A stretch of DNA of 64,000 bases from Polytrichum commune. Taxonomy: Eukaryota > Streptophyta > Polytrichopsida > Polytrichales > Polytrichaceae. Numbering within the stretch: position 1 is the stretch's first letter; each line of letters opens with the position of its first letter. Of this stretch, positions 1 to 64,000 are shown one piece after another. The notes under the pieces are model-generated. The model was not told the DNA's origin. It ran no database searches and saw nothing but the letters and a program-made list of their open reading frames with translations. Made by a program: the position numbers and the translations under genes. The DNA lies in the NCBI GenBank assembly GCA_950295325.1, contig OX485804.1:60482533-60546532 (forward strand), written 5' to 3'.

Positions 1-1480
1 GCGGGACGACGCAAATGACACTTGAGGCCGGATATAGTGCGTTTTAATCAGATTCACCTAAGATAGACTTGTGAAATCTGACCGGACCATGTACGGAGGC
101 ACGAGATTATTATGCCACTCTTCAAACCCCCCTTGAATCAATTGTGTATCCCGTGTGAAATCTGACAGGAATGTTTCGTTGAAGGATGAGATCAATTTGT
201 CACTCTTATAACGGCATTCAAGCAGAAGTAGAGGTCATTTCAGTTTCAGGAGGCGCAAGGTCCTGAGGTTCTTCATTGTGAGACTCGTTCAAGGTCTTAC
301 ACTTGTCATATATGATCCAAAAGAAAGCATAACAGACTAAAATACAAGCCACTAAGATGTCTGCTATATTCAAGATGTCATCCATGTGGGACCGATGCAA
401 ATAAATCTAGAGGCGGGATATAGTGCGCATTAATCAGCTATAACTAAGATAGACTTGAGATATATGACTGAATAGTGTACAGAGGCACGAGATCGACATT
501 CAGAACGACCTTCAAGCAGGAGTACTACTTAGAGGCCCGCTCTGACGAGGGTCTATATCACTGGATGGTCCTTAGGAGCGTCGTTCTGAGCTTGAAATGC
601 AGGTGCCTCGTATTTCTTCCCAATTACCAAATCAAACACCAGGTACACCGACTACAGAAGAAATATACCATTGAAGAGTAGGGTGTTCTATGGCAGATGA
701 CTCGAGATTTGGCGGAGGCATTAAGCGACACGATGCACTCAAACTGACCCTTATGATTTCAATCTTCAAGCAGGGAGAATACATATTATCAGTTTAGTAC
801 AATAAAGTTAGAAGGTGGAAGGTGGGAGAAGGTCATAGCGAAGCAAAAAATCAACTCGAAGATCTCGTCGAAGACATCGACCCTGGCATTGTAAGGGAAT
901 TGTAAGAAACTACTATGCGAAAAAAAGACTGCAGAGGTATATGGTGCGGAGCTTTGGACTTGTGCGATTTCCAACAGTGTGCATGAATGTGTTTGAACAG
1001 TCTACAGACATAAAGGCTTTCTGTCTGTGTGGACGTCGGGGAAGTAAACTCAAGGACAAAAAGCTCAATCGAGTTAAGCGCCGCTACAGTAGCTCTTCAT
1101 CACGGTCTCATCCATCGGAAGAACCAAATTCAATCAAATGGAATGACTCTTGAAGCATGCTTAATCTGCTCTTCCTAATCTGAACGAACGGTGTGCGGCG
1201 GTTCGAGCTTATTGAAACCGACACAAAGTACCCTTATGATTTCCATCCTCACGCACACAGATGGCACTGAGAGAGTCTAATACCAATTTAGTGGAACGAC
1301 AGTGGAAGAAGATGAAAATGCAATTAAAATCAGAGAAACAATCAACTCGAAGAAGATGACAATAGATGACATCCCTGGAGTCCTAAGAAACTAATGTGAG
1401 TAACAAGGACCGGAGAGGTAAATGCAGTGGTGCGGAGCTTTAGCGTACTATTTTCAACTGCGTGACATCTGTTTGTAAAG
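1..1480. repeat. Degenerate duplicated non-coding block
   Basis: No convincing gene is visible. The stretch is built of diverged duplications. About 1-110 resembles 386-495 (shared words such as GGATATAGTGCG and AAGATAGACTTG), a spacing near 390 bp. About 735-960 resembles 1225-1445 (shared ACCCTTATGATTTC, ATCAACTCGAAGA, GGTGCGGAGCTTT), a spacing near 490 bp. The short ORFs here are not conserved between the duplicated copies, which argues against coding. Origin unknown; decayed transposon sequence is the simplest guess. Confidence 0.5.
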
Positions 1481-1481
1481 C

Positions 1482-1859
1482 CTACACTGAATATGATATT
1501 TAGTGTCACCAATTCTAGTTGTTTTGCTCAATACTAATTGTAAACCGTGGTATAATGTCACCAAAACTAAATGTTAACCCTACATTATTTGTCATTCCTT
1601 GTGAATTTTTTGGGGGATTATAGATGTACAGTGTTGCAATTACTGCCACTTATCAAGTGATTTTTCCTCCAAATTTCAATCATCCATGACAATATTTTAT
1701 CATGAGTTACCGACAAGATAAGGTAGGGATTTGGCCAATGGATGAACTCATCCATCATCCATGACAATATTTGTTCACTTATTCATAAGAAGTGTCATCC
1801 AAAAAGTTACCATAGCGACATTAAATACCATATGACACTAAATATCATATTTAGTGTAG
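1482..1859. mobile_element. MITE-like element, family A copy 1
   Basis: A 378-bp element with terminal inverted repeats of about 26 bp differing at one position, beginning CTACACTRAATATGATATTT at each end. Each terminus is itself nearly palindromic. It has no coding capacity. A longer related copy lies in reverse orientation at 18696-19248, sharing the interior around GATGGATGAGTTCATCCATT. The CACTA core of the terminus recalls CACTA-type transposons, but I could not define a convincing target-site duplication, so the superfamily is open. Confidence 0.65.
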
Positions 1860-2160
1860 CTTTGTGTATGTAACGTAGGTGAGGTAAGCTCGAGGAGAGA
1901 ATCTCAATGAATGTGCTACACAAACGTAACTTTATCGAGAATTCCACAAGCTGAGGGAGACCGTATAACAGCGCAGTTCAACGATGTGACAGGTGTATTG
2001 TCCATGTCAGCATAATGCTTGCCAGCAAGTCATTTATCACTGTCTATCCCATGTGGGGACCAAATGATGCATGAGCTATTTAAATGATTCAGTGAAGGTT
2101 AGAGATTGGAATCACATGAAGGAAAAAGTTATGCTGAGAAAACCAAGTTTTACTACACAA
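1860..2160. other. Spacer, nothing recognised
   Basis: About 300 bp between two MITE-like elements. I see no gene, RNA or repeat structure in it. Confidence 0.4.
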
Positions 2161-2505
2161 ATTTTCCCAATTAGTGCGTGTTACTATTCAGAGTTACGCA
2201 GTGTTATAACTATTTATTGAGAATGTAATACTTTACCAAGCAAAGCTTATTATGTTGGATAATGTTCGAAACAACTTATTGAATCTTTTTTTTTTAGTAA
2301 AAATTGAACACTTGAGTAAGACTTAGAGTTACGCAGTGCTAGAACTACTTATTGAGAATATAATATTTTACCAAGCGAAGCCATTTATGTTCGATAATGT
2401 CTGGAACAACTTATTGAACCTTTTTTAGTAAAAATTGAACTCCTAAGTAATACGTTATTGCATTGCGTAACTTTGAATAGTTAACACGCACTAATTGACA
2501 TAATC
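2161..2505. mobile_element. MITE-like element, family B copy 1
   Basis: Ends are inverted repeats around CAATTAGTGCGTGTTA. The interior contains a tandem duplication of about 127 bp: 2200-2310 resembles 2327-2440, both with GAGTTACGCAGTG, TTTACCAAGC and AACAACTTATTGAA. A second, shorter copy without the internal duplication lies at 27057-27264. Non-coding. Confidence 0.6.
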
Positions 2506-3800
2506 AATGTAGCTAAGGGACTTTTCTTCTTTAATGTGCATACTACTTATTTATGGCACATATGCATAGTCTCTCTTCCAAAATGTTGTAACAATCACCA
2601 AGTTGGGTAAGATTAACTTAGTGGGGACTCAGCTCAAAGAGCAAGATTATATATAGCCCACTAATATTCTTGGGTCCAGCTCCTCTCCCTCTTGAGAGTA
2701 TAACATGTAGATTTAGAGCCCAATGTTGGATGTCAATCCCTCCATGTCTTTGGATTCGATGTACATGGTAGGGCATGATTGCTTGGGAGGATCCCAACAT
2801 GCAAAAAACATGATGTAAATATATCTTCATGATCAATAGTTGTCCAATGTAGTTCTCAATAGAAATCTCTTTCATTAAATTCTAAGGTTTACTGCACATG
2901 GCAATGTTAGGTGATAATGTGGAGAGAAAGCAAATGAAAGTGTGCAAACATCCTGCAGTCATGAGTGTGATAAAAAAAATAAGGCTGGAGATCAAGAAGC
3001 TCGAGGGGTTCACTGGCGAAAATCGTAGAACAACGTGCGATAAAAAATAGGGTCCAATATATTCATTGTAGATAAATTTTGTAAAAAATGTACATGTAAA
3101 ATAGGGGATTTTAAAATAGTGAAACATGTTTACATGTAAAATACCATCACCTTATAATCTTTTCTGCAAGGTAAATAACCCCCCCAATTAATAAGTCCCG
3201 AACGCACGTGTATGCAAAATATAAGAGGGAGTGAACCCCCCCGAGTCAAGAAGGAAGGGCGAGTGGAGCATGGGCTAAGGGTGCCAAAACATATTATGGA
3301 GAAACTGCATCGAGAGTGCATAAGGAGGTGGATGACTTGTTGCTTTCACGACTTGTCATCCACTCTCCTCTCGATAGTTATCGAATCCATAATTCTTTGA
3401 GCTTACACTATGAGTATGCTATTTATTATGGAAGTGAATATTATAATCTTTGAGTTGTTAGATGATCGTATAGGTCCCCCTCCCTCCCCAAATTATGTTG
3501 ACTATATCATGCCTATAATGGGTAACAAATTCAAGCACAAAGTCCAATCTCTTTTCAACTCATGGCTTTTTTTATGTCTATTCTTGAATTCACATCCAAC
3601 CATACACCTCTAAAATATAGGTGTATGTTTAGAATCAAACACTAAATTAGGCACATCTACCTTAGGCATTCTAGTTTCTTTTCCATAAGGTGGGAAAGTT
3701 TCCATTCCTACACTAAAGAAAATTTCTTGAGAACATCAAATGTGATTTTTTGTGGTGTTGGCATTTCATAAAGAGTAGGCAAAGCTGACTAGAGTAACCT
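2506..3800. other. Intergenic, nothing recognised
   Basis: AT-rich sequence with only short, unconvincing ORFs in several frames. No domain, RNA gene or repeat was recognised, apart from a (CT)n microsatellite at its right edge. Confidence 0.4.
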
Positions 3801-3802
3801 AG

Positions 3803-3805
<3 letters not shown>

Positions 3806-3831
<26 letters not shown>
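3806..3831. repeat. (CT)n microsatellite
   Basis: Uninterrupted CT dinucleotide run of about 12 units. Confidence 0.9.
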
Positions 3832-3833
<2 letters not shown>

Positions 3834-4061
3834 ATAAACCCTCACAGGTTGCCCGGGAAAAAGTATTAAAAAGGAAAAAAACACAGTATTAAAGGCCGAC
3901 AGATCTGTGTGACCTCCGGCAAACAAAGTCGTGCTTCTGAACTAGTTCTACACTTCGCTACTTGCAGAGTAGTTGTGAGGTGCTTAAAACCACTTGCAGC
4001 AACCGAAAATTCTTAAGCAGCACAGAGTGAGTCTGCGCTGCTCAGCGAGTGTAAGCGAAAT

Positions 4062-4205
4062 CAAGGAGACTCATACCCTATGATTTTTCGATGACCATAT
4101 GAGAGTTGGTCGCACAGATGTGCTTTCGAATAAAGTGATTTCAAGAAAACTCATACCCTATATTTTTTCGATGACCATATTAGAGTTGGGTATATAACGC
4201 ACATC
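4062..4205. repeat. ~78-bp minisatellite, cluster 1 (two units)
   Basis: Two tandem copies of a ~78-bp unit containing CATACCCTAT, TTTTTCGATGACCATAT and GAGAGTTGG, then GTGCTTTCGAATAAAGTGAT in the first copy. The same unit recurs four times at 4926-5243. Between the clusters (4206-4925) is ~720 bp of unrelated DNA in which I recognise nothing. Function unknown. Confidence 0.8.
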
Positions 4206-4925
4206 TCTGGAGCAGGGTCTGGTTTTTACCAGCACAGATAGATTCCGGTCACGGAGATTCACAAATTTCAAGCACTGACAGTAGCATCAAGATGAGCAAG
4301 TCAAATTCATCCAATGAAGATTTCAAGGTGTAGATCTAAGTATAGTATCTTGCACAGCCTACACTTGAAATGCGGCTACAAACTTCAGTTTATACAAGTC
4401 TTGATCAAGGCTGCATGGTTATCTGTCAATCTTTGTAACTATATGCAACAATATATGTAGATGATGATGAATATTACCTATTTTTAAGGAAGTGGTAAAG
4501 CCTTGTTGACATCGATAACAAGTAAGAGGTCTGCTAACACCTGATGTACCACTCTACTAACTTACTTTATGGTATTCTTGGGGAGCATGGGCACAGGTGA
4601 GGACCTCTTCTACAAGTGTTTTACGCCTTCCGAAGAATTGTCCACTCATTGCAATTTTCCAAGACATTTCTCTTCAAGTCCGGAATATTGACTATGAGCT
4701 TATATTTCTTGATACAAACACTCTAATCTCTCTACATTTTGATTGATACCCGTACTAGATTTTACACAAATAAGATAGTCGGGAAATAAGAACGTGTTGT
4801 GAGTACACTGACTAATAAGCTGCTCAAATATTTCGAAATAATACCCTGCTGACATTCAGTTGCCGAGTTAATACAGACTAATTCAATGTGATTAACATGA
4901 CTACTGAGTCACTGAATAACAGAAG

Positions 4926-5243
4926 CAGTCATTCCCTATGTTTTTTCGATGACCATATGAGAGCTGGTCACACAGAAGTGCTTTCGAGTATAGTGATTTC
5001 GAGGAAACTCATACCCTATGCTTTTTCGATGACCATATGAGAGTTGGTCGCACAATTGTGCTTTCGAATAAAGTGATTTCAAGAAATCTTATACCCTATG
5101 CTTTTTCGATGACCATTTGAGAGCTGAATCTATAACGCACAGATGTGCTTTCGAACAAAGTGACTTTGAGGAAATTCATACCCTATGCATTTTCGATGAC
5201 CACATGAGAGCTGGTCACATAGATGTGCTTTCGAGGAAACTAA
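4926..5243. repeat. ~78-bp minisatellite, cluster 2 (four units)
   Basis: Four tandem units of about 75-80 bp, each with CCCTATGYTTTTTCGATGAC or a close variant and GAGAGYTG, usually followed by GTGCTTTCGA and GTGATTTC. Units differ by scattered substitutions, so the array is not recent. The conserved core is stronger than the spacers. No reading frame stays open across units. Confidence 0.85.
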
Positions 5244-5615
5244 TGAGAAGAATTGTAAGGATTACAAGACTTGATTTAACAAGTTCTTAACATATCTCTG
5301 CATTGATCAGAGGTATGATCATAATTCTTAGGGACACAAAGCAAAGAAATCCGAAATTGAGAGATGTCCACACCACAGGGTGTATTGAACTGCTTTCATA
5401 ATCCACTTGATAACTATAACAAGTGATGACAGAAGGAAATAACACCAGATTTTATGGACTAATACATTGAAATATGTATAATGACTTACCATGTGATTAT
5501 CGAGACCCTTCTTTGCAAGGGATGTATGTTGTCATTATCTCTACCTAACATAACTCTACAATAGTGATGACATATCCTATTCTGACAAGAGTTTTATCCA
5601 TACAAGATTAGTCAG

Positions 5616-5649
<34 letters not shown>

Positions 5650-6130
5650 GGACATGGCTTCATTGAACATATGCAAAGGAAAAACATGTTGAAATATATA
5701 AATTTAAAAAAACTCAATGTTGAATATTGGATCATAACTCGTAAGCTTGATTATTAACATGATTTGGGAGGAACCCCCAAGGGACCTATATAATGGATAA
5801 GATATTCATATGAACTCCCAAAATTATGAGGAGAGTGGTTATGGCCTCCATTTGGATTCGCTAGCTATCTCGCATAAATAGTATGTTTCATATTCTAAAA
5901 GAAATGGCTAGTCGAAAATAGGAAACATTTAATAGCCATCTACCTTAGGTAAGTTACCTATGCGAATTGGGAGGATGGGGGAGTCCACCAATTTAAGATG
6001 AAAGTAGGGTTGATCATCCAAGATGGGAGATCCCATATTCATCCATACTCTTGGAGAGAGAGGGCGAGAAAAAGAAGAAGAATAACTTACGAGTTTTCGA
6101 AGTCGTGAGGGTTGAGGTTCGATAGCAGCG
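5244..6130. promoter_or_regulatory. Upstream region of the rhomboid gene
   Basis: No gene is visible. It contains a (CT)n(AT)n microsatellite at about 5615-5650. A TATA-like CATAAATA near 5873-5880 and a GA-rich stretch at 6053-6085 lie just upstream of the rhomboid ATG and could be promoter and 5' leader. This is inferred from position only. Confidence 0.3.
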
Positions 6131-8840
6131 ATGGCGTCAGAAATGATGCTGCGATGCACAGCCTTCAATGCCGCAGCCATTCTTCCTGTCTCAAGATCAT
6201 CATCACTGACTTCGAGGCTTCAACCTCTGATCTTCCGCTCTCGTGCTACCTATCTACACTCCTCTTCATCGACTCTGCCTTTGGCGGACACTCAGGTATT
6301 GCCGCATTTGGTTTTTAACAATCCCCGGCTCACTGTGTCATGCTTTTGAGTTGCTTCGATTCCGCTGAGCTGATTTCGATATTGGAAAATCGCATACGTT
6401 TCTGCTTTTTTCGGCTGTTTCCATTCCCGGCTGAATTCCTCGCTTCGATGCTTATTATGTTTGGAGAGCAAGCTAGGGTTTGTGGCAGTTGACATATTCT
6501 AGCCATGGCGATGAATTGGAAATCTATTATTATGAATTTTTCTTTTGGTGAATACAACTGAAGCGGGGAAATAGAAGGTGGTTGTTGCGCAATAGAGGAC
6601 GAAATCTTCTCACTGTGAGCTGAGAATTGGATTGTTTGATGTTATCCGTCTGTCGATACCCGGGATAGAATCTCCGTGAGACCAACAGGCTGAGGATTTT
6701 GTTTGGAATTGAGTTTGTTTGTTTGTGTGTTTTGTTAGCTAGGGTTGGCAGTTGAGTACCTGGAAGAAAGCTTGACAGAGATGAGATAGGATAACATTAT
6801 GTAAGTTTCTAAAATTGAAAGTTCAGTAGTAACGGAGCATCAGGTTCTATCAGATACATTACTTCGCGCACCTTCTCAATCTTTGGACTTCTTAATTTGA
6901 TCTGCATAACACAATTTTGTTGTGTCTTTGACTTCGACTCACGAGTTGTTTTTGTCATACTGGAACAGATGAGCAACTTCAACTATGGAAGGTCAAGATC
7001 ACATCGCTCTCTCGGCCATGGAATTCGAAGCCAGGCAGAGGATTTCAATTCTAAGAAACAAACTGTGAAAAATAGCAAGAAAGGTTAGTGGAAGTTCCTA
7101 ATGCTGTGGAGATTCATTGATTTTCCTTCATCATGCAAGCTAGCACTAGTCTGTGCTGAAATGGCAAAGTCTTGAGCTGTTATTTTCTTACTTTGCTACA
7201 TTGAGTTGACCAATAGGGCTAATATAAGTTCAAGTAACTGCAGGAAGTTTAGCACACTTGGAACTGGAATCTACGACGGACGTGAGAAGAAAGACTTCTT
7301 TCAATGGGATATTTTCACTGCTACTTCTCAATTTGGTTGCATTTGTAGCTGACCATATGCTTCAGGTTTGACTTCTCAACTATTTTACCTTCGAATGAGT
7401 TTTGTGCAGGCCAACTCTAGCCAAGATTGTGTTATTGCAAGTTCTCCCTATTATGTGTTTGACGATTCTAGAGGGGTTAGGCTATTCGATATATGAAAAT
7501 AAAAGTCTAATTGACTCTGTGTGAGGTGCATGCATCGAGTTTGTGAGATTACTAACATGAAAACTTTTGGGGGTTGATACAGCTACGCTTCATGAAGATG
7601 CTATACTTATATCATGATTATCCACGCTGGTATCAGTTCATCACTTCAACATTTTGTCATGTCAGCTGGTATGCTTTTTTAACCTTGAACTTTTCATAAA
7701 AGCCTGTAATGTTTGTAGAAAAATGACACCTAAGTTTAAGTTTCAAAAGTGTACCTTCCTTGCTGCATTTGGCAGCTGTGGTATTTGGATCTCTCTGTTA
7801 TGAGAGTTGAATGTATGGGCATGTGGTTGGTGCAGAGAGCCGTTGTCTGTGACTTGAATACCCACATCTGCATCGTTACTTTTGCAGGAGTCACCTCTCC
7901 AGCAACCTCTTCTTCCTATACATCTTTGGTATCTTTCCTACCATCGAATGCTACCAATTCTCTTGGGTGATGTTCAAGAGTATCAATCCTGTAGTTTATT
8001 TTCAATCTAGCATTTGATTCTTGTATCTGGTGTATTCAATTCATAATTTCAGGTAGCATAGAAGAGAGCCATTTTCAGTTGATGTGGAAATATTTAGGGA
8101 AATACATATGCAAATAGACGAGAAGATGTTTTGGATGCTTAGCCTTATGTGTGCTCGCTACAGAGTTTGACATATTTTGCTTGTATTGCAGGCAAGCTCG
8201 TGGAGGAAGAAGAGGGTAGCTTTGCAGTTTGGTTATCTTACTTGTTCACAGGGGTTGGAGCAAATGTGGTGTCTTGGTTAATATTACCTCGGTCTGTGGT
8301 GTCAGTTGGTGCATCAGGGGCTGTGTTTGGGCTTTTTGCTATCAGTGTACTTGTCAAGGTATAACATGTACTCATTCATTGTGTATTTTTCTTGTTGTTG
8401 ATGTATTGTTGCCCAATCCTGTCCTGAACTATGCTAACGATGTCTTTTTTTTGTGGCAGCTGAGCTTTGACTGGCGCAAAATCTTGGAGGTTCTCATCTT
8501 GGGCCAATTTGTTGTGGAGAAGGTATTTTTGAGTTTATGTGTGAATCTTGGACCATGCAAAAGTTGTTATTGTATCCTTATATCACTATTCTCAAGAGAT
8601 TAGGGTTTTCCAGTTGTTTGATATCCAGTGGCAGTGACCTTCCATTAATCAATGCTGTTTGTCTTGTATATACAGGTGATGGAAGCAGCTCAGGCTTCAA
8701 CACAATTAGCAGGCCGCACATATGTAGGCGCAGCAAATATAAATCACATTGCCCACCTTTCAGGGGCTCTCGTGGGTGTGGTCCTCATTTGGTTGCTCAA
8801 TCGAATCCCGAGCCTGGGAGATGATTCTACAAAAAAATAG
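6131..8840 (+). CDS. RBL11: Plastid-type rhomboid intramembrane serine protease (RBL11-like), 8 exons
   Basis: Predicted to cleave membrane proteins within the bilayer; Arabidopsis RBL11 is assigned to the plastid envelope. Exons (boundaries +/-2 nt): 6131-6295, 6969-7083, 7244-7365, 7584-7668, 7888-7928, 8192-8358, 8460-8522, 8676-8840. All introns are GT-AG and phases join, giving about 307 codons. The N-terminus (about residues 1-55) is Ser/Arg-rich and acid-poor, like a transit peptide. Visible motifs are a first membrane segment FSLLLLNLVAFVADHMLQ, CHVSW-SHLSSNLFFLYIFG, the catalytic serine in GASGAVFG and the catalytic histidine in INHIAHLSG. Both dyad residues are present, so an active enzyme is expected. 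The WSHLSSN motif is encoded across an exon junction, which supports the model. The start is the first ATG opening the transit-like region. The RBL11 assignment comes from the recognised KLVEEEEG...VGANVVSW block; family certainty is high, paralogue certainty moderate. Confidence 0.88.
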
Positions 8841-10874
8841 ACCCTCCATAACAATCTAGGACTAACCAGTCACGAAGGTAAACAGTTAAGTTGTATGAGA
8901 ATAGTGCAACACATTTGAATGTTTTGAGTGGAGATATTGGTGCAAAGTATAACAAGGGGTTTTGAGTCCAACAAGGGGTTGAAAACAGCAGGATTTCCAC
9001 AGCAGTTTAGTTTAGTTCATGAGACATCCTTTTATCTCAGAAGTGTCTCCATCCTGCACAATTGGAATGATATCCTCCTGTTGATAAGGTTCATTATTTC
9101 TCTGGATCTTATTTTAAGGAAATGGCATTGTCACGTAGTGTAGTCTTCTGTTCTATTTGTCACAAGAGATATGTAATCCTGTTTGGTTATTTCACTGCTT
9201 GTTGCAGATGGAAAATATTTATTCAAAGGATTCTGAAAGAAAATGGGAATACCTGATGTGTACAAGTTCATTTCACTACTTTCTTTTGACACTGAAAACA
9301 CTCTCAAATCCAATCATAGTGCTCACCATCTCAGATCTCATTGATGTGCTGTGTCTTCATTGGACATGAGCACAATGAATATAGACCAAAGCAACAGACC
9401 TCACAACATGATGCGCATTTACATTCAATATCATGTTTGTGTCGCTTTGCCATGAACTGAATCAAGGCTCCTTGCATACAACATCTAGTACATAGTGAAA
9501 GCTGAGTCATGCACTCCCAAGGTGTTTCGGAGAAAGTTGTCCACAAGTTGATGTTGTTCAATGCTGCCGATATAGTAGGAATAACTTCCAATTCCATAGA
9601 CCAATCTTCCAACTTCCAACATATTGTGCCTATTTTGGTCACTGCCAACTGCACATGCTAATTTGACCATTGGATTAGGGAGGTGGAGAACTCATCATGC
9701 TGGGCACTTGTGAATGACAAAGTGTGCCAAAGGAGTGTGTTGGTGGGAAATTTGCATCAGACTTTGTGTGCTCCTCCTAGGGTGTCCAATCAACTATAGA
9801 TTCCATGATCTGGAAAGGGGTTGTGTGTGGGGGAAGTGGGGAGCATTTTGCGCTTAAATTGTGTTTAGAATGGCAGTTTTGTACGTGTGCCTATTTGGGT
9901 GACAGACAGTATAAAAAAGTTAAAAAGCTGTCTACCACGTTCAAATAAGTATGGCTTGTGTTTGGAACTCTACCTATGAGGCGCCTGTTGGATATATGGA
10001 AATGGTCTCAGTGTGGTAATAAAATAAGACTCCATTCATAATTTCTTTAACTGGCAGTTGTCTGAAAATGTTTATGCTCCTTTAATTATCAACAACAAAT
10101 TTCATTAATAAAGTGAACAGTTACATTGGAGTTGTGACCTTTCATTAATAAGTTTGTTTAAAATGACATGATCACTTCCAATATACACGCTATCAACATC
10201 GATTTCAATATCAATATCTGAGTCTGACCAATATGTGAAAGCCGAAAACGAGCTAGGCACAGAAGACAAGTGACCACATAAGGCACATAGGTATACCTTA
10301 AGTGAAAGATGTCTCAAACGTGTGCGGAGGTTCATTCCACGTAAAAAATCCAAATCGAGCACTGAGAAACCGAGGAGGCAATGTGAAAACACTTCAAAAA
10401 CATGTTGGAAATCATGGAGTTTCTGACAGACATGCTGAATTTTCACAACCATTAGGTGTGTACTCGTGCATATTAAGAAAGAATGAGTCACTGCAGATTG
10501 GAGCCGTAAGACATTGAAGGTAAAGTGAAACGAAAGTGAAACCTCGGCGCTTTGGGAGTTTCTTTATAAATCTCAAGGTATGTACAAGAAGCGGAGACCG
10601 TCAAAGTTTACTGCAAGGCTTCAAAGAGGAATTTGCACATGCACTGCTACTATGAGAGTATGCAACTGATCGGATGGCACCTGTAATATGACCACTTGCC
10701 CTGTAACACCTTTGTTTCTTGGTAGCCAGTGTGGGAAGGCTGCTGGTTTCAGCATTCTGAAGTTCTAATTAGGTGATAAATCTCCTGACGGAGTTGAAGA
10801 ATGCTACAAGGTATAAAAGAATCTGTGAACTACGTGACGATCACGAAGTTGTGTTTCTTTGATTGGCATTAGTA
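8841..10874. other. Intergenic between convergent genes, nothing recognised
   Basis: About 2 kb between the 3' ends of the rhomboid (+) and NPH3-like (-) genes, so it should hold both 3' UTRs and terminators. Short ORFs, such as a 128-codon one on the minus strand at 10105-10491, have no recognisable domain and an unconvincing composition. No repeats identified. Confidence 0.4.
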
Positions 10875-13800
10875 TTATGAAATGGAGTTCCTCCATCTGC
10901 GCGGGTTGGTGCGCCGTTCTGATGGAGTTCTTTCGATCTCCTTGTGGTGGAAGATTTGTAGTTTGCCTATTTTCTTCCACCCTGATGACCATGAAGAAGA
11001 TCCTCTTGTTCTTGTGAACTTCTCTACCTGCCATGACGAAGTCACAACTAAACGTGAGCACAAAGGGAAGAAACTTGGAGTTCCGGCCATGCATCAGAAG
11101 ATTATTGGGACGATGATCGCTATTTAAAAAAAATTGTTACCGTAATAAGCTATGTCGACATGGAGATATTTCCCCGAAATTACAGGACGAGGCTCATCAA
11201 ATTGACTGTACCTGTTCTAGCATAGTCGAGTGATCTCGCTCCATCTCGCTGTACTTCATTCTCATCGTGGCAAGCTCACGTTGCAATGCTTTGATCTCCA
11301 TTTGATTTGTACATTCTTGCAGTGACAGCTGATGAGCGACAGCTGCATCCACCTGAGCTGCAGATTGAGGAGCAGCTGCTGTTGTGGCTTCTCGAGGATT
11401 AGGGACATCCTCGGTGTGGTGATGATCCTCATTTGCGGAACTACTGATGTCTGAGATGGTAGTCCTTAACTTCAATTGCTCACTGAACAGAACCTGCAGG
11501 GAGCAGATCATCGTGTTAGAAAGAATAAGAGTTTATTACAGCTGTGAGGCTTATAATTACTGAACGTCGGATGGAGGCAAAGTAGAAAGAAAAATTTGTG
11601 CGCTCCAATTACCTGGACAACAACGCGAAGTGGCAGTCGCTCGTTTTGAGCAGCATGCATGCATGCATCCAATGTGAGTCGCTGGCAGTCCAACACTCGA
11701 CACAATCTCTTCCTTTCCTGCTCTGTCAAGCTCGGATGAATCTGCAACTCAATACACATGAAACTCAGTAGGAATTTTCGCATGTAAGTGTGACTAGAAA
11801 TTTTTAAGACAACAATGCGTTATAGTTACCGATTTTTTAGAGACACTAACCTTCATGTACGTGTCGATTGCTGTGTAGAGTCCATCGTCATGCGCTCTTG
11901 AATTTTCTGGTAGAGCTTCAGCAAGTGACTGAAACTTGCAAAGTGGAAGTTTGCTGTCTCGCGCTACCTCAGTTAAATAAGCATCCAGAAGCTTGCCAAC
12001 TTTCGCCCTTGCATTTGGAGCTGCGTGAGGAGTCTTCTTGGCTGAGGTGCCGTCGAACACAGCTCTGGTTCTCCTATCCGTGGGAGTATGCTTGGGGCTT
12101 GAATTTACACCTTGGTCCTGCAGATGCTTCAAACCGTCAGGAAAAAGTATGTCCAAGGAGCTACGCACTAGCATTAGTCCTTGCATGTCGTCGCTGTTAC
12201 ACATGATCTTATTGAAGACGTTCAGCTAATGCTTTGCATTGAAATAGAAGCGATTGATTCAAGAAGCCATGGAGGAAGACATAGTAGAGAAACTTGTGTA
12301 GGTAAGTTATACTTCAAGAAAAAGCATTCTAGCATTCCACTCGCTTTGAGTCAAATCTTATTCCCACAATAGTCCTATTTAACATCACGTCTCTAGATGC
12401 GGTTGCACTTGTTCTATGCGCTGGCACTGAGGTCCCATCATCGCGGCTATGGCGGGCAAGCTCTAAAACAATTCTGGTAGAGAATTTTTTCTTGCAGAGA
12501 ATTTTTGTTCAAGCTTACCAGAACTAGGAAATGGTCCAGCAGCCGACGCACAAGATCCACATCGTAAAGGTAATCACTCGTGTGGCAAAAAGAGGGAATT
12601 AGCAAGTCGCTCAAACTGCCCTGGTCCAACTGTAAGCCGGCTTTTCTCTCCAAGTCCCCTCTACAACTGGAGCTGCAGTTCAGCATGTTAGCCGCTCGCA
12701 GCATTCGGAGGAGGAAACTGCAGGAGACTGCATCTTTCTGGTGAGGCAACAGGTTCCCAATCTCTTCGACCAGGAACCGGTTCCTGTTTTGCTCGGCGAT
12801 GTACTCGCTCAGCTTCGGAGGACTGTCCTCCCCGGTCCTCTTCGCAACAACTAACTCCGCACCATTAGCTCCATTCCTGGGAGATGACACTGGAGACATT
12901 TTCTTTGTAGGAGAGCTCGACGAGGACGCATTGCTTAGCGGTGCAACCGGGGAAGGCTTGATCACTCCTTTTAGCCATTTCTGAGCGTAATACTCCAAGG
13001 CGCCTCCTAAGAGGTCCACTTTCATGCTAGTCTTCTTGATAGCGGCCACCACCTTACCGAAGCAGAAGAAAGTGAGATGCGAGACATCTTCGTACCACCA
13101 GTCCTTTGGAGCAATCTTGACATCGAGGCCGTCCAGCGGATTCTTGAAATCTGTGGAAGTGGCCTGCACCAAATAATCGGAACTAGAGTAAAGCCACCGG
13201 ACACCTCGAGGATCGGTTACAGCCTTGTGCGCAACAGACTCGCTGAGCCGCCTCACAAGCTGGATATCCTCCGCATACGGAAGCAGAAGCTCACAGGATT
13301 GCAACACGATGATGGATTCTTGCCACGAATTTAGAATCACAAGGTTGAGGTACGCTTCCGCTTTGCTGATCACATTGCCTTCCTCGAACTCCTCCGTCAT
13401 CTCGAGGTACTCGGCTGCGCATCGGAGGGCCGCAATGTTGGTCGGCGAAAGCTCCACCACCACGCCGTAACACAACTTCGTGACGAGGAGAAACGCCTCC
13501 GCTCCTCCAGGAGCATCATCCAAATTTAAGTAAGTCTTCCCGGAGCCATTGTATCGAGCCGCTAGCTTGTACAGGAGGCCACTTCTTGATATGATTGGAA
13601 GCTGCATTCGCCGCGCCTCAAAAGATTATCGGAAAATGTCACAGAAATCTAGCAATCCTAACCCGCTCAGATCCATCATCGTTGTCCTCAAAGAATTCTA
13701 CACGAATTTTTTTTTTAAATGCAAACGCTCCGATGTGATTCATAGAATTGTTCACATATGACATTACTTTGTGAAGATGGAGTAGGAAATCTCACAAACC

Positions 13801-14410
13801 TAATCGGCTCTAAGCGGTCACAGTCCTCAAAGAATTTTAAACAAACAAAAAATAATTAAAACTTGCAAATGTCAAAAGACGATGGATACAAACGTTCGCT
13901 TGTGATATTACCTTGTGAAGATGGAATTTGACGTTGTCAACCTCCACAAGCAAATCGCTTGGGCTGTCAATGGATGCAAACCTGCACATCATACAGCAAT
14001 GTCAGCAATCAACAACGACATGGATAAGAGTTCTGAATGTGATGAATTGCTGACAGGAGTGAGTTTAACTTGTAGACTTACCAAGTTTGGCTGTCCACTT
14101 GCTCGAAGATTGTCGTCGCCCGGATGGTATCCTGGTCACAGGCGAGGCTCTTGCAGACAGGGCTTTTGGTGCGACTATTAATATTGTCGGTGCTGCTGAT
14201 GTCGGGGTCGTGATGATGATAAGTCTGCTCCTCAGAGCTCGAACTCGAGCTGAACCCCGTGGAACTCTCGGGCGACCCTGGCCGCGACAACACGGTGGTA
14301 GGACTCTTGATGACGGGCGACTGCTTCGCACTCGTGCGACGCTTCGAGATCGAGAAGCTTGGCAGCTTCTCGCGGCTCCCTGCCCGACTCGACCTTGTGG
14401 ACATCCCCAT
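10875..14410 (-). CDS. NPH3/RPT2-like (NRL) BTB-domain protein, 7 exons
   Basis: NRL proteins are plant plasma-membrane-associated adaptors, often of phototropins, that act with CUL3 in blue-light responses. Exons on the minus strand: 14410-14082, 13981-13912, 13601-12519, 12117-11851, 11741-11613, 11493-11212, 11027-10875. All introns are GT-AG and phases join, giving about 770 codons. Domains: a Ser-rich N-terminal extension (1-108); BTB from about 110, opening WFASIDSPSDLLVEVDNVKF (split across exons 1-2) and continuing to about 215; an NPH3 domain from about 300, marked by KDWWYEDVSHL and ALEYYAQKWLKG, running to about 626 (exon 5: LTEQERKRLCRVLDC); a coiled coil about 690-720 (ALQRELATMRMKYSEMERD); a basic tail with SSWSSGWKKIGKL. 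The start is the ATG at 14410; a second in-frame ATG lies two codons on, and an upstream exon cannot be excluded. The long N-terminus before BTB is the odd feature. Which NRL clade it belongs to cannot be judged by eye. Confidence 0.88.
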
Positions 14411-17400
14411 GTTGCTCCCAAGCTCGCCCAATGCAGAATTCAGGTAAGAAATCACTTCGTGAATCGTTTGTATTCAGTTCACTACTACTGTCCTGCGGCG
14501 AGCCTGCAACTAATTTGATGATAATGCGGCTTTCCCAGCTTGTGCTTTGGTAACCATTCGGATTCCTAGCCCTCACAGCTCAATTTCGGTGTACACGGAT
14601 ATGGATTCAGTGCTGCATTTGTTGGGCATTCGAATTCGCGACGCTGTCACTACCATATATCTCTCTCGTGTCGATTCTGCAACCCTTTTGGCCACACTTA
14701 CAGCTTGACATGGACTTACCACATTGACCAACCCAAACCATTGCACTGCAAATCCAGTACTGTGATCAGATCTCCTCTTCTGTCAACTCAACTGACCAGA
14801 CACTGCTACTTATTTAACCAACCACCTCACAACAGAGGTGGACCGAACTCGAACCTGATCGTCAAGGGGCTGGTTATTCTAAAATTGGGGCTGGTGCCGA
14901 AGACTGATTCGGGAGAGCTGAGGGAGTCACTTAAACAAGAGCACCTGATCTGCGGTGCACTTTATAAGTAAGGTGCGGCGGATCCCTCTCTCCCTCTATA
15001 TCTAATGATCGATATCCCAGCTTGGCCCGCAGCCGAGGGGTTCGCAGATTGCTCATAACTTCAGCTTGTGCGCAGGGTTCCGATTTGGGAGGTGGGTGGC
15101 AGGAGGGAGCCCCCATTTTTGGAGAATGCACACGAGAGACTCATCCACCAGCTCCCCTCGCCATAATGGCAGCGCCTACTTTGACCTTCCTAATAAGTCC
15201 CTCCCATTCTGGAGCTTCCGGATGGACCTAGCCCGCCCTAGGTATGGAAGAGTGTCTCCTCTCCTCACTGAAATCCTCATCTGTCCACACAACACAGTAA
15301 ACCAGCTCCTCCGACATCTTTACCTTTACTAAGTTAACCCCCAGGCTCATCAAAGCGACCTGTTCCATAACTTTATCCAAGCTCGGGGTTCTTCTAACTT
15401 CTGATGTTCTCACCTCTCATCACTATGTAGTCAGTGGAGAAGGATTCGCTGTGATGAGCCCTAGCTTTTGATGTCTGTATGACTCCTCCTTGGCTGTTGA
15501 GGAGTTTTGGAGTAGTAGAGTCCAGACAGATGAGTCGCCTTTTCATTTTCTCAATTTTCTTAGTTTTTTATGTATGTATGTATGTATGTGGATTCAAATG
15601 GTAGTTTGTTGGGTTTGGTGCCTCAGGGGTTGTCCTTGGTCTGTCTTCTCTTGTCAAGTCATGTCTCAGTTCCCTTGACGTCGCGGTGTGGTGTGATGAG
15701 CTTGAGGGGTTCTCAACTTTTGCCTCCCATTCAAGTGGGTATGTTTTATTGGTCCTTAATCCATCTTGGTATTGATATTTTAAGTATTGTATCAAAACCA
15801 AGAATATTTTTTTATGTAACAAAGATGAAAGTGGCGTTTCACTATCATAGGAAGGTATTTGTTCCATGACATTACTTGGTATACGACATCACATTCAATC
15901 ATAACTTTATCATTATTTAATAATATGATTTGGACATTTTATTCATTTTTTTAAAGATTCTTGAAGAAATACGATAGTTTAAATCTATTTTTTTTGACAA
16001 ACTATAACATATATTTAGATTAGAGATCACCACCTGGCTGGATTTCACAAATTAACAAACATCGACAATTATTTCATCGGAGGCTAAAATACACCACACA
16101 TGTACCCATGTACCCCAAGTCGTACTAAATTAGGAGGCAGACCAGGAGCAAGGCACACTAAAGACCAACGTCCAAAGAGATTCTTGGACATAATTAGTCA
16201 CACCTATGTTTCCAAGTCCAACCGGTTACATATTGACATCTTTTGGTTTTTCTTTTATGAAATTGAGATATATTCCATAGATTCCTCTTAACAACCTAAC
16301 ATATTTCATTGATCTAAGCTCCAATACTTCATAACCAACCGGAAAACACTACTTGGAGGAGGCGTCACATAAAACGCTCAACTTGTATCGACAATTAGAT
16401 TGAAAACCAGACCCCTGATGATTCATTTTTCAACAAATTTTGTTCTACGAACCCTATTTGCGTAAAGTCTTGGAATTGCCACTCATGCAGAAAACGTGTG
16501 ATGATTTTGTGACAAAGTTAGGTCAAATACAAAATGTTGGATGTTTTATTTGTGATGATTAGAGATTTGGGTGCTAATGTGGTGTTCTCTGCTTAACTTT
16601 GCATCTCCTCTACAGATTGTTGAAAGCAGGTTGATTACCTCATATGTATGACTTTGAGGTGTAAAGGGGTTGGAAATCCTTGGCCCCCAACAAGGATATT
16701 CGGAATCCATTTTCGGTTCTCCCTGTTCTTTGCTAAAGAGCAAGACATCTTTAGATGCACCCAGGCTCAAGCTTCACTGCACTTGGTCACGTGGCTTGCC
16801 ATTCCATCATTGCGGATAACTTGGGTTTGGTGCCTCCACCGTTCTCACAGAAACTCCTCTTGCAAAAAGCGGAGGAGGAAGGAGAAGGGACAAAAAGTAA
16901 AGCATTTATTTCAGTCTCTTCCCATTTTGGTGTATAGAAATCATAGACAGTATGCCGTGAGTAATGGAAGTATGGTAGACGAGCCTATTACAACTACTTC
17001 CATGAGGTTTGGCCTCTTATGATGTGCAATATGTTTAGTTCCATTTTAATCCAATCTCAGTGGTCTTACTGTGTGTCCTTTGTTAGGAAGCATTACTCTT
17101 TTTGTTATTCTTGATTCCAAACTACGACCTTTTGTCAAAGTTGCCAGTACAGAAGGCACATTGTTTTAACTATTGAAACAAAATGTCAATTAGTAATATT
17201 TGTACAAATTTGATGTCAGAAGAATCAAATCATGGTGATTGAACTTCAATTTGTGACAGATTTTTGAAGGGCATGATCCGTGAGCTGCCTCAAGTGATTA
17301 CATGATTGTGCTTAAATTGGTTAGTGTCGAGAAGGGTGTTGTCAAGTATAAACTCATTGGCTAACACCTATCCCAACCAATGAACCAACCTATTCATCGT

Positions 17401-17472
17401 TAGATATATATATATATATGTATGTATGTATGTATATTTCAAGTGCCTTGTTTTAGGAAGATCATTTGAACC
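14411..17472. other. Upstream of NPH3-like gene and gene-free DNA
   Basis: The first few hundred bases should contain the NPH3-like promoter (a TATA-like ATATAT at about 14653-14660 on the minus strand; weak). The rest is AT-rich with a (TATG)n run at about 15570-15590 and a (TA)n/(TATG)n run at about 17406-17435. The stretch 16190-16300 shares words (CCAACCGGTTACAT, TATTCCATAGATTCCTCT) with dispersed repeat family J, described at 32715-34000. No gene recognised. Confidence 0.4.
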
Positions 17473-17477
17473 ATTTT

Positions 17478-18368
17478 TGTCACACCCCTAATTAGAGTGA
17501 CCCGACCTACTGCTTGCAGAATTGGACCGTGGGGTGACGCACAAGTCCCGCAAGACAACGAGGCGACAACCACCCATGTGCAGGGTGGCTAAGCACATGG
17601 GTGACACTAAAGAAGTGCTAAGGGACCACAATAAGCTTCATGAAGGCCGAGTGCAAAGGGTTATCCCAAGAGGAGCCTCATGTTGCCTCCTAGAGGCAAC
17701 ATCATTCTTTCAATTGTCGTAAATTGTGATCTTATCCTATTGGGGTGATTGAACTACCCTTGGAAATATATATTTTTCCCCATCTTTCCACATGTGTAGA
17801 GAACGTCGCAATCGGACAAGTAATACAATCTATAGAGCCCACCAAAGTCCGTAGGGGCGTTAGCCCCAAAAATGATGATTGACCTCATTTTGGGGTGTAG
17901 ATTTTAGTTTTTTTGACGATCATGTGGAGAGTAATGGTAATGAAGTTACGGGGTGGTGTTGTTGGATAGCTTGCACTCCCGAGGCCAGTGTGGCTATCCC
18001 CGGTGGAGCCATTTGGGCTCCTTAGCTACCTACACCTATATGAGCATGTTCCAAACACCCAATTGAGAGTCATGAGGCTAGTGAGTGGTAACGGTAGCTA
18101 AGGGGGAGTTGGAGACATGTCCCTAGGACTGAGGGTCGGGTGACTCCGATCCCAACCCTAAACCCCGTTGGGCAAGGGTTCCAGTAGCAAGACATATGCC
18201 ATGCACTCCACACTTAGATTTATTGAGGGAGGTTGGACTAACTCGTGTATGGCCTTGGGTTGTGCAAAGTTAGTGGCATTGCAAATCCGTCAAGTCCCAA
18301 TTGGTGGGGCCCATCATTGTTACACAACGTTCTGCCTTCAAACTAAAGTGTGGGTCTAAATTGTGCCA
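17478..18368. mobile_element. Solo LTR candidate with 5-bp target-site duplication
   Basis: An 891-bp block starting TGTCACACCCC and ending GTGCCA, i.e. TG...CA. It is flanked on both sides by ATTTT (17473-17477 and 18369-18373), the expected 5-bp LTR-retrotransposon duplication. TGTCACACC is a common start of plant LTRs. No second copy and no internal domain is present in the window, so this would be the product of LTR-LTR recombination. The duplication is AT-only, so chance agreement is possible. A 63-codon ORF inside is not convincing. Confidence 0.55.
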
Positions 18369-18695
18369 ATTTTATACCCAGAAAATAGGTGTTTGAATAT
18401 GGTTCATATTTAAATAACACATGTCTACTTTGAGGAAGTTATTTTTCACCACTATTAAACAATTGATTGAATTTTAATTATTTATTCGTCAAGCATGTGT
18501 TAAATTCACGAATCTATAGTATACATAATTTTCACCAATGAGTATCAAGTTTCTTGTCCAAATAAATATATCAAATAAGTCTCTTCACATGCTTCACAAT
18601 TTCCCTTACGTAGTTTCTCAAGTAACGTTTGGAAATGTTATTTTATTATGCATTTTTAAAACAAAACATACTCAATGAACATGGATAACTGACAT

Positions 18696-19248
18696 CTACA
18701 CTAAATATGCATAACATTACTCAACACTTATTGTTTGTTCAATGGGCCCTTGACATATAACAGTTGGATGCTTGGAAAGTCAAGTCTCATGCTAAGTTGT
18801 TCGAGCATCCGACTATTATATTATGAGGGCCCGATGAACAAACAATCGGCATTGATAATGTTATGCGATTTTTAGTGTCATATGATACTTTATGTCACTA
18901 TGGTGATTTTTCAGACGACACTTCCTATGACGAAGTGAACAAAAATTGTCATGGACGATGGATGAGTTCATCCATTGGCCAAAACCCTACCTTCTCTCGT
19001 CCGCAAATTCTGATGAAATATTGTAATGGATGATTGATGCTTGGATGAAAAACCACTTGGTTTAGGGTTCAAGGTTCAGTGACAGTAATTGCAACACTGT
19101 AAATCTACAATCCACTTGAAAATTTACAAAGAATGACAAATAACGTGGGGTTCACATTCAGCATTGGTGACACTACACCACAGTTTACAGTTCGTATTGA
19201 GCAAGACCACTAGGAAAATGGTGATACTAAAGATCATATTTAGTGTAG
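18696..19248. mobile_element. MITE-like element, family A copy 2, with nested foldback
   Basis: Inverted ends CTACACTAAATATG / CATATTTAGTGTAG. Its right two thirds (from about 18880) match, in reverse orientation, the interior of the copy at 1482-1859. The left terminus is split after CTACACTAAATATG by a foldback of about 155 bp (about 18709-18865), whose arms share CATAACATTA, TTGTTTGTTCA, GGGCCC and GGATGCT in inverted order. The terminus resumes as ATTTTTAGTGTCATATG. This is therefore one inverted-repeat element inserted inside another. Confidence 0.6.
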
Positions 19249-20725
19249 GCGTTACCGACGAACCGGTCAAGCTTGAGAAATAACCAGTCCAAACTCAAAA
19301 CGTCGGGAAAATCACTGACCAATTTAGAAGAATTTGAAGAATATTCCTCACTTTTAAAAAGGAAAACCCAAAGATATTGTCAACATGTAGGCGGTTTATA
19401 TTGGAATGTATAGGATCTCGACCCATTATACCCAAATTCGCCCCCGACACCAAAGTTAACCCTAGCGTTTTGTTTTTTAAGGGTTACTCATCATCATCAT
19501 TGCCCCAACGGAGGCATCTCTCTCTCTCTCTCTTTTGCTACTAACCCTCCACCATTTCAAAACCAAATCCCTTCTTTCATTCTTATTGGCTCGACAAGGG
19601 AAAAGCAAAAGGGCCGCGATATAGAAAACAAAGGGGACATGGTGATCGAGCATCTAAATAAGCAAATAATGAGCAAGTCTGACATCCAACGTCCAAAGAT
19701 GCCATGGGCAGCTTACAATTTTTCTGGCACATGCCATCAAATTTGCGGGTTAAAATTGGGTCGTTCAATCATCACCAGGGACGGCCCGCTAAGGGCCGAG
19801 CCCAAATAAGCTAAGGGCGATAAAGGAGTTGCCGTTGGTGCCAACGTCCGAAAAGTTTTTGAAGTTATTAAGGTTAATTGCCTACCTTTTTAAAAGGGCA
19901 TAGGCTATTTCCCTCATGGCATAGGTTGCATCCTACAATATCAATTTTTTGTAAGTTGAAAACCTTTTGAGTTTTTAAGTTACCCGCCAATTGCCTTCAA
20001 AACTAATTTTTAGTAGGTTGAAATCCTTCATATCTTTTAATGTTGTAGGCTTTAAATTCAAAATTTGAGTACTAAGTGATATTCTTGGCAGGAATTGAAC
20101 CTGGCTAAGCCCTTCACCACGTTTGAAGGCCAAGGATTAACCAACTCTTTTTTAAAGAGTTGATTATAAGTTATGAAAGGTTGCTAAAATTCAAATGAGT
20201 TTAAGGGTGAAAGTCCTCACCATCTTCTGATTCAACCTCTACTCTTCCTGCAAGATATAGCCTAAAGATATGTACTTAGGCCAACTAATTTCCCAATTTG
20301 AAGAAGGATGAATGGCTAAAATCCTCTCTTTTAAAAAATTTGTAGGCAAAATTTCCTACATGTTTTTTATCACATAGGTTGATATCCTATGTTTTTAAAT
20401 TGTCCATAGGCTCTTTGTCCTACACTTTCAAAATTTTATAGGCGAAGTCACAAATTTTGTAGGCTGCATTTGTATTAGCCTTAGGCTCTTGCCGGACGCT
20501 GGTTGGTGGCATTGCATCAATTTGGTCGAAAAAAAGCCTTCCCATTAGGAGCCCAACAAGGGCCCACGAAGTTTTTGGGCATAGTCGGGTCAAGATCCGA
20601 GTGATTCTAAATCCAACCGGTTACATGTTGACAACATCTTCCGGGTTTTGTTGCTTTCTTCATTTGAGGAGGTATATTCTTCTATAGATTCCTCTAAAAT
20701 GACCGGTTGTTTCTCAAACTCAGTC
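19249..20725. repeat. Dispersed repeat family J (copies and fragments) with chain of short hairpins
   Basis: Two pieces. 19255-19450 is a forward fragment of family J (GAACCGGTC...GAGAAATAACC, then GTCAACATGTAG). 20725 back to about 19900 is a longer reverse copy, aligning with 32715-33600 and 33765-34000 through words such as ATGCCCAAAAACTTC and GATCTTGACCC. Within 19900-20480 short palindromes of the form TAGGY-N(5-7)-TCCTA recur roughly every 45 bp, separated by T- and A-rich linkers. Also present is a tRNA-like SINE head at 20085-20165. Non-coding. Confidence 0.5.
20085..20165 (-). mobile_element. tRNA-derived SINE-like head, family S2 copy 1
   Basis: On the minus strand a B-box-like GGTTCAATTCCTGCC follows TTGGCCTTCAAACGTGG, which resembles an A box. 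The same pair recurs on the plus strand at 33215-33275 and in both copies continues into a related tail. This suits a tRNA-derived SINE. It does not fold as a full tRNA, so it is not called a tRNA gene. Confidence 0.4.
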
Positions 20726-20823
20726 GGTTATATCATTTAGTGCTTAACCACCGGTTCTCCCCAAGCCGTAAACCCAACTAGATGGAATTACACCAATTCC
20801 ATGCGACAAATTGCTTGGAGAGA

Positions 20824-21062
20824 GGGAATGAATTATTGCATACGAGCGTACCTTTCATTCATCCAACGTAAAGTACCAAAAATAGTTTGCAACTTGGAGG
20901 ATACTATGTTGGATTGATTTGACACTGAATTGGTTTAAAGGACCCCGCATTTGTCGAGTCTAAGTGATTTGAGATGAATCGGCCATAAGCGTATAGGAGG
21001 GTCAAGTTTTTATGTTGGATGAATGAGAGGTGCTCTTGTGTACGATAATTGCTCCTCGTCCA
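20824..21062. mobile_element. MITE-like element, family H copy 1
   Basis: About 240 bp with imperfect inverted ends: left AATTATTGCATACGAGCG... CATTCATCCAAC, right GTTGGATGAATGAGAG... ACGATAATTGC. A second copy follows at 21216-21460 and single ends recur near 24970-25020, 28036-28075 and 36968-37010. Non-coding. Confidence 0.55.
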
Positions 21063-21199
21063 TTTACACATCGGGCCCACACTAAGGAAATGGAAGTAAA
21101 GGTCAAAGGTGTTCATAAGCCACTAATATCATTGTTTCCACAGACCCAAACAAGGGACTTTTAAAAGAATCGCTACCTAAAGGACCATGATTCACGTCT

Positions 21200-21460
21200 T
21201 AGAGAGAGAGAGAGAGAGAGAGAGTTATCACATATGAGCGTATGTACCATTCATTCATCCAACATACAAGCCCTGAAATAGTGTGCAGCTCGGAGGTTAC
21301 TATTTCTTAACGATTTTAAACCATGATTAGTTTTGAAGACCCTTTGTTAGGCTTATCAAAGTCATTTGAGATGAGTCGGCCACAAACCTACAAGAAGTCA
21401 AGTTTTAATGGTGTATGGACGGAAGGTGCATTTGTATGCAACAATGCCATCTCTTTGTCT
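21200..21460. mobile_element. MITE-like element, family H copy 2, beside an (AG)n run
   Basis: Begins with an (AG)n microsatellite (about 21201-21224), then ATATGAGCGTATGTACCATT and CATTCATCCAACATAC, and ends with GTGCATTTGTATGCAACAAT. It aligns along its length with copy 1, sharing CATTTGAGATGAGTCGGCCA in the middle. Two neighbouring related copies suggest a tandem duplication or a preferred insertion site. Confidence 0.5.
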
Positions 21461-24400
21461 TAGTGGGTCACTTGAGGCTCTTGTAAGTCATTGGCATTGA
21501 TTCTAATCAACTCTATGGTATCATAACTGATGTTGGTCCTAGATTTTTCAACACCACATAGTGGAATGATAAAGTTCATGAGTAATTGTATATGTACGGT
21601 AGATGTAAGGTGTTTAAACCGTCACTTTAAGCATTGAGCATACATTTTATTATTAGTTTTTAAAAAAAAATCTATTGAATGATTCTCATTAGCAATTGGG
21701 AGGGAATTCAAATGCACAAAAGTGTGTCTTATTTAAATTCCATATATAAAGGTTATAAGCATTTATAGTTTTATTGGGAGATGACACAAAAACCAACACA
21801 AAAGCCTAGTGTCAAGGTATTGAATATTATCCAAATCAATATGCACTTATTGTACAAGATTTTGAGGTGTTGGTTTTAGCATCATTTGCCTTGGTGAAAG
21901 CTCTTGAAATGATGGGTGAGACCCTCTTGATACCATGGAATGTCAAGAATAACAAGGTACATGAACCTTCATATGTTGTGACTCTTCTTCAGTAGACATC
22001 TACATTAGAGTGGTGTATGGCAAGGCTTGTAATCAAGAATGAACACCAAAAGACATGTGTTATGATGAGATTAACCATGAGAAATCATGTCTTTCTTGAC
22101 TAGGATTCATACTTCTACAAGTGAAAAGACATTGTTGAAAACGACTAGTCACTTCAAACAACTAGTATAGCATGGGCCTAGCCATGCCAAACATGGACAT
22201 TCCCAATGGTAGTAAAATTTAGGTCGCAACACCTACATCACTTCACAATGTAATGTCCGTCTTCACTAAGCCTTGTCAATCAAAGTAAAATTAGAAGCAC
22301 CTTAATGTGATTGAGCCTAGCGATGCCATGGCACTAGTATCAACCCTAAATGTAGTCTAGGAAATCCGCGGGGGGGGGAGAGGGGGGGGGAGAGGGGGGG
22401 GAGAGGGGGGGGCTCTTCATTGGTAACCTAAATGATATGTGTGGGTCATAATAAAACTAAATCCCCTTTATACGAGAACTTTAAAAAGAAACCAAATGTA
22501 TACATACTAATGGCGAGCTAGGAAATGAGACTCGTGTATTTATACTAAGTTAATGTGATAAATGCCTCCACTACATATACAAAATATATATATATCATGA
22601 GTTACATAGGCCTTTATTACACATGAAATCCCCTTTCGCTTTCATTTGCAAAACTTATTTTCATCCATAGCATGTAGCTCAACAATTGTTTCAAACAAAC
22701 AAAGATAAGAGCACAATAAGTTAGCCACAACCCGGAGAGCATAACTTAAGGAAGCACATGAGCGCTCCAAGAGCCTCTAGTTTGTAAAAACCTAGAACCC
22801 AAATGCAAACCTTAAGAAGTACATACATGGTAGTCATTGAGGACATTGACCTTATGATAATAATGAACGAAAACGTGAATTGGATGAAACTAACACATCT
22901 ATTGTCAACTTTTTTCTCTAAATCTTAGGGCCCATTATTGCACATATACCTGCACTTCAAAAAAATTAATAAAAAATTTAAGGTACACATTACAGAAAAA
23001 TAATACCTCTCTCTTATGTATACTATGTACACTAATGCCTCAAATAATACCCCTTCTTACACTCGTGTTAGTACATATGTGGTATAAAGAGTCCACCCCC
23101 TGGGAGGAAATCTCACTACACAACACAAAATTATATGACTTGCATGCATATGCATAGCAACCAAAGTATTGGTCAATTGGAGCAACATGGCCAATACAAA
23201 GATAGTTCAAGTTGTCTAAGGTTAGTCAATCTTTACTCTACATCACTACTTCCAATATACCCCCATGAAAATTAAACATGTGAATAACTCTACATAGTAT
23301 GTGCATGTCACTGGACACAGTAAAAAACAAGGTCCCATTAGACAATACTCATTCTACGTAGAGTTGTATAACTTACTATGTTGGGTAATATATTGCATAT
23401 AATGGAGGTAACATTACTTCAATTAGTGGTATTTGGCTTACTTTGTCAAATAATGTAGTAGATATATGACTCACTTATGTTGAAATTGCTAGTGAAGTTT
23501 GAATGATTGTTTTGAGTAACACATTTTGGATGAATATGAGTTTGTTGACTAGAAAGAGTAGAATTGACGTATGATCCATTTAAGTAGTATGTTTGATTAC
23601 ATAGACATAATGGTCATACATGCGTTACTCTATAGAGTAACCTTTACTTTTAATTTGACATCACTTAGAAGAGTGAGTTGGAATATGTCCCTACTACATG
23701 ACATGACTTATTGGTAATTAGAATGTAACTTGAATTGGTATTGCATGACATAACCTTCACTTCACATGCTCTTGATTCCACGAGATAGAGTAAAGTCCAT
23801 ATTACAATTGTAAACCTAGAGTAGTCACATAAAACACTTGCAACAGTCGCAATCAAGTTGTATTTATGCAAATAAGATGCCGTTCATTTACAAAATTTCA
23901 TGATTGGTAGGAATGATAATTACAAAACTCCACAAAGTTACATATTTTAGTGCAAATTTACAGATGTATTGTTGTCTCATGCAACCTCACACAACCTTAC
24001 ACAATTCGGTGGCCAAAGGACAAAATGTTTCAACGTCTTTGCCAATTTTAATAATTGGAGGGATGTCTTCATGAAGGGGAAAGAGTAGGCAATAGTCATC
24101 TTGACATGACTCAATGATTGTAAGAGAACATAGCCCTCATTTTATCAAACTTGAATGCTACATTCTAATTAACACCCTTTTACAAACATGCCCCCATAAC
24201 CATATATGGGTACCACATCCCCCACAACCTTGATGTACATTATAAGAGCCAAATGTCGGTACATACAAAATATATGTCACAACAAATTGTATTGGATTAC
24301 GTGCTCAAGATATAGATATTATTCTAGTCTAGATCGTTGATATAATTGAGACGGCCCATGCGATCACAATTCACATAAAGAAAAAGAATCTTCACTTTCA

Positions 24401-25280
24401 CCTCCAATAGCTTTTACATCTCAACTTCGATTCTAAAATATGAAATGACAATATGCATGATTTGTAATTGCTAACCATATGATACAATCCTTTATCCGAT
24501 CTCACAACCAAAGTCATATTTAGGGTTCAAAGTGCCCACAATAACACCACATTCCTTGCCAACAATGAACTTCTTATGGCCCACTCGAGGTACACAATAA
24601 TCCATATTGGTATCCTTGTATTTTGATATGTGGATATGATACACCAAATTTCACTCTTACATTTTCAATTGAAAAACCTTACTTCAATGGTCATTGTAAT
24701 GTTATTGTGTACTACTTATTCGAGATAACACAATGTTGTTCACATTGGTAGGGACTCATAGGTTCTCACATGAAATTTCCATGTTGGGAGCACTCAAAGT
24801 GCACAAGACTATTAAAACAAGGTAATATTACATCTCCTACTTCCTGTTGCAATCCATTCAATTGCAATATAGTAATATGCAATTTGAGATTTTCATGTTT
24901 ACATTTAATTAACATCAAAAGAAATTTAAAGTTATGAAAAAGAAAAACCTAACCTTCAAGCTACATACTAGTTTAAAGACTTTTATGTTGGATGGATGAG
25001 AGATGTGCTTGTATGCAATAATTCCCTCTTTCTCTCTCCCTTGTCAACTTGGAGGGTTCAACAAAACCTACTACCTATATCATTATGGTAACCCCAAGTG
25101 GTCATAACACTTGCAACAACTCCACTTTGTTGTTGCCAAAATTAAATGTCATTCCGATACAAAGCAAGTTAAGTTGTCAACAACAAGTACATACCCATAA
25201 TAACCTTTGGTAATAACCATAGGCCACCTTCACACTCGTTCAAAGTCTTTCACTTATTACCTCCGGTGGGGCACTTCACA
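21461..25280. other. Gene-free AT-rich DNA
   Basis: Nearly 4 kb with no ORF above about 70 codons and no recognised domain. Contains the G-run array at 22369-22412 and one isolated family H end at about 24970-25020. The rest looks like unrecognisable decayed repeat DNA. Confidence 0.4.
22369..22412. repeat. (G8-10 AGA)n minisatellite
   Basis: Four or five runs of eight or more G separated by AGA. Such a run pattern can form intramolecular G-quadruplex on the plus strand. It may also be a sequencing or assembly trouble spot. Confidence 0.85.
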
Positions 25281-25807
25281 CTACACCATTTATGGTATTT
25301 AGCATCACGTAATTATATACAAAGGGCCTAAACAAGATGCCTGGAGGTTTCAAAGCGTCATGTCCACGAGTTGCCAATATGATATTATTTGTCAACATAA
25401 GTAAGGTTTTAAGTGAATTTTTTTAGAAATATTATGACATACAATGTAGCACATTGGGACATTTGAGATAATAGTTTTACACTTTAATATGCAAAGGGAA
25501 GACATATTGAGCATATTAATGGCAAGTGTCACGTGTTTACATTTTAGTATCCCAAGAGGAAGATGCCCTTGAGCATACTAAATGCCAAGTGTCATTAATG
25601 TATACATTGGTCAACTTGTAGGCCATTGTGTACCTTATCACTACTGAACACACTCGTGCCAAGATATTAGTAAGAGCTTGAATGCCAAGTGTCACGAGGT
25701 GACACTAATGATGAAGTTGAGGATCATTAGGGTAACCTAGAATATGCCTCAAAATAGTGTCATAGACACTATTACTTGTGTGACATTAAATACCATAAAT
25801 GGTGTAG
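25281..25807. mobile_element. MITE-like element, family A-related copy 3
   Basis: 527 bp with ~28-bp inverted ends matching at 26 positions, starting CTACACCATTTATGGTATTT. The end motif CTACAC-CA/TA...GGTATTTAATGTC resembles the inner terminus of family A. The interior has a partial duplication (about 25480-25540 and 25540-25595, sharing GCAAGTGTCA / GCCAAGTGTCA and GAGCATA). It abuts the next element (25840-26210). Confidence 0.6.
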
Positions 25808-25839
25808 AGCTTGAAGGCCCGTAACCAGTGAAATCTAAG

Positions 25840-26210
25840 AGCTAGTTCACACATGGTCCCAAGTCCTACTCATGTTAGCAAGTCCCAACTTGTGAGCCTC
25901 AAGTAATCACTAAAATATGGTTAATTATCATTAAAGTTGGATCTCAATTATTTTTTGCAAAAATATTCAGGGGACTTGGGTTGAGAGTTGGGTCTTGCTT
26001 TTTGTTTCACCCAACTTGCAACACAAGTCCCAAGCCTCACCTCCAAAAAGTGTTGCCATGTAGGCATCCATGTCATAGTTGGGACTTAGGACTTGGGACC
26101 CTTTGTGAAGTGGTAAGTCCCAACTTCCATGCTCTCAATGGTTGGGATTGCATGGATTGACCTCAAGTGACTTGGAACTCAGGACTTGGGACCATGTGTG
26201 AACTGGCCCT
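25840..26210. mobile_element. MITE-like element, family C copy 1
   Basis: About 365 bp with 24-bp perfect inverted ends containing GTTCACACATGGTCCCAAGT. Many internal copies of AAGTCCCAA occur in both orientations. A reverse copy lacking the last ~35 bp is at 38358-38722. The outermost AGGGCC next to the repeat links it to families D and E. Confidence 0.7.
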
Positions 26211-29200
26211 AAAATTTGTCATTGGTGGAAAATGCCGAGTATGTCCCACTTCACTATACACTAGAGCTCGAGGGCTCAAGGGACCGGGGAAATTTGAAAG
26301 GGATAAACAAAATTCTACATGGAATGTTATATGGATGTAATGGATAATGTTTCATGGTTTGGAGCTCACTATAAAGAGATGGATCCAACACAAAACCATA
26401 AGACCATGTCACTTTGAATCTCACAACTCCTTGATTGATGTGTGGAAAGGTCCACATGAATGGGATGATGATGAAATAGTATATGGTTGAGAATTTGGTT
26501 TTCTTTGTCTTTACAATACACTTGAAGGCCCGTGACCACACTATCATCAATTCCAATTTTTCATGGTACAACCTTCGGATGAAGTTTCAAGGGTCCTCAC
26601 AATTTCATGACCACGGCCTTTGGCCACAATGCAAAGTGGCCATGAGTCTCGAAAGTTATGTTTACATATGGCCATGTAGATGAGTCTCACATGGTTACTT
26701 TCCCAACTATCTCACCTCTCCTAGGATATGAAACATGCAATTAGTACAAGATGGTTAGCAAATCCAAATCTAGGTTGTACCCACTATCCTCGTAATTCCT
26801 GGAGCTCACATGAATAACTTATTCATTATCAATGTGAAGATTCTTATGCTCATTAATTGGTCATAACAATCCCCCCCCCCCCCCTCATATGTTGAATACC
26901 GAGCTTAGAATGGTTATCACATTTCAAACACGCAATCCAATCCCTTTCATACACATATCTTCTTGGTATCCGCTATCGGAGCCACACCAAACCACATACC
27001 ACTCAAATATATGGGTTCTAATAAGAACAATAACCGAATAAAGGTTGTCAACAATAATTATCCCAATTAGTGCGTGTTACTATCCGGAATCACGCAATGC
27101 AATAACGTCTTACTCATGAGTTCAAATTTTGCTAACGAAAGTTCAATAGGTTGTTCGGACATTACAGGAATATAAATGACTTTGCTTGGTAAACTATTAC
27201 ATTCTCATTGAATACTTATAGCACTGCATAACTCCAAGTAGTAACACGCACTAACTGGGATAATGAGGGTGGACTAACAACCCTAGATTACCAATAAATT
27301 TTACCATCTGCATGAGTGTCAATACAAGCAGCAAGTGAATGGGTAACTTTATTTCCGAGGGCTCATTATTTGGACCATGATGACCACTTCTATGCTTCAC
27401 AACATTTTTAATTTTTGTTTGTTTGTTTGTTTGTTTGTTTGTTTGGGTGCAAGTTGCTAATGCCCCTCCCCTTCCCACTTGACTTTAGCTAAGCCTAAAA
27501 GTTGGTTTTTAAAACACGGCCTTCACACCATCGACACTATCTAGTCCCGAGCCTGGTTGGCAAATGATGTGGCAGCCTTAAAAGCGGAGGTTTTAAGGCT
27601 CAAGCACCGACCCTCTCATCAGTACCTAGACATGAGGCGAGAATGTAGGACCTTTAAAAGTGCCGTCTCCTGCCCTTGTGATTGATTGCTTTTTGTCTTA
27701 GTTACGAGGGCACAAGGAGCTTCATTAACGAAAACCGATGATACGATAGATGAGTAGTAAGGCATTTGGGGATGGGACAAAAACTATCCAGCATGTCATT
27801 GCTTGGTAGATAAAAACAATGGACATGTGTGAAAACTACCTAACCAAAACCTACTCGAAAACCTCCGGAGCAAGTTCTTGTAGGTGCATTGGGATACTGG
27901 GATGCCTCCGCCATTACTGAGAGAGCTTTACCCGGTTTTTAGGAAAGACTTTGGTTATTTGGTGAAGTCGGGTGGGAAAGGGGCGTAATCGAAATATGAG
28001 GACATTTCCCTTTTTGTACATGCGTTGCACATGATGAAGCAGGCGAATTGTTGCATTTGAGCGTACCTCTCATCCACACCAATGTGTTAAAGACATGGCT
28101 TCTATGGGTTTGTGGTTAACATGGTCTCTCAAATGTGCCTCATTGGATTGATTCATGGTTTTTGGAACTTGTTTCGGTGTCGAATGTGTGTGTGGTATCT
28201 TGTTATGAGCTCTTAGGGTTTCTTGCTATTACTTGTTGACATGGACATGCCATTTTGTTCAGTTAACTGATTGGGAACAAATACTTAGTGTAAATGTTGT
28301 AAATATGTTTACATTGTCTTGGATCATCTAGTTCGTGTTTGCAAACACCGATGTTACAATGATGCGGTGTTGACAATAAACCTTATGATACAAATGCACG
28401 TGATATGTGCTGCAAGTTGTTTTCGAGTTTGTCGTATGTACTAGTTGTTATCCTTGTATACATAGTGTTTGTCTTCTTGATGTAATGTTTTAAGGGTTTG
28501 GTTATGATTATTTGTATGCAACTTAGGATTTTGTAGACTTTTTTGGCCCTTGAAAAGTATGAGTAAATGGAAGGGTCAGAAAATCCATGAAAATCATGTT
28601 AAACCTAATAATAGGATCTCCATGAATTCAAAAATTAAACATAATAGCCCCCCCCCCCCAAAAAGTACCCCATTAACACACGTGCACACCAAACTAAGTG
28701 AACCCCCAAGATTGAACATCTTATTCAATATTAAAGTAAAAAAAATTGTGCTCGTTAAATATTACCCCCCCCCCTCACACACACGCAAATATATGTGGCT
28801 ATTGAGCCTAGAATGGTTATCATATTCCAAGCACATAATCCAATCTCTTTTATACACATGTATGTTTTTTTAATATATTCATTCTTAGAGCCACCTTCAA
28901 AACACAACACTCAAATATATGTTTCTAATTAAGTTAAGTAACCAAATTATGCACGCCTACCTTATAATGTCAGGAATACCCCTTCAAGGTTAGGGAATTG
29001 TGGGCCTACATAAATTCATTCATTGGGAAGGTGAAATGTAGTGAATTATTTCACAACTTGAAAATGACAATTTTTATCATCTATCTATAGTAGAATACGA
29101 AAATTCATTGATGCCCTACCTAGCACATGCTACTTTGGCGTTGCTAGATTTTCTCATAAATGAATTTTTGTTGTTGTTGTTGTGAGTTTTGTTCCATTAT

Positions 29201-29419
29201 TTCATTATATTGAAGTTGGCAACATATGCGAGTTGCTTGACTAACAATTTTCTATTCAAGGATAGGACCAAAAAAACCTCAAGAAAGTACTCCATAAACA
29301 CAATATACATACCACGTATTGGAGGGATACAAAATGAAGCCTTGACCTTTAAGGATCAAGCGACTTCATGAATTCAAAACTTCACTTTACTTACAATGTT
29401 AACTTCCATGCAAGTTACA
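26211..29419. other. Gene-free DNA with microsatellites
   Basis: No recognisable gene. Contains a poly-C run (26872-26884), a (GTTT)n run (about 27415-27445), C-rich runs near 28650 and 28767, a single family H end (28036-28075) and the family B copy at 27057-27264. Short ORFs are low-complexity or unrecognised. Confidence 0.4.
27057..27264. mobile_element. MITE-like element, family B copy 2
   Basis: 208 bp with ends ATTATCCCARTTAGTGCGTG as inverted repeats of about 26 bp. It lies in the opposite internal orientation to copy 1 at 2161-2505 and is shorter because it lacks the internal duplication. Confidence 0.65.
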
Positions 29420-29553
29420 GTAGGAGGAAACATGGTCCCAAACAATGTCTTAAACAAGTTGTTTTGCTAAATTAACATACCCAATCTAGACACCTCAAAA
29501 ATCAATCACGCCAATTTTACAAGCACGTTGTTTGGGATCGTGTTTCCCACTAC
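29420..29553. mobile_element. Small foldback element, family G
   Basis: About 134 bp whose ends pair as GGAAACATGGTCCCAAACAA (left) and TTGTTTGGGATCGTGTTTCC (right), with the match continuing a few bases outward. Non-coding; only one copy seen here. Confidence 0.5.
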
Positions 29554-30985
29554 TTGGTGGCCGTACATAATTAATAATTAGTAGACCTCACAATTGGTTG
29601 TGTTGTATGTACGTGTTTCATAACTAGACCTTCATCAAATAGTCTTATTGGTTTGGGTGGAAGTTTCATGTTGACCACTCTAAATGTCTAGTTGGGATGT
29701 AATTAACATGGTCCCAAGACCCCGTGTCTTCCTGGTAATCTTCTTGGACAAAAGTAGTAGGGAATAAATCTAGCCAATGTAAATTCAAGGACAACAATAG
29801 CATAATATAAAATATTTACCCACATAAAAATTATTAATGTGGCCCATACTAAGTTAGAATTGAATTTGACATGGGTTGAAAATTAGTGAGGGTTTTGGAG
29901 AAATAGTGTGGCCCACAATAATAAATACATTTTGTGTATTTGTGAATGCTTGTGCATTGAACACATTCTTAGGGAGGGTCTTTACTAACCCTTTCCCTTT
30001 CCTAGTACGACTCCCATCCAATGCTTTTTGAATTGACGATTTGTCACCAAGTTTCACCATGTCCCATGTGGTTGCAAAAAATACCAAAGAAAGGTCAATA
30101 TCACCCATCCGCGGTGGGATTAGAATGCGGTGTAGATGGCCATTGGGGGTTTCTGGGTTTAATGTCACCACCACATGGTTGCAATTGGTGAGAGGTTGGA
30201 GCCCTATCATGACATCCCATCCCTTGACGAAACCTCCAGACTACCTAGGGGATGTGAGGGTTGCCTCCTCTCCTCTCAACCCCAAACCCTCATATGCCAC
30301 TATGTCCACCACCACCAGTGTGAGGCATTGCCGCGCTTATGGCACTCTCAACTAGTGCTCATTCTCGCTAGCTCAGTTTTGGTAGAGAGTTTGCTTTAAG
30401 CTTTTATGGGTGTTGCCTTCTAGAGGTTGGTGTTCCATTTGTGTTGTTTGCTTGAAGGTTGGAACTTGGGTTTATGTTCATCTTGGGGGCTTAACTGCAT
30501 TAATGTTAGGGGGACTTGGTACCATGCAAGGGCCATTGCTAGTAGTGTTTCAAACTTAAAAGCTCACATGTTTTTGACCAACATGCAATTTGTGAAAGAT
30601 CTACTGGTTTCAAATGGAGCAAGGGAGTTATTAGGCACGGCCTATGAATGGAGTTAGACGGTTTCATGATTTTTGCATCCATAGTGCACCAACACTTCAT
30701 AGAGTGTTTTAATATGGGGTAAAATCCCTTCCAATTGCAATGCTTGTTATTATTTTTTGGGTTGCTCCACTAAAGTCTTTGAATTTTGAGCGGACATGCA
30801 GAGTATTGTACCATGTTTGAAGTCGGGGTTGTGCACATGTTGTGTCCATTTGTGTGGAGGTTGTGGGATCATGGGAGGCTAGAGCAATCAAAGAAGGGCG
30901 GATCTTGCATTGGGTAAGTTCTCAACCTTGCTTTCATAAGTCACAACCCTTTGTGCATACAATGGACTCTAAAGCTTTTATTGCC
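29554..30985. other. Gene-free DNA, nothing recognised
   Basis: Includes ORFs of 104-118 codons overlapping on opposite strands at 29854-30355, a sign that neither needs to be real. No domain recognised. Confidence 0.4.
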
Positions 30986-31445
30986 AATTTGAGGTCTTTT
31001 GTGGGCCTCAATTGCCATCAAGAGGTCTAATGTTGGCTTTCAAAAGCCTCTATGTGCATGTGTTGGTGGTTATGAGGCCAATGTGGCTCATTATAATGCA
31101 TTTTTTGGCTCCGATGGGCATTCAAGAGGTCTAATGTGAGTTTGAAGGGCCCTTTTGCTTGTCTTGGTGCTTGGATTGGCACTTTACATGTCTGATGTGG
31201 GCTTCAAGGCCCTTTGTGCATTTTTTGGAGCTTTGATTGCATTATAGAGGTTTCATGTGGGCTTTCAAAAGGGCCTTGTGCATGTCTTGGAGATTTAATG
31301 GCCAATGTGGTTCATTATCATGCATTTTGGAGCTTTGGGCACTTTGGAGGTCTTAATGGCATTGAGGGCCCCTTGATCACATCTTGGAGATCTTGCGAGC
31401 CATTTTGGAGGTCTGATGGGGACTTGAAGGGTTGCATTGGTCATG
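30986..31445. repeat. Degenerate tandem repeat, ~90-bp period
   Basis: Recurring phrases GAGGTCTAATGTGGGCTT, AAAGGGCCTTGTGCATGTCT and TTGGAGCTTTGATGG in the same order four to five times with heavy drift. ORFs inside are by-products of the repeat. Confidence 0.6.
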
Positions 31446-31659
31446 GGGTATGCAACTTGAAGCACTACGCAAATCTTGGATCTCGCCACTAGACTTGAAT
31501 TACACACACATGCATTTCCATCAATGGGCATGGGACAAGTATGTTTGGGGTATTTTGTTGAGATTACTATTGTTGTGGTTGGGGGAGAATTGCCATGGTG
31601 GGTGAGTGCAAGTCCGTGATGCGCTGCCATGAGACATAGTCTAGGGGTTTGACTCCTCC

Positions 31660-32220
31660 CACGGGTAGGTCACTTAGTGCATTTTAAAAACGACATGCGG
31701 CATAATATAGAGAGGATTAAAATCATTTGAAATAAAAATTATAAAGGAATTCCAAATAATGAAGGGGTCATTAAATGTAGACAATCCCATTATAAGTAAG
31801 TTAGATGGACATAAAACGTGGGCCATTATGTTTTTGTAAATTTAATATAGGGGCTGAAGATAAGGATCCTAGAAGGTATGTTTAGTATGTTTGCTATGGT
31901 CTCCTATGTGTTTTCTTCATAACTTTGTTTGCAATGATATTATTGTTTGCACCCTTCTTTGTTTCCATGGTTTCCCTTAACACTCGTCAATGCGTTAGGA
32001 AGTAGATTAGCTTTTATTACTTAAAAGGAATATAGAGTACAAAAAATTGCAGTGACTTGGACAATATAAGTAATGGAAGGGTGCAAACAAATGGGCCATT
32101 TTTGAAATTTAAGTAATTATAGGGAGGCTTTAATTCAGCCCTTGAAGGTAAATAGCCCCAAAACAAAAAAACCCCAGCCGCACGTGGTGCACAAAAATGC
32201 CTTAGAGTGACCTACCCGTG
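31660..32220. mobile_element. hAT-like MITE with 8-bp target-site duplication, family F
   Basis: 561 bp with inverted ends starting CACGGGTAGGTCACT, and further paired blocks inside the ends (GCATTTT, GTGCGGC). It is flanked by identical 8-bp ACTCCTCC at 31652-31659 and 32221-32228. An 8-bp duplication is the hAT signature. No transposase ORF, so non-autonomous. This is the best-defined small element in the window. Confidence 0.8.
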
Positions 32221-32228
32221 ACTCCTCC

Positions 32229-32714
32229 GCATGACTTTAGACCGATATGTTGTGTATGTGAGTGTGGGGCCACGATTTTAAAGATTTGTGTGGTTTGTGT
32301 TGGAACTCTCATATTTAATACAATTCCGTGAAGTCACAAGAAGTGCACCGGGCTAAATAATGTTTGCAAACACTTCAAAATGTTGCCCATAGCTGGGGTC
32401 TTGTGGATGCCATGGGAATGCTAACACTTGTACACTTTCCTTGCTATATTGCCTTCTACCTTTAAAAAACACAAACAACATCGTTATGTTGCCATTGCCA
32501 ATGGAATGGATGTAGCTTTGCACTAGTCGCGACCTAGATGTAATGTAGCCTACTATCTATACGCTTCACTCTATATAGCACCACTGTAAATGACCCTGGA
32601 AATTCACATTGCCGCCATCACCGTGTGGACTTTGCGTTGCTAGACTTAACACATGGACGTCAACCATGGCTCCATATTGCCATGTGTATGTTGCCTTTCC
32701 CACCTCCCTTCCCG
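32229..32714. other. Spacer, nothing recognised
   Basis: No gene or repeat identified between the hAT-like element and the family J block. Confidence 0.4.
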
Positions 32715-34000
32715 TGCAGTTGTTACAGATGAGCCAGTTGAAGATCAAGACTGCAGGAGAATTACCCATCATTTTTAGAGGAATCTATACAAGAATATAC
32801 CCCAATTTAATAAAGGAAAACGGGAGGAGGATGTCAACATGTCAACGCTAAGATCTCAACCGAATATGCCCAAAAATCTCCCCCATCACTGGTCCTATGT
32901 TCAGGGAAAACCGACGGCTAGTTCATTATCAGCCGATGGATTTCCCTTCATGGCCGGTCCAAATTTCCAACTATCGGATGGCAATCTGACTGTAATTTCA
33001 ATTCTCCGGCAATTAGCGGATGAACCAGAAAATGTCCCGGAAATGTAGCTGATTCTTCTTGTGAGTTACTGGATTTCAGCCGGAAGCATCCAGAGCGCTA
33101 TTTGTCTAGGGCATTTGATGATGCACTTGAGGAAGTACCCTAAACCTTAAACTTTTTGAATTATGCAACCTTTCCATGACCAAATCCAATTCCTTCTATG
33201 AAGAATCGGGGGACCCTTGGCCTTCAAGCGGTGAAGGCATTGCTAGGTTCAATTCCCGCCAAGGATATTTACTCCTCAAATTTAAAGTTTTGAACATGCC
33301 TTTCTTTTCACTTATTCAAGATTTTGTACTAAGAAATGATTTCTAATAACTTTTCATACATTTTTTAAACAATTAGTGCCGATATGAATTCCATTTAATC
33401 GGATATTGGCCAATGAAAATATGAAGATATAGGCAATTGGCCGATTGATTTTACAAAAGACCGGCTCTTGCCGATGTAAATTGGGAAAAATCCGACCCTT
33501 CGTAGCAACTACCGGCAATTAGCCACTAAGGCTTCAAAAACTTCCCGAACTCTGCACTGGTCACACATACCCCTATGTACTTAGGGAAGGGGGGGGGGGG
33601 GGGGCAAATGTTGTTGGTCACCATAGATGAACGATTTTCACGTCATACAATCCTTTGGATTCTCCATAGTTCAAGGAGATTGCTGTATTGGTGAACAAGA
33701 AGATATTTGGATAATATATTTAAGTAGCTTTTCAGTGTGAAGCACTGTCCGGGGGAGAACTGACAGCTAGTTACAGATGAACCGGGTTGAGTTTGAGAAA
33801 TAAGGGGTTGAAGTTCGAGACTTCAGGAGAATTACCCATCAATTAAATTAGATGAATCTATACAAGAATGAATATACCTCAAATGAATAAAGCAAAACTG
33901 GAAGATGTCAACATGTAATCAGCTAGATTTAGAATCGCTAGGATCTTGACCGACTATGCCCAAAAACTTCTCGGTCACTGGTGTGAAGATAGCTAGAGAA
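32715..34000. repeat. Dispersed repeat family J, two forward copies
   Basis: 32715-32880 and 33765-34000 are diverged forward copies sharing AGGAGAATTACCCATCA, GAATCTATACAAGAAT, GATGTCAACATGT and TATGCCCAAAAA. Between them are the S2 SINE-like head (33208-33280), a CCGATTGGC-rich tract and a poly-G run (33588-33604). The reverse counterpart is 19900-20725, with another fragment near 16200. Possibly LTR or non-autonomous element fragments. No protein coding seen. Confidence 0.5.
33208..33290 (+). mobile_element. tRNA-derived SINE-like head, family S2 copy 2
   Basis: CTTGGCCTTCAAGCGGTGAA (A-box-like), then GGTTCAATTCCCGCC (B box) about 30 nt on. It matches 20085-20165 in reverse orientation, including the downstream CAAATTTAAAG. 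Confidence 0.45.
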
Positions 34001-34978
34001 CATTGCAAGATATTCAAGAATAACCAGAAGTGATACCTATTCTTATGGGTGAAGGTACACCCTACTGAAGAATGCTACGTCACTGCTTTCATTAATTAAG
34101 TAGAAGTTGATTGCTGGTTGCATGCACTTAAATGCATCACAACAGTTACAAAGCTCCATGCTCGTGAATCTTAAGTATTCTATTCTCCAACATTCTGGCT
34201 TTACTGCTCCATTGAAGCTTCAATTAGCAAGAGCAGCCATTGTTTGAAACCTTTGGAGTGGGCATACTTGGTTATTATCACATGCTTCTCATTCAATCAA
34301 TGGTAACGGTACCAGTTCCGCTCACCTCAAAAAACTTGAGCGGGAATCTGTAATGTGGGCCTTATAATGTGGCCACTCTTCTTACTTGGATACATATATA
34401 GTAGGGGCGTCTATTCCCGATCAAGACCCCATGAGCAATCTACAGGGTACCGGAATTTCAATGAGGTTGGGATTGAATTTTGACCATGCCAAAATCCATA
34501 GAGTCATGACATATGTCTTGTTTTTGAGTGCTAAAGTGAGGAGGAATGAGCAGCTATGACAAACCCTAGACATTGGTAATATGGTCGGGCCAACTTTTGG
34601 TTTTAAAAACTCCACAAGAATTTTAGTTTGAGGAATAAAATTATCGAAAAATTAGCAATCCTCACGATTTCTATCTTTCTAATGCCTTATACGTCTCTAG
34701 GTCTGGCACATAATACCTTAAGTGATCATTTATGGGCACCTCCACTTTACTTGAGTCGTAAATGGCAAGGCTTGTAGTTAAGAATGGAAAACAAGTAAAC
34801 ATCTAAGGTAAGTTGTTCTATTCCCGAGGGGTGCCCTTTCATCCAGTTTTAAGGAACAAATTTTTGAAAATAGGTTCCTAGGTTTTCCAAATTTCCCAAT
34901 GTAGTGAACTAATGAGGGAGGGGAGGTGTCGGAGATAAGTGGAACCCATCTCCATGAAGGAAATTTAGAAGAACTCAT
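34001..34978. other. Spacer, nothing recognised
   Basis: No gene, RNA or repeat recognised; only short unsupported ORFs. Confidence 0.4.
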
Positions 34979-35389
34979 GGCCAATTTAGACTACGGCGAA
35001 GAAGTGCACTGGTCGGTGAACAATTTTAGCCCAAGACAAGGTTATTTGAGGCAATGGTTGGTATGGCGAACAAGATGGGGATAAAATTTTATTATTTCTA
35101 TTTAGAAAACCCTCAAGTTAAAATTCTCTAGAGGGCAAGTTTCTTCTTCAAGAGGGTTTAAGGTTGCTTGAGAAACTTGGCCTCCGGAGAATTCCCCTAG
35201 CATAAAGTGTTGCCATGTTGGCAGCCATGTCATCTTTTCATCCATGCTTGAAGGTCTCTGCTTGAGAAGTCTTGGCCATAGTGTAGACCCTCGCCAATGA
35301 AGAACCCATTTTGTAGCCAATCATACTGCTCCATTCCCCTAAAATTCTTGACCATTGCACTACTTCATCATAGTCTAAACCCGCCCTTA
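34979..35389. mobile_element. MITE-like element, family E copy 1
   Basis: About 411 bp. The right end (read inward) is GGGCGGGTTTAGACTATG; the left end is GGCCAATTTAGACTACGG, followed by GAAGAAGTGC versus GAAGTAGTGC. The left half is the reverse complement of 37310-37558. The core phrase GTGTTGCCATGTNGGC is shared with family C. Confidence 0.6.
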
Positions 35390-35583
35390 CATAGGAGAGG
35401 CAAGTACCAAATAAAGGACACGATTTCTCTAAATAAGGTAGATGGAGGTTGATTCGATTAGCTCCCTTAATTGGAGACCTCTTTTTGGCTCCTAATCGGC
35501 AATATAATCACTCTGATTTGGTGGGTGAATAATACATGATGATTTAACTGCCACCTTGATGATATTTGGGTTAGTCACCTTTG

Positions 35584-35655
35584 CAAAAGTCAAACTACAC
35601 CCACCATCCTCCATAATTAGGAGTGCTATCCACTGAGCTATGGCACGCTTGATTT
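35584..35655 (-). mobile_element. tRNA-derived sequence (SINE head or tRNA pseudogene)
   Basis: On the minus strand GCCATAGCTCAGTGGATAGC is a strong tRNA D-arm and A box. About 35 nt further on, AGTTTGACTTTT is a degraded B box (consensus GGTTCGANTCC). No clean anticodon arm or 3' acceptor can be drawn, so this is not a working tRNA. Confidence 0.45.
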
Positions 35656-37309
35656 TGTGGGCAAGGTGGGCAAATTAGGAGGTGGCATGTGGATTAGAGG
35701 TACCAACCAACTTGTATTGTGGGAAATATAATGAAAGCCAATTCGAAAACATTTTATCTTAACTGTGACCACTTTAAAGACATGACACAAGCAATATTGG
35801 CAATAAACTTGATTTTCATTGGCAAATGACTCATGTAGAGTATGCTAATGATGTCGTCCACTTACACAACATTGAATGATAAAAGAGTTCCTCCCTATAA
35901 CACCATATTGGGAAATAGAAAATCTTCGATTCCGGAGCCTAAATCAACACCTTCTTCAACTCTGATTACAACGATTTCAAACCCTTTGGTCCTAATTTAC
36001 AAATTCTAACATGCTCGAGCTTCTAATGCACGAATCCATTGATTGGATAATTCCGCAAAACTGGAGGTCTCTACATTAGCCTCATCGACTAGGTCCATTT
36101 AACCACTCACTAGGGTGCATGCAATGCCAACATGGATGAGATCTATATTTGTTAGGGGAACGGTGTTAAGGTTTATGTGGTGCCAGCTCGTGATTGATTA
36201 CCCTCATAAGAGTTTTAACGACTATCGTAGGCAAGAATTAGCATTTAGATGAGCCATCATGGGTTGACTTATAGGTTGACTATGTATTTCCATGAACTTT
36301 ACCAATTCAAAAATTGTAGCAATTTCCATATTCATGAAAAAAAAAATTAAAATGCTACATTCTCCTTAGGTGTTGTCCTCTATAATAGGGCATGCTACAT
36401 TTACTATGCAATAGAACTAGAAGACATGGTGGTGGTGATGGTGATGGTAGAGGTGTTCCCCCAACGTTCCCTATTGTTCCCCAATGTTATGGAAAGGTGA
36501 GGGCCACATTAAGTGATGTGTCATATGCATAGGTGGAATTGGCTAGGACGACACACACCCATACTGGATGGTGCTAATGATGGCCCATACATGTCGGTGG
36601 CGGTGGTGAGGCCATTCTCCAACCATTTTCCACCGTTCCTATCAAAACAAATAAAAAAGGTCACATGTTACCCCCTCCCCAAATAAAATAAAATAACCAT
36701 GTGACCAAAAAAGGCAAAAAATATGGGAATGGTGGGGGGAGGCCGGGGGGTGGTGGTAGCCTTGGCATGGGCAAGGGGGGGCATACGGTTGTGTGGGCTC
36801 GGGGGTTTGGGGTAGCCTGGAATAACAATTCATATGCGCGGGTCTAAGCTAGTTCGTTACATAAATTTTGGACTTTACATAATATTCTACAACTCCCATG
36901 AAGTCTTTACTGTATGATTCGCAATTTCATGATTTGCAATTACTAATCCGTATGAGATGGCAACATGAAATTGTTGCATACGCTCTACCTCTCATTCATT
37001 AACATGTTGGAATAGTATGTAAGCGAGAGGATGCTAAAATCAACACCCTAGAATCTTACACCATAAGTACATACAATGGTTTTGAGAACATACCTTGCCT
37101 TAACATCAGTCTCCCATGACGGTTTTGGATAATCTACCAACAAAACTTTGAACCTTCATAACTTTTGCATATGGAATTCAAAGAAAACATACATCAGTGT
37201 ATTGAATCCCCTTTCATTTGCTCACGAGAGCAAATAAATTTAATTATCTATAATACTAGATATACTTAGATTTTATAGTGACGGTTTTAGCATCCTCTAC
37301 CTTAACATG
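35656..37309. other. Gene-free DNA, nothing recognised
   Basis: Contains GGTGGTGATGG-like low complexity (36430-36460 and 36595-36615), a G-rich patch at 36735-36810 and one isolated family H end (36968-37010). No gene. Confidence 0.4.
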
Positions 37310-37558
37310 GATGGAAATATGACATGGTTGGCAACATGACAACATTTTTTGCTAGGGGAGTTCTCCGGATGTCAAATTTCTTGGACCACCTCAAACCCTC
37401 GGACAAAAGAAACTCCGGAGAACTCCTTGAGACATTCTAAATATACATTTCCCCCCATCTTGTCCATCATACCAACCGTCGCCTTCATTAACCTTGTCTT
37501 GGGCTGAAATTCTTAACCAACCGGTACACTTCTTCACCATAGTCTAAACCGGCCCTAA
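37310..37558. mobile_element. MITE-like element, family E copy 2 (left-truncated)
   Basis: The right end, read inward, is TTAGGGCCGGTTTAGACTAT followed by GGTGAAGAAGTG. The inner sequence aligns in reverse with the left half of 34979-35389 (shared CCTTGTCTTGGGCT, GGAGTTCTCCGGA / GGAGAATTCCC). No matching left terminus found, so truncated. Confidence 0.55.
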
Positions 37559-38357
37559 GTATTTGCCTATGGAGTTGGGGTCCCCACAATATGCCACATG
37601 GCACCTTAAATTATTCTTCCGTGAAGTGCCTATGTAGGTCCTCACCTATAATATGGGCAACCGTCCACTCATTTAGTGGCAAAAAGGTAAAAAACCATGT
37701 GGATCTAAGTTAAGCGAACACTCCCATTTAATTTAGCTGTGGTGGCATTGGAATTGGGTAGTTCAGCCACCTATTACTAGGCCTACTTGTGGCACATAAT
37801 CCCACTCCTGCCACATGGAGTATGAGTCAGCGAGCATGGGACTCAATCCTTTAATGCTTAACCCTTTGTTGCCCTAAGGTGTGTGGGTGTCATTAGGTTC
37901 GGTTTGCAAGTCCTCCACCTTCCACATATACAAATTTTTACACAGTGAAATATGTGATGAAGCATCAGCAAAAAACGGATCGTAAATCGGACCTCCCTTG
38001 TTTTAATTGTGATTTTCGGAAGTGCATGCTTTTTTTATTCCTTCATCGAATATATAGGTTCTTCTATTTGTGCTCGTTGTTGGGTGTGTGGCAGTTACTA
38101 CAATTTGAAGATGTAGTTTAATCTCTTTTAAACATGTAGGTTTTATGGTGTTTGTTCTTTGTCTCTCACCTGAACACACATCGATCAAGTATAGGTCTCC
38201 GATTAAGAAAAAAAAATCAAACAACACCCGCATATCTTAGGCATGACACCTTGGGTTTCATTGTACTTATTAGCGTGGTCTTAATACTTAAATCAAGCTC
38301 TTAACCCAGTTCGGAGGGTGCCTATAGTTTCATCCTTTGGCATTTGTTACGGGATAG
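37559..38357. other. Spacer, nothing recognised
   Basis: No gene or repeat recognised. Confidence 0.4.
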
Positions 38358-38722
38358 GTAGGGCCGGTTCACACAGTGTCGCGAGTCCTAAGTCCCAAAT
38401 GACTTGAGAGGATAATCCATGCAAATCTCAGCCGCTGAGAACATGGAAGTTGGGACCTACCACTTCACACGGGTCTCAAGTCCTAAGTCTCATGTGTGAC
38501 ATTGATGGCTATGTGGCAACACTTTTTGGAGGTGAGGCTCGGAACTTGTGTTGAGAGTTGGGTTGAATGAAAAGTTGGACCAACTTGCAACATGAGTCCC
38601 AAGAATTGTTTGCATAAAATGATCAAGATTTTACTTTAATGGATATAAACCATACTTCAATGGTTTCTTAAGGCTCAAAAGTTGGAGCTTTGCCTCCATG
38701 TTGGGACTTGTTGGCACCAATG
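38358..38722. mobile_element. MITE-like element, family C copy 2 (3'-truncated)
   Basis: Begins TAGGGCCGGTTCACACAGTG and aligns along ~330 bp with the reverse complement of 25840-26210 (shared GGCAACACTTTTTGGAGGTG, ACATGGAAGTTGGGAC). The last ~35 bp, including the second inverted end, are missing. Confidence 0.65.
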
Positions 38723-40080
38723 GGAAATAAATAAATAATGTGGTACTTTTGGGCCACCCCCTTTCGAGGGAGCCTAAAAGTATCACACAAGCCCTTCGGT
38801 GAAGGTGGCATGCATTTGCAGGCGCCCAAGCCGAACCCGGATGATAGGTGTATAACGTGAGTAGTTAGATTTTTAAGGGAGATTAAATATGCGTCGTAGT
38901 ACCTCCGGAGGTTAGGCCTTAGTTTTTTACTAGTGTGGCTTTAAATTCCACTAACCAATGTCATATCTAGTTCTAACCTTAACCTACAACCTATTCTACG
39001 CGCAGACGCACCAGCCTTGAAACCAAGGCAATCCTAATTTGTGAATTGGGATGGTTCTGATACATCCAACCGGGTGTGACTCATACCACCCTAACTCAAC
39101 GAACGGAATAACGACAATTTGATGGACCATTCAATTCTTCCTATTTCTTTATTTATTTCTATTTAGTTTTCTAAGCGGGGGAACTTGGCCTAAGTCCCAC
39201 CCTTCACACAAATTCCTTCTTAATTACTTACTTTTGTTTGCACGTCCTAACTTACTACATTAACATATTAGGCATCACCCCTTACTTCGGGTCTCTTACC
39301 AACAAGGGTTTACGATTTATTTTGTATGTTTTGATTGTTAAATGTGTTTACACTGGATAAACCACGAAATGCAACTCAATGGGACCAGGGTGACGGGCGA
39401 CCTGTAGGTTCAACCTGTTGCGCAATCTTCATAAATTGGGGCCATTACTCCCAATCTATGGGGCCAACAACATAATAGTGGATTCGCGGGTCATTAACCC
39501 CACCTTTCCACCAACAACATTCAGAGTGGTCGTGTCGGTGATTAATCCGACTTACCACACACGAAACTTGCTAATAAATGAAGCTACTACCACAAAACAT
39601 ACCAAGGGCCCCGAAAACAATGGAATTGGGTACTCCCTTGGCGGTCAAGTGGTCAAGCCACTTGACCTTACGAGATAGGTGAGTGGGTTTAGAGATGCGT
39701 ACCTTAGCCGTGCTCCCTCCAATCCTAAATGGAAGGCTTAAGGTTAGTTAATTTACCTCAATTTTCCTCGGTTGATTTGGGCTTGATGTAGGCCGAGCCG
39801 CTACCTCCTTCCTTGCTCCACTTTCCGAGCGTCGACCTTGCCTCCTTCTTTGTAACTAGTTTGGTAGTAAGCGTACCTTAGTTAACAATTAAAATATAAA
39901 GTGTTATTCTGCCCTGTAATTTAATCCTAAGCATAATTTTTATACTTAGTGCACCAAATTATCTTTCCAATGATCTAAAAATCACTCTAATCGGATAAGA
40001 AATGCAAAAGTTATGAGGGTTGGAAGTGTGAGGTCAATTCAACCGACCCTTCCAACCCACCTATCTACCTTCTAACTTCA
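38723..40080. other. Gene-free DNA with a possible SINE head
   Basis: No gene. At 39640-39700 the plus strand has CTTGGCGGTCAAGTGGTCAA, A-box-like, followed by GTGGGTTTAGAGATGCG about 35 nt later; this may be a decayed tRNA-derived SINE. Otherwise nothing recognised. Confidence 0.35.
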
Positions 40081-40720
40081 AAAATTCATAGCACATTCCT
40101 TACTACTTGGATCTAGGCTTTCCTTATACCATTGGAAAGCTATGAACAAGCTCTAACTAGAAAAAATTATGACATCAGCAGGTTAAGCTAATAGAAATTC
40201 AGCGGACTCCTTGTAACACAACAGTCAATCAAGAAGGCTTAAACTATGTATCTCGCCTTCAACAATTCATATCTAATTCAAATCTTAGTCAAATCAAACG
40301 TTCTATATGACCCTAGAGAGATATTAAAAAGATGTATTTGATAAAAATATGTGATTAGAAAGGTAAGCCGAAGTGAACCCAGCAGGTCCTCTGTAATGCA
40401 GCAGTCAACCAAAAGTTCTCAAACTATGTGTCCCATCTTGCACAATTCATATCTAATTCAAATCATGCTCAAATCAAATGTTCTAAGCCATTTTGGAAAG
40501 CTACACAAAAGTTCTACTTGGGAAAAATATAATTTCTTGGAATTAAAATTCCTATTGGGCTCGCAGGTCTGATCCAGCAGCCGCTACCCACAAGACCACC
40601 CAGTTTTTCTACTCCATCTTTGAAAATCCATAACTAATTGTCATCTCAACCAAATCACAAATGGGAAACGGCTATGGATAGCTATATGAAATCTCTCTAA
40701 GAGAAAAATGATAAGTATCT
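40081..40720. repeat. Degenerate tandem repeat, ~190-bp period
   Basis: Three diverged units sharing GCAGTCAACCAAAA, CTCAAACTATGT, CAATTCATATCTAATTCAAA and GGAAAGCTA. Similar phrases are often found in plant LTRs, so this may be part of a decayed LTR; the claim rests on recollection of style, not a match. Confidence 0.5.
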
Positions 40721-41555
40721 TGTTCTAGCTTTTGAACTAAACCTTCAGGGCATTGGCAGATGAGGTCTATAATGCCTCTACTCAAAACTCTACCATCCAA
40801 CCTACCTCTACAAAAGAAGGAATAATTTTGTTGGTGTGTTAATAAACACACAACCTAACTAGGAGAGAGAGAGTAGAGGAGGTTCTCAAGCCTTTCTTTT
40901 AGACCATTGAGAATACATGCTAAAGGATTTTTTCCTAACTACATTGAAGCAGGGCTTCGCCCAAAAACTAGAGAAAGAGAGAGAGAGCTACAAGGTGGAA
41001 GGAGGGGTTTTTAAACCCTCTCACAAAAGGGTTGGACCCCTCCTCCACCGGATCCATTTTTCAAACCCTTTCCCGAAATTTTGGCTCGGGGGTTTTCCCG
41101 GTTGAGGTTGCGACCCTCTCGCCGAGGTGGCTCCGACAAAAAACCTTTAGAAATCTTTCTAATTTTTCCGCCATCGAGTTGGCAAGGGGGCAAGTGGGCA
41201 AGTAGCCCCCTTGCTCTCTTTCTTTTTTGTCTTCAAAAGTCTTCAAGCCGATTTTATCTTCTTACCTAAACCACCTCTAATAGTCTTGTGTGCCTCACAC
41301 TAACTAATAAACTAACACTTGCTTAGCTAGCATTTACTAACATTTGCTTAATAGCTAGCATCTACTAATATTTGCTTAGCTAGTTGTTTTTACTAGCTAG
41401 CACATTTTTTCTACTTTGCTATCTTCTAGCACTACTTAGTTTCATTTTGACCTTCCTTCTTCTAGGCTAAATGCTAAATGAACTAATTTTTCCTAAATTC
41501 CCTATCAATTCTAACTTTTAATGCTAACATTCTAACTAAAAGTGATCCCGCAGAG
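40721..41555. other. Probable LTR debris, nothing defined
   Basis: Two (AG)n runs (40861-40873 and 40974-40987), a palindromic patch at 41004-41046 (GGAGGGGTTTTTAAACCC / GGTTGGACCCCTCC) and a tract of TAGCTAGCA/ACTAACA repeats (41300-41400). No gene. The small overlapping ORFs at 41011-41269 occur on both strands and are not believed. Confidence 0.4.
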
Positions 41556-41559
41556 TGGT

Positions 41560-41820
41560 GGACCACTCAAAGGGTTCACAAATAACGTCGAGCAATCCGA
41601 CGTGATTTTGAGCCCGTTGGCCCTACCCTGCTCAAGAATCCCCTCTTGGTGCAGGGTGGGGTTTACTGCCTACCTTGCGGTCAGTGGGCTCTTGGCTTCC
41701 TACCTACCTACCTAGTTTGTTCCGTCAAGTAGAGAGAAGATTTCACAGTGGGAATCGAACCACCAACCACTCCATTCAGAAATGGGTACCTCTCCACTAT
41801 CATTTGGTGATTTAGGGTCA
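41560..41820 (-). mobile_element. tRNA-derived SINE
   Basis: On the minus strand an A box TAGTGGAGAGG (41789-41799) and a B box GGTTCGATTCC (41751-41761) lie about 28 nt apart, as in RNA polymerase III promoters. They are followed by a non-tRNA body with a (GGTA)n stretch and a tail reaching about 41560. The head does not fold as a complete tRNA. This is the clearest SINE in the window. Confidence 0.65.
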
Positions 41821-42875
41821 TCTCGGACCGCATCAGTAGGACTCGGGACCTACATGTAATTTTGACCCAAAATAAAATAAAATTACAAGTTTTTGACATT
41901 TGACACACACAAAAAATGAGCGTCCATTGACATGCACAAAGTAGAGTCCAACAAGTAGTGTGACTTGTGAAGAAAGAAATCACGCGTCGATTGGCACATT
42001 AGAAATTGAAATGACACATACTACTAGGCAACCAAAATTAAGATGACCTTTCCAAAATGAAATGTAGATGTCAACTGACATTCATTTTTTATTTTTGAAA
42101 ACATCACGTGACACTATTGGAGTTGAAGTTGAGCGTCAAATGTGATTTGCCATACAATACACACTGGTTGCATTGGGACCCCATGTGAAGCGGCCGGTAA
42201 CTTCGTGGTGGCGACTTTGTACTTGACTTCAAGGTCTCTCATCGGTTACCCTACATTTATTTCAAGAGTAATGGCCGACGTCCTTTCGTGCACTTCATTC
42301 ATAACTAGCTACTATGTTGCTCTCTATAGCACTGCCCATCACCCCTATCTTTAATTCAGTTTCAACAAGCCAGCTAGCCTCTTGGCACTCCATATAAGTT
42401 CAGTGACACTATCCAATATTGTATATTTTTCTAGTACAAGTGTTGTATATTTTTCTAAAGGTCCTTTATACAGGTACATAAGTACGAGCTATAATTTGTG
42501 TAGCATATATATATATATATATATATATAGTACACCAAAGTTTAACTTACTAGCCTTTGGTGCACTCACGTGTACTGATATGTATTATGAAAGGTGCATC
42601 CCCCAGGATCTCAATGTTTACATCTAATTTTGAAACTTGAAAAATACACTCTTTGTGGTTCCAATTGCTAACCATATGAGACAACTACTAATATGATCCA
42701 ACGGCCAGAGTTGTCTATGGAGTTGGAATACCTCCACCGATTTTTTTAAACTTTTGTGTTTTGTTTATGTTTGCATTGTGCAAAACACAATGAATCTGTT
42801 AATGAACACGGATGCCAGACTGACGAAATTCTTTGTGAATTCACTCAAGGAATGTGTGGTGCAAAGTTTAAGTCT
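41821..42875. other. Gene-free DNA, nothing recognised
   Basis: Contains an (AT)n microsatellite at about 42508-42530. No gene recognised. Confidence 0.4.
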
Positions 42876-43654
42876 GAGGGTCGGTTTACACTATGGACCA
42901 GGAAGTCGGACCGTGGAAGGGGTCTTTTTCAACGGTCCGAGTTCATGGTTCAACTTCCATGGTCCGACTTATTAGAAAATCAATTTTGAAAGCCTTGGGT
43001 CCCTCACTAGGTGTAAACCGAATGTGGACCAAGAAGAATGACCATACACCAAAACATGAAAGTGTTGATTTAAAATATATATATGCCCAAAAAGGGCATT
43101 TTTGAAAGAAAAGAAAACCAAGTTTGATCATTCTCTTGTCTTTTCTTGGGCTTTACTTGTCTTCACTTCTTGTTAAATGTGTCGAAGATGTGGCTTGCAA
43201 ATCTTCTTAGAACAGTTTTTACAAAAAAAATGAGCGAGTTATTTTGTACATGTCTAATGTAATTTACATGTGACATGTACCTTGTGTTGTACATTGAGCA
43301 TTATTTGCAACCCGCTTCACCATGTGTACTTAAATTCTTGAGTTCTAGATGTCCCACATTGTTTGATGAAACATGTGGGAGCAAGTTTAAAGGGTAGGGC
43401 ATAGAAGAAATGGTATGTCTCATGGACCCTTACCTTTTCCTACCATACCACCTTTCTTGCCTCTCTCACTGTAAAACATGTTGAACCATATCGATGTATT
43501 AATTAGGCCTTAAACTATGTCTTTTGGGGACCTCGACCTCTGCCATTTTTTCCTTGCTGTAAATTGAAGTTGTCCCAACACGAGTTCAACAATCAATCAT
43601 CGCTCTTACAACGCCTTGGGACGACTTCCTAGTCCATAGTGTAAACCGGCCCTA
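42876..43654. mobile_element. MITE-like element, family D
   Basis: About 779 bp with ~29-bp inverted ends: left GGTCGGTTTACACTATGGAC, right (read inward) GGCCGGTTTACACTATGGAC, both followed by AGGAAGTC. The outer TAGGG at the right end is hAT-like, but I found no convincing 8-bp duplication. No transposase. Short ORFs at the left end are not supported. Confidence 0.7.
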
Positions 43655-44711
43655 AAATCCTTCTGCAAAGGTATGTATGAAATTTCATGGCAAAGAACCA
43701 AAAGTAGTAATGAGACTGTAATTGATATGATTAAGATATGTTTGAGGTTGAGAAATACATGAAGGTTTCGATTCTTTCAAAATGGATGAATATACTTATC
43801 ACATCATCAGAGAGGCCATTGCCTACAAATGGGGAGATCCAATTGCTACACTAAATGCTTCACGTAGATGCCAATGGACTCCTCACTTGCCCCATTTTGG
43901 GAGAGTATTAAGGAAGTTATGCCTAATCAAACCTTGGCAGTCCCGGGAGCCACTCCCAGGCCACTGTTGTACCAGGGCGTTGTCGTGGGACAACGCCCCA
44001 CTCAAATTGCCATAACTCCTAGCTCACACCTCCAATTGAGGTGTTATTGAGCATTCTAGAATCTACACGCCATGAGCTACACATAGCTGATGGTCTTACC
44101 CTCGTGCTTCCTAATCTCCGTGGGTGGGAGGCGTTCCCAACGCCCGGGGCCCTCACCCACACTAGGATCACTTGGGCCCTCTCACCAACGGCGCCACAAG
44201 TCCCGGGTGTCACTCCGGGGTCCCCCTTGTGCCCATGGTGTTTCGGGCACTCCTCATGGAGAGGTGCGCGACAGATCATGCCATCAGAAAGGGGAGTCAA
44301 GTCCACCATATCCAATACGACCATTTGGATTGAACGGGCAAGTGCCATTCCTTGATGACGGGGTTCACAAGTTGGACCGTGACAAACAAACTTCCCATCT
44401 TGAGTCATTGGATGCTATGCGTTGGGACCACATGGCTACATTGTAGGATACTCTCCAAAACAAGCAACCTTAAACACACTGTCTTGCAATATTGAGGCCT
44501 CCAATGCACTCGAGTCCGTACCCATTTTCACAAGCCACACATCAGGCACAACATGTTGGACATCACACTGTACTTCATCTGTCCACCAACATAACGTTTC
44601 CTATTGCCAGGGCAAAACTAAAATGCGTTCTAAACTGACCTCTTCATAATTTTGGACTTAAAGAGGCCATCATACAATGGCACAAGAGTAGAGACGCCAA
44701 TTTTTGCCTTG
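43655..44711. other. Flank of the large retrotransposon, GC-rich patch
   Basis: 43930-44300 is notably GC-rich with GGGCGTTGTCGTGGGACAAC, CCCGGGTGTCACTCCGGGGT and GGAGGCGTTCCCAACGCC, short palindromic words. ORFs run on both strands here without a domain. Probably part of an older element into which the large retrotransposon inserted. The 5 bp next to the LTR (44707-44711) are CCTTG; the matching duplication would be beyond the window. Confidence 0.4.
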
Positions 44712-46881
44712 TGTCGAGGTCACCTTCAAACCCTCAGCAACTTAGACGGTGTAACCCGCTGCTGACCGGTTTACATGGAAGTTACTCCCACCAAAATTAG
44801 ATCCTTCATTTGATTTCCATTTCTGGTGAAGGTGTTTGCACTCATATAATCTTAATTTTGTGATACAAAATCTTAATGCTCTTTTTGAATCCTCAAGGAC
44901 AAATTGACCTAAGTTTTCAAGTTTATGTTCCCCGAAATCTAATGTCAAGGTTAGGTGATCCTAAACCTTTAAATAGATTTAGCAACACAATACTTTTCGT
45001 AATCAAGAACAGTGTTTCAAAATCCTTTTTATAAATCCCTAAGGATAAAGTGTCCAAGTTGTCAAGTTTATGTTCCCCGAAATCTTAATGTCAAGGTTAA
45101 GTGTTTTAGGGAGAACATCATTCATACATACAATATCTTTCATGGTTTGAATGATCGTAAAATATCCGTAATCCATTAAGAATGTGTGTTTATGATAAGT
45201 TTACAATTCCTTTGAAGGTCCAAACATACTCTCTCACTAAAGTATATTCATAAGATTTCATTCTTCTACTCAATTCCTAGAGTTCACATAATGTTCACGT
45301 GAAAAGCTTTCATCAAATGTTTGTTCCGTTTCCAAGAATCATTCCTCAATCTTATGTCATGATTTTAGAGTTCTCTTCAAATCTAGAAGGTAGAGTTTAA
45401 TGAGTTGGAATCCTAATCTCGTTTCGAGTTGATAGGTTGATGAGGCTCAATTGCCGGCCGCATTCCGTGTACTCAAGTTGGCTTGATTTCATGTTTTGAT
45501 AACCTCCATGTCGCATCCACCTTTATTTCTCCAAATCATGATCTCGACTTCGCCACTTAGCTCAATCTATCTCTAATCATACTCGAGTAGCTTAGGTATC
45601 CATTTTCGGCTTCTCCATGTTTAACTCTTTCGAGTACTACTAATTTGGCCTTTTGCCTTTAATCGATTTTCCAAATTTATAAATGTCTCCAAAAGTTCCT
45701 CCGGTATATTTCCAAAATCCTAAACTACCTATGGATCCTTTGACCCTCTCCGTGTTTTGAAGAATCTCTATGATTTTCTATCCTCCAAAGTCTTGAATCA
45801 TTTTGAGAATATTCTTCTCAATCTCTAAAAGTTTTAAGCCTTGAGGATGATCTTTCAATCCTTTTGTGCTCGAGGATCTTAGTTTCAATCCTTTGTTCTT
45901 CACGTCGAGGATAATATTTCAATCCTTTCGGCTTCGAGTCGAGGATAATATTTCAATCCTTTAGTTCCGAACGCCTCCGAGGATAATATTTCAATCCTTT
46001 AAGTTCCGAAAGCCTCCGAGGATAATATTTCAATCCTTTAAAGTTCGTAGGCCACTGGTCTTCTAGTCCGCCACCTCGAGTTGCTTGCGTTGAATGAGGT
46101 GAATTAGGTGCCATATGTGGCCCCTTTATATAGGCTTCGAATTTAGGGTAATCTAAGATGTGGCGGTTAGGTCTTTAAATGTTTGTATTTACTAATTTTA
46201 GCCCTGAATGTTCATACAGTCTAAATTAGGCTCTGTCAGATCTATAATTAGACTGGCACGTGCTTTAATTAGATCTACTCATTAAGTACATGCGGCCATG
46301 TTCTAACCGCCTAGATGTGCCTTGGGTGGTTATAACTCCTCTTCATCCATTCATCCACTTTGTACCCATCCATTCATTTGCATAAGTTCATTACGATGAA
46401 GTAGGTAGTTATGTTCATCCGGAGGGATTTCATCCCCCTCGGGTATGTCCTTTCATCCCCCCCTTTGTCCTAAGTGTCTACCACCTTTCTCACTAACCTA
46501 TCTACTAATTGGTGAGGTGGCTCGGTGAAGTGGCCGCCCCGTGCCCTAATCTGCCCTCGGTGGCCTTAAAACGCGGTCGGTCCCTCAGTCTTCACAGCTT
46601 CCTCCTTGTGGTCTCCCCGGCTCCTTGGTCTTCTGGTCCCTTGCCTGAAGGCCCCGCAGCTCCCCTGTACGCCACGTGTCCGTCTTCCTAAGCTCCTGTG
46701 TTGGCCCCCCGTCGGTCTCGCGGTCTTCAGTCCGAATGGCTCTTCCTCCGTTCCTCCTCACCCTGGTTCTGTTGCTGCTCTGTCTTCGAAAACTAACCTT
46801 CTTCGCTGCTATTTGCTTGTGAATTCATGCTTGCCTTGAGATCTCTACCCTGATTGCATACGGGAGCTTGGGAGGTCTACA
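44712..46881 (-). repeat. 3' LTR (left in window)
   Basis: 2170 bp, starting TGTCGAGG and ending GGTCTACA on the plus strand, so TG...CA in either reading. It is bounded on the inner side by a polypurine tract of the minus strand. Contains TATATAAAG on the minus strand (46132-46124) and, downstream of it in transcription, tandem copies of AGGATTGAAATATTATCCTC. Matches the right LTR over all of the latter's visible length. Confidence 0.93.
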
Positions 46882-46898
46882 TTTTATCCTCCTCCCCC
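46882..46898 (-). promoter_or_regulatory. Polypurine tract
   Basis: GGGGGAGGAGGATAAAA on the minus strand, directly before the TG of the 3' LTR. This is the expected plus-strand primer of reverse transcription and fixes the inner LTR border. Confidence 0.85.
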
Positions 46899-46923
46899 GG
46901 AAAAGAGCATGTCCCCATGCTCT

Positions 46924-49560
46924 TTACTGAACAGGTTGCAAGATGGTTCGAGAATTGGGGGTGCCAAACCTCTTGGTGGAAATGGTGGTCTCTTTCTCCC
47001 TGATCACTCGCAGCACGTACTCTTTGATCTGGGATAATGTGTAGGGGCCTGGTAATCGATTTGGGTGTCTCTCTCGTAGCCAGGTGAATTGTTGCACTGC
47101 CTCATAACAAATACTGGTATCCTCTGTTGTGAGTGTCTTGAGAGCCTGGTTGAAGGTGATGGGCTGATTTTTGATTGTCTCCTTGATCTGGTGGTACAAG
47201 TTACTGGGGTAGGGTTTCATGGTTGGTAATCTGGTGACAGGAGTGTGATTGTAATACTCCGAATGGTGGTGGCTAATGAAACTAAGGGTGCGAAGCACGA
47301 ATCGGCCGATGTAAAACGGTGGAGAGCCTGTTACCGCCTCCATAATTCCTGTTGGTAACTTTATCTCACCCTTGACCCACATAAATGCAAGGGTGTCTCT
47401 TGCTGTAGCGTCCGCATTGGACCAGATCTGCTCAAATTGTGGCTTGGAAAGAGTGACACCGGGTTTAAGGAGAGGTACCTGACTGATCAATAGGTTCAGG
47501 CCCTTCAGAGCATGGTAAGCTTGCATTATAGTTTTGAAGGGAGGAATGTTTGTGATCAGCTGCTGGTAGATGCTTGCTCCTGGTGAAATGCCTGTCCTGG
47601 GAATGTCAGTGGGGCTGAGATCATTGGGGAGGATGTCCGCATTTGGATCTGGAGGACTCTCAAAGATCTTCTCCACCGTCACCTGCAACTCGTCCCTTTC
47701 CCTGGTAATGTAACGAAGCTCCTGTTGCAGCTCGGTGACTGAGCGTTTCTGGGCCTCTGCCGGGTTCATCACTTCTTCAATCAGAGAATGAAGTGCCGAT
47801 GTGCCTGTTTGTGTGATGCTCCCGCTGGCCTGTGGTGTTGCCTCCTCCGACCTGGGCGTAACCAGGCTGGTGTTGTAGGAAGCTTTCAGTGTCTGATTAA
47901 GTTCCTCTTCAAGGGTCGCCAAATTGATGGCTTGCTGGTCGTGCTCGGCTTGTAAAACCTTCAACTGTTGTTGGTTGTCCAGAAGGTCCTTTTTCGCAAT
48001 CTCAAAATCATGTCGCTGCTGGGTCAGTTCCTTGGTTACCTGCTCACATTGCTCTTGCTGGACTCTGTTTTCTTTTGTGAGGGCAGCGACTACCCCTTCA
48101 GATGCAGATAATTGGTCCTGTAGTTCGAAAACCATTTCTACTTGGTCTGCATAACCCTCATTGAGGGTGGCTAACTCTTTCTTTAGTTCCTTGATTTGTG
48201 TGTGCAATAAGCCCTTTTCAACTGCGTGCTCATTTGTAGTTAGAGGTTCTTTCAGCCTCAAATTCTGGTTGTATTGCTGGTTAGCCTCAACCTGCAATTG
48301 CTGAAATTCATCATCCATTTTTTTGACAAATTCTGGCCCTGCTTGACTAGTGAATGCAGTGAGTAATTTCTCCAATCTGCGATGGGTGAAACAAATCTGA
48401 TTGACCATGTTGGATGTGCTATCCGGTACCTGCCACTTCTCTGCTGAGTGAATTATTCGGCACTTCTGAGGTTTTTCTCCCGAGGTCGTGGCTTGGTCCT
48501 GTGCTCCGCTATTGGTTGATCGGCTGAGGTGTGGGTTGACCCGTATGACAGTGTCTAACTTCCTTGTGTTGGATTCCTCTCCAAATTTCCGCTTCCGATG
48601 TGGAGTTATGCGTTCTGCCATGGTCAGTCCTGTCACTGTCCCGAAACCTGCCAGTTTTCTTTCTTGGCTGCCCAAGAGTTGTGCATCTTCAATGATTAAC
48701 GTGAGGTGAGGTCCAATGGCCGTTTTAAGGACCTTGGCCTTATCTTCCTGCTGGTTTCGATGCATAGTAATTACCTCAGCCTTGAACTCATCGAAGAATT
48801 CCAGTGGCCAATCCACTGCCTGCCCATTGACTGCTGCCAACACTAATTTGGCAAAATGAATTGTTATGCTGTATTGACTTGTTGTGTTAAGGCAGAAAAA
48901 TGAGCTGAGGAGGCGTAATGGCCTTTTGGAGCCCGCCATTTGACAGTCACTCACCTTCACTGTGACCTGCCCCTTTTGTATGACCTTTAAAGAAGGAAAG
49001 AGCTCATGCAACTGCCGTGTCTCTCCTTCACCCGCCCCTTTGGGTGACAAATGGAAAATGTTTTGAAATAATTTTCTCCAATTTTCAGAAAACAAAGGCA
49101 AGATTTCACCTTTGAGGCTGACCTTCAGAGTGTCCTCTTGGAGTGTGTTAATAGCCTCTGCTGCCCTGACTGGATGTACAACTCCCCAAGGTACATCGCA
49201 CAGAAATTGTTCCAATCGCAACTTGCGCAAGAATGTGAGCTCCTCCTTGCTGAACTGGGTGGTCTTGTAGGCTGCATCCATGTGAAAAGTGAATGACTCC
49301 ATTGGTGTATAAGCAACCAGCCCGTGCATCAGTTTGATGGTAGGAGAATCCTGTATAAGCTTGGCAGCTCTTGCCACAGCCTGAAGTAGCACTTGTTGCC
49401 AAATATGTTGCTTGCACAAGGTTGGGTGCAGTTTGTTGTCGTCAGAGTTAAACCTGATGGTGGCTAAGGCTTTAAGGGCTCCGAGCTCAATGTGCTTCCA
49501 CGCCTTACCCTTGTCTGTGGCAGCCATGGTTGTTACTTGAGGTGACTGTTTGTTGGGCAA
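46924..49560 (-). CDS. 878-aa coiled-coil ORF downstream of pol (third ORF), function unknown
   Basis: A complete ORF of 878 codons lying between the integrase region and the PPT, in the same orientation, ending only 25 nt from the PPT. About residues 1-330 look globular (KHIELGALKALATIRF, AVDWPLEFFDEFKAEV). A basic HRKRKFGEE segment at about 330 could be a nuclear signal. About 390-640 is a long heptad-rich coiled coil (KELKKELATLNEGYADQVEM, ALTKENRVQQEQCEQVTKEL). The rest (640-878) is again globular (TIMQAYHALKGLNLLISQVP). No signal peptide or hydrophobic membrane segment is visible, so it does not look like an envelope protein, though Athila-type elements carry env-like ORFs at this position. 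Unlike gag-pol it has no stop or frameshift. I do not recognise the family. Confidence 0.8.
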   Translation of the reverse strand: MPNKQSPQVTTMAATDKGKAWKHIELGALKALATIRFNSDDNKLHPTLCKQHIWQQVLLQAVARAAKLIQDSPTIKLMHGLVAYTPMESFTFHMDAAYKTTQFSKEELTFLRKLRLEQFLCDVPWGVVHPVRAAEAINTLQEDTLKVSLKGEILPLFSENWRKLFQNIFHLSPKGAGEGETRQLHELFPSLKVIQKGQVTVKVSDCQMAGSKRPLRLLSSFFCLNTTSQYSITIHFAKLVLAAVNGQAVDWPLEFFDEFKAEVITMHRNQQEDKAKVLKTAIGPHLTLIIEDAQLLGSQERKLAGFGTVTGLTMAERITPHRKRKFGEESNTRKLDTVIRVNPHLSRSTNSGAQDQATTSGEKPQKCRIIHSAEKWQVPDSTSNMVNQICFTHRRLEKLLTAFTSQAGPEFVKKMDDEFQQLQVEANQQYNQNLRLKEPLTTNEHAVEKGLLHTQIKELKKELATLNEGYADQVEMVFELQDQLSASEGVVAALTKENRVQQEQCEQVTKELTQQRHDFEIAKKDLLDNQQQLKVLQAEHDQQAINLATLEEELNQTLKASYNTSLVTPRSEEATPQASGSITQTGTSALHSLIEEVMNPAEAQKRSVTELQQELRYITRERDELQVTVEKIFESPPDPNADILPNDLSPTDIPRTGISPGASIYQQLITNIPPFKTIMQAYHALKGLNLLISQVPLLKPGVTLSKPQFEQIWSNADATARDTLAFMWVKGEIKLPTGIMEAVTGSPPFYIGRFVLRTLSFISHHHSEYYNHTPVTRLPTMKPYPSNLYHQIKETIKNQPITFNQALKTLTTEDTSICYEAVQQFTWLRERHPNRLPGPYTLSQIKEYVLRVIREKETTISTKRFGTPNSRTILQPVQ

Positions 49561-51382
49561 CAGTTGGTTGGGTAACTGTTTGAGGCAGCGAGAGAGAGAG
49601 AAACCGTCACTCTTCAGCTGAAAAGAGAGGTTGAGGGAGGTTGCTTGGGCTTTGAACCCTAGAACCTGATGTTGGGGTTCTTGGTAGGGTTACGCTGGCT
49701 GCTGAGGTGGCGTTGCTTGGCGTGCTGAAGTGGCATGGTAAGTCCTCCTCTCCCTGCTTTTGGTTGTTTGTAAGTTCTTCTTAATTTTTGGACTGATTCC
49801 TTGTAAGTGGGTTGTTACAGGTGCACTGGTTACTCTTTGTGGGATTCGCCCTTCGGGGCTTGAATCCCCATTTTTCTTGGGGTCCACTTGTTGGACCCCT
49901 CCAATCAAAATTAAATTGGAGTTACTTGTTGGTTCTCTCATTCTTGTAATGGTTTCTGTATGTTGTTGATTCGGCCATATCCAAAATCTGTATTCAATTT
50001 CTCACAGTCTTTGTAAGCATGTGCTAGAGTAATATGGTGGAAAGAGTTTTCCTTGATTCTCGTGTTGAATGAATTTTTGGTAGGTAGCTTCGTGAAATTT
50101 CATTTAGTAGAGATTTTTGGTCCGTAAGTCTTGTTGGTCTCATTCGAATCATTTGAGGATCATTTGCTTGTCAAATTCCTAGTTTGCCTCAATGTTGTAA
50201 GGACCGTAATGGGCCTGCTTTTGCTCCCGTCTCTTTACAATACAAAAGTTACTAAGATATGGTGCATGCCACGTTTGATCGTCCTCTTACCATATCCAAC
50301 CAAAACACTTGGTCTTATGTGTTGTTATTGAAACATAATGTTTTGCACAAATTTGTAGTTACTTAAAGGTGACGAACAACAGTCAGCTGCCCTGGTTGTT
50401 GAATCCGCAAAATTCATCCGTAGCTTCGCCTTATCATCCATCGCTTTATTTGCAATTGTAACGAATGTTCAACATTTCCGTCGATCGTTCAGGTTTCATT
50501 TTATCATCCATAATATTCATCCATCGAATTCGCTCTTGAGTCCCCATTGAGACCCCATCCTGAATTTTATTTCTCCCATCCTGGTTTACTGGCAAAAGAA
50601 AAGTCTAACTGTCCTGAAAGTTTACCTGCTTCGAAGTCGTAAAAATATATGTTCTGCCCTTGCTGGCCTACGTGCCCGTTTTTTTTTTTTTTTTTTTTTT
50701 TTTTTCAATAAACTCCGAACATTCCCTCGATCTGTTAAAACTTTTGTCTCACCTTCGCATCCATCCAACTTTCTCATTCGTGTATCCTCTTACATTCTAT
50801 CCATTTATCTTATAGGGACTTCCTTTCCCAGACTTCTTCATCCATAGTTGTCTTTATCCACAATGAAATCTATCTTCCAAACTCCATCCACTGCTGTTTT
50901 CATCCTTCCTCTATCTTCCTAAGGTGTATCCTTGTAATGTCGCTTTTAACAATCCCGTTCCTAAATAATAATCATCCTTGACGTGTTCATCCGTCTCGTC
51001 AGTCTTTAAAACTTCATCCACTGTACTTCTCAGAGTCTGTCTCAAGGTAATTAACATCCTCCTAACAGGTGTTTATTGAGTAACTCGCGGTTCTCCTTGT
51101 CTGATATAACTTCCCTATTCACTTAATAAAGTTTCATGGTCCCCAAGTGTTTTACTTCATCCTTACGCATATGTGTAAATTTTCAAGTACCCTATGTGGT
51201 GTTGGGTAAATAAATAATTTTCCCCCCGTTGATTTGGTTCGTCGTGGTTGCATAACGAGGTCATAATGTTTTGTCAAATACTTTTTATCTTTTGTGATGA
51301 TAAAAAAAAAAACTCTCACTGGTTACTAACCCAGTGTGTCGCCCTAGGCGAGCTTTTGCCTAGGGGTTGTGTGTGGTTTTCC
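49561..51382. other. Spacer between pol and the 878-aa ORF
   Basis: 1.8 kb within the element with no substantial ORF. It has a run of 26 T (50681-50706; A on the element's sense strand). Between about 50400 and 51060 the word TTCATCC or ATCATCC, often followed by A, recurs more than ten times, i.e. GGATGAA on the sense strand; similar words occur in the LTR (46335-46380). It may hold a subgenomic leader, splice sites or a promoter for the downstream ORF; none is demonstrable. Confidence 0.5.
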
Positions 51383-54300
51383 TTATTCAAGAGGATGCAC
51401 CTCCCTACCCTCTTTCACATGGGTAGGGTGTTTATAGGCATGGTCCGCATCCTTTTGTACTTCTCCATCTAAGGTTGGCTTAGGTGGCGTAAATACATTT
51501 GTCCTTTGTGGTTTGACCAATTCGTTGGTTGACTGAGTGCCTTTGGCCTTATGGTCGCGTGGTCGTGTTATACCTTGTTCCCGTAACTTCGTGGGTTGCG
51601 CGTAATAACCTTCTAGCATGATATGATGTATCTCCAAGTCCTCTTCATCCAGGGTAGCCTGATCCGGGTATGGTAGTGGCTTGGTATGTGAGGTCGTTCC
51701 TTGGTCAGATGGTTTTAATAAAGGCTTCGAAATGTCCTTGTTTTGAGTTTGGGATTTCTTTGCCTTAATCTTCGCTTCCAAAAGATGGCATGCTAGAATT
51801 TGTAAAGCATAAGCTTGAGGAGTCTCCGGTTCTTGATATGGTTTGAGTTTGTTCATGTTAACTCGCCCCAACTCTTCTCCTTGTAAAGTGGTGACATCCA
51901 CCGATCCGTTGTCATAAACTTGTTTAATCACGTAGGGTCCTGCCCATCGTATTTTGAATTTGCCCGGCCCGGGTATTTTATGGCGTAAATGCCACAAGAT
52001 TCATTGGCCGGGGTAAAATCGTGGTTTGAGTGTAGTCCCTTGCTCCGATTCTTTTTCCACGATTGCGGATTCCTTAGTCTTATTTTGTGGTGGCTTGGTT
52101 GCTCCTTGCTTACATTGATGACAACGTGTCTTTGGTTTTGGATGGTCATGTCTCTCTTTGCGTAAAGTCTGCATGTGCCTCATGTTGTCTTCCGCTTCGT
52201 GTCGGGTCAAATCCATAATTCTGAGTTGTTCCATTCTCTTTTCGAGAATGGGATGAATTTCTTGGCTCCGTTTTTGGTACACATCAGGGTGAAGGTAAGC
52301 CATAGGCAATAAGGCTTCCGTACCAAAAACTAATGAAAATGGAGTGTGCTTTGTGGTAACCTTATAGGCTGTCCTATAGGCCCAAAACGCTGCATGTAAC
52401 TTGGTATCCCAATCTGTTCGATTGGCATTAACCATTTTGGTCAAGGCAACTTTTATCACCTTGTTAGTACTTTCAGCTTGCCCATTCGCCTGTGGGTAGT
52501 AAGTCGTTGATTTTCGATGTAAAATCATAAATTCTTGGGTGAGTACTTTGATAGTGTCATTAATAAAATGACTTCCTTGGTCGCTCACGAACTCCAATGG
52601 GCATCCGAATTTTGTAATTATTTCTTCGAAGAGAAATTTGGCTGTTGACTTCGCCGTGTTATCTTTCAAAGCTCTGGCCTCCACCCATTTGGTGGTGTAG
52701 TCGGTGGCCGTAATGATGTACCGATTTTTGGTGCCTTTAGCTGGCGGATTGACTAGTCCAATGAAATCCAAACCCCATTTTTGAAATACCTCAGTAGGCA
52801 TTGTAGGGTGTAAGGGTTGGAGGTTTGTGGATACTTTAGGACCAACCCTTTGGCATATATCACATTGAGTGCAATATAAATGAACATCTCGCTTCATGGT
52901 GGGCCACCAATACAAAGCGGTCAAAATCTTGTGGAGGGTGATTCTAGCTGAAAAATGTCCTCCGGCTATACCCTCATGAGCTTCCGCAATGATAGCTGTG
53001 GTCACTGGTCCAGCCATGCATGTTCTCTGCATGCCGTCTGGACCCTCTTTGATTAGTGTCCCGTTTTGGTTTAACATGAAAGGTCGGCTGCGTATTGCTA
53101 TTTGTTGCCGTTGCGTAGTGGACGCTTCTGTGGTCAAGCGACCATGTTTTAAGTAATCAATGTAGGGGGTTCTCCAGTCTTGTTCGTTTTCCCCTTTCGC
53201 TGTGATCGTGGTGCACCTGACCATCCGTCCTGTGATTTGATCGGGCCAACAAATCCTGCAATGTCTGCATAAATAGTCAATATCAGGAGGAATTGTGGGC
53301 CACCAATATGGTCCTGTGTTGACTTGTGAGATCATCTCGTCCATTGAGAGATGTGGGTTTCCTTGATGGTGTACGGTTGTCAACCATTTAATCCCTTTGT
53401 CTTTGGAGATGCAAAGTTTAATGTCTCCATTTGTGAGCTTCCGTTTTAATTCCCCTTCTTGCAAGAAATACTGGGGTAATTCTTCACGCGACACTCCCAA
53501 TTCCTCGTGGAAGGCAAAATTGCTAAGTTCCATGGGGTTCTTGAGGTGTTGGATGATTGGTTCTCTCCAATCATGTGCCTTCTGGTTTCGTAAGACAGTT
53601 CCATAGTTCTCAATTTCAACACCTGGTAGTAAGTTATCCTGATATCTTTTACACTCGTCAATTGTATATTCCACGTCCTGGGGAATATTTGGCCACCAAT
53701 AGGGGCCTTTGTGTATTTATGTGAATATCTCTTCTTTTGCTAGAGGAGGTACCTGATATCCATATATTCTTTTCACCCAATCAATGGCATCTTCTTTAGT
53801 GATGCACATTTTTACTTCTCCGTTTGGTAATCGGTATTTCAGACCATCCTCGGTTATGAAATAAGTCTCCGTGTCGAAACTGGTTAACCCCAATCCCTCT
53901 TGGGTGTCAATATGGTTTAATTTCTCGATGTTATTTAGTTGTTGTATAACCAAGAGTCTCCAATCTGGTGCATGTGTTGGTTCTTGCGCAACCGAGTCTT
54001 GATTCTTTGTCGGTTGTATTTCCATTCTTTTGCAAGTTTTGCAATTTCTTAGATAATTGCACACATCAACTCCCCATGTTGGCCACCAATATTCTCCTGT
54101 GGCCACGGCCTTCCATGTTTCCATGGCTGCCATATGCGGTTTAATTTCCTCGTGAATTCTGGCCAAGTACATGGGTACGTGGGTCTCCGGAATGCAGCGT
54201 TGGTTACTCTTTCCACCTTTACGAATTCTTTGTAGAGTACCATTAGTGAACACAAAATATTCATGGCTGTGTTCCACAGCCCTTTTATCTTCCGGTGTTA

Positions 54301-57300
54301 AGTCTTGGATAAAGATTTTCTTGCATGTCAAGTATTCCATATGGGGACGTCTCCAATCCGTGGTGGGCGTTCCTTGGAATTCTTTCTTGCCTAGGTGTGA
54401 TTGGTTTTGCTTGCCTTTTGATAAGTCCGGTTGGTTGCCGCAGGTTAAACATTTGTGATTGCATAAGTTTTTGATGTCGGCTCCGCATGTGGGCCACCAG
54501 TAGGGTCCAAACGTGACTAGGTGCCACATCAACTCTATGCTAAGGTGTTCTCCTGAGTCGGTGATATGTAAGTCTTTTAGGTGCTCGTCGATCTCTCGCC
54601 CGGCAATACATATCTTAATGTCTCCGTCCGGGAATATCCTTTTTAGTTTTCCTTCTTCGATGAAATATTCTTGGCTTTGTCGAGTTATCTTCTTGTATTG
54701 ATTCTTTGAAATACCGGGTCCTTTAAGGTATCCGTAGGTGAGGTATTCTATCAATAACCTCCTCCAATCCTTGGTGTCTTGTGGTTGTACGGCAATGGAC
54801 CCGCAAATTATGTTATGGAGCGGGCCTCGAAATCTTCTTCGACAAGACGGGCAGTCGTACATAATGTACATTTGTATGTCGCACAGCCCCATCGTGGGCC
54901 ACCACCGATTCCCTTGCGAGCATCGAAGCCAAGTTTGTTGATCGTCCAAGTGTCTTTGCTGGTGTACGTGCATTTTCCCTATCCAATGCTTTATTTGGTA
55001 ACCAGCAATGCAGATTCTAGCCATTCCATTTCTCTCCAGTTTTCGAAGTTTTCCCTTCTCCAAAGTGAAAATTTCGCTTTCTCGTATGGTTTCTCTTTGC
55101 CCTCTTTGGGTCTCCATGTCCATTTTGAATCTTCCATGCGCCAGATATTCGACTAGAGGTGTTCTTCAATCATTGAAGGTTTCTTTGTATGGTATAATGT
55201 CCGTCCCTTTACCAGGTTCCGAAGTGCTTGCTTCTGTTGGCAACTCTTCTCCTCGTTCTTCACACTCGGTGCATAGTATGATGAGTAGGGAGACGTCTTC
55301 AGCTATAGTTGGCCACCAATAAGGTCCTTTTAGAACCAATTCCCTGGTGGTACTTACGGAGAGATGCTGATTTTCCCGTATATGGAGGGTCTTGATGTAA
55401 CTCCTCACATACCTTCCAGGCATACATTTCTTTGTAATGCCGCTATGAAACATGTGGTGTAACTCTCCTTCAATGAGTATGAAGAATCGGCTTCGGTATG
55501 TTACCAATTTTCTCTCTTCTTTGGGTAGGGAACTCACCCAGGGGGTTCCGTGTGTTAGACATGTCAGGTGTTGGACATATGGTGTTGTCCAATCCGATTC
55601 TGCTTTTCCTGTCATGTCTTCTTGCGCTTCCAAAGGTTGTACAGGGAGTGGATCGTCGTCGTCCTCTGAATCTTGTGGGGTAATGTTCCCGGTTTCGTTT
55701 CCTTGGCCAACAACCTTACATACTGGACATTCTTGACAGTATTCTAGTACGTCTCTTCGTCGGGTAGGCCACCAATATGGGGTGCGTAGTATGTAATGCC
55801 ATGTTGAAGTTAGGTTGTAGTGTATCCCATCTTGTTCATGGGCTTCATTTATGATTTCTTCAATGATATCCCCGGCTATACACTCATGTATCTTGCCGGA
55901 GATGCTGACCCGCATGAGCTTCCCGTCGTCTAGAACGAATGGCTCACTTAGTTGCCTGATCTTGTTCTGTTCTTGTGGGGTGGCTAGAGTTGACGACAAC
56001 TTCCCGTGGGTCAGGTATTCAATGAAAGGTGCTCGCCAATCTTCAAAAGATTGCACATGTACCATGAATAAGTTTGCATCTGGGAATTGGTCTTCGATCC
56101 CTGAGGGATCTTCTCCGCTTTCTATTCTCGATAGGTGGTCAGCCATCACATGGCTTCTCCCCGGTTTGTATATTACTTCAAAGTCATATTCTTGAAGTAA
56201 TAACATCCATCTAGCAATTCGGCCAGATACCACCGGTCGGTTGACTAGATACAGCAAAGCTTGGTGGTCCACGTAGAAAACCACGTGGTTGGCCAGAAGA
56301 TAATGCCTAAATTTGCCGACTGAGTAAATCATCGCCAAAGCTTCTCGCTCGGTGGTGCTGTAATTCCTCTCGGCGTTGTTTAGAAGTCTGCTGGCATAGT
56401 ATATTGGAGAATCTCTATCTCCGTGGATGTTTTGAGCCAAAACCGCACCAATAGCTATGTTGGAGGCATCACAATGTACGTGAAACTCCATAGCCCAATT
56501 GGGGGTTATTAGTATAGGCGTTGTTGTGAGTCTCTTCTTCACCTCCTCAAACGCCTCCTGGCAAGCTTTAGTCCAAAGGTATTTTTCTCCTTTCTTTAGG
56601 AGTAAGTAAAGTGGTCTAGTGATTTGTGCATACATCCAAATGAACTTCCAGTGATAAGTGGCTTGTCCTAAGAAGCTCCGGATTCCTCGTACTGTGGTTG
56701 GTGGAGGTAACTTTCCTATTACGTCCACCTTTTTGGGGTCTACCAACAAGCCTTCCTGGCAAACCACGTGTCCAAGGAGCCTTCCCGAATTTACACAGAA
56801 AAAACATTTATCCGGATTCAGGCTTACTCCGTTTTCACGACATTTGATAAGGCATTTCTCTAGATGCTCAATATGGTCCTTCTTGGTTCCATAGACAGTA
56901 AAATCATCTAGAAAAACCTTCATAAACTTATCAAGGTAGTCTGCAAATATTTTCATCATTCCCCTTTGGAATGTGGCTGGGGCACACATCAAATCAAAAG
57001 GCATTACTCGGTATGCGAATGCTCCATACTCGGTAATAAAAGACGTCTTCAACTGATCTTCCAGCGCGATCATAATTTGGTTGTAACCACTATACCCGTC
57101 CATCAACGTGTACATCTCATGTCCTGCAACAGCTTCCAAAATTGATTCGGTAAAAGGTAGAGGGAAAGGGTCTACCTTGGTGACCGCATTTAGCTTTCGA
57201 TAGTCAACGCATACTCGGAGTTTCCCATTCTTTTTGGGTACAATCACGATTGGTGACAACCATTCCGTTTTATCAACGGGGTATATAAACCCCGCTTCCA

Positions 57301-60300
57301 AGTATTTATCAATTTCCTCCTTTACTTTAGCTGCATAATTGGGGTTCATTTTGTACCGCATTTGCCGCACCGGCTTGGCTTCCAGTTGTAATTCAATTTT
57401 GTGTTCACAAACATACGGGGGTATCCCCTTCATGTCCTTATATGTAAATGCGAACACATCTTTAAAACGAAGCAAAAGATCTTTCACTTTAGCTTCGTAT
57501 TCTCCCAAGTCCTTGGCAATTTTCACCAACTTAGGATCTTCAAGGGTTCCTAGGTTCAAATTTTTGACTAGGTCTTCATCTTCCACGGTCCATCCCGCTA
57601 TCTTCTTTCCTTTGACTGCCTCCACGGCAGGAGTGACGTCCACCGTTATATCCCCTTCCTTAACCTTGTAGAATTGGTCCGGATATACGGGTTTCTCTTC
57701 CATGGCCTCTTGCTCCTTCTTGGTAGCTTTCCGAGGCCGAGGTTTCTCTGGTTCGCCGGGGTTTGCTTTAGGCCTTCCCGGTTTCTTAGGGTTATCAACC
57801 CCCACTGTATTACAGCTTGATCCGTGTAGTTTCCTTAAACTCTTTAAATCAAAGTCTCCCATCGGTAGCAACTCGGGAAATGCCTCGTAAACTATTGCTT
57901 CCTCTTCATCCGATAGTCCCATCTCCCAGTCATAGTCTTCCCAATTTAAGGGTCTCTTACCCGGTGGTAGTGCCGGGGTCCTTTGAGTACTCAATTCTAC
58001 CTTGCTTCCTCCTTGAGTCAAGGTCAATTTGTTGAGGGGCCAATCATGTTGTGCTTGGGCCTCCTTTAACCATGGTCTCCCTAATAACAGAGAGTAACTA
58101 TCTTCGGTGCTCACCATGTCTATAACGGTGAGTGTTGTCCGGATTACGATTCCGCCGACATCGAGGCGTACATCCCGGATGATTCCTTTGGGCATGACCT
58201 TCCTTTGGTCAGCCATTTTGATGGTAAATGGGGCGGGCTCTATTTTGTCAAGCCCTAGTTTCTTTCTTAAGGTATTAGTGATGATGTTCACTCCTGAGCC
58301 ACCATCGATTAAAACATTTGGAACTCTTCTGTTCTTAACAATTACTGATATCATGGGCATTTCTTCGTCGAACGCCTTTGCTGTTACGTGATATGTGGAG
58401 GTCGGTTTCTCTGTTTCCTCCTCTTGGCTGGTAAGGGCCGCCATTACCCGTTTCTTGCAATAGGGGGCTATCTCTAGCAGCTGCCCTATTGAGATGTTTG
58501 CTTTTGTGTGATTCATCACACTTTCCAAAATTTTATCCACCCTTGCTCGGGTAGTTGTTGGAACGCCTCCTTTCTCGGGGCTCCGTTTCGCTGGTTCTTC
58601 TGCCTCCTTTTCTGGGTACCAAGGTGCGAACTCCTCTGGCGTTGGTAGAGCTTCGCCCTCTTCCTCCTGTATTTCATGGATGGTCTTACTCACCTCCCGG
58701 TGGACCTCCCTATCCGCTTTCCATTCTTCACTGTTGGCTCCTATCGGCCTTTCTTCAATCACTTTGTTGCGTTCGTTATCCTCGAACGCGTCATCCCTTT
58801 CATCTTCCGAGTTCTCTTCCCTCTTTTGGTGGTCTTCTTGCTCCCCTGAGCTGCCACTGCTCGATTCATCATCGTCGTTGCTGTCATCACTTTCACTATC
58901 CTCTTTGCCTTTCTCGGCTGCGGCCCGTTGGCCTCTTGTCATCACACAAACCGCAGGGGACACTACGTTGGCTCCTACTGCCGGCTTTGTGTTTCTAAAT
59001 CCACTCAACTCCTGTTGGTGTTTAATAAAGTGCGGACAATCCGGTTTCCGGTGCCCCTTCTGATGACAATAGAAACACTCGTCGGGGTTGCCATCTCGCT
59101 GTGGTCCGCCAGTGAACCCAGTTCTCGGCGTTGCTTTGGTGTTGTTATTATCCATCAGGCTTCTGGTATACTCATACCTGTCATGGTTAATAGGTCCTCT
59201 GGGACCTCCTCGGTAGGGGTATCCATCTTCCCTCCGGTAATCTTGGGTTTTGTAAGGGGAATAACCTTCCCTTCGAAAATCATCTATGTAGTTGTCGTTG
59301 GGCCTGTAGTATGGCCGTTCCTCTCTGCGATATTCATTTCCCCGGTAGGGGCCTCCCGCCTCCCGCCGGTAATCGCCTTCCCTAAATGGGGATCTTTCAT
59401 CTCTTCTAAATTCCGTCCTCGGTTCGAACCGAACTCTTCTTTCATTCATTTCCCGCCTAGGAGTTATTGCTCCTGGCCTTCGATTGGATTGGGGTTGTAT
59501 TTGGTTTACCCCATATCTTCTATCCCGGGGCCTCCGAGATTCGTGCCTTTCATAAACACACTCACTTGTGTTATGAGTGAGGCTATTGCAGTTGGTACAT
59601 TGTTTCATTTGACACTCCTGTACGTAGTGTCCTTCATTTCGGCATCGCCGACAAATTATTCCCGTTCTGAATTTTCGGCTTCCCAAAGCCAGTCCCTCGA
59701 TCTCTTCTCTGAGTATTTTGAGATCATTCTTGGTCGTATCGTTTTTCTTACCCTTTGATTTCTTTTTCTTCCTTTTCCTTTCTTCTTCTGAATCATCGCT
59801 TGATTCATCGCTGTCACTCTCGTCATGAAATCTTCCTTTTCTCATTTGACCTAACTCCAATTTCCGAGCTGAGGCTTTGGCTTCGTCTAAATCATCGGTT
59901 GGCATTAAATCAATATGTTTGGCATACTCCTTCTTAAGGCCGTTAAGGAACCATGCCTTCTTGAACTGATTACTGGGTTGGGGATTGATTTTTGAGGATT
60001 CCACCATACCCCTTTCATAAAATTCTTCGATTGTCTTGTCTTTCTTCTGTTTGAGGGAGCCTAAGCCTTCAATGACTTCCCCCTCCGATTTCTTTGATCT
60101 GAATCTCATAAGAAAAGCAGTTCCTAAAGTTGGCCAATCTGGAAAATGATTTGGGCCAAATTGGGAGTACCATTCTAATGCTCGCTTCTTCAAGGTGACT
60201 GGAAATAATTGCAACTTGATTGCATCTGTGTCTTCCTGGTTGGCAAGACACACATTGTTAAATTCTTGCATGTAAGTGTCGGGATCTGTCTTACCTTTGT

Positions 60301-60793
60301 AGGTCGGTAAGGGAACCTTTGTTCTCCGTTGTTGTGCAGCCATGTTGGCTGAATTGGGTGGGTTGTTTCCAACACTAGGTGGGTTGTTGGTATTTGGTGG
60401 TGGTGTTGGGCTGACTCTGGTGTTAATTCCAAGGTTTTGGAATTGTTTAAGTCTCTCTTCAAATTTCCTCCTTAATTCATCGAATTCTTCTTGAGTGATG
60501 GGCTTTTTGATTTCTTGGTCTGTTTGGTTCTGAGTGCTCCCTCCTGAAAAGCCGGAGTCCTCGTAGCTGAATTGTTCTTCAAAATTCCTTCTTAGTTTCT
60601 CCCAACTCCTTTGGTCGTAAAGATCTTCCTCGGTCGTGTTTCCTTGATAGGTTTTGTCTTGCGCTCTATCTACTGGGGTATGCGTACCCGTGGTTTTACC
60701 TGTACCTTTTGTTCTCAAGACATATGTCCCAAGAGGGGTACCTATTATCAAATCATCCTCATCTTCCTCGCTTTCTTCTGATTCAAGTTCTCT
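51383..60793 (-). pseudogene. gag-pol: gag-pol polyprotein with three in-frame stops
   Basis: One frame continues from about 60793 to 51383, interrupted only by TGA at 55166-55168, TAA at 53717-53719 and TGA at 52001-52003. Domains in order: Gag capsid region about 60315-59850 (PLPTYKGKTDPDTYMQEF); CCHC knuckles 59666-59565 and 59080-59034 (CFYCHQKGHRKPDC); protease with VLIDGGSGVNI (58318-58279); RT about 57400-56700 with FLDD (56914-56902); RNase H about 56500-56120 (HCDAS...TEREALA...DHQAL); the zinc-module array 56045-52835; integrase core with D in GLDF, D in VSDQGSHF and E in QAESTNK (about 52830-52250); C-terminal SH3-like part with GKFKIRWAGPYVI (about 51990-51840), no chromodomain. 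In RT the usual MPFGL motif reads MPFDL. The first stop falls where every sibling module has Trp. Copy likely dead unless the stops are bypassed. Confidence 0.9.
52835..56045 (-). repeat. Eight tandem integrase-linker/H2C2 zinc-module repeats inside pol
   Basis: Module starts on the minus strand, at the DW[RT] motif: 56045, 55596, 55171, 54772, 54363, 53965, 53576, 53182; the last ends near 52835. Unit lengths are 348-449 nt. Each unit runs: DW[RT]..P..YL..G; a short helix; a FF..G.L.R-like strand block; a G...C[IM]A/PG block; LH.....HLS; GPYWWPT; a D; C..C. In each of modules 1, 2, 3, 4, 5, 7 and 8 the His-His-Cys-Cys ligand set is visible (for example AHEGIAGGHF with CTQCDIC in module 8). 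Module 6 has Tyr at the first His, lacks the second, has C...Y at the Cys pair, reads WWPN and contains the TAA stop. Modules differ widely in sequence, so the duplications are old. Module 8 adjoins the catalytic core as in ordinary integrases. Confidence 0.92.
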
Positions 60794-61107
60794 TCATTCA
60801 AGTCTTCATGTACTTTGCTTGTCTCACCATTACCTCCTCCTTCACTTTGACTTCTATGGTGGCTGGGCTTAGGGGTGTGGGAACCTATTGCCGGTGGTTC
60901 AGAAGCGTATCGGCTCTCTTCACTTCCTGTAGTTCTTTGTCTTGTACGCCTAGCGTTCCTCTCTTCTCTTTCTCTCTTGAGTTGTTCAGTCCGCCTTATG
61001 CGGTCTTCTCTGGAATGCATGCGCTCCACATGCTTCTTCTCTGCCTCATGTTCTCTAGGAGTTGGTGATGTACTTCTCGTACTAGATGTATCCTCATGAT
61101 CAACCAT
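60748..61107 (-). CDS. gag: N-terminal gag segment (119 codons), in a different frame from the rest of gag-pol
   Basis: Starts at a good ATG (MVDHEDTSSTRSTSPTPREH) and encodes a very basic, Arg/Glu-rich, probably disordered region. It ends in TGA at 60748-60750. The main gag-pol frame is open from about 60793, so the frames overlap by about 46 nt. In the overlap the downstream frame reads as acidic ELESEESEEDEDD, which looks like real protein, while this frame drifts into KKARKMRMI. That suggests a one-base indel, or a frameshift signal, at about 60750-60793. No classic slippery heptamer is evident. Confidence 0.6.
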   Translation of the reverse strand: MVDHEDTSSTRSTSPTPREHEAEKKHVERMHSREDRIRRTEQLKREREERNARRTRQRTTGSEESRYASEPPAIGSHTPKPSHHRSQSEGGGNGETSKVHEDLNEENLNQKKARKMRMI

Positions 61108-61243
61108 GTATGCTACTGAGAGTGTTTCGGGGTCATGGTCTTGGCCGGCTCTCTCAACTCTGACGCCTCAATGCACCCGTACTTCACCTGTTTGCCTATG
61201 GATGATTACTTGGACACTTGATTTAAGTTCTTGTTTCTTGTTC

Positions 61244-61861
61244 CTATTCCTGTTCCACATTCAAGTTCCCCACACTACCATGCAAACCACCATACAGAGG
61301 TAAGAATATCTTTCTAATATACAAATCATACAATAACCCCTCCTGTTTATAGTGGTATCCTCGATGCTTGGTTGCTCCCAACGCATGAGCATTAATACCT
61401 TCACCTCCGTTATTCCACACCTTGGAATAAATTAACGCCTGTAGTTCCTCTGGTAATTCCTCAATGCTTCTCTCAAATTGAGACCGGTAAGCAAAGCCTA
61501 TTTCTTTTTCTTTAAACAACTGCCATGTTTTGTCTTCGTAGTATTTTTGCATGTCCCACATCAAGTCGTGGAATTTCTTCGTTCCTTCCCATTTTCTCAA
61601 GGTTGTTTTATCGGTGTTATACTTTGGATAATCCCATGGCCACCTGCCTAGGATTGAGATTTCTTGTTGTTTGGAGTTATCTTCTTCTCCTTCTCTATTT
61701 TGTTGCACAATAAATCCGCGGAGGTTAAACTGTTCGAGTCGCCGTTGCACTGCTCTTTCTACACGATCTTGTTTTCGCGGTCCAAATGTTTCCGCCCACT
61801 TCCGATTCTCATCTATGACTTGTTGGAGTCTCCCACAATATAGGTAGTATATATTCTCCAT
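61244..61861 (-). CDS. 205-aa ORF between PBS and gag, function unknown
   Basis: Opens about 110 nt inside the 5' LTR with ATG (MENIYYLYCGRLQQ...). The product is charged and rich in aromatic residues (LGRWPWDYPKYN, FHDLMWDMQKYYEDKTW), with no domain I recognise, no signal peptide and no membrane segment. Its frame differs from the gag ORF that follows after ~135 nt. Ogre-type retrotransposons are known for an additional ORF1 before gag, and the position matches; sequence relationship is not claimed. It could also be an upstream part of gag joined by splicing. It appears intact. Confidence 0.6.
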   Translation of the reverse strand: MENIYYLYCGRLQQVIDENRKWAETFGPRKQDRVERAVQRRLEQFNLRGFIVQQNREGEEDNSKQQEISILGRWPWDYPKYNTDKTTLRKWEGTKKFHDLMWDMQKYYEDKTWQLFKEKEIGFAYRSQFERSIEELPEELQALIYSKVWNNGGEGINAHALGATKHRGYHYKQEGLLYDLYIRKIFLPLYGGLHGSVGNLNVEQE

Positions 61862-61949
61862 TGATGCCTGCCATCCATCTTTTTCCCAAATATTGTACGT
61901 TGTAAATTTTAACTTCTAATCTAGGTAAGTGTAACATCCATGTGGCGAT

Positions 61950-61967
61950 TCCCCAGCATGGTCGCCA
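61950..61967 (-). promoter_or_regulatory. Primer binding site
   Basis: TGGCGACCATGCTGGGGA on the minus strand, three bases inside the 5' LTR. It starts TGG, pairing with a tRNA CCA end. 14 of 18 positions agree with the plant tRNA-Asp-type PBS, and TGGCGACCA fits the acceptor end of a plant tRNA-Arg. Which tRNA primes is undecided. Confidence 0.75.
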
Positions 61968-63099
61968 AAATGTCGAGGTCACCTTCAAACCCTCAGCAAC
62001 TTAGACGGTGTAACCCGCTGCTGACCGGTTTACATGGAAGTTACTCCCACCAAAATTAGATCCTTCATTTGATTTCCATTTCTGGTGAAGGTGTTTGCAC
62101 TCATATAATCTTAATTTTGTGATACAAAATCTTAATGCTCTTTTTGAATCCTCAAGGACAAATTGACCTAAGTTTTCAAGTTTATGTTCCCCGAAATCTA
62201 ATGTCAAGGTTAGGTGATCCTAAACCTTTAAATAGATTTAGCAACACAATACTTTTCGTAATCAAGAACAGTGTTTCAAAATCCTTTTTATAAATCCCTA
62301 AGGATAAAGTGTCCAAGTTGTCAAGTTTATGTTCCCCGAAATCTTAATGTCAAGGTTAAGTGTTTTAGGGAGAACATCATTCATACATACAATATCTTTC
62401 ATGGTTTGAATGATCGTAAAATATCCGTAATCCATTAAGAATGTGTGTTTATGATAAGTTTACAATTCCTTTGAAGGTCCAAACATACTCTCTCACTAAA
62501 GTATATTCATAAGATTTCATTCTTCTACTCAATTCCTAGAGTTCACATAATGTTCACGTGAAAAGCTTTCATCAAATGTTTGTTCCGTTTCCAAGAATCA
62601 TTCCTCAATCTTATGTCATGATTTTAGAGTTCTCTTCAAATCTAGAAGGTAGAGTTTAATGAGTTGGAATCCTAATCTCGTTTCGAGTTGATAGGTTGAT
62701 GAGGCTCAATTGCCGGCCGCATTCCGTGTACTCAAGTTGGCTTGATTTCATGTTTTGATAACCTCCATGTCGCATCCACCTTTATTTCTCCAAATCATGA
62801 TCTCGACTTCGCCACTTAGCTCAATCTATCTCTAATCATACTCGAGTAGCTTAGGTATCCATTTTCGGCTTCTCCATGTTTAACTCTTTCGAGTACTACT
62901 AATTTGGCCTTTTGCCTTTAATCGATTTTCCAAATTTATAAATGTCTCCAAAAGTTCCTCCGGTATATTTCCAAAATCCTAAACTACCTATGGATCCTTT
63001 GACCCTCTCCGTGTTTTGAAGAATCTCTATGATTTTCTATCCTCCAAAGTCTTGAATCATTTTGAGAATATTCTTCTCAATCTCTAAAAGTTTTAAGCC

Positions 63100-63305
63100 T
63101 TGAGGATGATCTTTCAATCCTTTTGTGCTCGAGGATCTTAGTTTCAATCCTTTGTTCTTCACGTCGAGGATAATATTTCAATCCTTTCGGCTTCGAGTCG
63201 AGGATAATATTTCAATCCTTTAGTTCCGAACGCCTCCGAGGATAATATTTCAATCCTTTAAGTTCCGAAAGCCTCCGAGGATAATATTTCAATCCTTTAA
63301 AGTTC
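63100..63305. repeat. Tandem repeats in the transcribed LTR leader
   Basis: Five or six copies of GAGGATAATATTTCAATCCT (plus strand) at ~37-40 bp spacing, the last ones separated by AGTTCCGAA-CGCCTCC. They lie downstream of the TATA box, so they would be in the 5' leader RNA. The same array is in the left LTR at about 45840-46046. Confidence 0.85.
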
Positions 63306-63382
63306 GTAGGCCACTGGTCTTCTAGTCCGCCACCTCGAGTTGCTTGCGTTGAATGAGGTGAATTAGGTGCCATATGTGGCCC

Positions 63383-63391
63383 CTTTATATA
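63383..63391 (-). promoter_or_regulatory. LTR TATA box
   Basis: TATATAAAG on the minus strand, within CCTATATAAAGGGGCC. It would place the transcription start near 63355 on the minus strand, making U3 about 0.8 kb and R+U5 about 1.4 kb. The same motif in the 3' LTR is at 46124-46132. Confidence 0.65.
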
Positions 63392-64000
63392 GGCTTCGAA
63401 TTTAGGGTAATCTAAGATGTGGCGGTTAGGTCTTTAAATGTTTGTATTTACTAATTTTAGCCCTGAATGTTCATACAGTCTAAATTAGGCTCTGTCAGAT
63501 CTATAATTAGACTGGCACGTGCTTTAATTAGATCTACTCATTAAGTACATGCGGCCATGTTCTAACCGCCTAGATGTGCCTTGGGTGGTTATAACTCCTC
63601 TTCATCCATTCATCCACTTTGTACCCATCCATTCATTTGCATAAGTTCATTACGATGAAGTAGGTAGTTATGTTCATCCGGAGGGATTTCATCCCCCTCG
63701 GGTATGTCCTTTCATCCCCCCCTTTGTCCTAAGTGTCTACCACCTTTCTCACTAACCTATCTACTAATTGGTGAGGTGGCTCGGTGAAGTGGCCGCCCCG
63801 TGCCCTAATCTGCCCTCGGTGGCCTTAAAACGCGGTCGGTCCCTCAGTCTTCACAGCTTCCTCCTTGTGGTCTCCCCGGCTCCTTGGTCTTCTGGTCCCT
63901 TGCCTGAAGGCCCCGCAGCTCCCCTGTACGCCACGTGTCCGTCTTCCTAAGCTCCTGTGTTGGCCCCCCGTCGGTCTCGCGGTCTTCAGTCCGAATGGCT

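Follow-up and report, generated by a model that had tools for sequence, protein, structure and literature searches.

A tandem array of integrase zinc modules in a plant Ty3/gypsy-type retrotransposon suggests a many-handed DNA-integrating enzyme

The locus raises the question of whether a retrotransposon can really carry the zinc-binding front end of its integrase eight times over and, if so, what such an array would do. In the window, the whole stretch of 64,000 nucleotides of Polytrichum commune DNA that was analysed, eight tandem H2C2-like modules precede a single DDE core on the minus strand (56041-52835), as the first-pass annotation had described. Each module resembles the front end, NED-NTD (H2C2), found in the integrases of Ty3 and foamy viruses. 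Eight WWP motifs (at 55774, 55318, 54904, 54499, 54088, 53698, 53305 and 52909) all fall in one minus-strand frame and are spaced by 390-456 nt. One catalytic core (rve, 52493..52795, minus strand) follows the array with a Pfam E value of 5e-11, and its DDE residues are present in the alignment as judged by eye.

The modules, all on the minus strand, are well diverged (16-45% identity between pairs), yet seven of the eight keep, as had been claimed, the complete His-His-Cys-Cys set (HHCC), with the spacing H-x5/6-H-x30/32-CxxC. The first, M1 (55598..56041), is acidic and matches Pfam Integrase_H2C2 with 41.0 bits. M2 (55169..55597) and M3 (54764..55168) are basic; M2 scores 23.8 bits, below the cut-off, and M3, which starts at the in-frame stop 55166-55168, has no Pfam H2C2 match in the scan of stop-bounded pieces. 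M4 (54347..54763) and M5 (53963..54346) are weakly basic, with 25.2 bits, slightly below the cut-off, and 34.5 bits, respectively. M6 (53573..53962) is acidic, contains the stop 53717-53719 and has lost its zinc site, retaining one ligand; its 20.9 bits come from the second half of the module only. M7 (53177..53572) is again acidic and scores 21.3 bits, below the cut-off, while M8 (52835..53176), the usual NTD adjoining the core, is basic and scores 58.2 bits. Matches were obtained for seven of the eight modules in translated pieces split at stops, which agrees in number with the seven or eight expected earlier and rules out a match confined to the module next to the core, but only three modules exceed the curated cut-off of 25.5, the other four lying below it with E values of at most 4e-4 each. 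AlphaFold models of M4-M5 (mean pLDDT 35) and of M7-M8-core (mean pLDDT 46) are unusable.

The element carrying the array is an LTR retrotransposon of 19,429 bp with identical LTRs. The 5' LTR (2,170 bp in total, minus strand) occupies 61971..64000 and another 140 bases past the window end, and is identical to the 3' LTR (44712..46881, minus strand) at 2170/2170 positions. The paired LTRs have TG...CA ends and are flanked on both sides by the target site duplication CCTTG (44707..44711, repeated beyond the other LTR), as defines an LTR retrotransposon. The domain order is Gag-PR-RT-RH-INT in one minus-strand frame, comprising Gag (Retrotrans_gag, 59933..60211; Pfam 36.1 bits, E 8e-9), an aspartic protease just below the Pfam cut-off (Asp_protease_2, 58073..58345; E 8e-5, 23.7 bits against 24.3), reverse transcriptase (RVT_1, 56765..57241; E 2e-24) and RNase H (RT_RNaseH, 56186..56488; E 8e-34). 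A third in-frame stop lies at 52001-52003, in addition to those in M3 and M6, and the window copy is therefore not intact. The integrase C-terminal region (51383..52000, minus strand) lies beyond this stop and is without any Pfam family, so that no chromodomain, the mark of a chromovirus, was found there by Pfam. Between pol and the 3' LTR there is a 921-codon open frame (46924..49689, minus strand) with no assigned function. The single zinc domain usual before the core, which is not a defining feature of Ty3/gypsy, is not what is found; there are eight here and 5-11 in relatives. The in-frame stops, as well as the module numbers above eight at some loci, go beyond the first-pass annotation.

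The same modules occur in the same order at many loci of the genome and in proteins from other public contigs. Among 13 loci of the genome (window included), five have 11 modules, six have 8 and two have 5, which disposes of the earlier proviso that other copies might have a single module. These loci were picked non-randomly from the match list (long frames, extra upstream matches, second family), and the counts do not include locus L046, whose frame is broken and yields no more than four legible modules, partial or complete. The 11-module form carries an additional M1-M2-M3 block. The whole array lies in one open frame at 7 of the 13 loci, and 105 of their 113 modules keep HHCC. The 8- and 11-module loci account for 98 of 103, with all five losses in M6; the two 5-module loci, both with stops in the first module, keep HHCC in 3/5 and 4/5 modules. 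Conservation is 0.84-0.87 in the modules versus 0.60-0.76 in the linkers. The count of 268/280, taken over rows with at least 48% identity across at least 36 residues, includes a few short matches to a neighbouring module type. The sign of the charge at each module position largely recurs in other contigs, with exceptions, and net charge is itself a crude proxy. No relative was found in one scan of viral contigs, or among plasmids. An assembly or recombination artefact, for which nothing speaks beyond the stops in the window copy, has next to no probability in view of the identical module order at many genome loci and in other public contigs. The Pfam matches, this shared order and the selection on M3-M5 led to the rejection of both chance and assembly error. 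In a plant Ty3/gypsy-type group, the integrase NED-NTD has been multiplied inside the gag-pol frame, where 5, 8 or 11 modules stand in tandem.

Pairwise Nei-Gojobori estimates for M3-M5, in which dS is saturated in many pairs and the pairs are non-independent, give a median dN/dS of 0.166 over 366 of 435 pairs from 30 copies (some of them near-duplicates), with no pair at or above 1; the pairs excluded are 16 with at most 10 differences and 53 whose dS fell outside the range. The zinc ligands of M3-M5 are kept in 352 of 359 cells, compared with a mean conservation of 0.81 both in 392 other columns and in 19 other His/Cys columns. In a set of eight copies (18 to 28 of 28 pairs used per region), dN/dS is 0.10-0.19 for M1-M7, 0.05 for M8 and 0.012 for the core. 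By these codon comparisons purifying selection acts on the modules, most zinc ligands included. The values for M1-M7 are 8-16 times that of the core, indicating a constraint weaker than that on catalysis. The M6 zinc site is lost in a whole subclade where the module is still constrained (median dN/dS 0.27), and zinc is therefore dispensable at M6. Long-term selection on zinc binding, as originally proposed, is supported by the dN/dS values and the retention of ligands, but does not extend to M6 of this subclade. The relaxation relative to the core, the tolerated loss at M6 and the varying module number would also fit a ratchet without benefit, in which duplications fixed by chance are now kept by mutual dependence of the modules (constructive neutral evolution). 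However, frame and ligands persist in different families as well as in other public sequences, where a plain passenger would decay, and this explanation appears highly doubtful.

In a module tree (113 columns, FastTree local support values) the clades follow position in the array, and M1'-M3' fall with M1-M3; the modules are old, each tied to its position. A profile built from 15 array modules, from which M8 and the window's zinc-less M6 were excluded, matches residues 30-108 of the prototype foamy virus integrase (PDB 3oym, 3l2q; E 7e-6), a match that covers the zinc domain and residues upstream of it. Invariant in this profile are the columns of the four ligands, the WWPT motif, two Leu and an additional Cys. 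The profile used for finding modules was trained on those of the window and of the P proteins, which makes its scores on the window circular; loci L040-L052 lie outside the training set. Two elements from public contigs, P0041 and P0044, resemble the array elements in carrying two Pfam H2C2 stretches each before rve. However, they group with single-module relatives, and their duplication therefore looks independent, which in the case of P0044 suggests a second, separate event.

On the sequence evidence, there is about an even chance that the array forms an extended, multivalent arm of the integrase that contacts nucleic acids and proteins. It would remain part of the integrase, or work with it, as one long arm whose basic modules (M2-M5, M8) touch cDNA, target DNA or RNA, and whose acidic modules (M1, M6, M7) touch proteins or, in trans, the basic modules. 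A single polypeptide would then supply contacts that other integrases obtain from additional subunits. The Ty3 NED, which stabilises LTR contacts and is reported to bind TFIIIC (PMC8632968, in the part available), fits such an arm. The number of modules would shift as the M1-M2-M3 block is gained or lost via recombination between like modules. Protease cleavage between modules, which would speak against such an arm, may occur. That the array has largely been kept intact by evolution suggests a many-handed DNA-integrating enzyme. The diversified modules might instead read host factors or chromatin, binding several host proteins and steering integration or evading host control, with DNA binding secondary. 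They keep distinct identities without being homogenised and evolve faster than the core, and the reported binding of the Ty3 NED to TFIIIC would fit this role too. However, the basic central modules are equally compatible with nucleic acid, and there is no clear regional bias: distances to chromosome ends for 61 array places, compared with the first 50 of 150 other H2C2 loci and with the length of C3 a guess, give p 0.14. For the 5-module family alone (21 places) the distance departs from uniform (p 0.017). We regard such a role as unlikely, if credible. A role within the uncleaved polyprotein, as RNA chaperone or as scaffold of the particle, in which the array would bind Gag or genomic RNA in assembly and perhaps be cut into single zinc proteins, would suit the beads-on-a-string layout, the variable linkers and the basic zinc modules. 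However, Gag itself contains candidate zinc knuckles (below the Pfam cut-off), no cleavage motif common to the linkers is evident by eye, and this role seems rather improbable. The multivalent arm can be put in broader terms, tentatively and at somewhat less than even probability: the NTD of plant Ty3-type elements may have become an arm that can expand, with 5-11 distinct modules, a patterned charge and growth three modules at a time. Such an arm would replace, within one covalent chain, the N-terminal contacts that several subunits provide in retroviral intasomes, and a second lineage, with two modules, would have set out in the same direction.

Integrase architecture is usually treated as fixed, with one NTD, one core and one CTD, and intasomes vary by subunit number. 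Ty3 integrase has one NED-NTD per polypeptide, in contrast to the 5-11 modules of the array elements. The prototype foamy virus integrase likewise has one module, and further NTDs are supplied by multiple protomers. The structure of Ty3 integrase (PDB 7q5b) is similar in its HHCC NTD, to which M8 aligns with E 0.0025 and the array profile weakly, with E 0.025, as well as in the DDE core downstream and a NED alongside the NTD (available part of PMC8632968). Ty3/gypsy proteins from ferns and liverworts (Adiantum, Riccia, Calypogeia) have a related M8 and core, with 40-57% identity in the rows so named, but a single module where the array elements have 5-11. Of 140 proteins, many of them fragments, 84 have one module by the module profile, 27 have none and 29 have at least two. 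Tat/Ogre/Retand elements of plants are Ty3/gypsy elements with an additional domain in pol (PMC6317226, in the portion available). That domain is a second RNase H, whereas in the scanned pieces of the array element Pfam finds RT_RNaseH families only and no second (archaeal-type) RNase H. A literature search, covering sources in part, found no published description of such integrase module arrays. The multiplication of the NTD within one chain provides a natural experiment on the role of the NED-NTD and on domain gain in retroelements, and with 2-, 5-, 8- and 11-module forms the purpose of the extra NTDs is directly testable with isolated domains.

The array consists of eight tandem modules (M1 to M8, 56041-52835, minus strand) before a single DDE core. 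The eight regularly spaced WWP units described by the first-pass annotation were borne out, the motif recurring at intervals of 390-456 nt. The assignment to Pfam Integrase_H2C2 was supported: seven of the eight window modules match this family, but only three exceed the cut-off and M3 has no match to it. In an alignment of 15 modules (ten from L040, another locus of the same genome, and five from the window; M8 was excluded, as were M1 and M6 of the window), the columns that do not vary are those of the four zinc ligands (HHCC), the WWPT motif, two Leu residues and an additional cysteine; inclusion of the window's M6, in which three zinc ligands are lost, would have broken the ligand invariance. 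An H2C2 match at E 0.01 or better occurs in 12 of these 15 modules. The fifth cysteine (column C54 of alignment A4) lies just ahead of the zinc domain and is present in all 15. A profile of the 15 modules matches residues 30-108 of the prototype foamy-virus integrase (E 7e-6) and the Ty3 integrase (E 0.025), and from these matches each module looks like a NED-NTD unit, more than a zinc finger alone.

The element carrying the array is Ty3/gypsy by structure. It is 19,429 bp long on the minus strand (44712-64140), running 140 bases beyond the window, and a single frame from 60793 to 52001 comprises Gag, protease, reverse transcriptase and RNase H, then the eight modules and one integrase core. 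The LTRs (61971-64140 and 44712-46881; 2,170 bp each, with CCTTG on both flanks) are identical despite three in-frame stops in pol (52001-55168), two of which fall within the array. This disparity suggests either that other elements aided the mobilisation of the window copy or that the LTRs underwent conversion. The LTR interior contains degenerate direct repeats (44875-44957 with 45021-45103, and 45836-46040). Between pol and the 3' LTR is an open frame of 921 codons (46924-49689, minus strand) with no confident family in a Pfam scan; coiled-coil proteins are among the weak matches to its 3' half. Outside the element's span, a frame of the plant-specific NPH3 family (12447-13607, minus strand) is probably a host gene and is consistent with a land-plant host.

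An assembly chimera among copies with one module was rejected as an explanation of the array. M3-M5 used as a query against the same genome (408 Mb in 64 contigs) found at least 142 matching places on contigs C1 to C7 (103 of 1,110 candidates scored), many of them 63-87% identical; the longest open frame there runs to 3,716 codons. Modules were counted at 13 loci including the window; L046 was dropped as too broken. Eleven modules, with an extra M1-M2-M3 block (M1'-M3'), occur in L040, L041, L042, L049 and L052, eight in the window, L043, L047, L048, L050 and L051, and five in L044 and L045. The array lies wholly in one open frame at seven of the 13 (L040-L043, L047, L048 and L051), contains stops in the window, L044, L045 and L052, and changes frame in L049 and L050. 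No intact five-module array was seen, since both five-module loci read carry stops.

The array also occurs in proteins from public contigs (among P0001-P0031), in which, over the length of each fragment, module types and their order are unchanged. Identity of each protein to its best match among the own-genome loci compared is 62-92%, and the best own-genome match of P0017 is 78%, so these proteins probably derive from other genomes. With P0017 as query against the own genome, residues 1-848 are fully covered at 24 of 53 places among the matches listed. The five-module family is the best match of P0013 and P0018-P0022. In P0012, judged by eye, M7 runs directly into the region after the core, with M8 and the core missing; it is possibly a non-autonomous form.

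A tree of 62 modules with single-module relatives, as the first-pass annotation had proposed, places each position in its own clade (supports 0.93-1.0: M2, M3, M4 and M5 1.0, M1 0.98, M6 and M7 0.96, M8 of the 8/11-module family 0.93). M1', M2' and M3' cluster with M1, M2 and M3, respectively. In L050, M2'- and M3'-type modules stand directly before M4, the arrangement expected if like modules had recombined. The first module of the five-module form is M1-like (0.78), the fourth M6/M7-like (0.88) and the last M8-like (77% identity); the five- and eight-module forms, too, are three modules apart, which is no more than suggestive. Fern and liverwort proteins are among the single-module relatives. 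P0041 and P0044 have two each and cluster with the single-module relatives (0.98), so their duplication appears to be separate from the array.

Long-term selection on zinc binding had been suggested. Among 30 copies of M3-M5, median dN/dS is 0.166 (range 0.09-0.53; 366 of 435 pairs used), none of the 366 pairs being at or above 1, and 0.257 in closer pairs (dS <0.5, n=70). Zinc ligands are retained in 352 of 359 cells, whereas conservation averages 0.81 in 392 other columns and likewise in 19 other His or Cys columns. Across M3-M5 of the 30 copies, conservation averages 0.84-0.87 in the domain parts and 0.60-0.76 in the linkers. In public relatives, 268 of 280 ligand cells are retained. Median dN/dS values across eight copies are 0.096, 0.175, 0.129, 0.131, 0.188, 0.194, 0.147 and 0.050 for M1 to M8, 0.012 for the core and 0.023 for the RNase H end. 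Both dN/dS and the retention of ligands support such selection. However, the M6 zinc site is gone in five loci (window, L041, L042, L043 and L052), and the zinc-less M6 is still under constraint (median dN/dS 0.27, against 0.17 where zinc is retained), which counts against a simple zinc story; so does the presence of HHCC in only three of five modules in one five-module locus and four of five in the other. Maintenance of the array by a neutral ratchet is possible.

Across the loci analysed, the sign of net charge follows module position: M1, M6 and M7 are acidic and M2-M5 and M8 basic, except for one neutral M5 and one neutral M2'. Among public relatives, M2 (6 modules), M3 (5), M5 (6) and M8 (7) are all positive and M6 (9) is all negative. 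Exceptions are one of two M1 and three of 11 M7, which are positive, and two of seven M4, one of them negative and the other neutral. The five modules of L044 are acidic, basic, basic, acidic and weakly basic. The array would most likely form a long multivalent arm of the integrase, in which basic modules would contact nucleic acid and acidic modules would contact protein or the basic modules of a second chain. It could also serve in reading host factors or as a particle scaffold, both possible.

Tandem integrase zinc modules were not reported in the titles and abstract openings searched; subscription papers lie mostly outside this literature, so an earlier description in print is possible. 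The parts consulted of a survey of plant LTR elements describe extra RNase H domains and chromodomains, with no multiplied NTD seen there (PMC6317226). In the Ty3 intasome, according to the portion consulted of its description, the NED stabilises LTR contacts and is reported to bind TFIIIC (PMC8632968).
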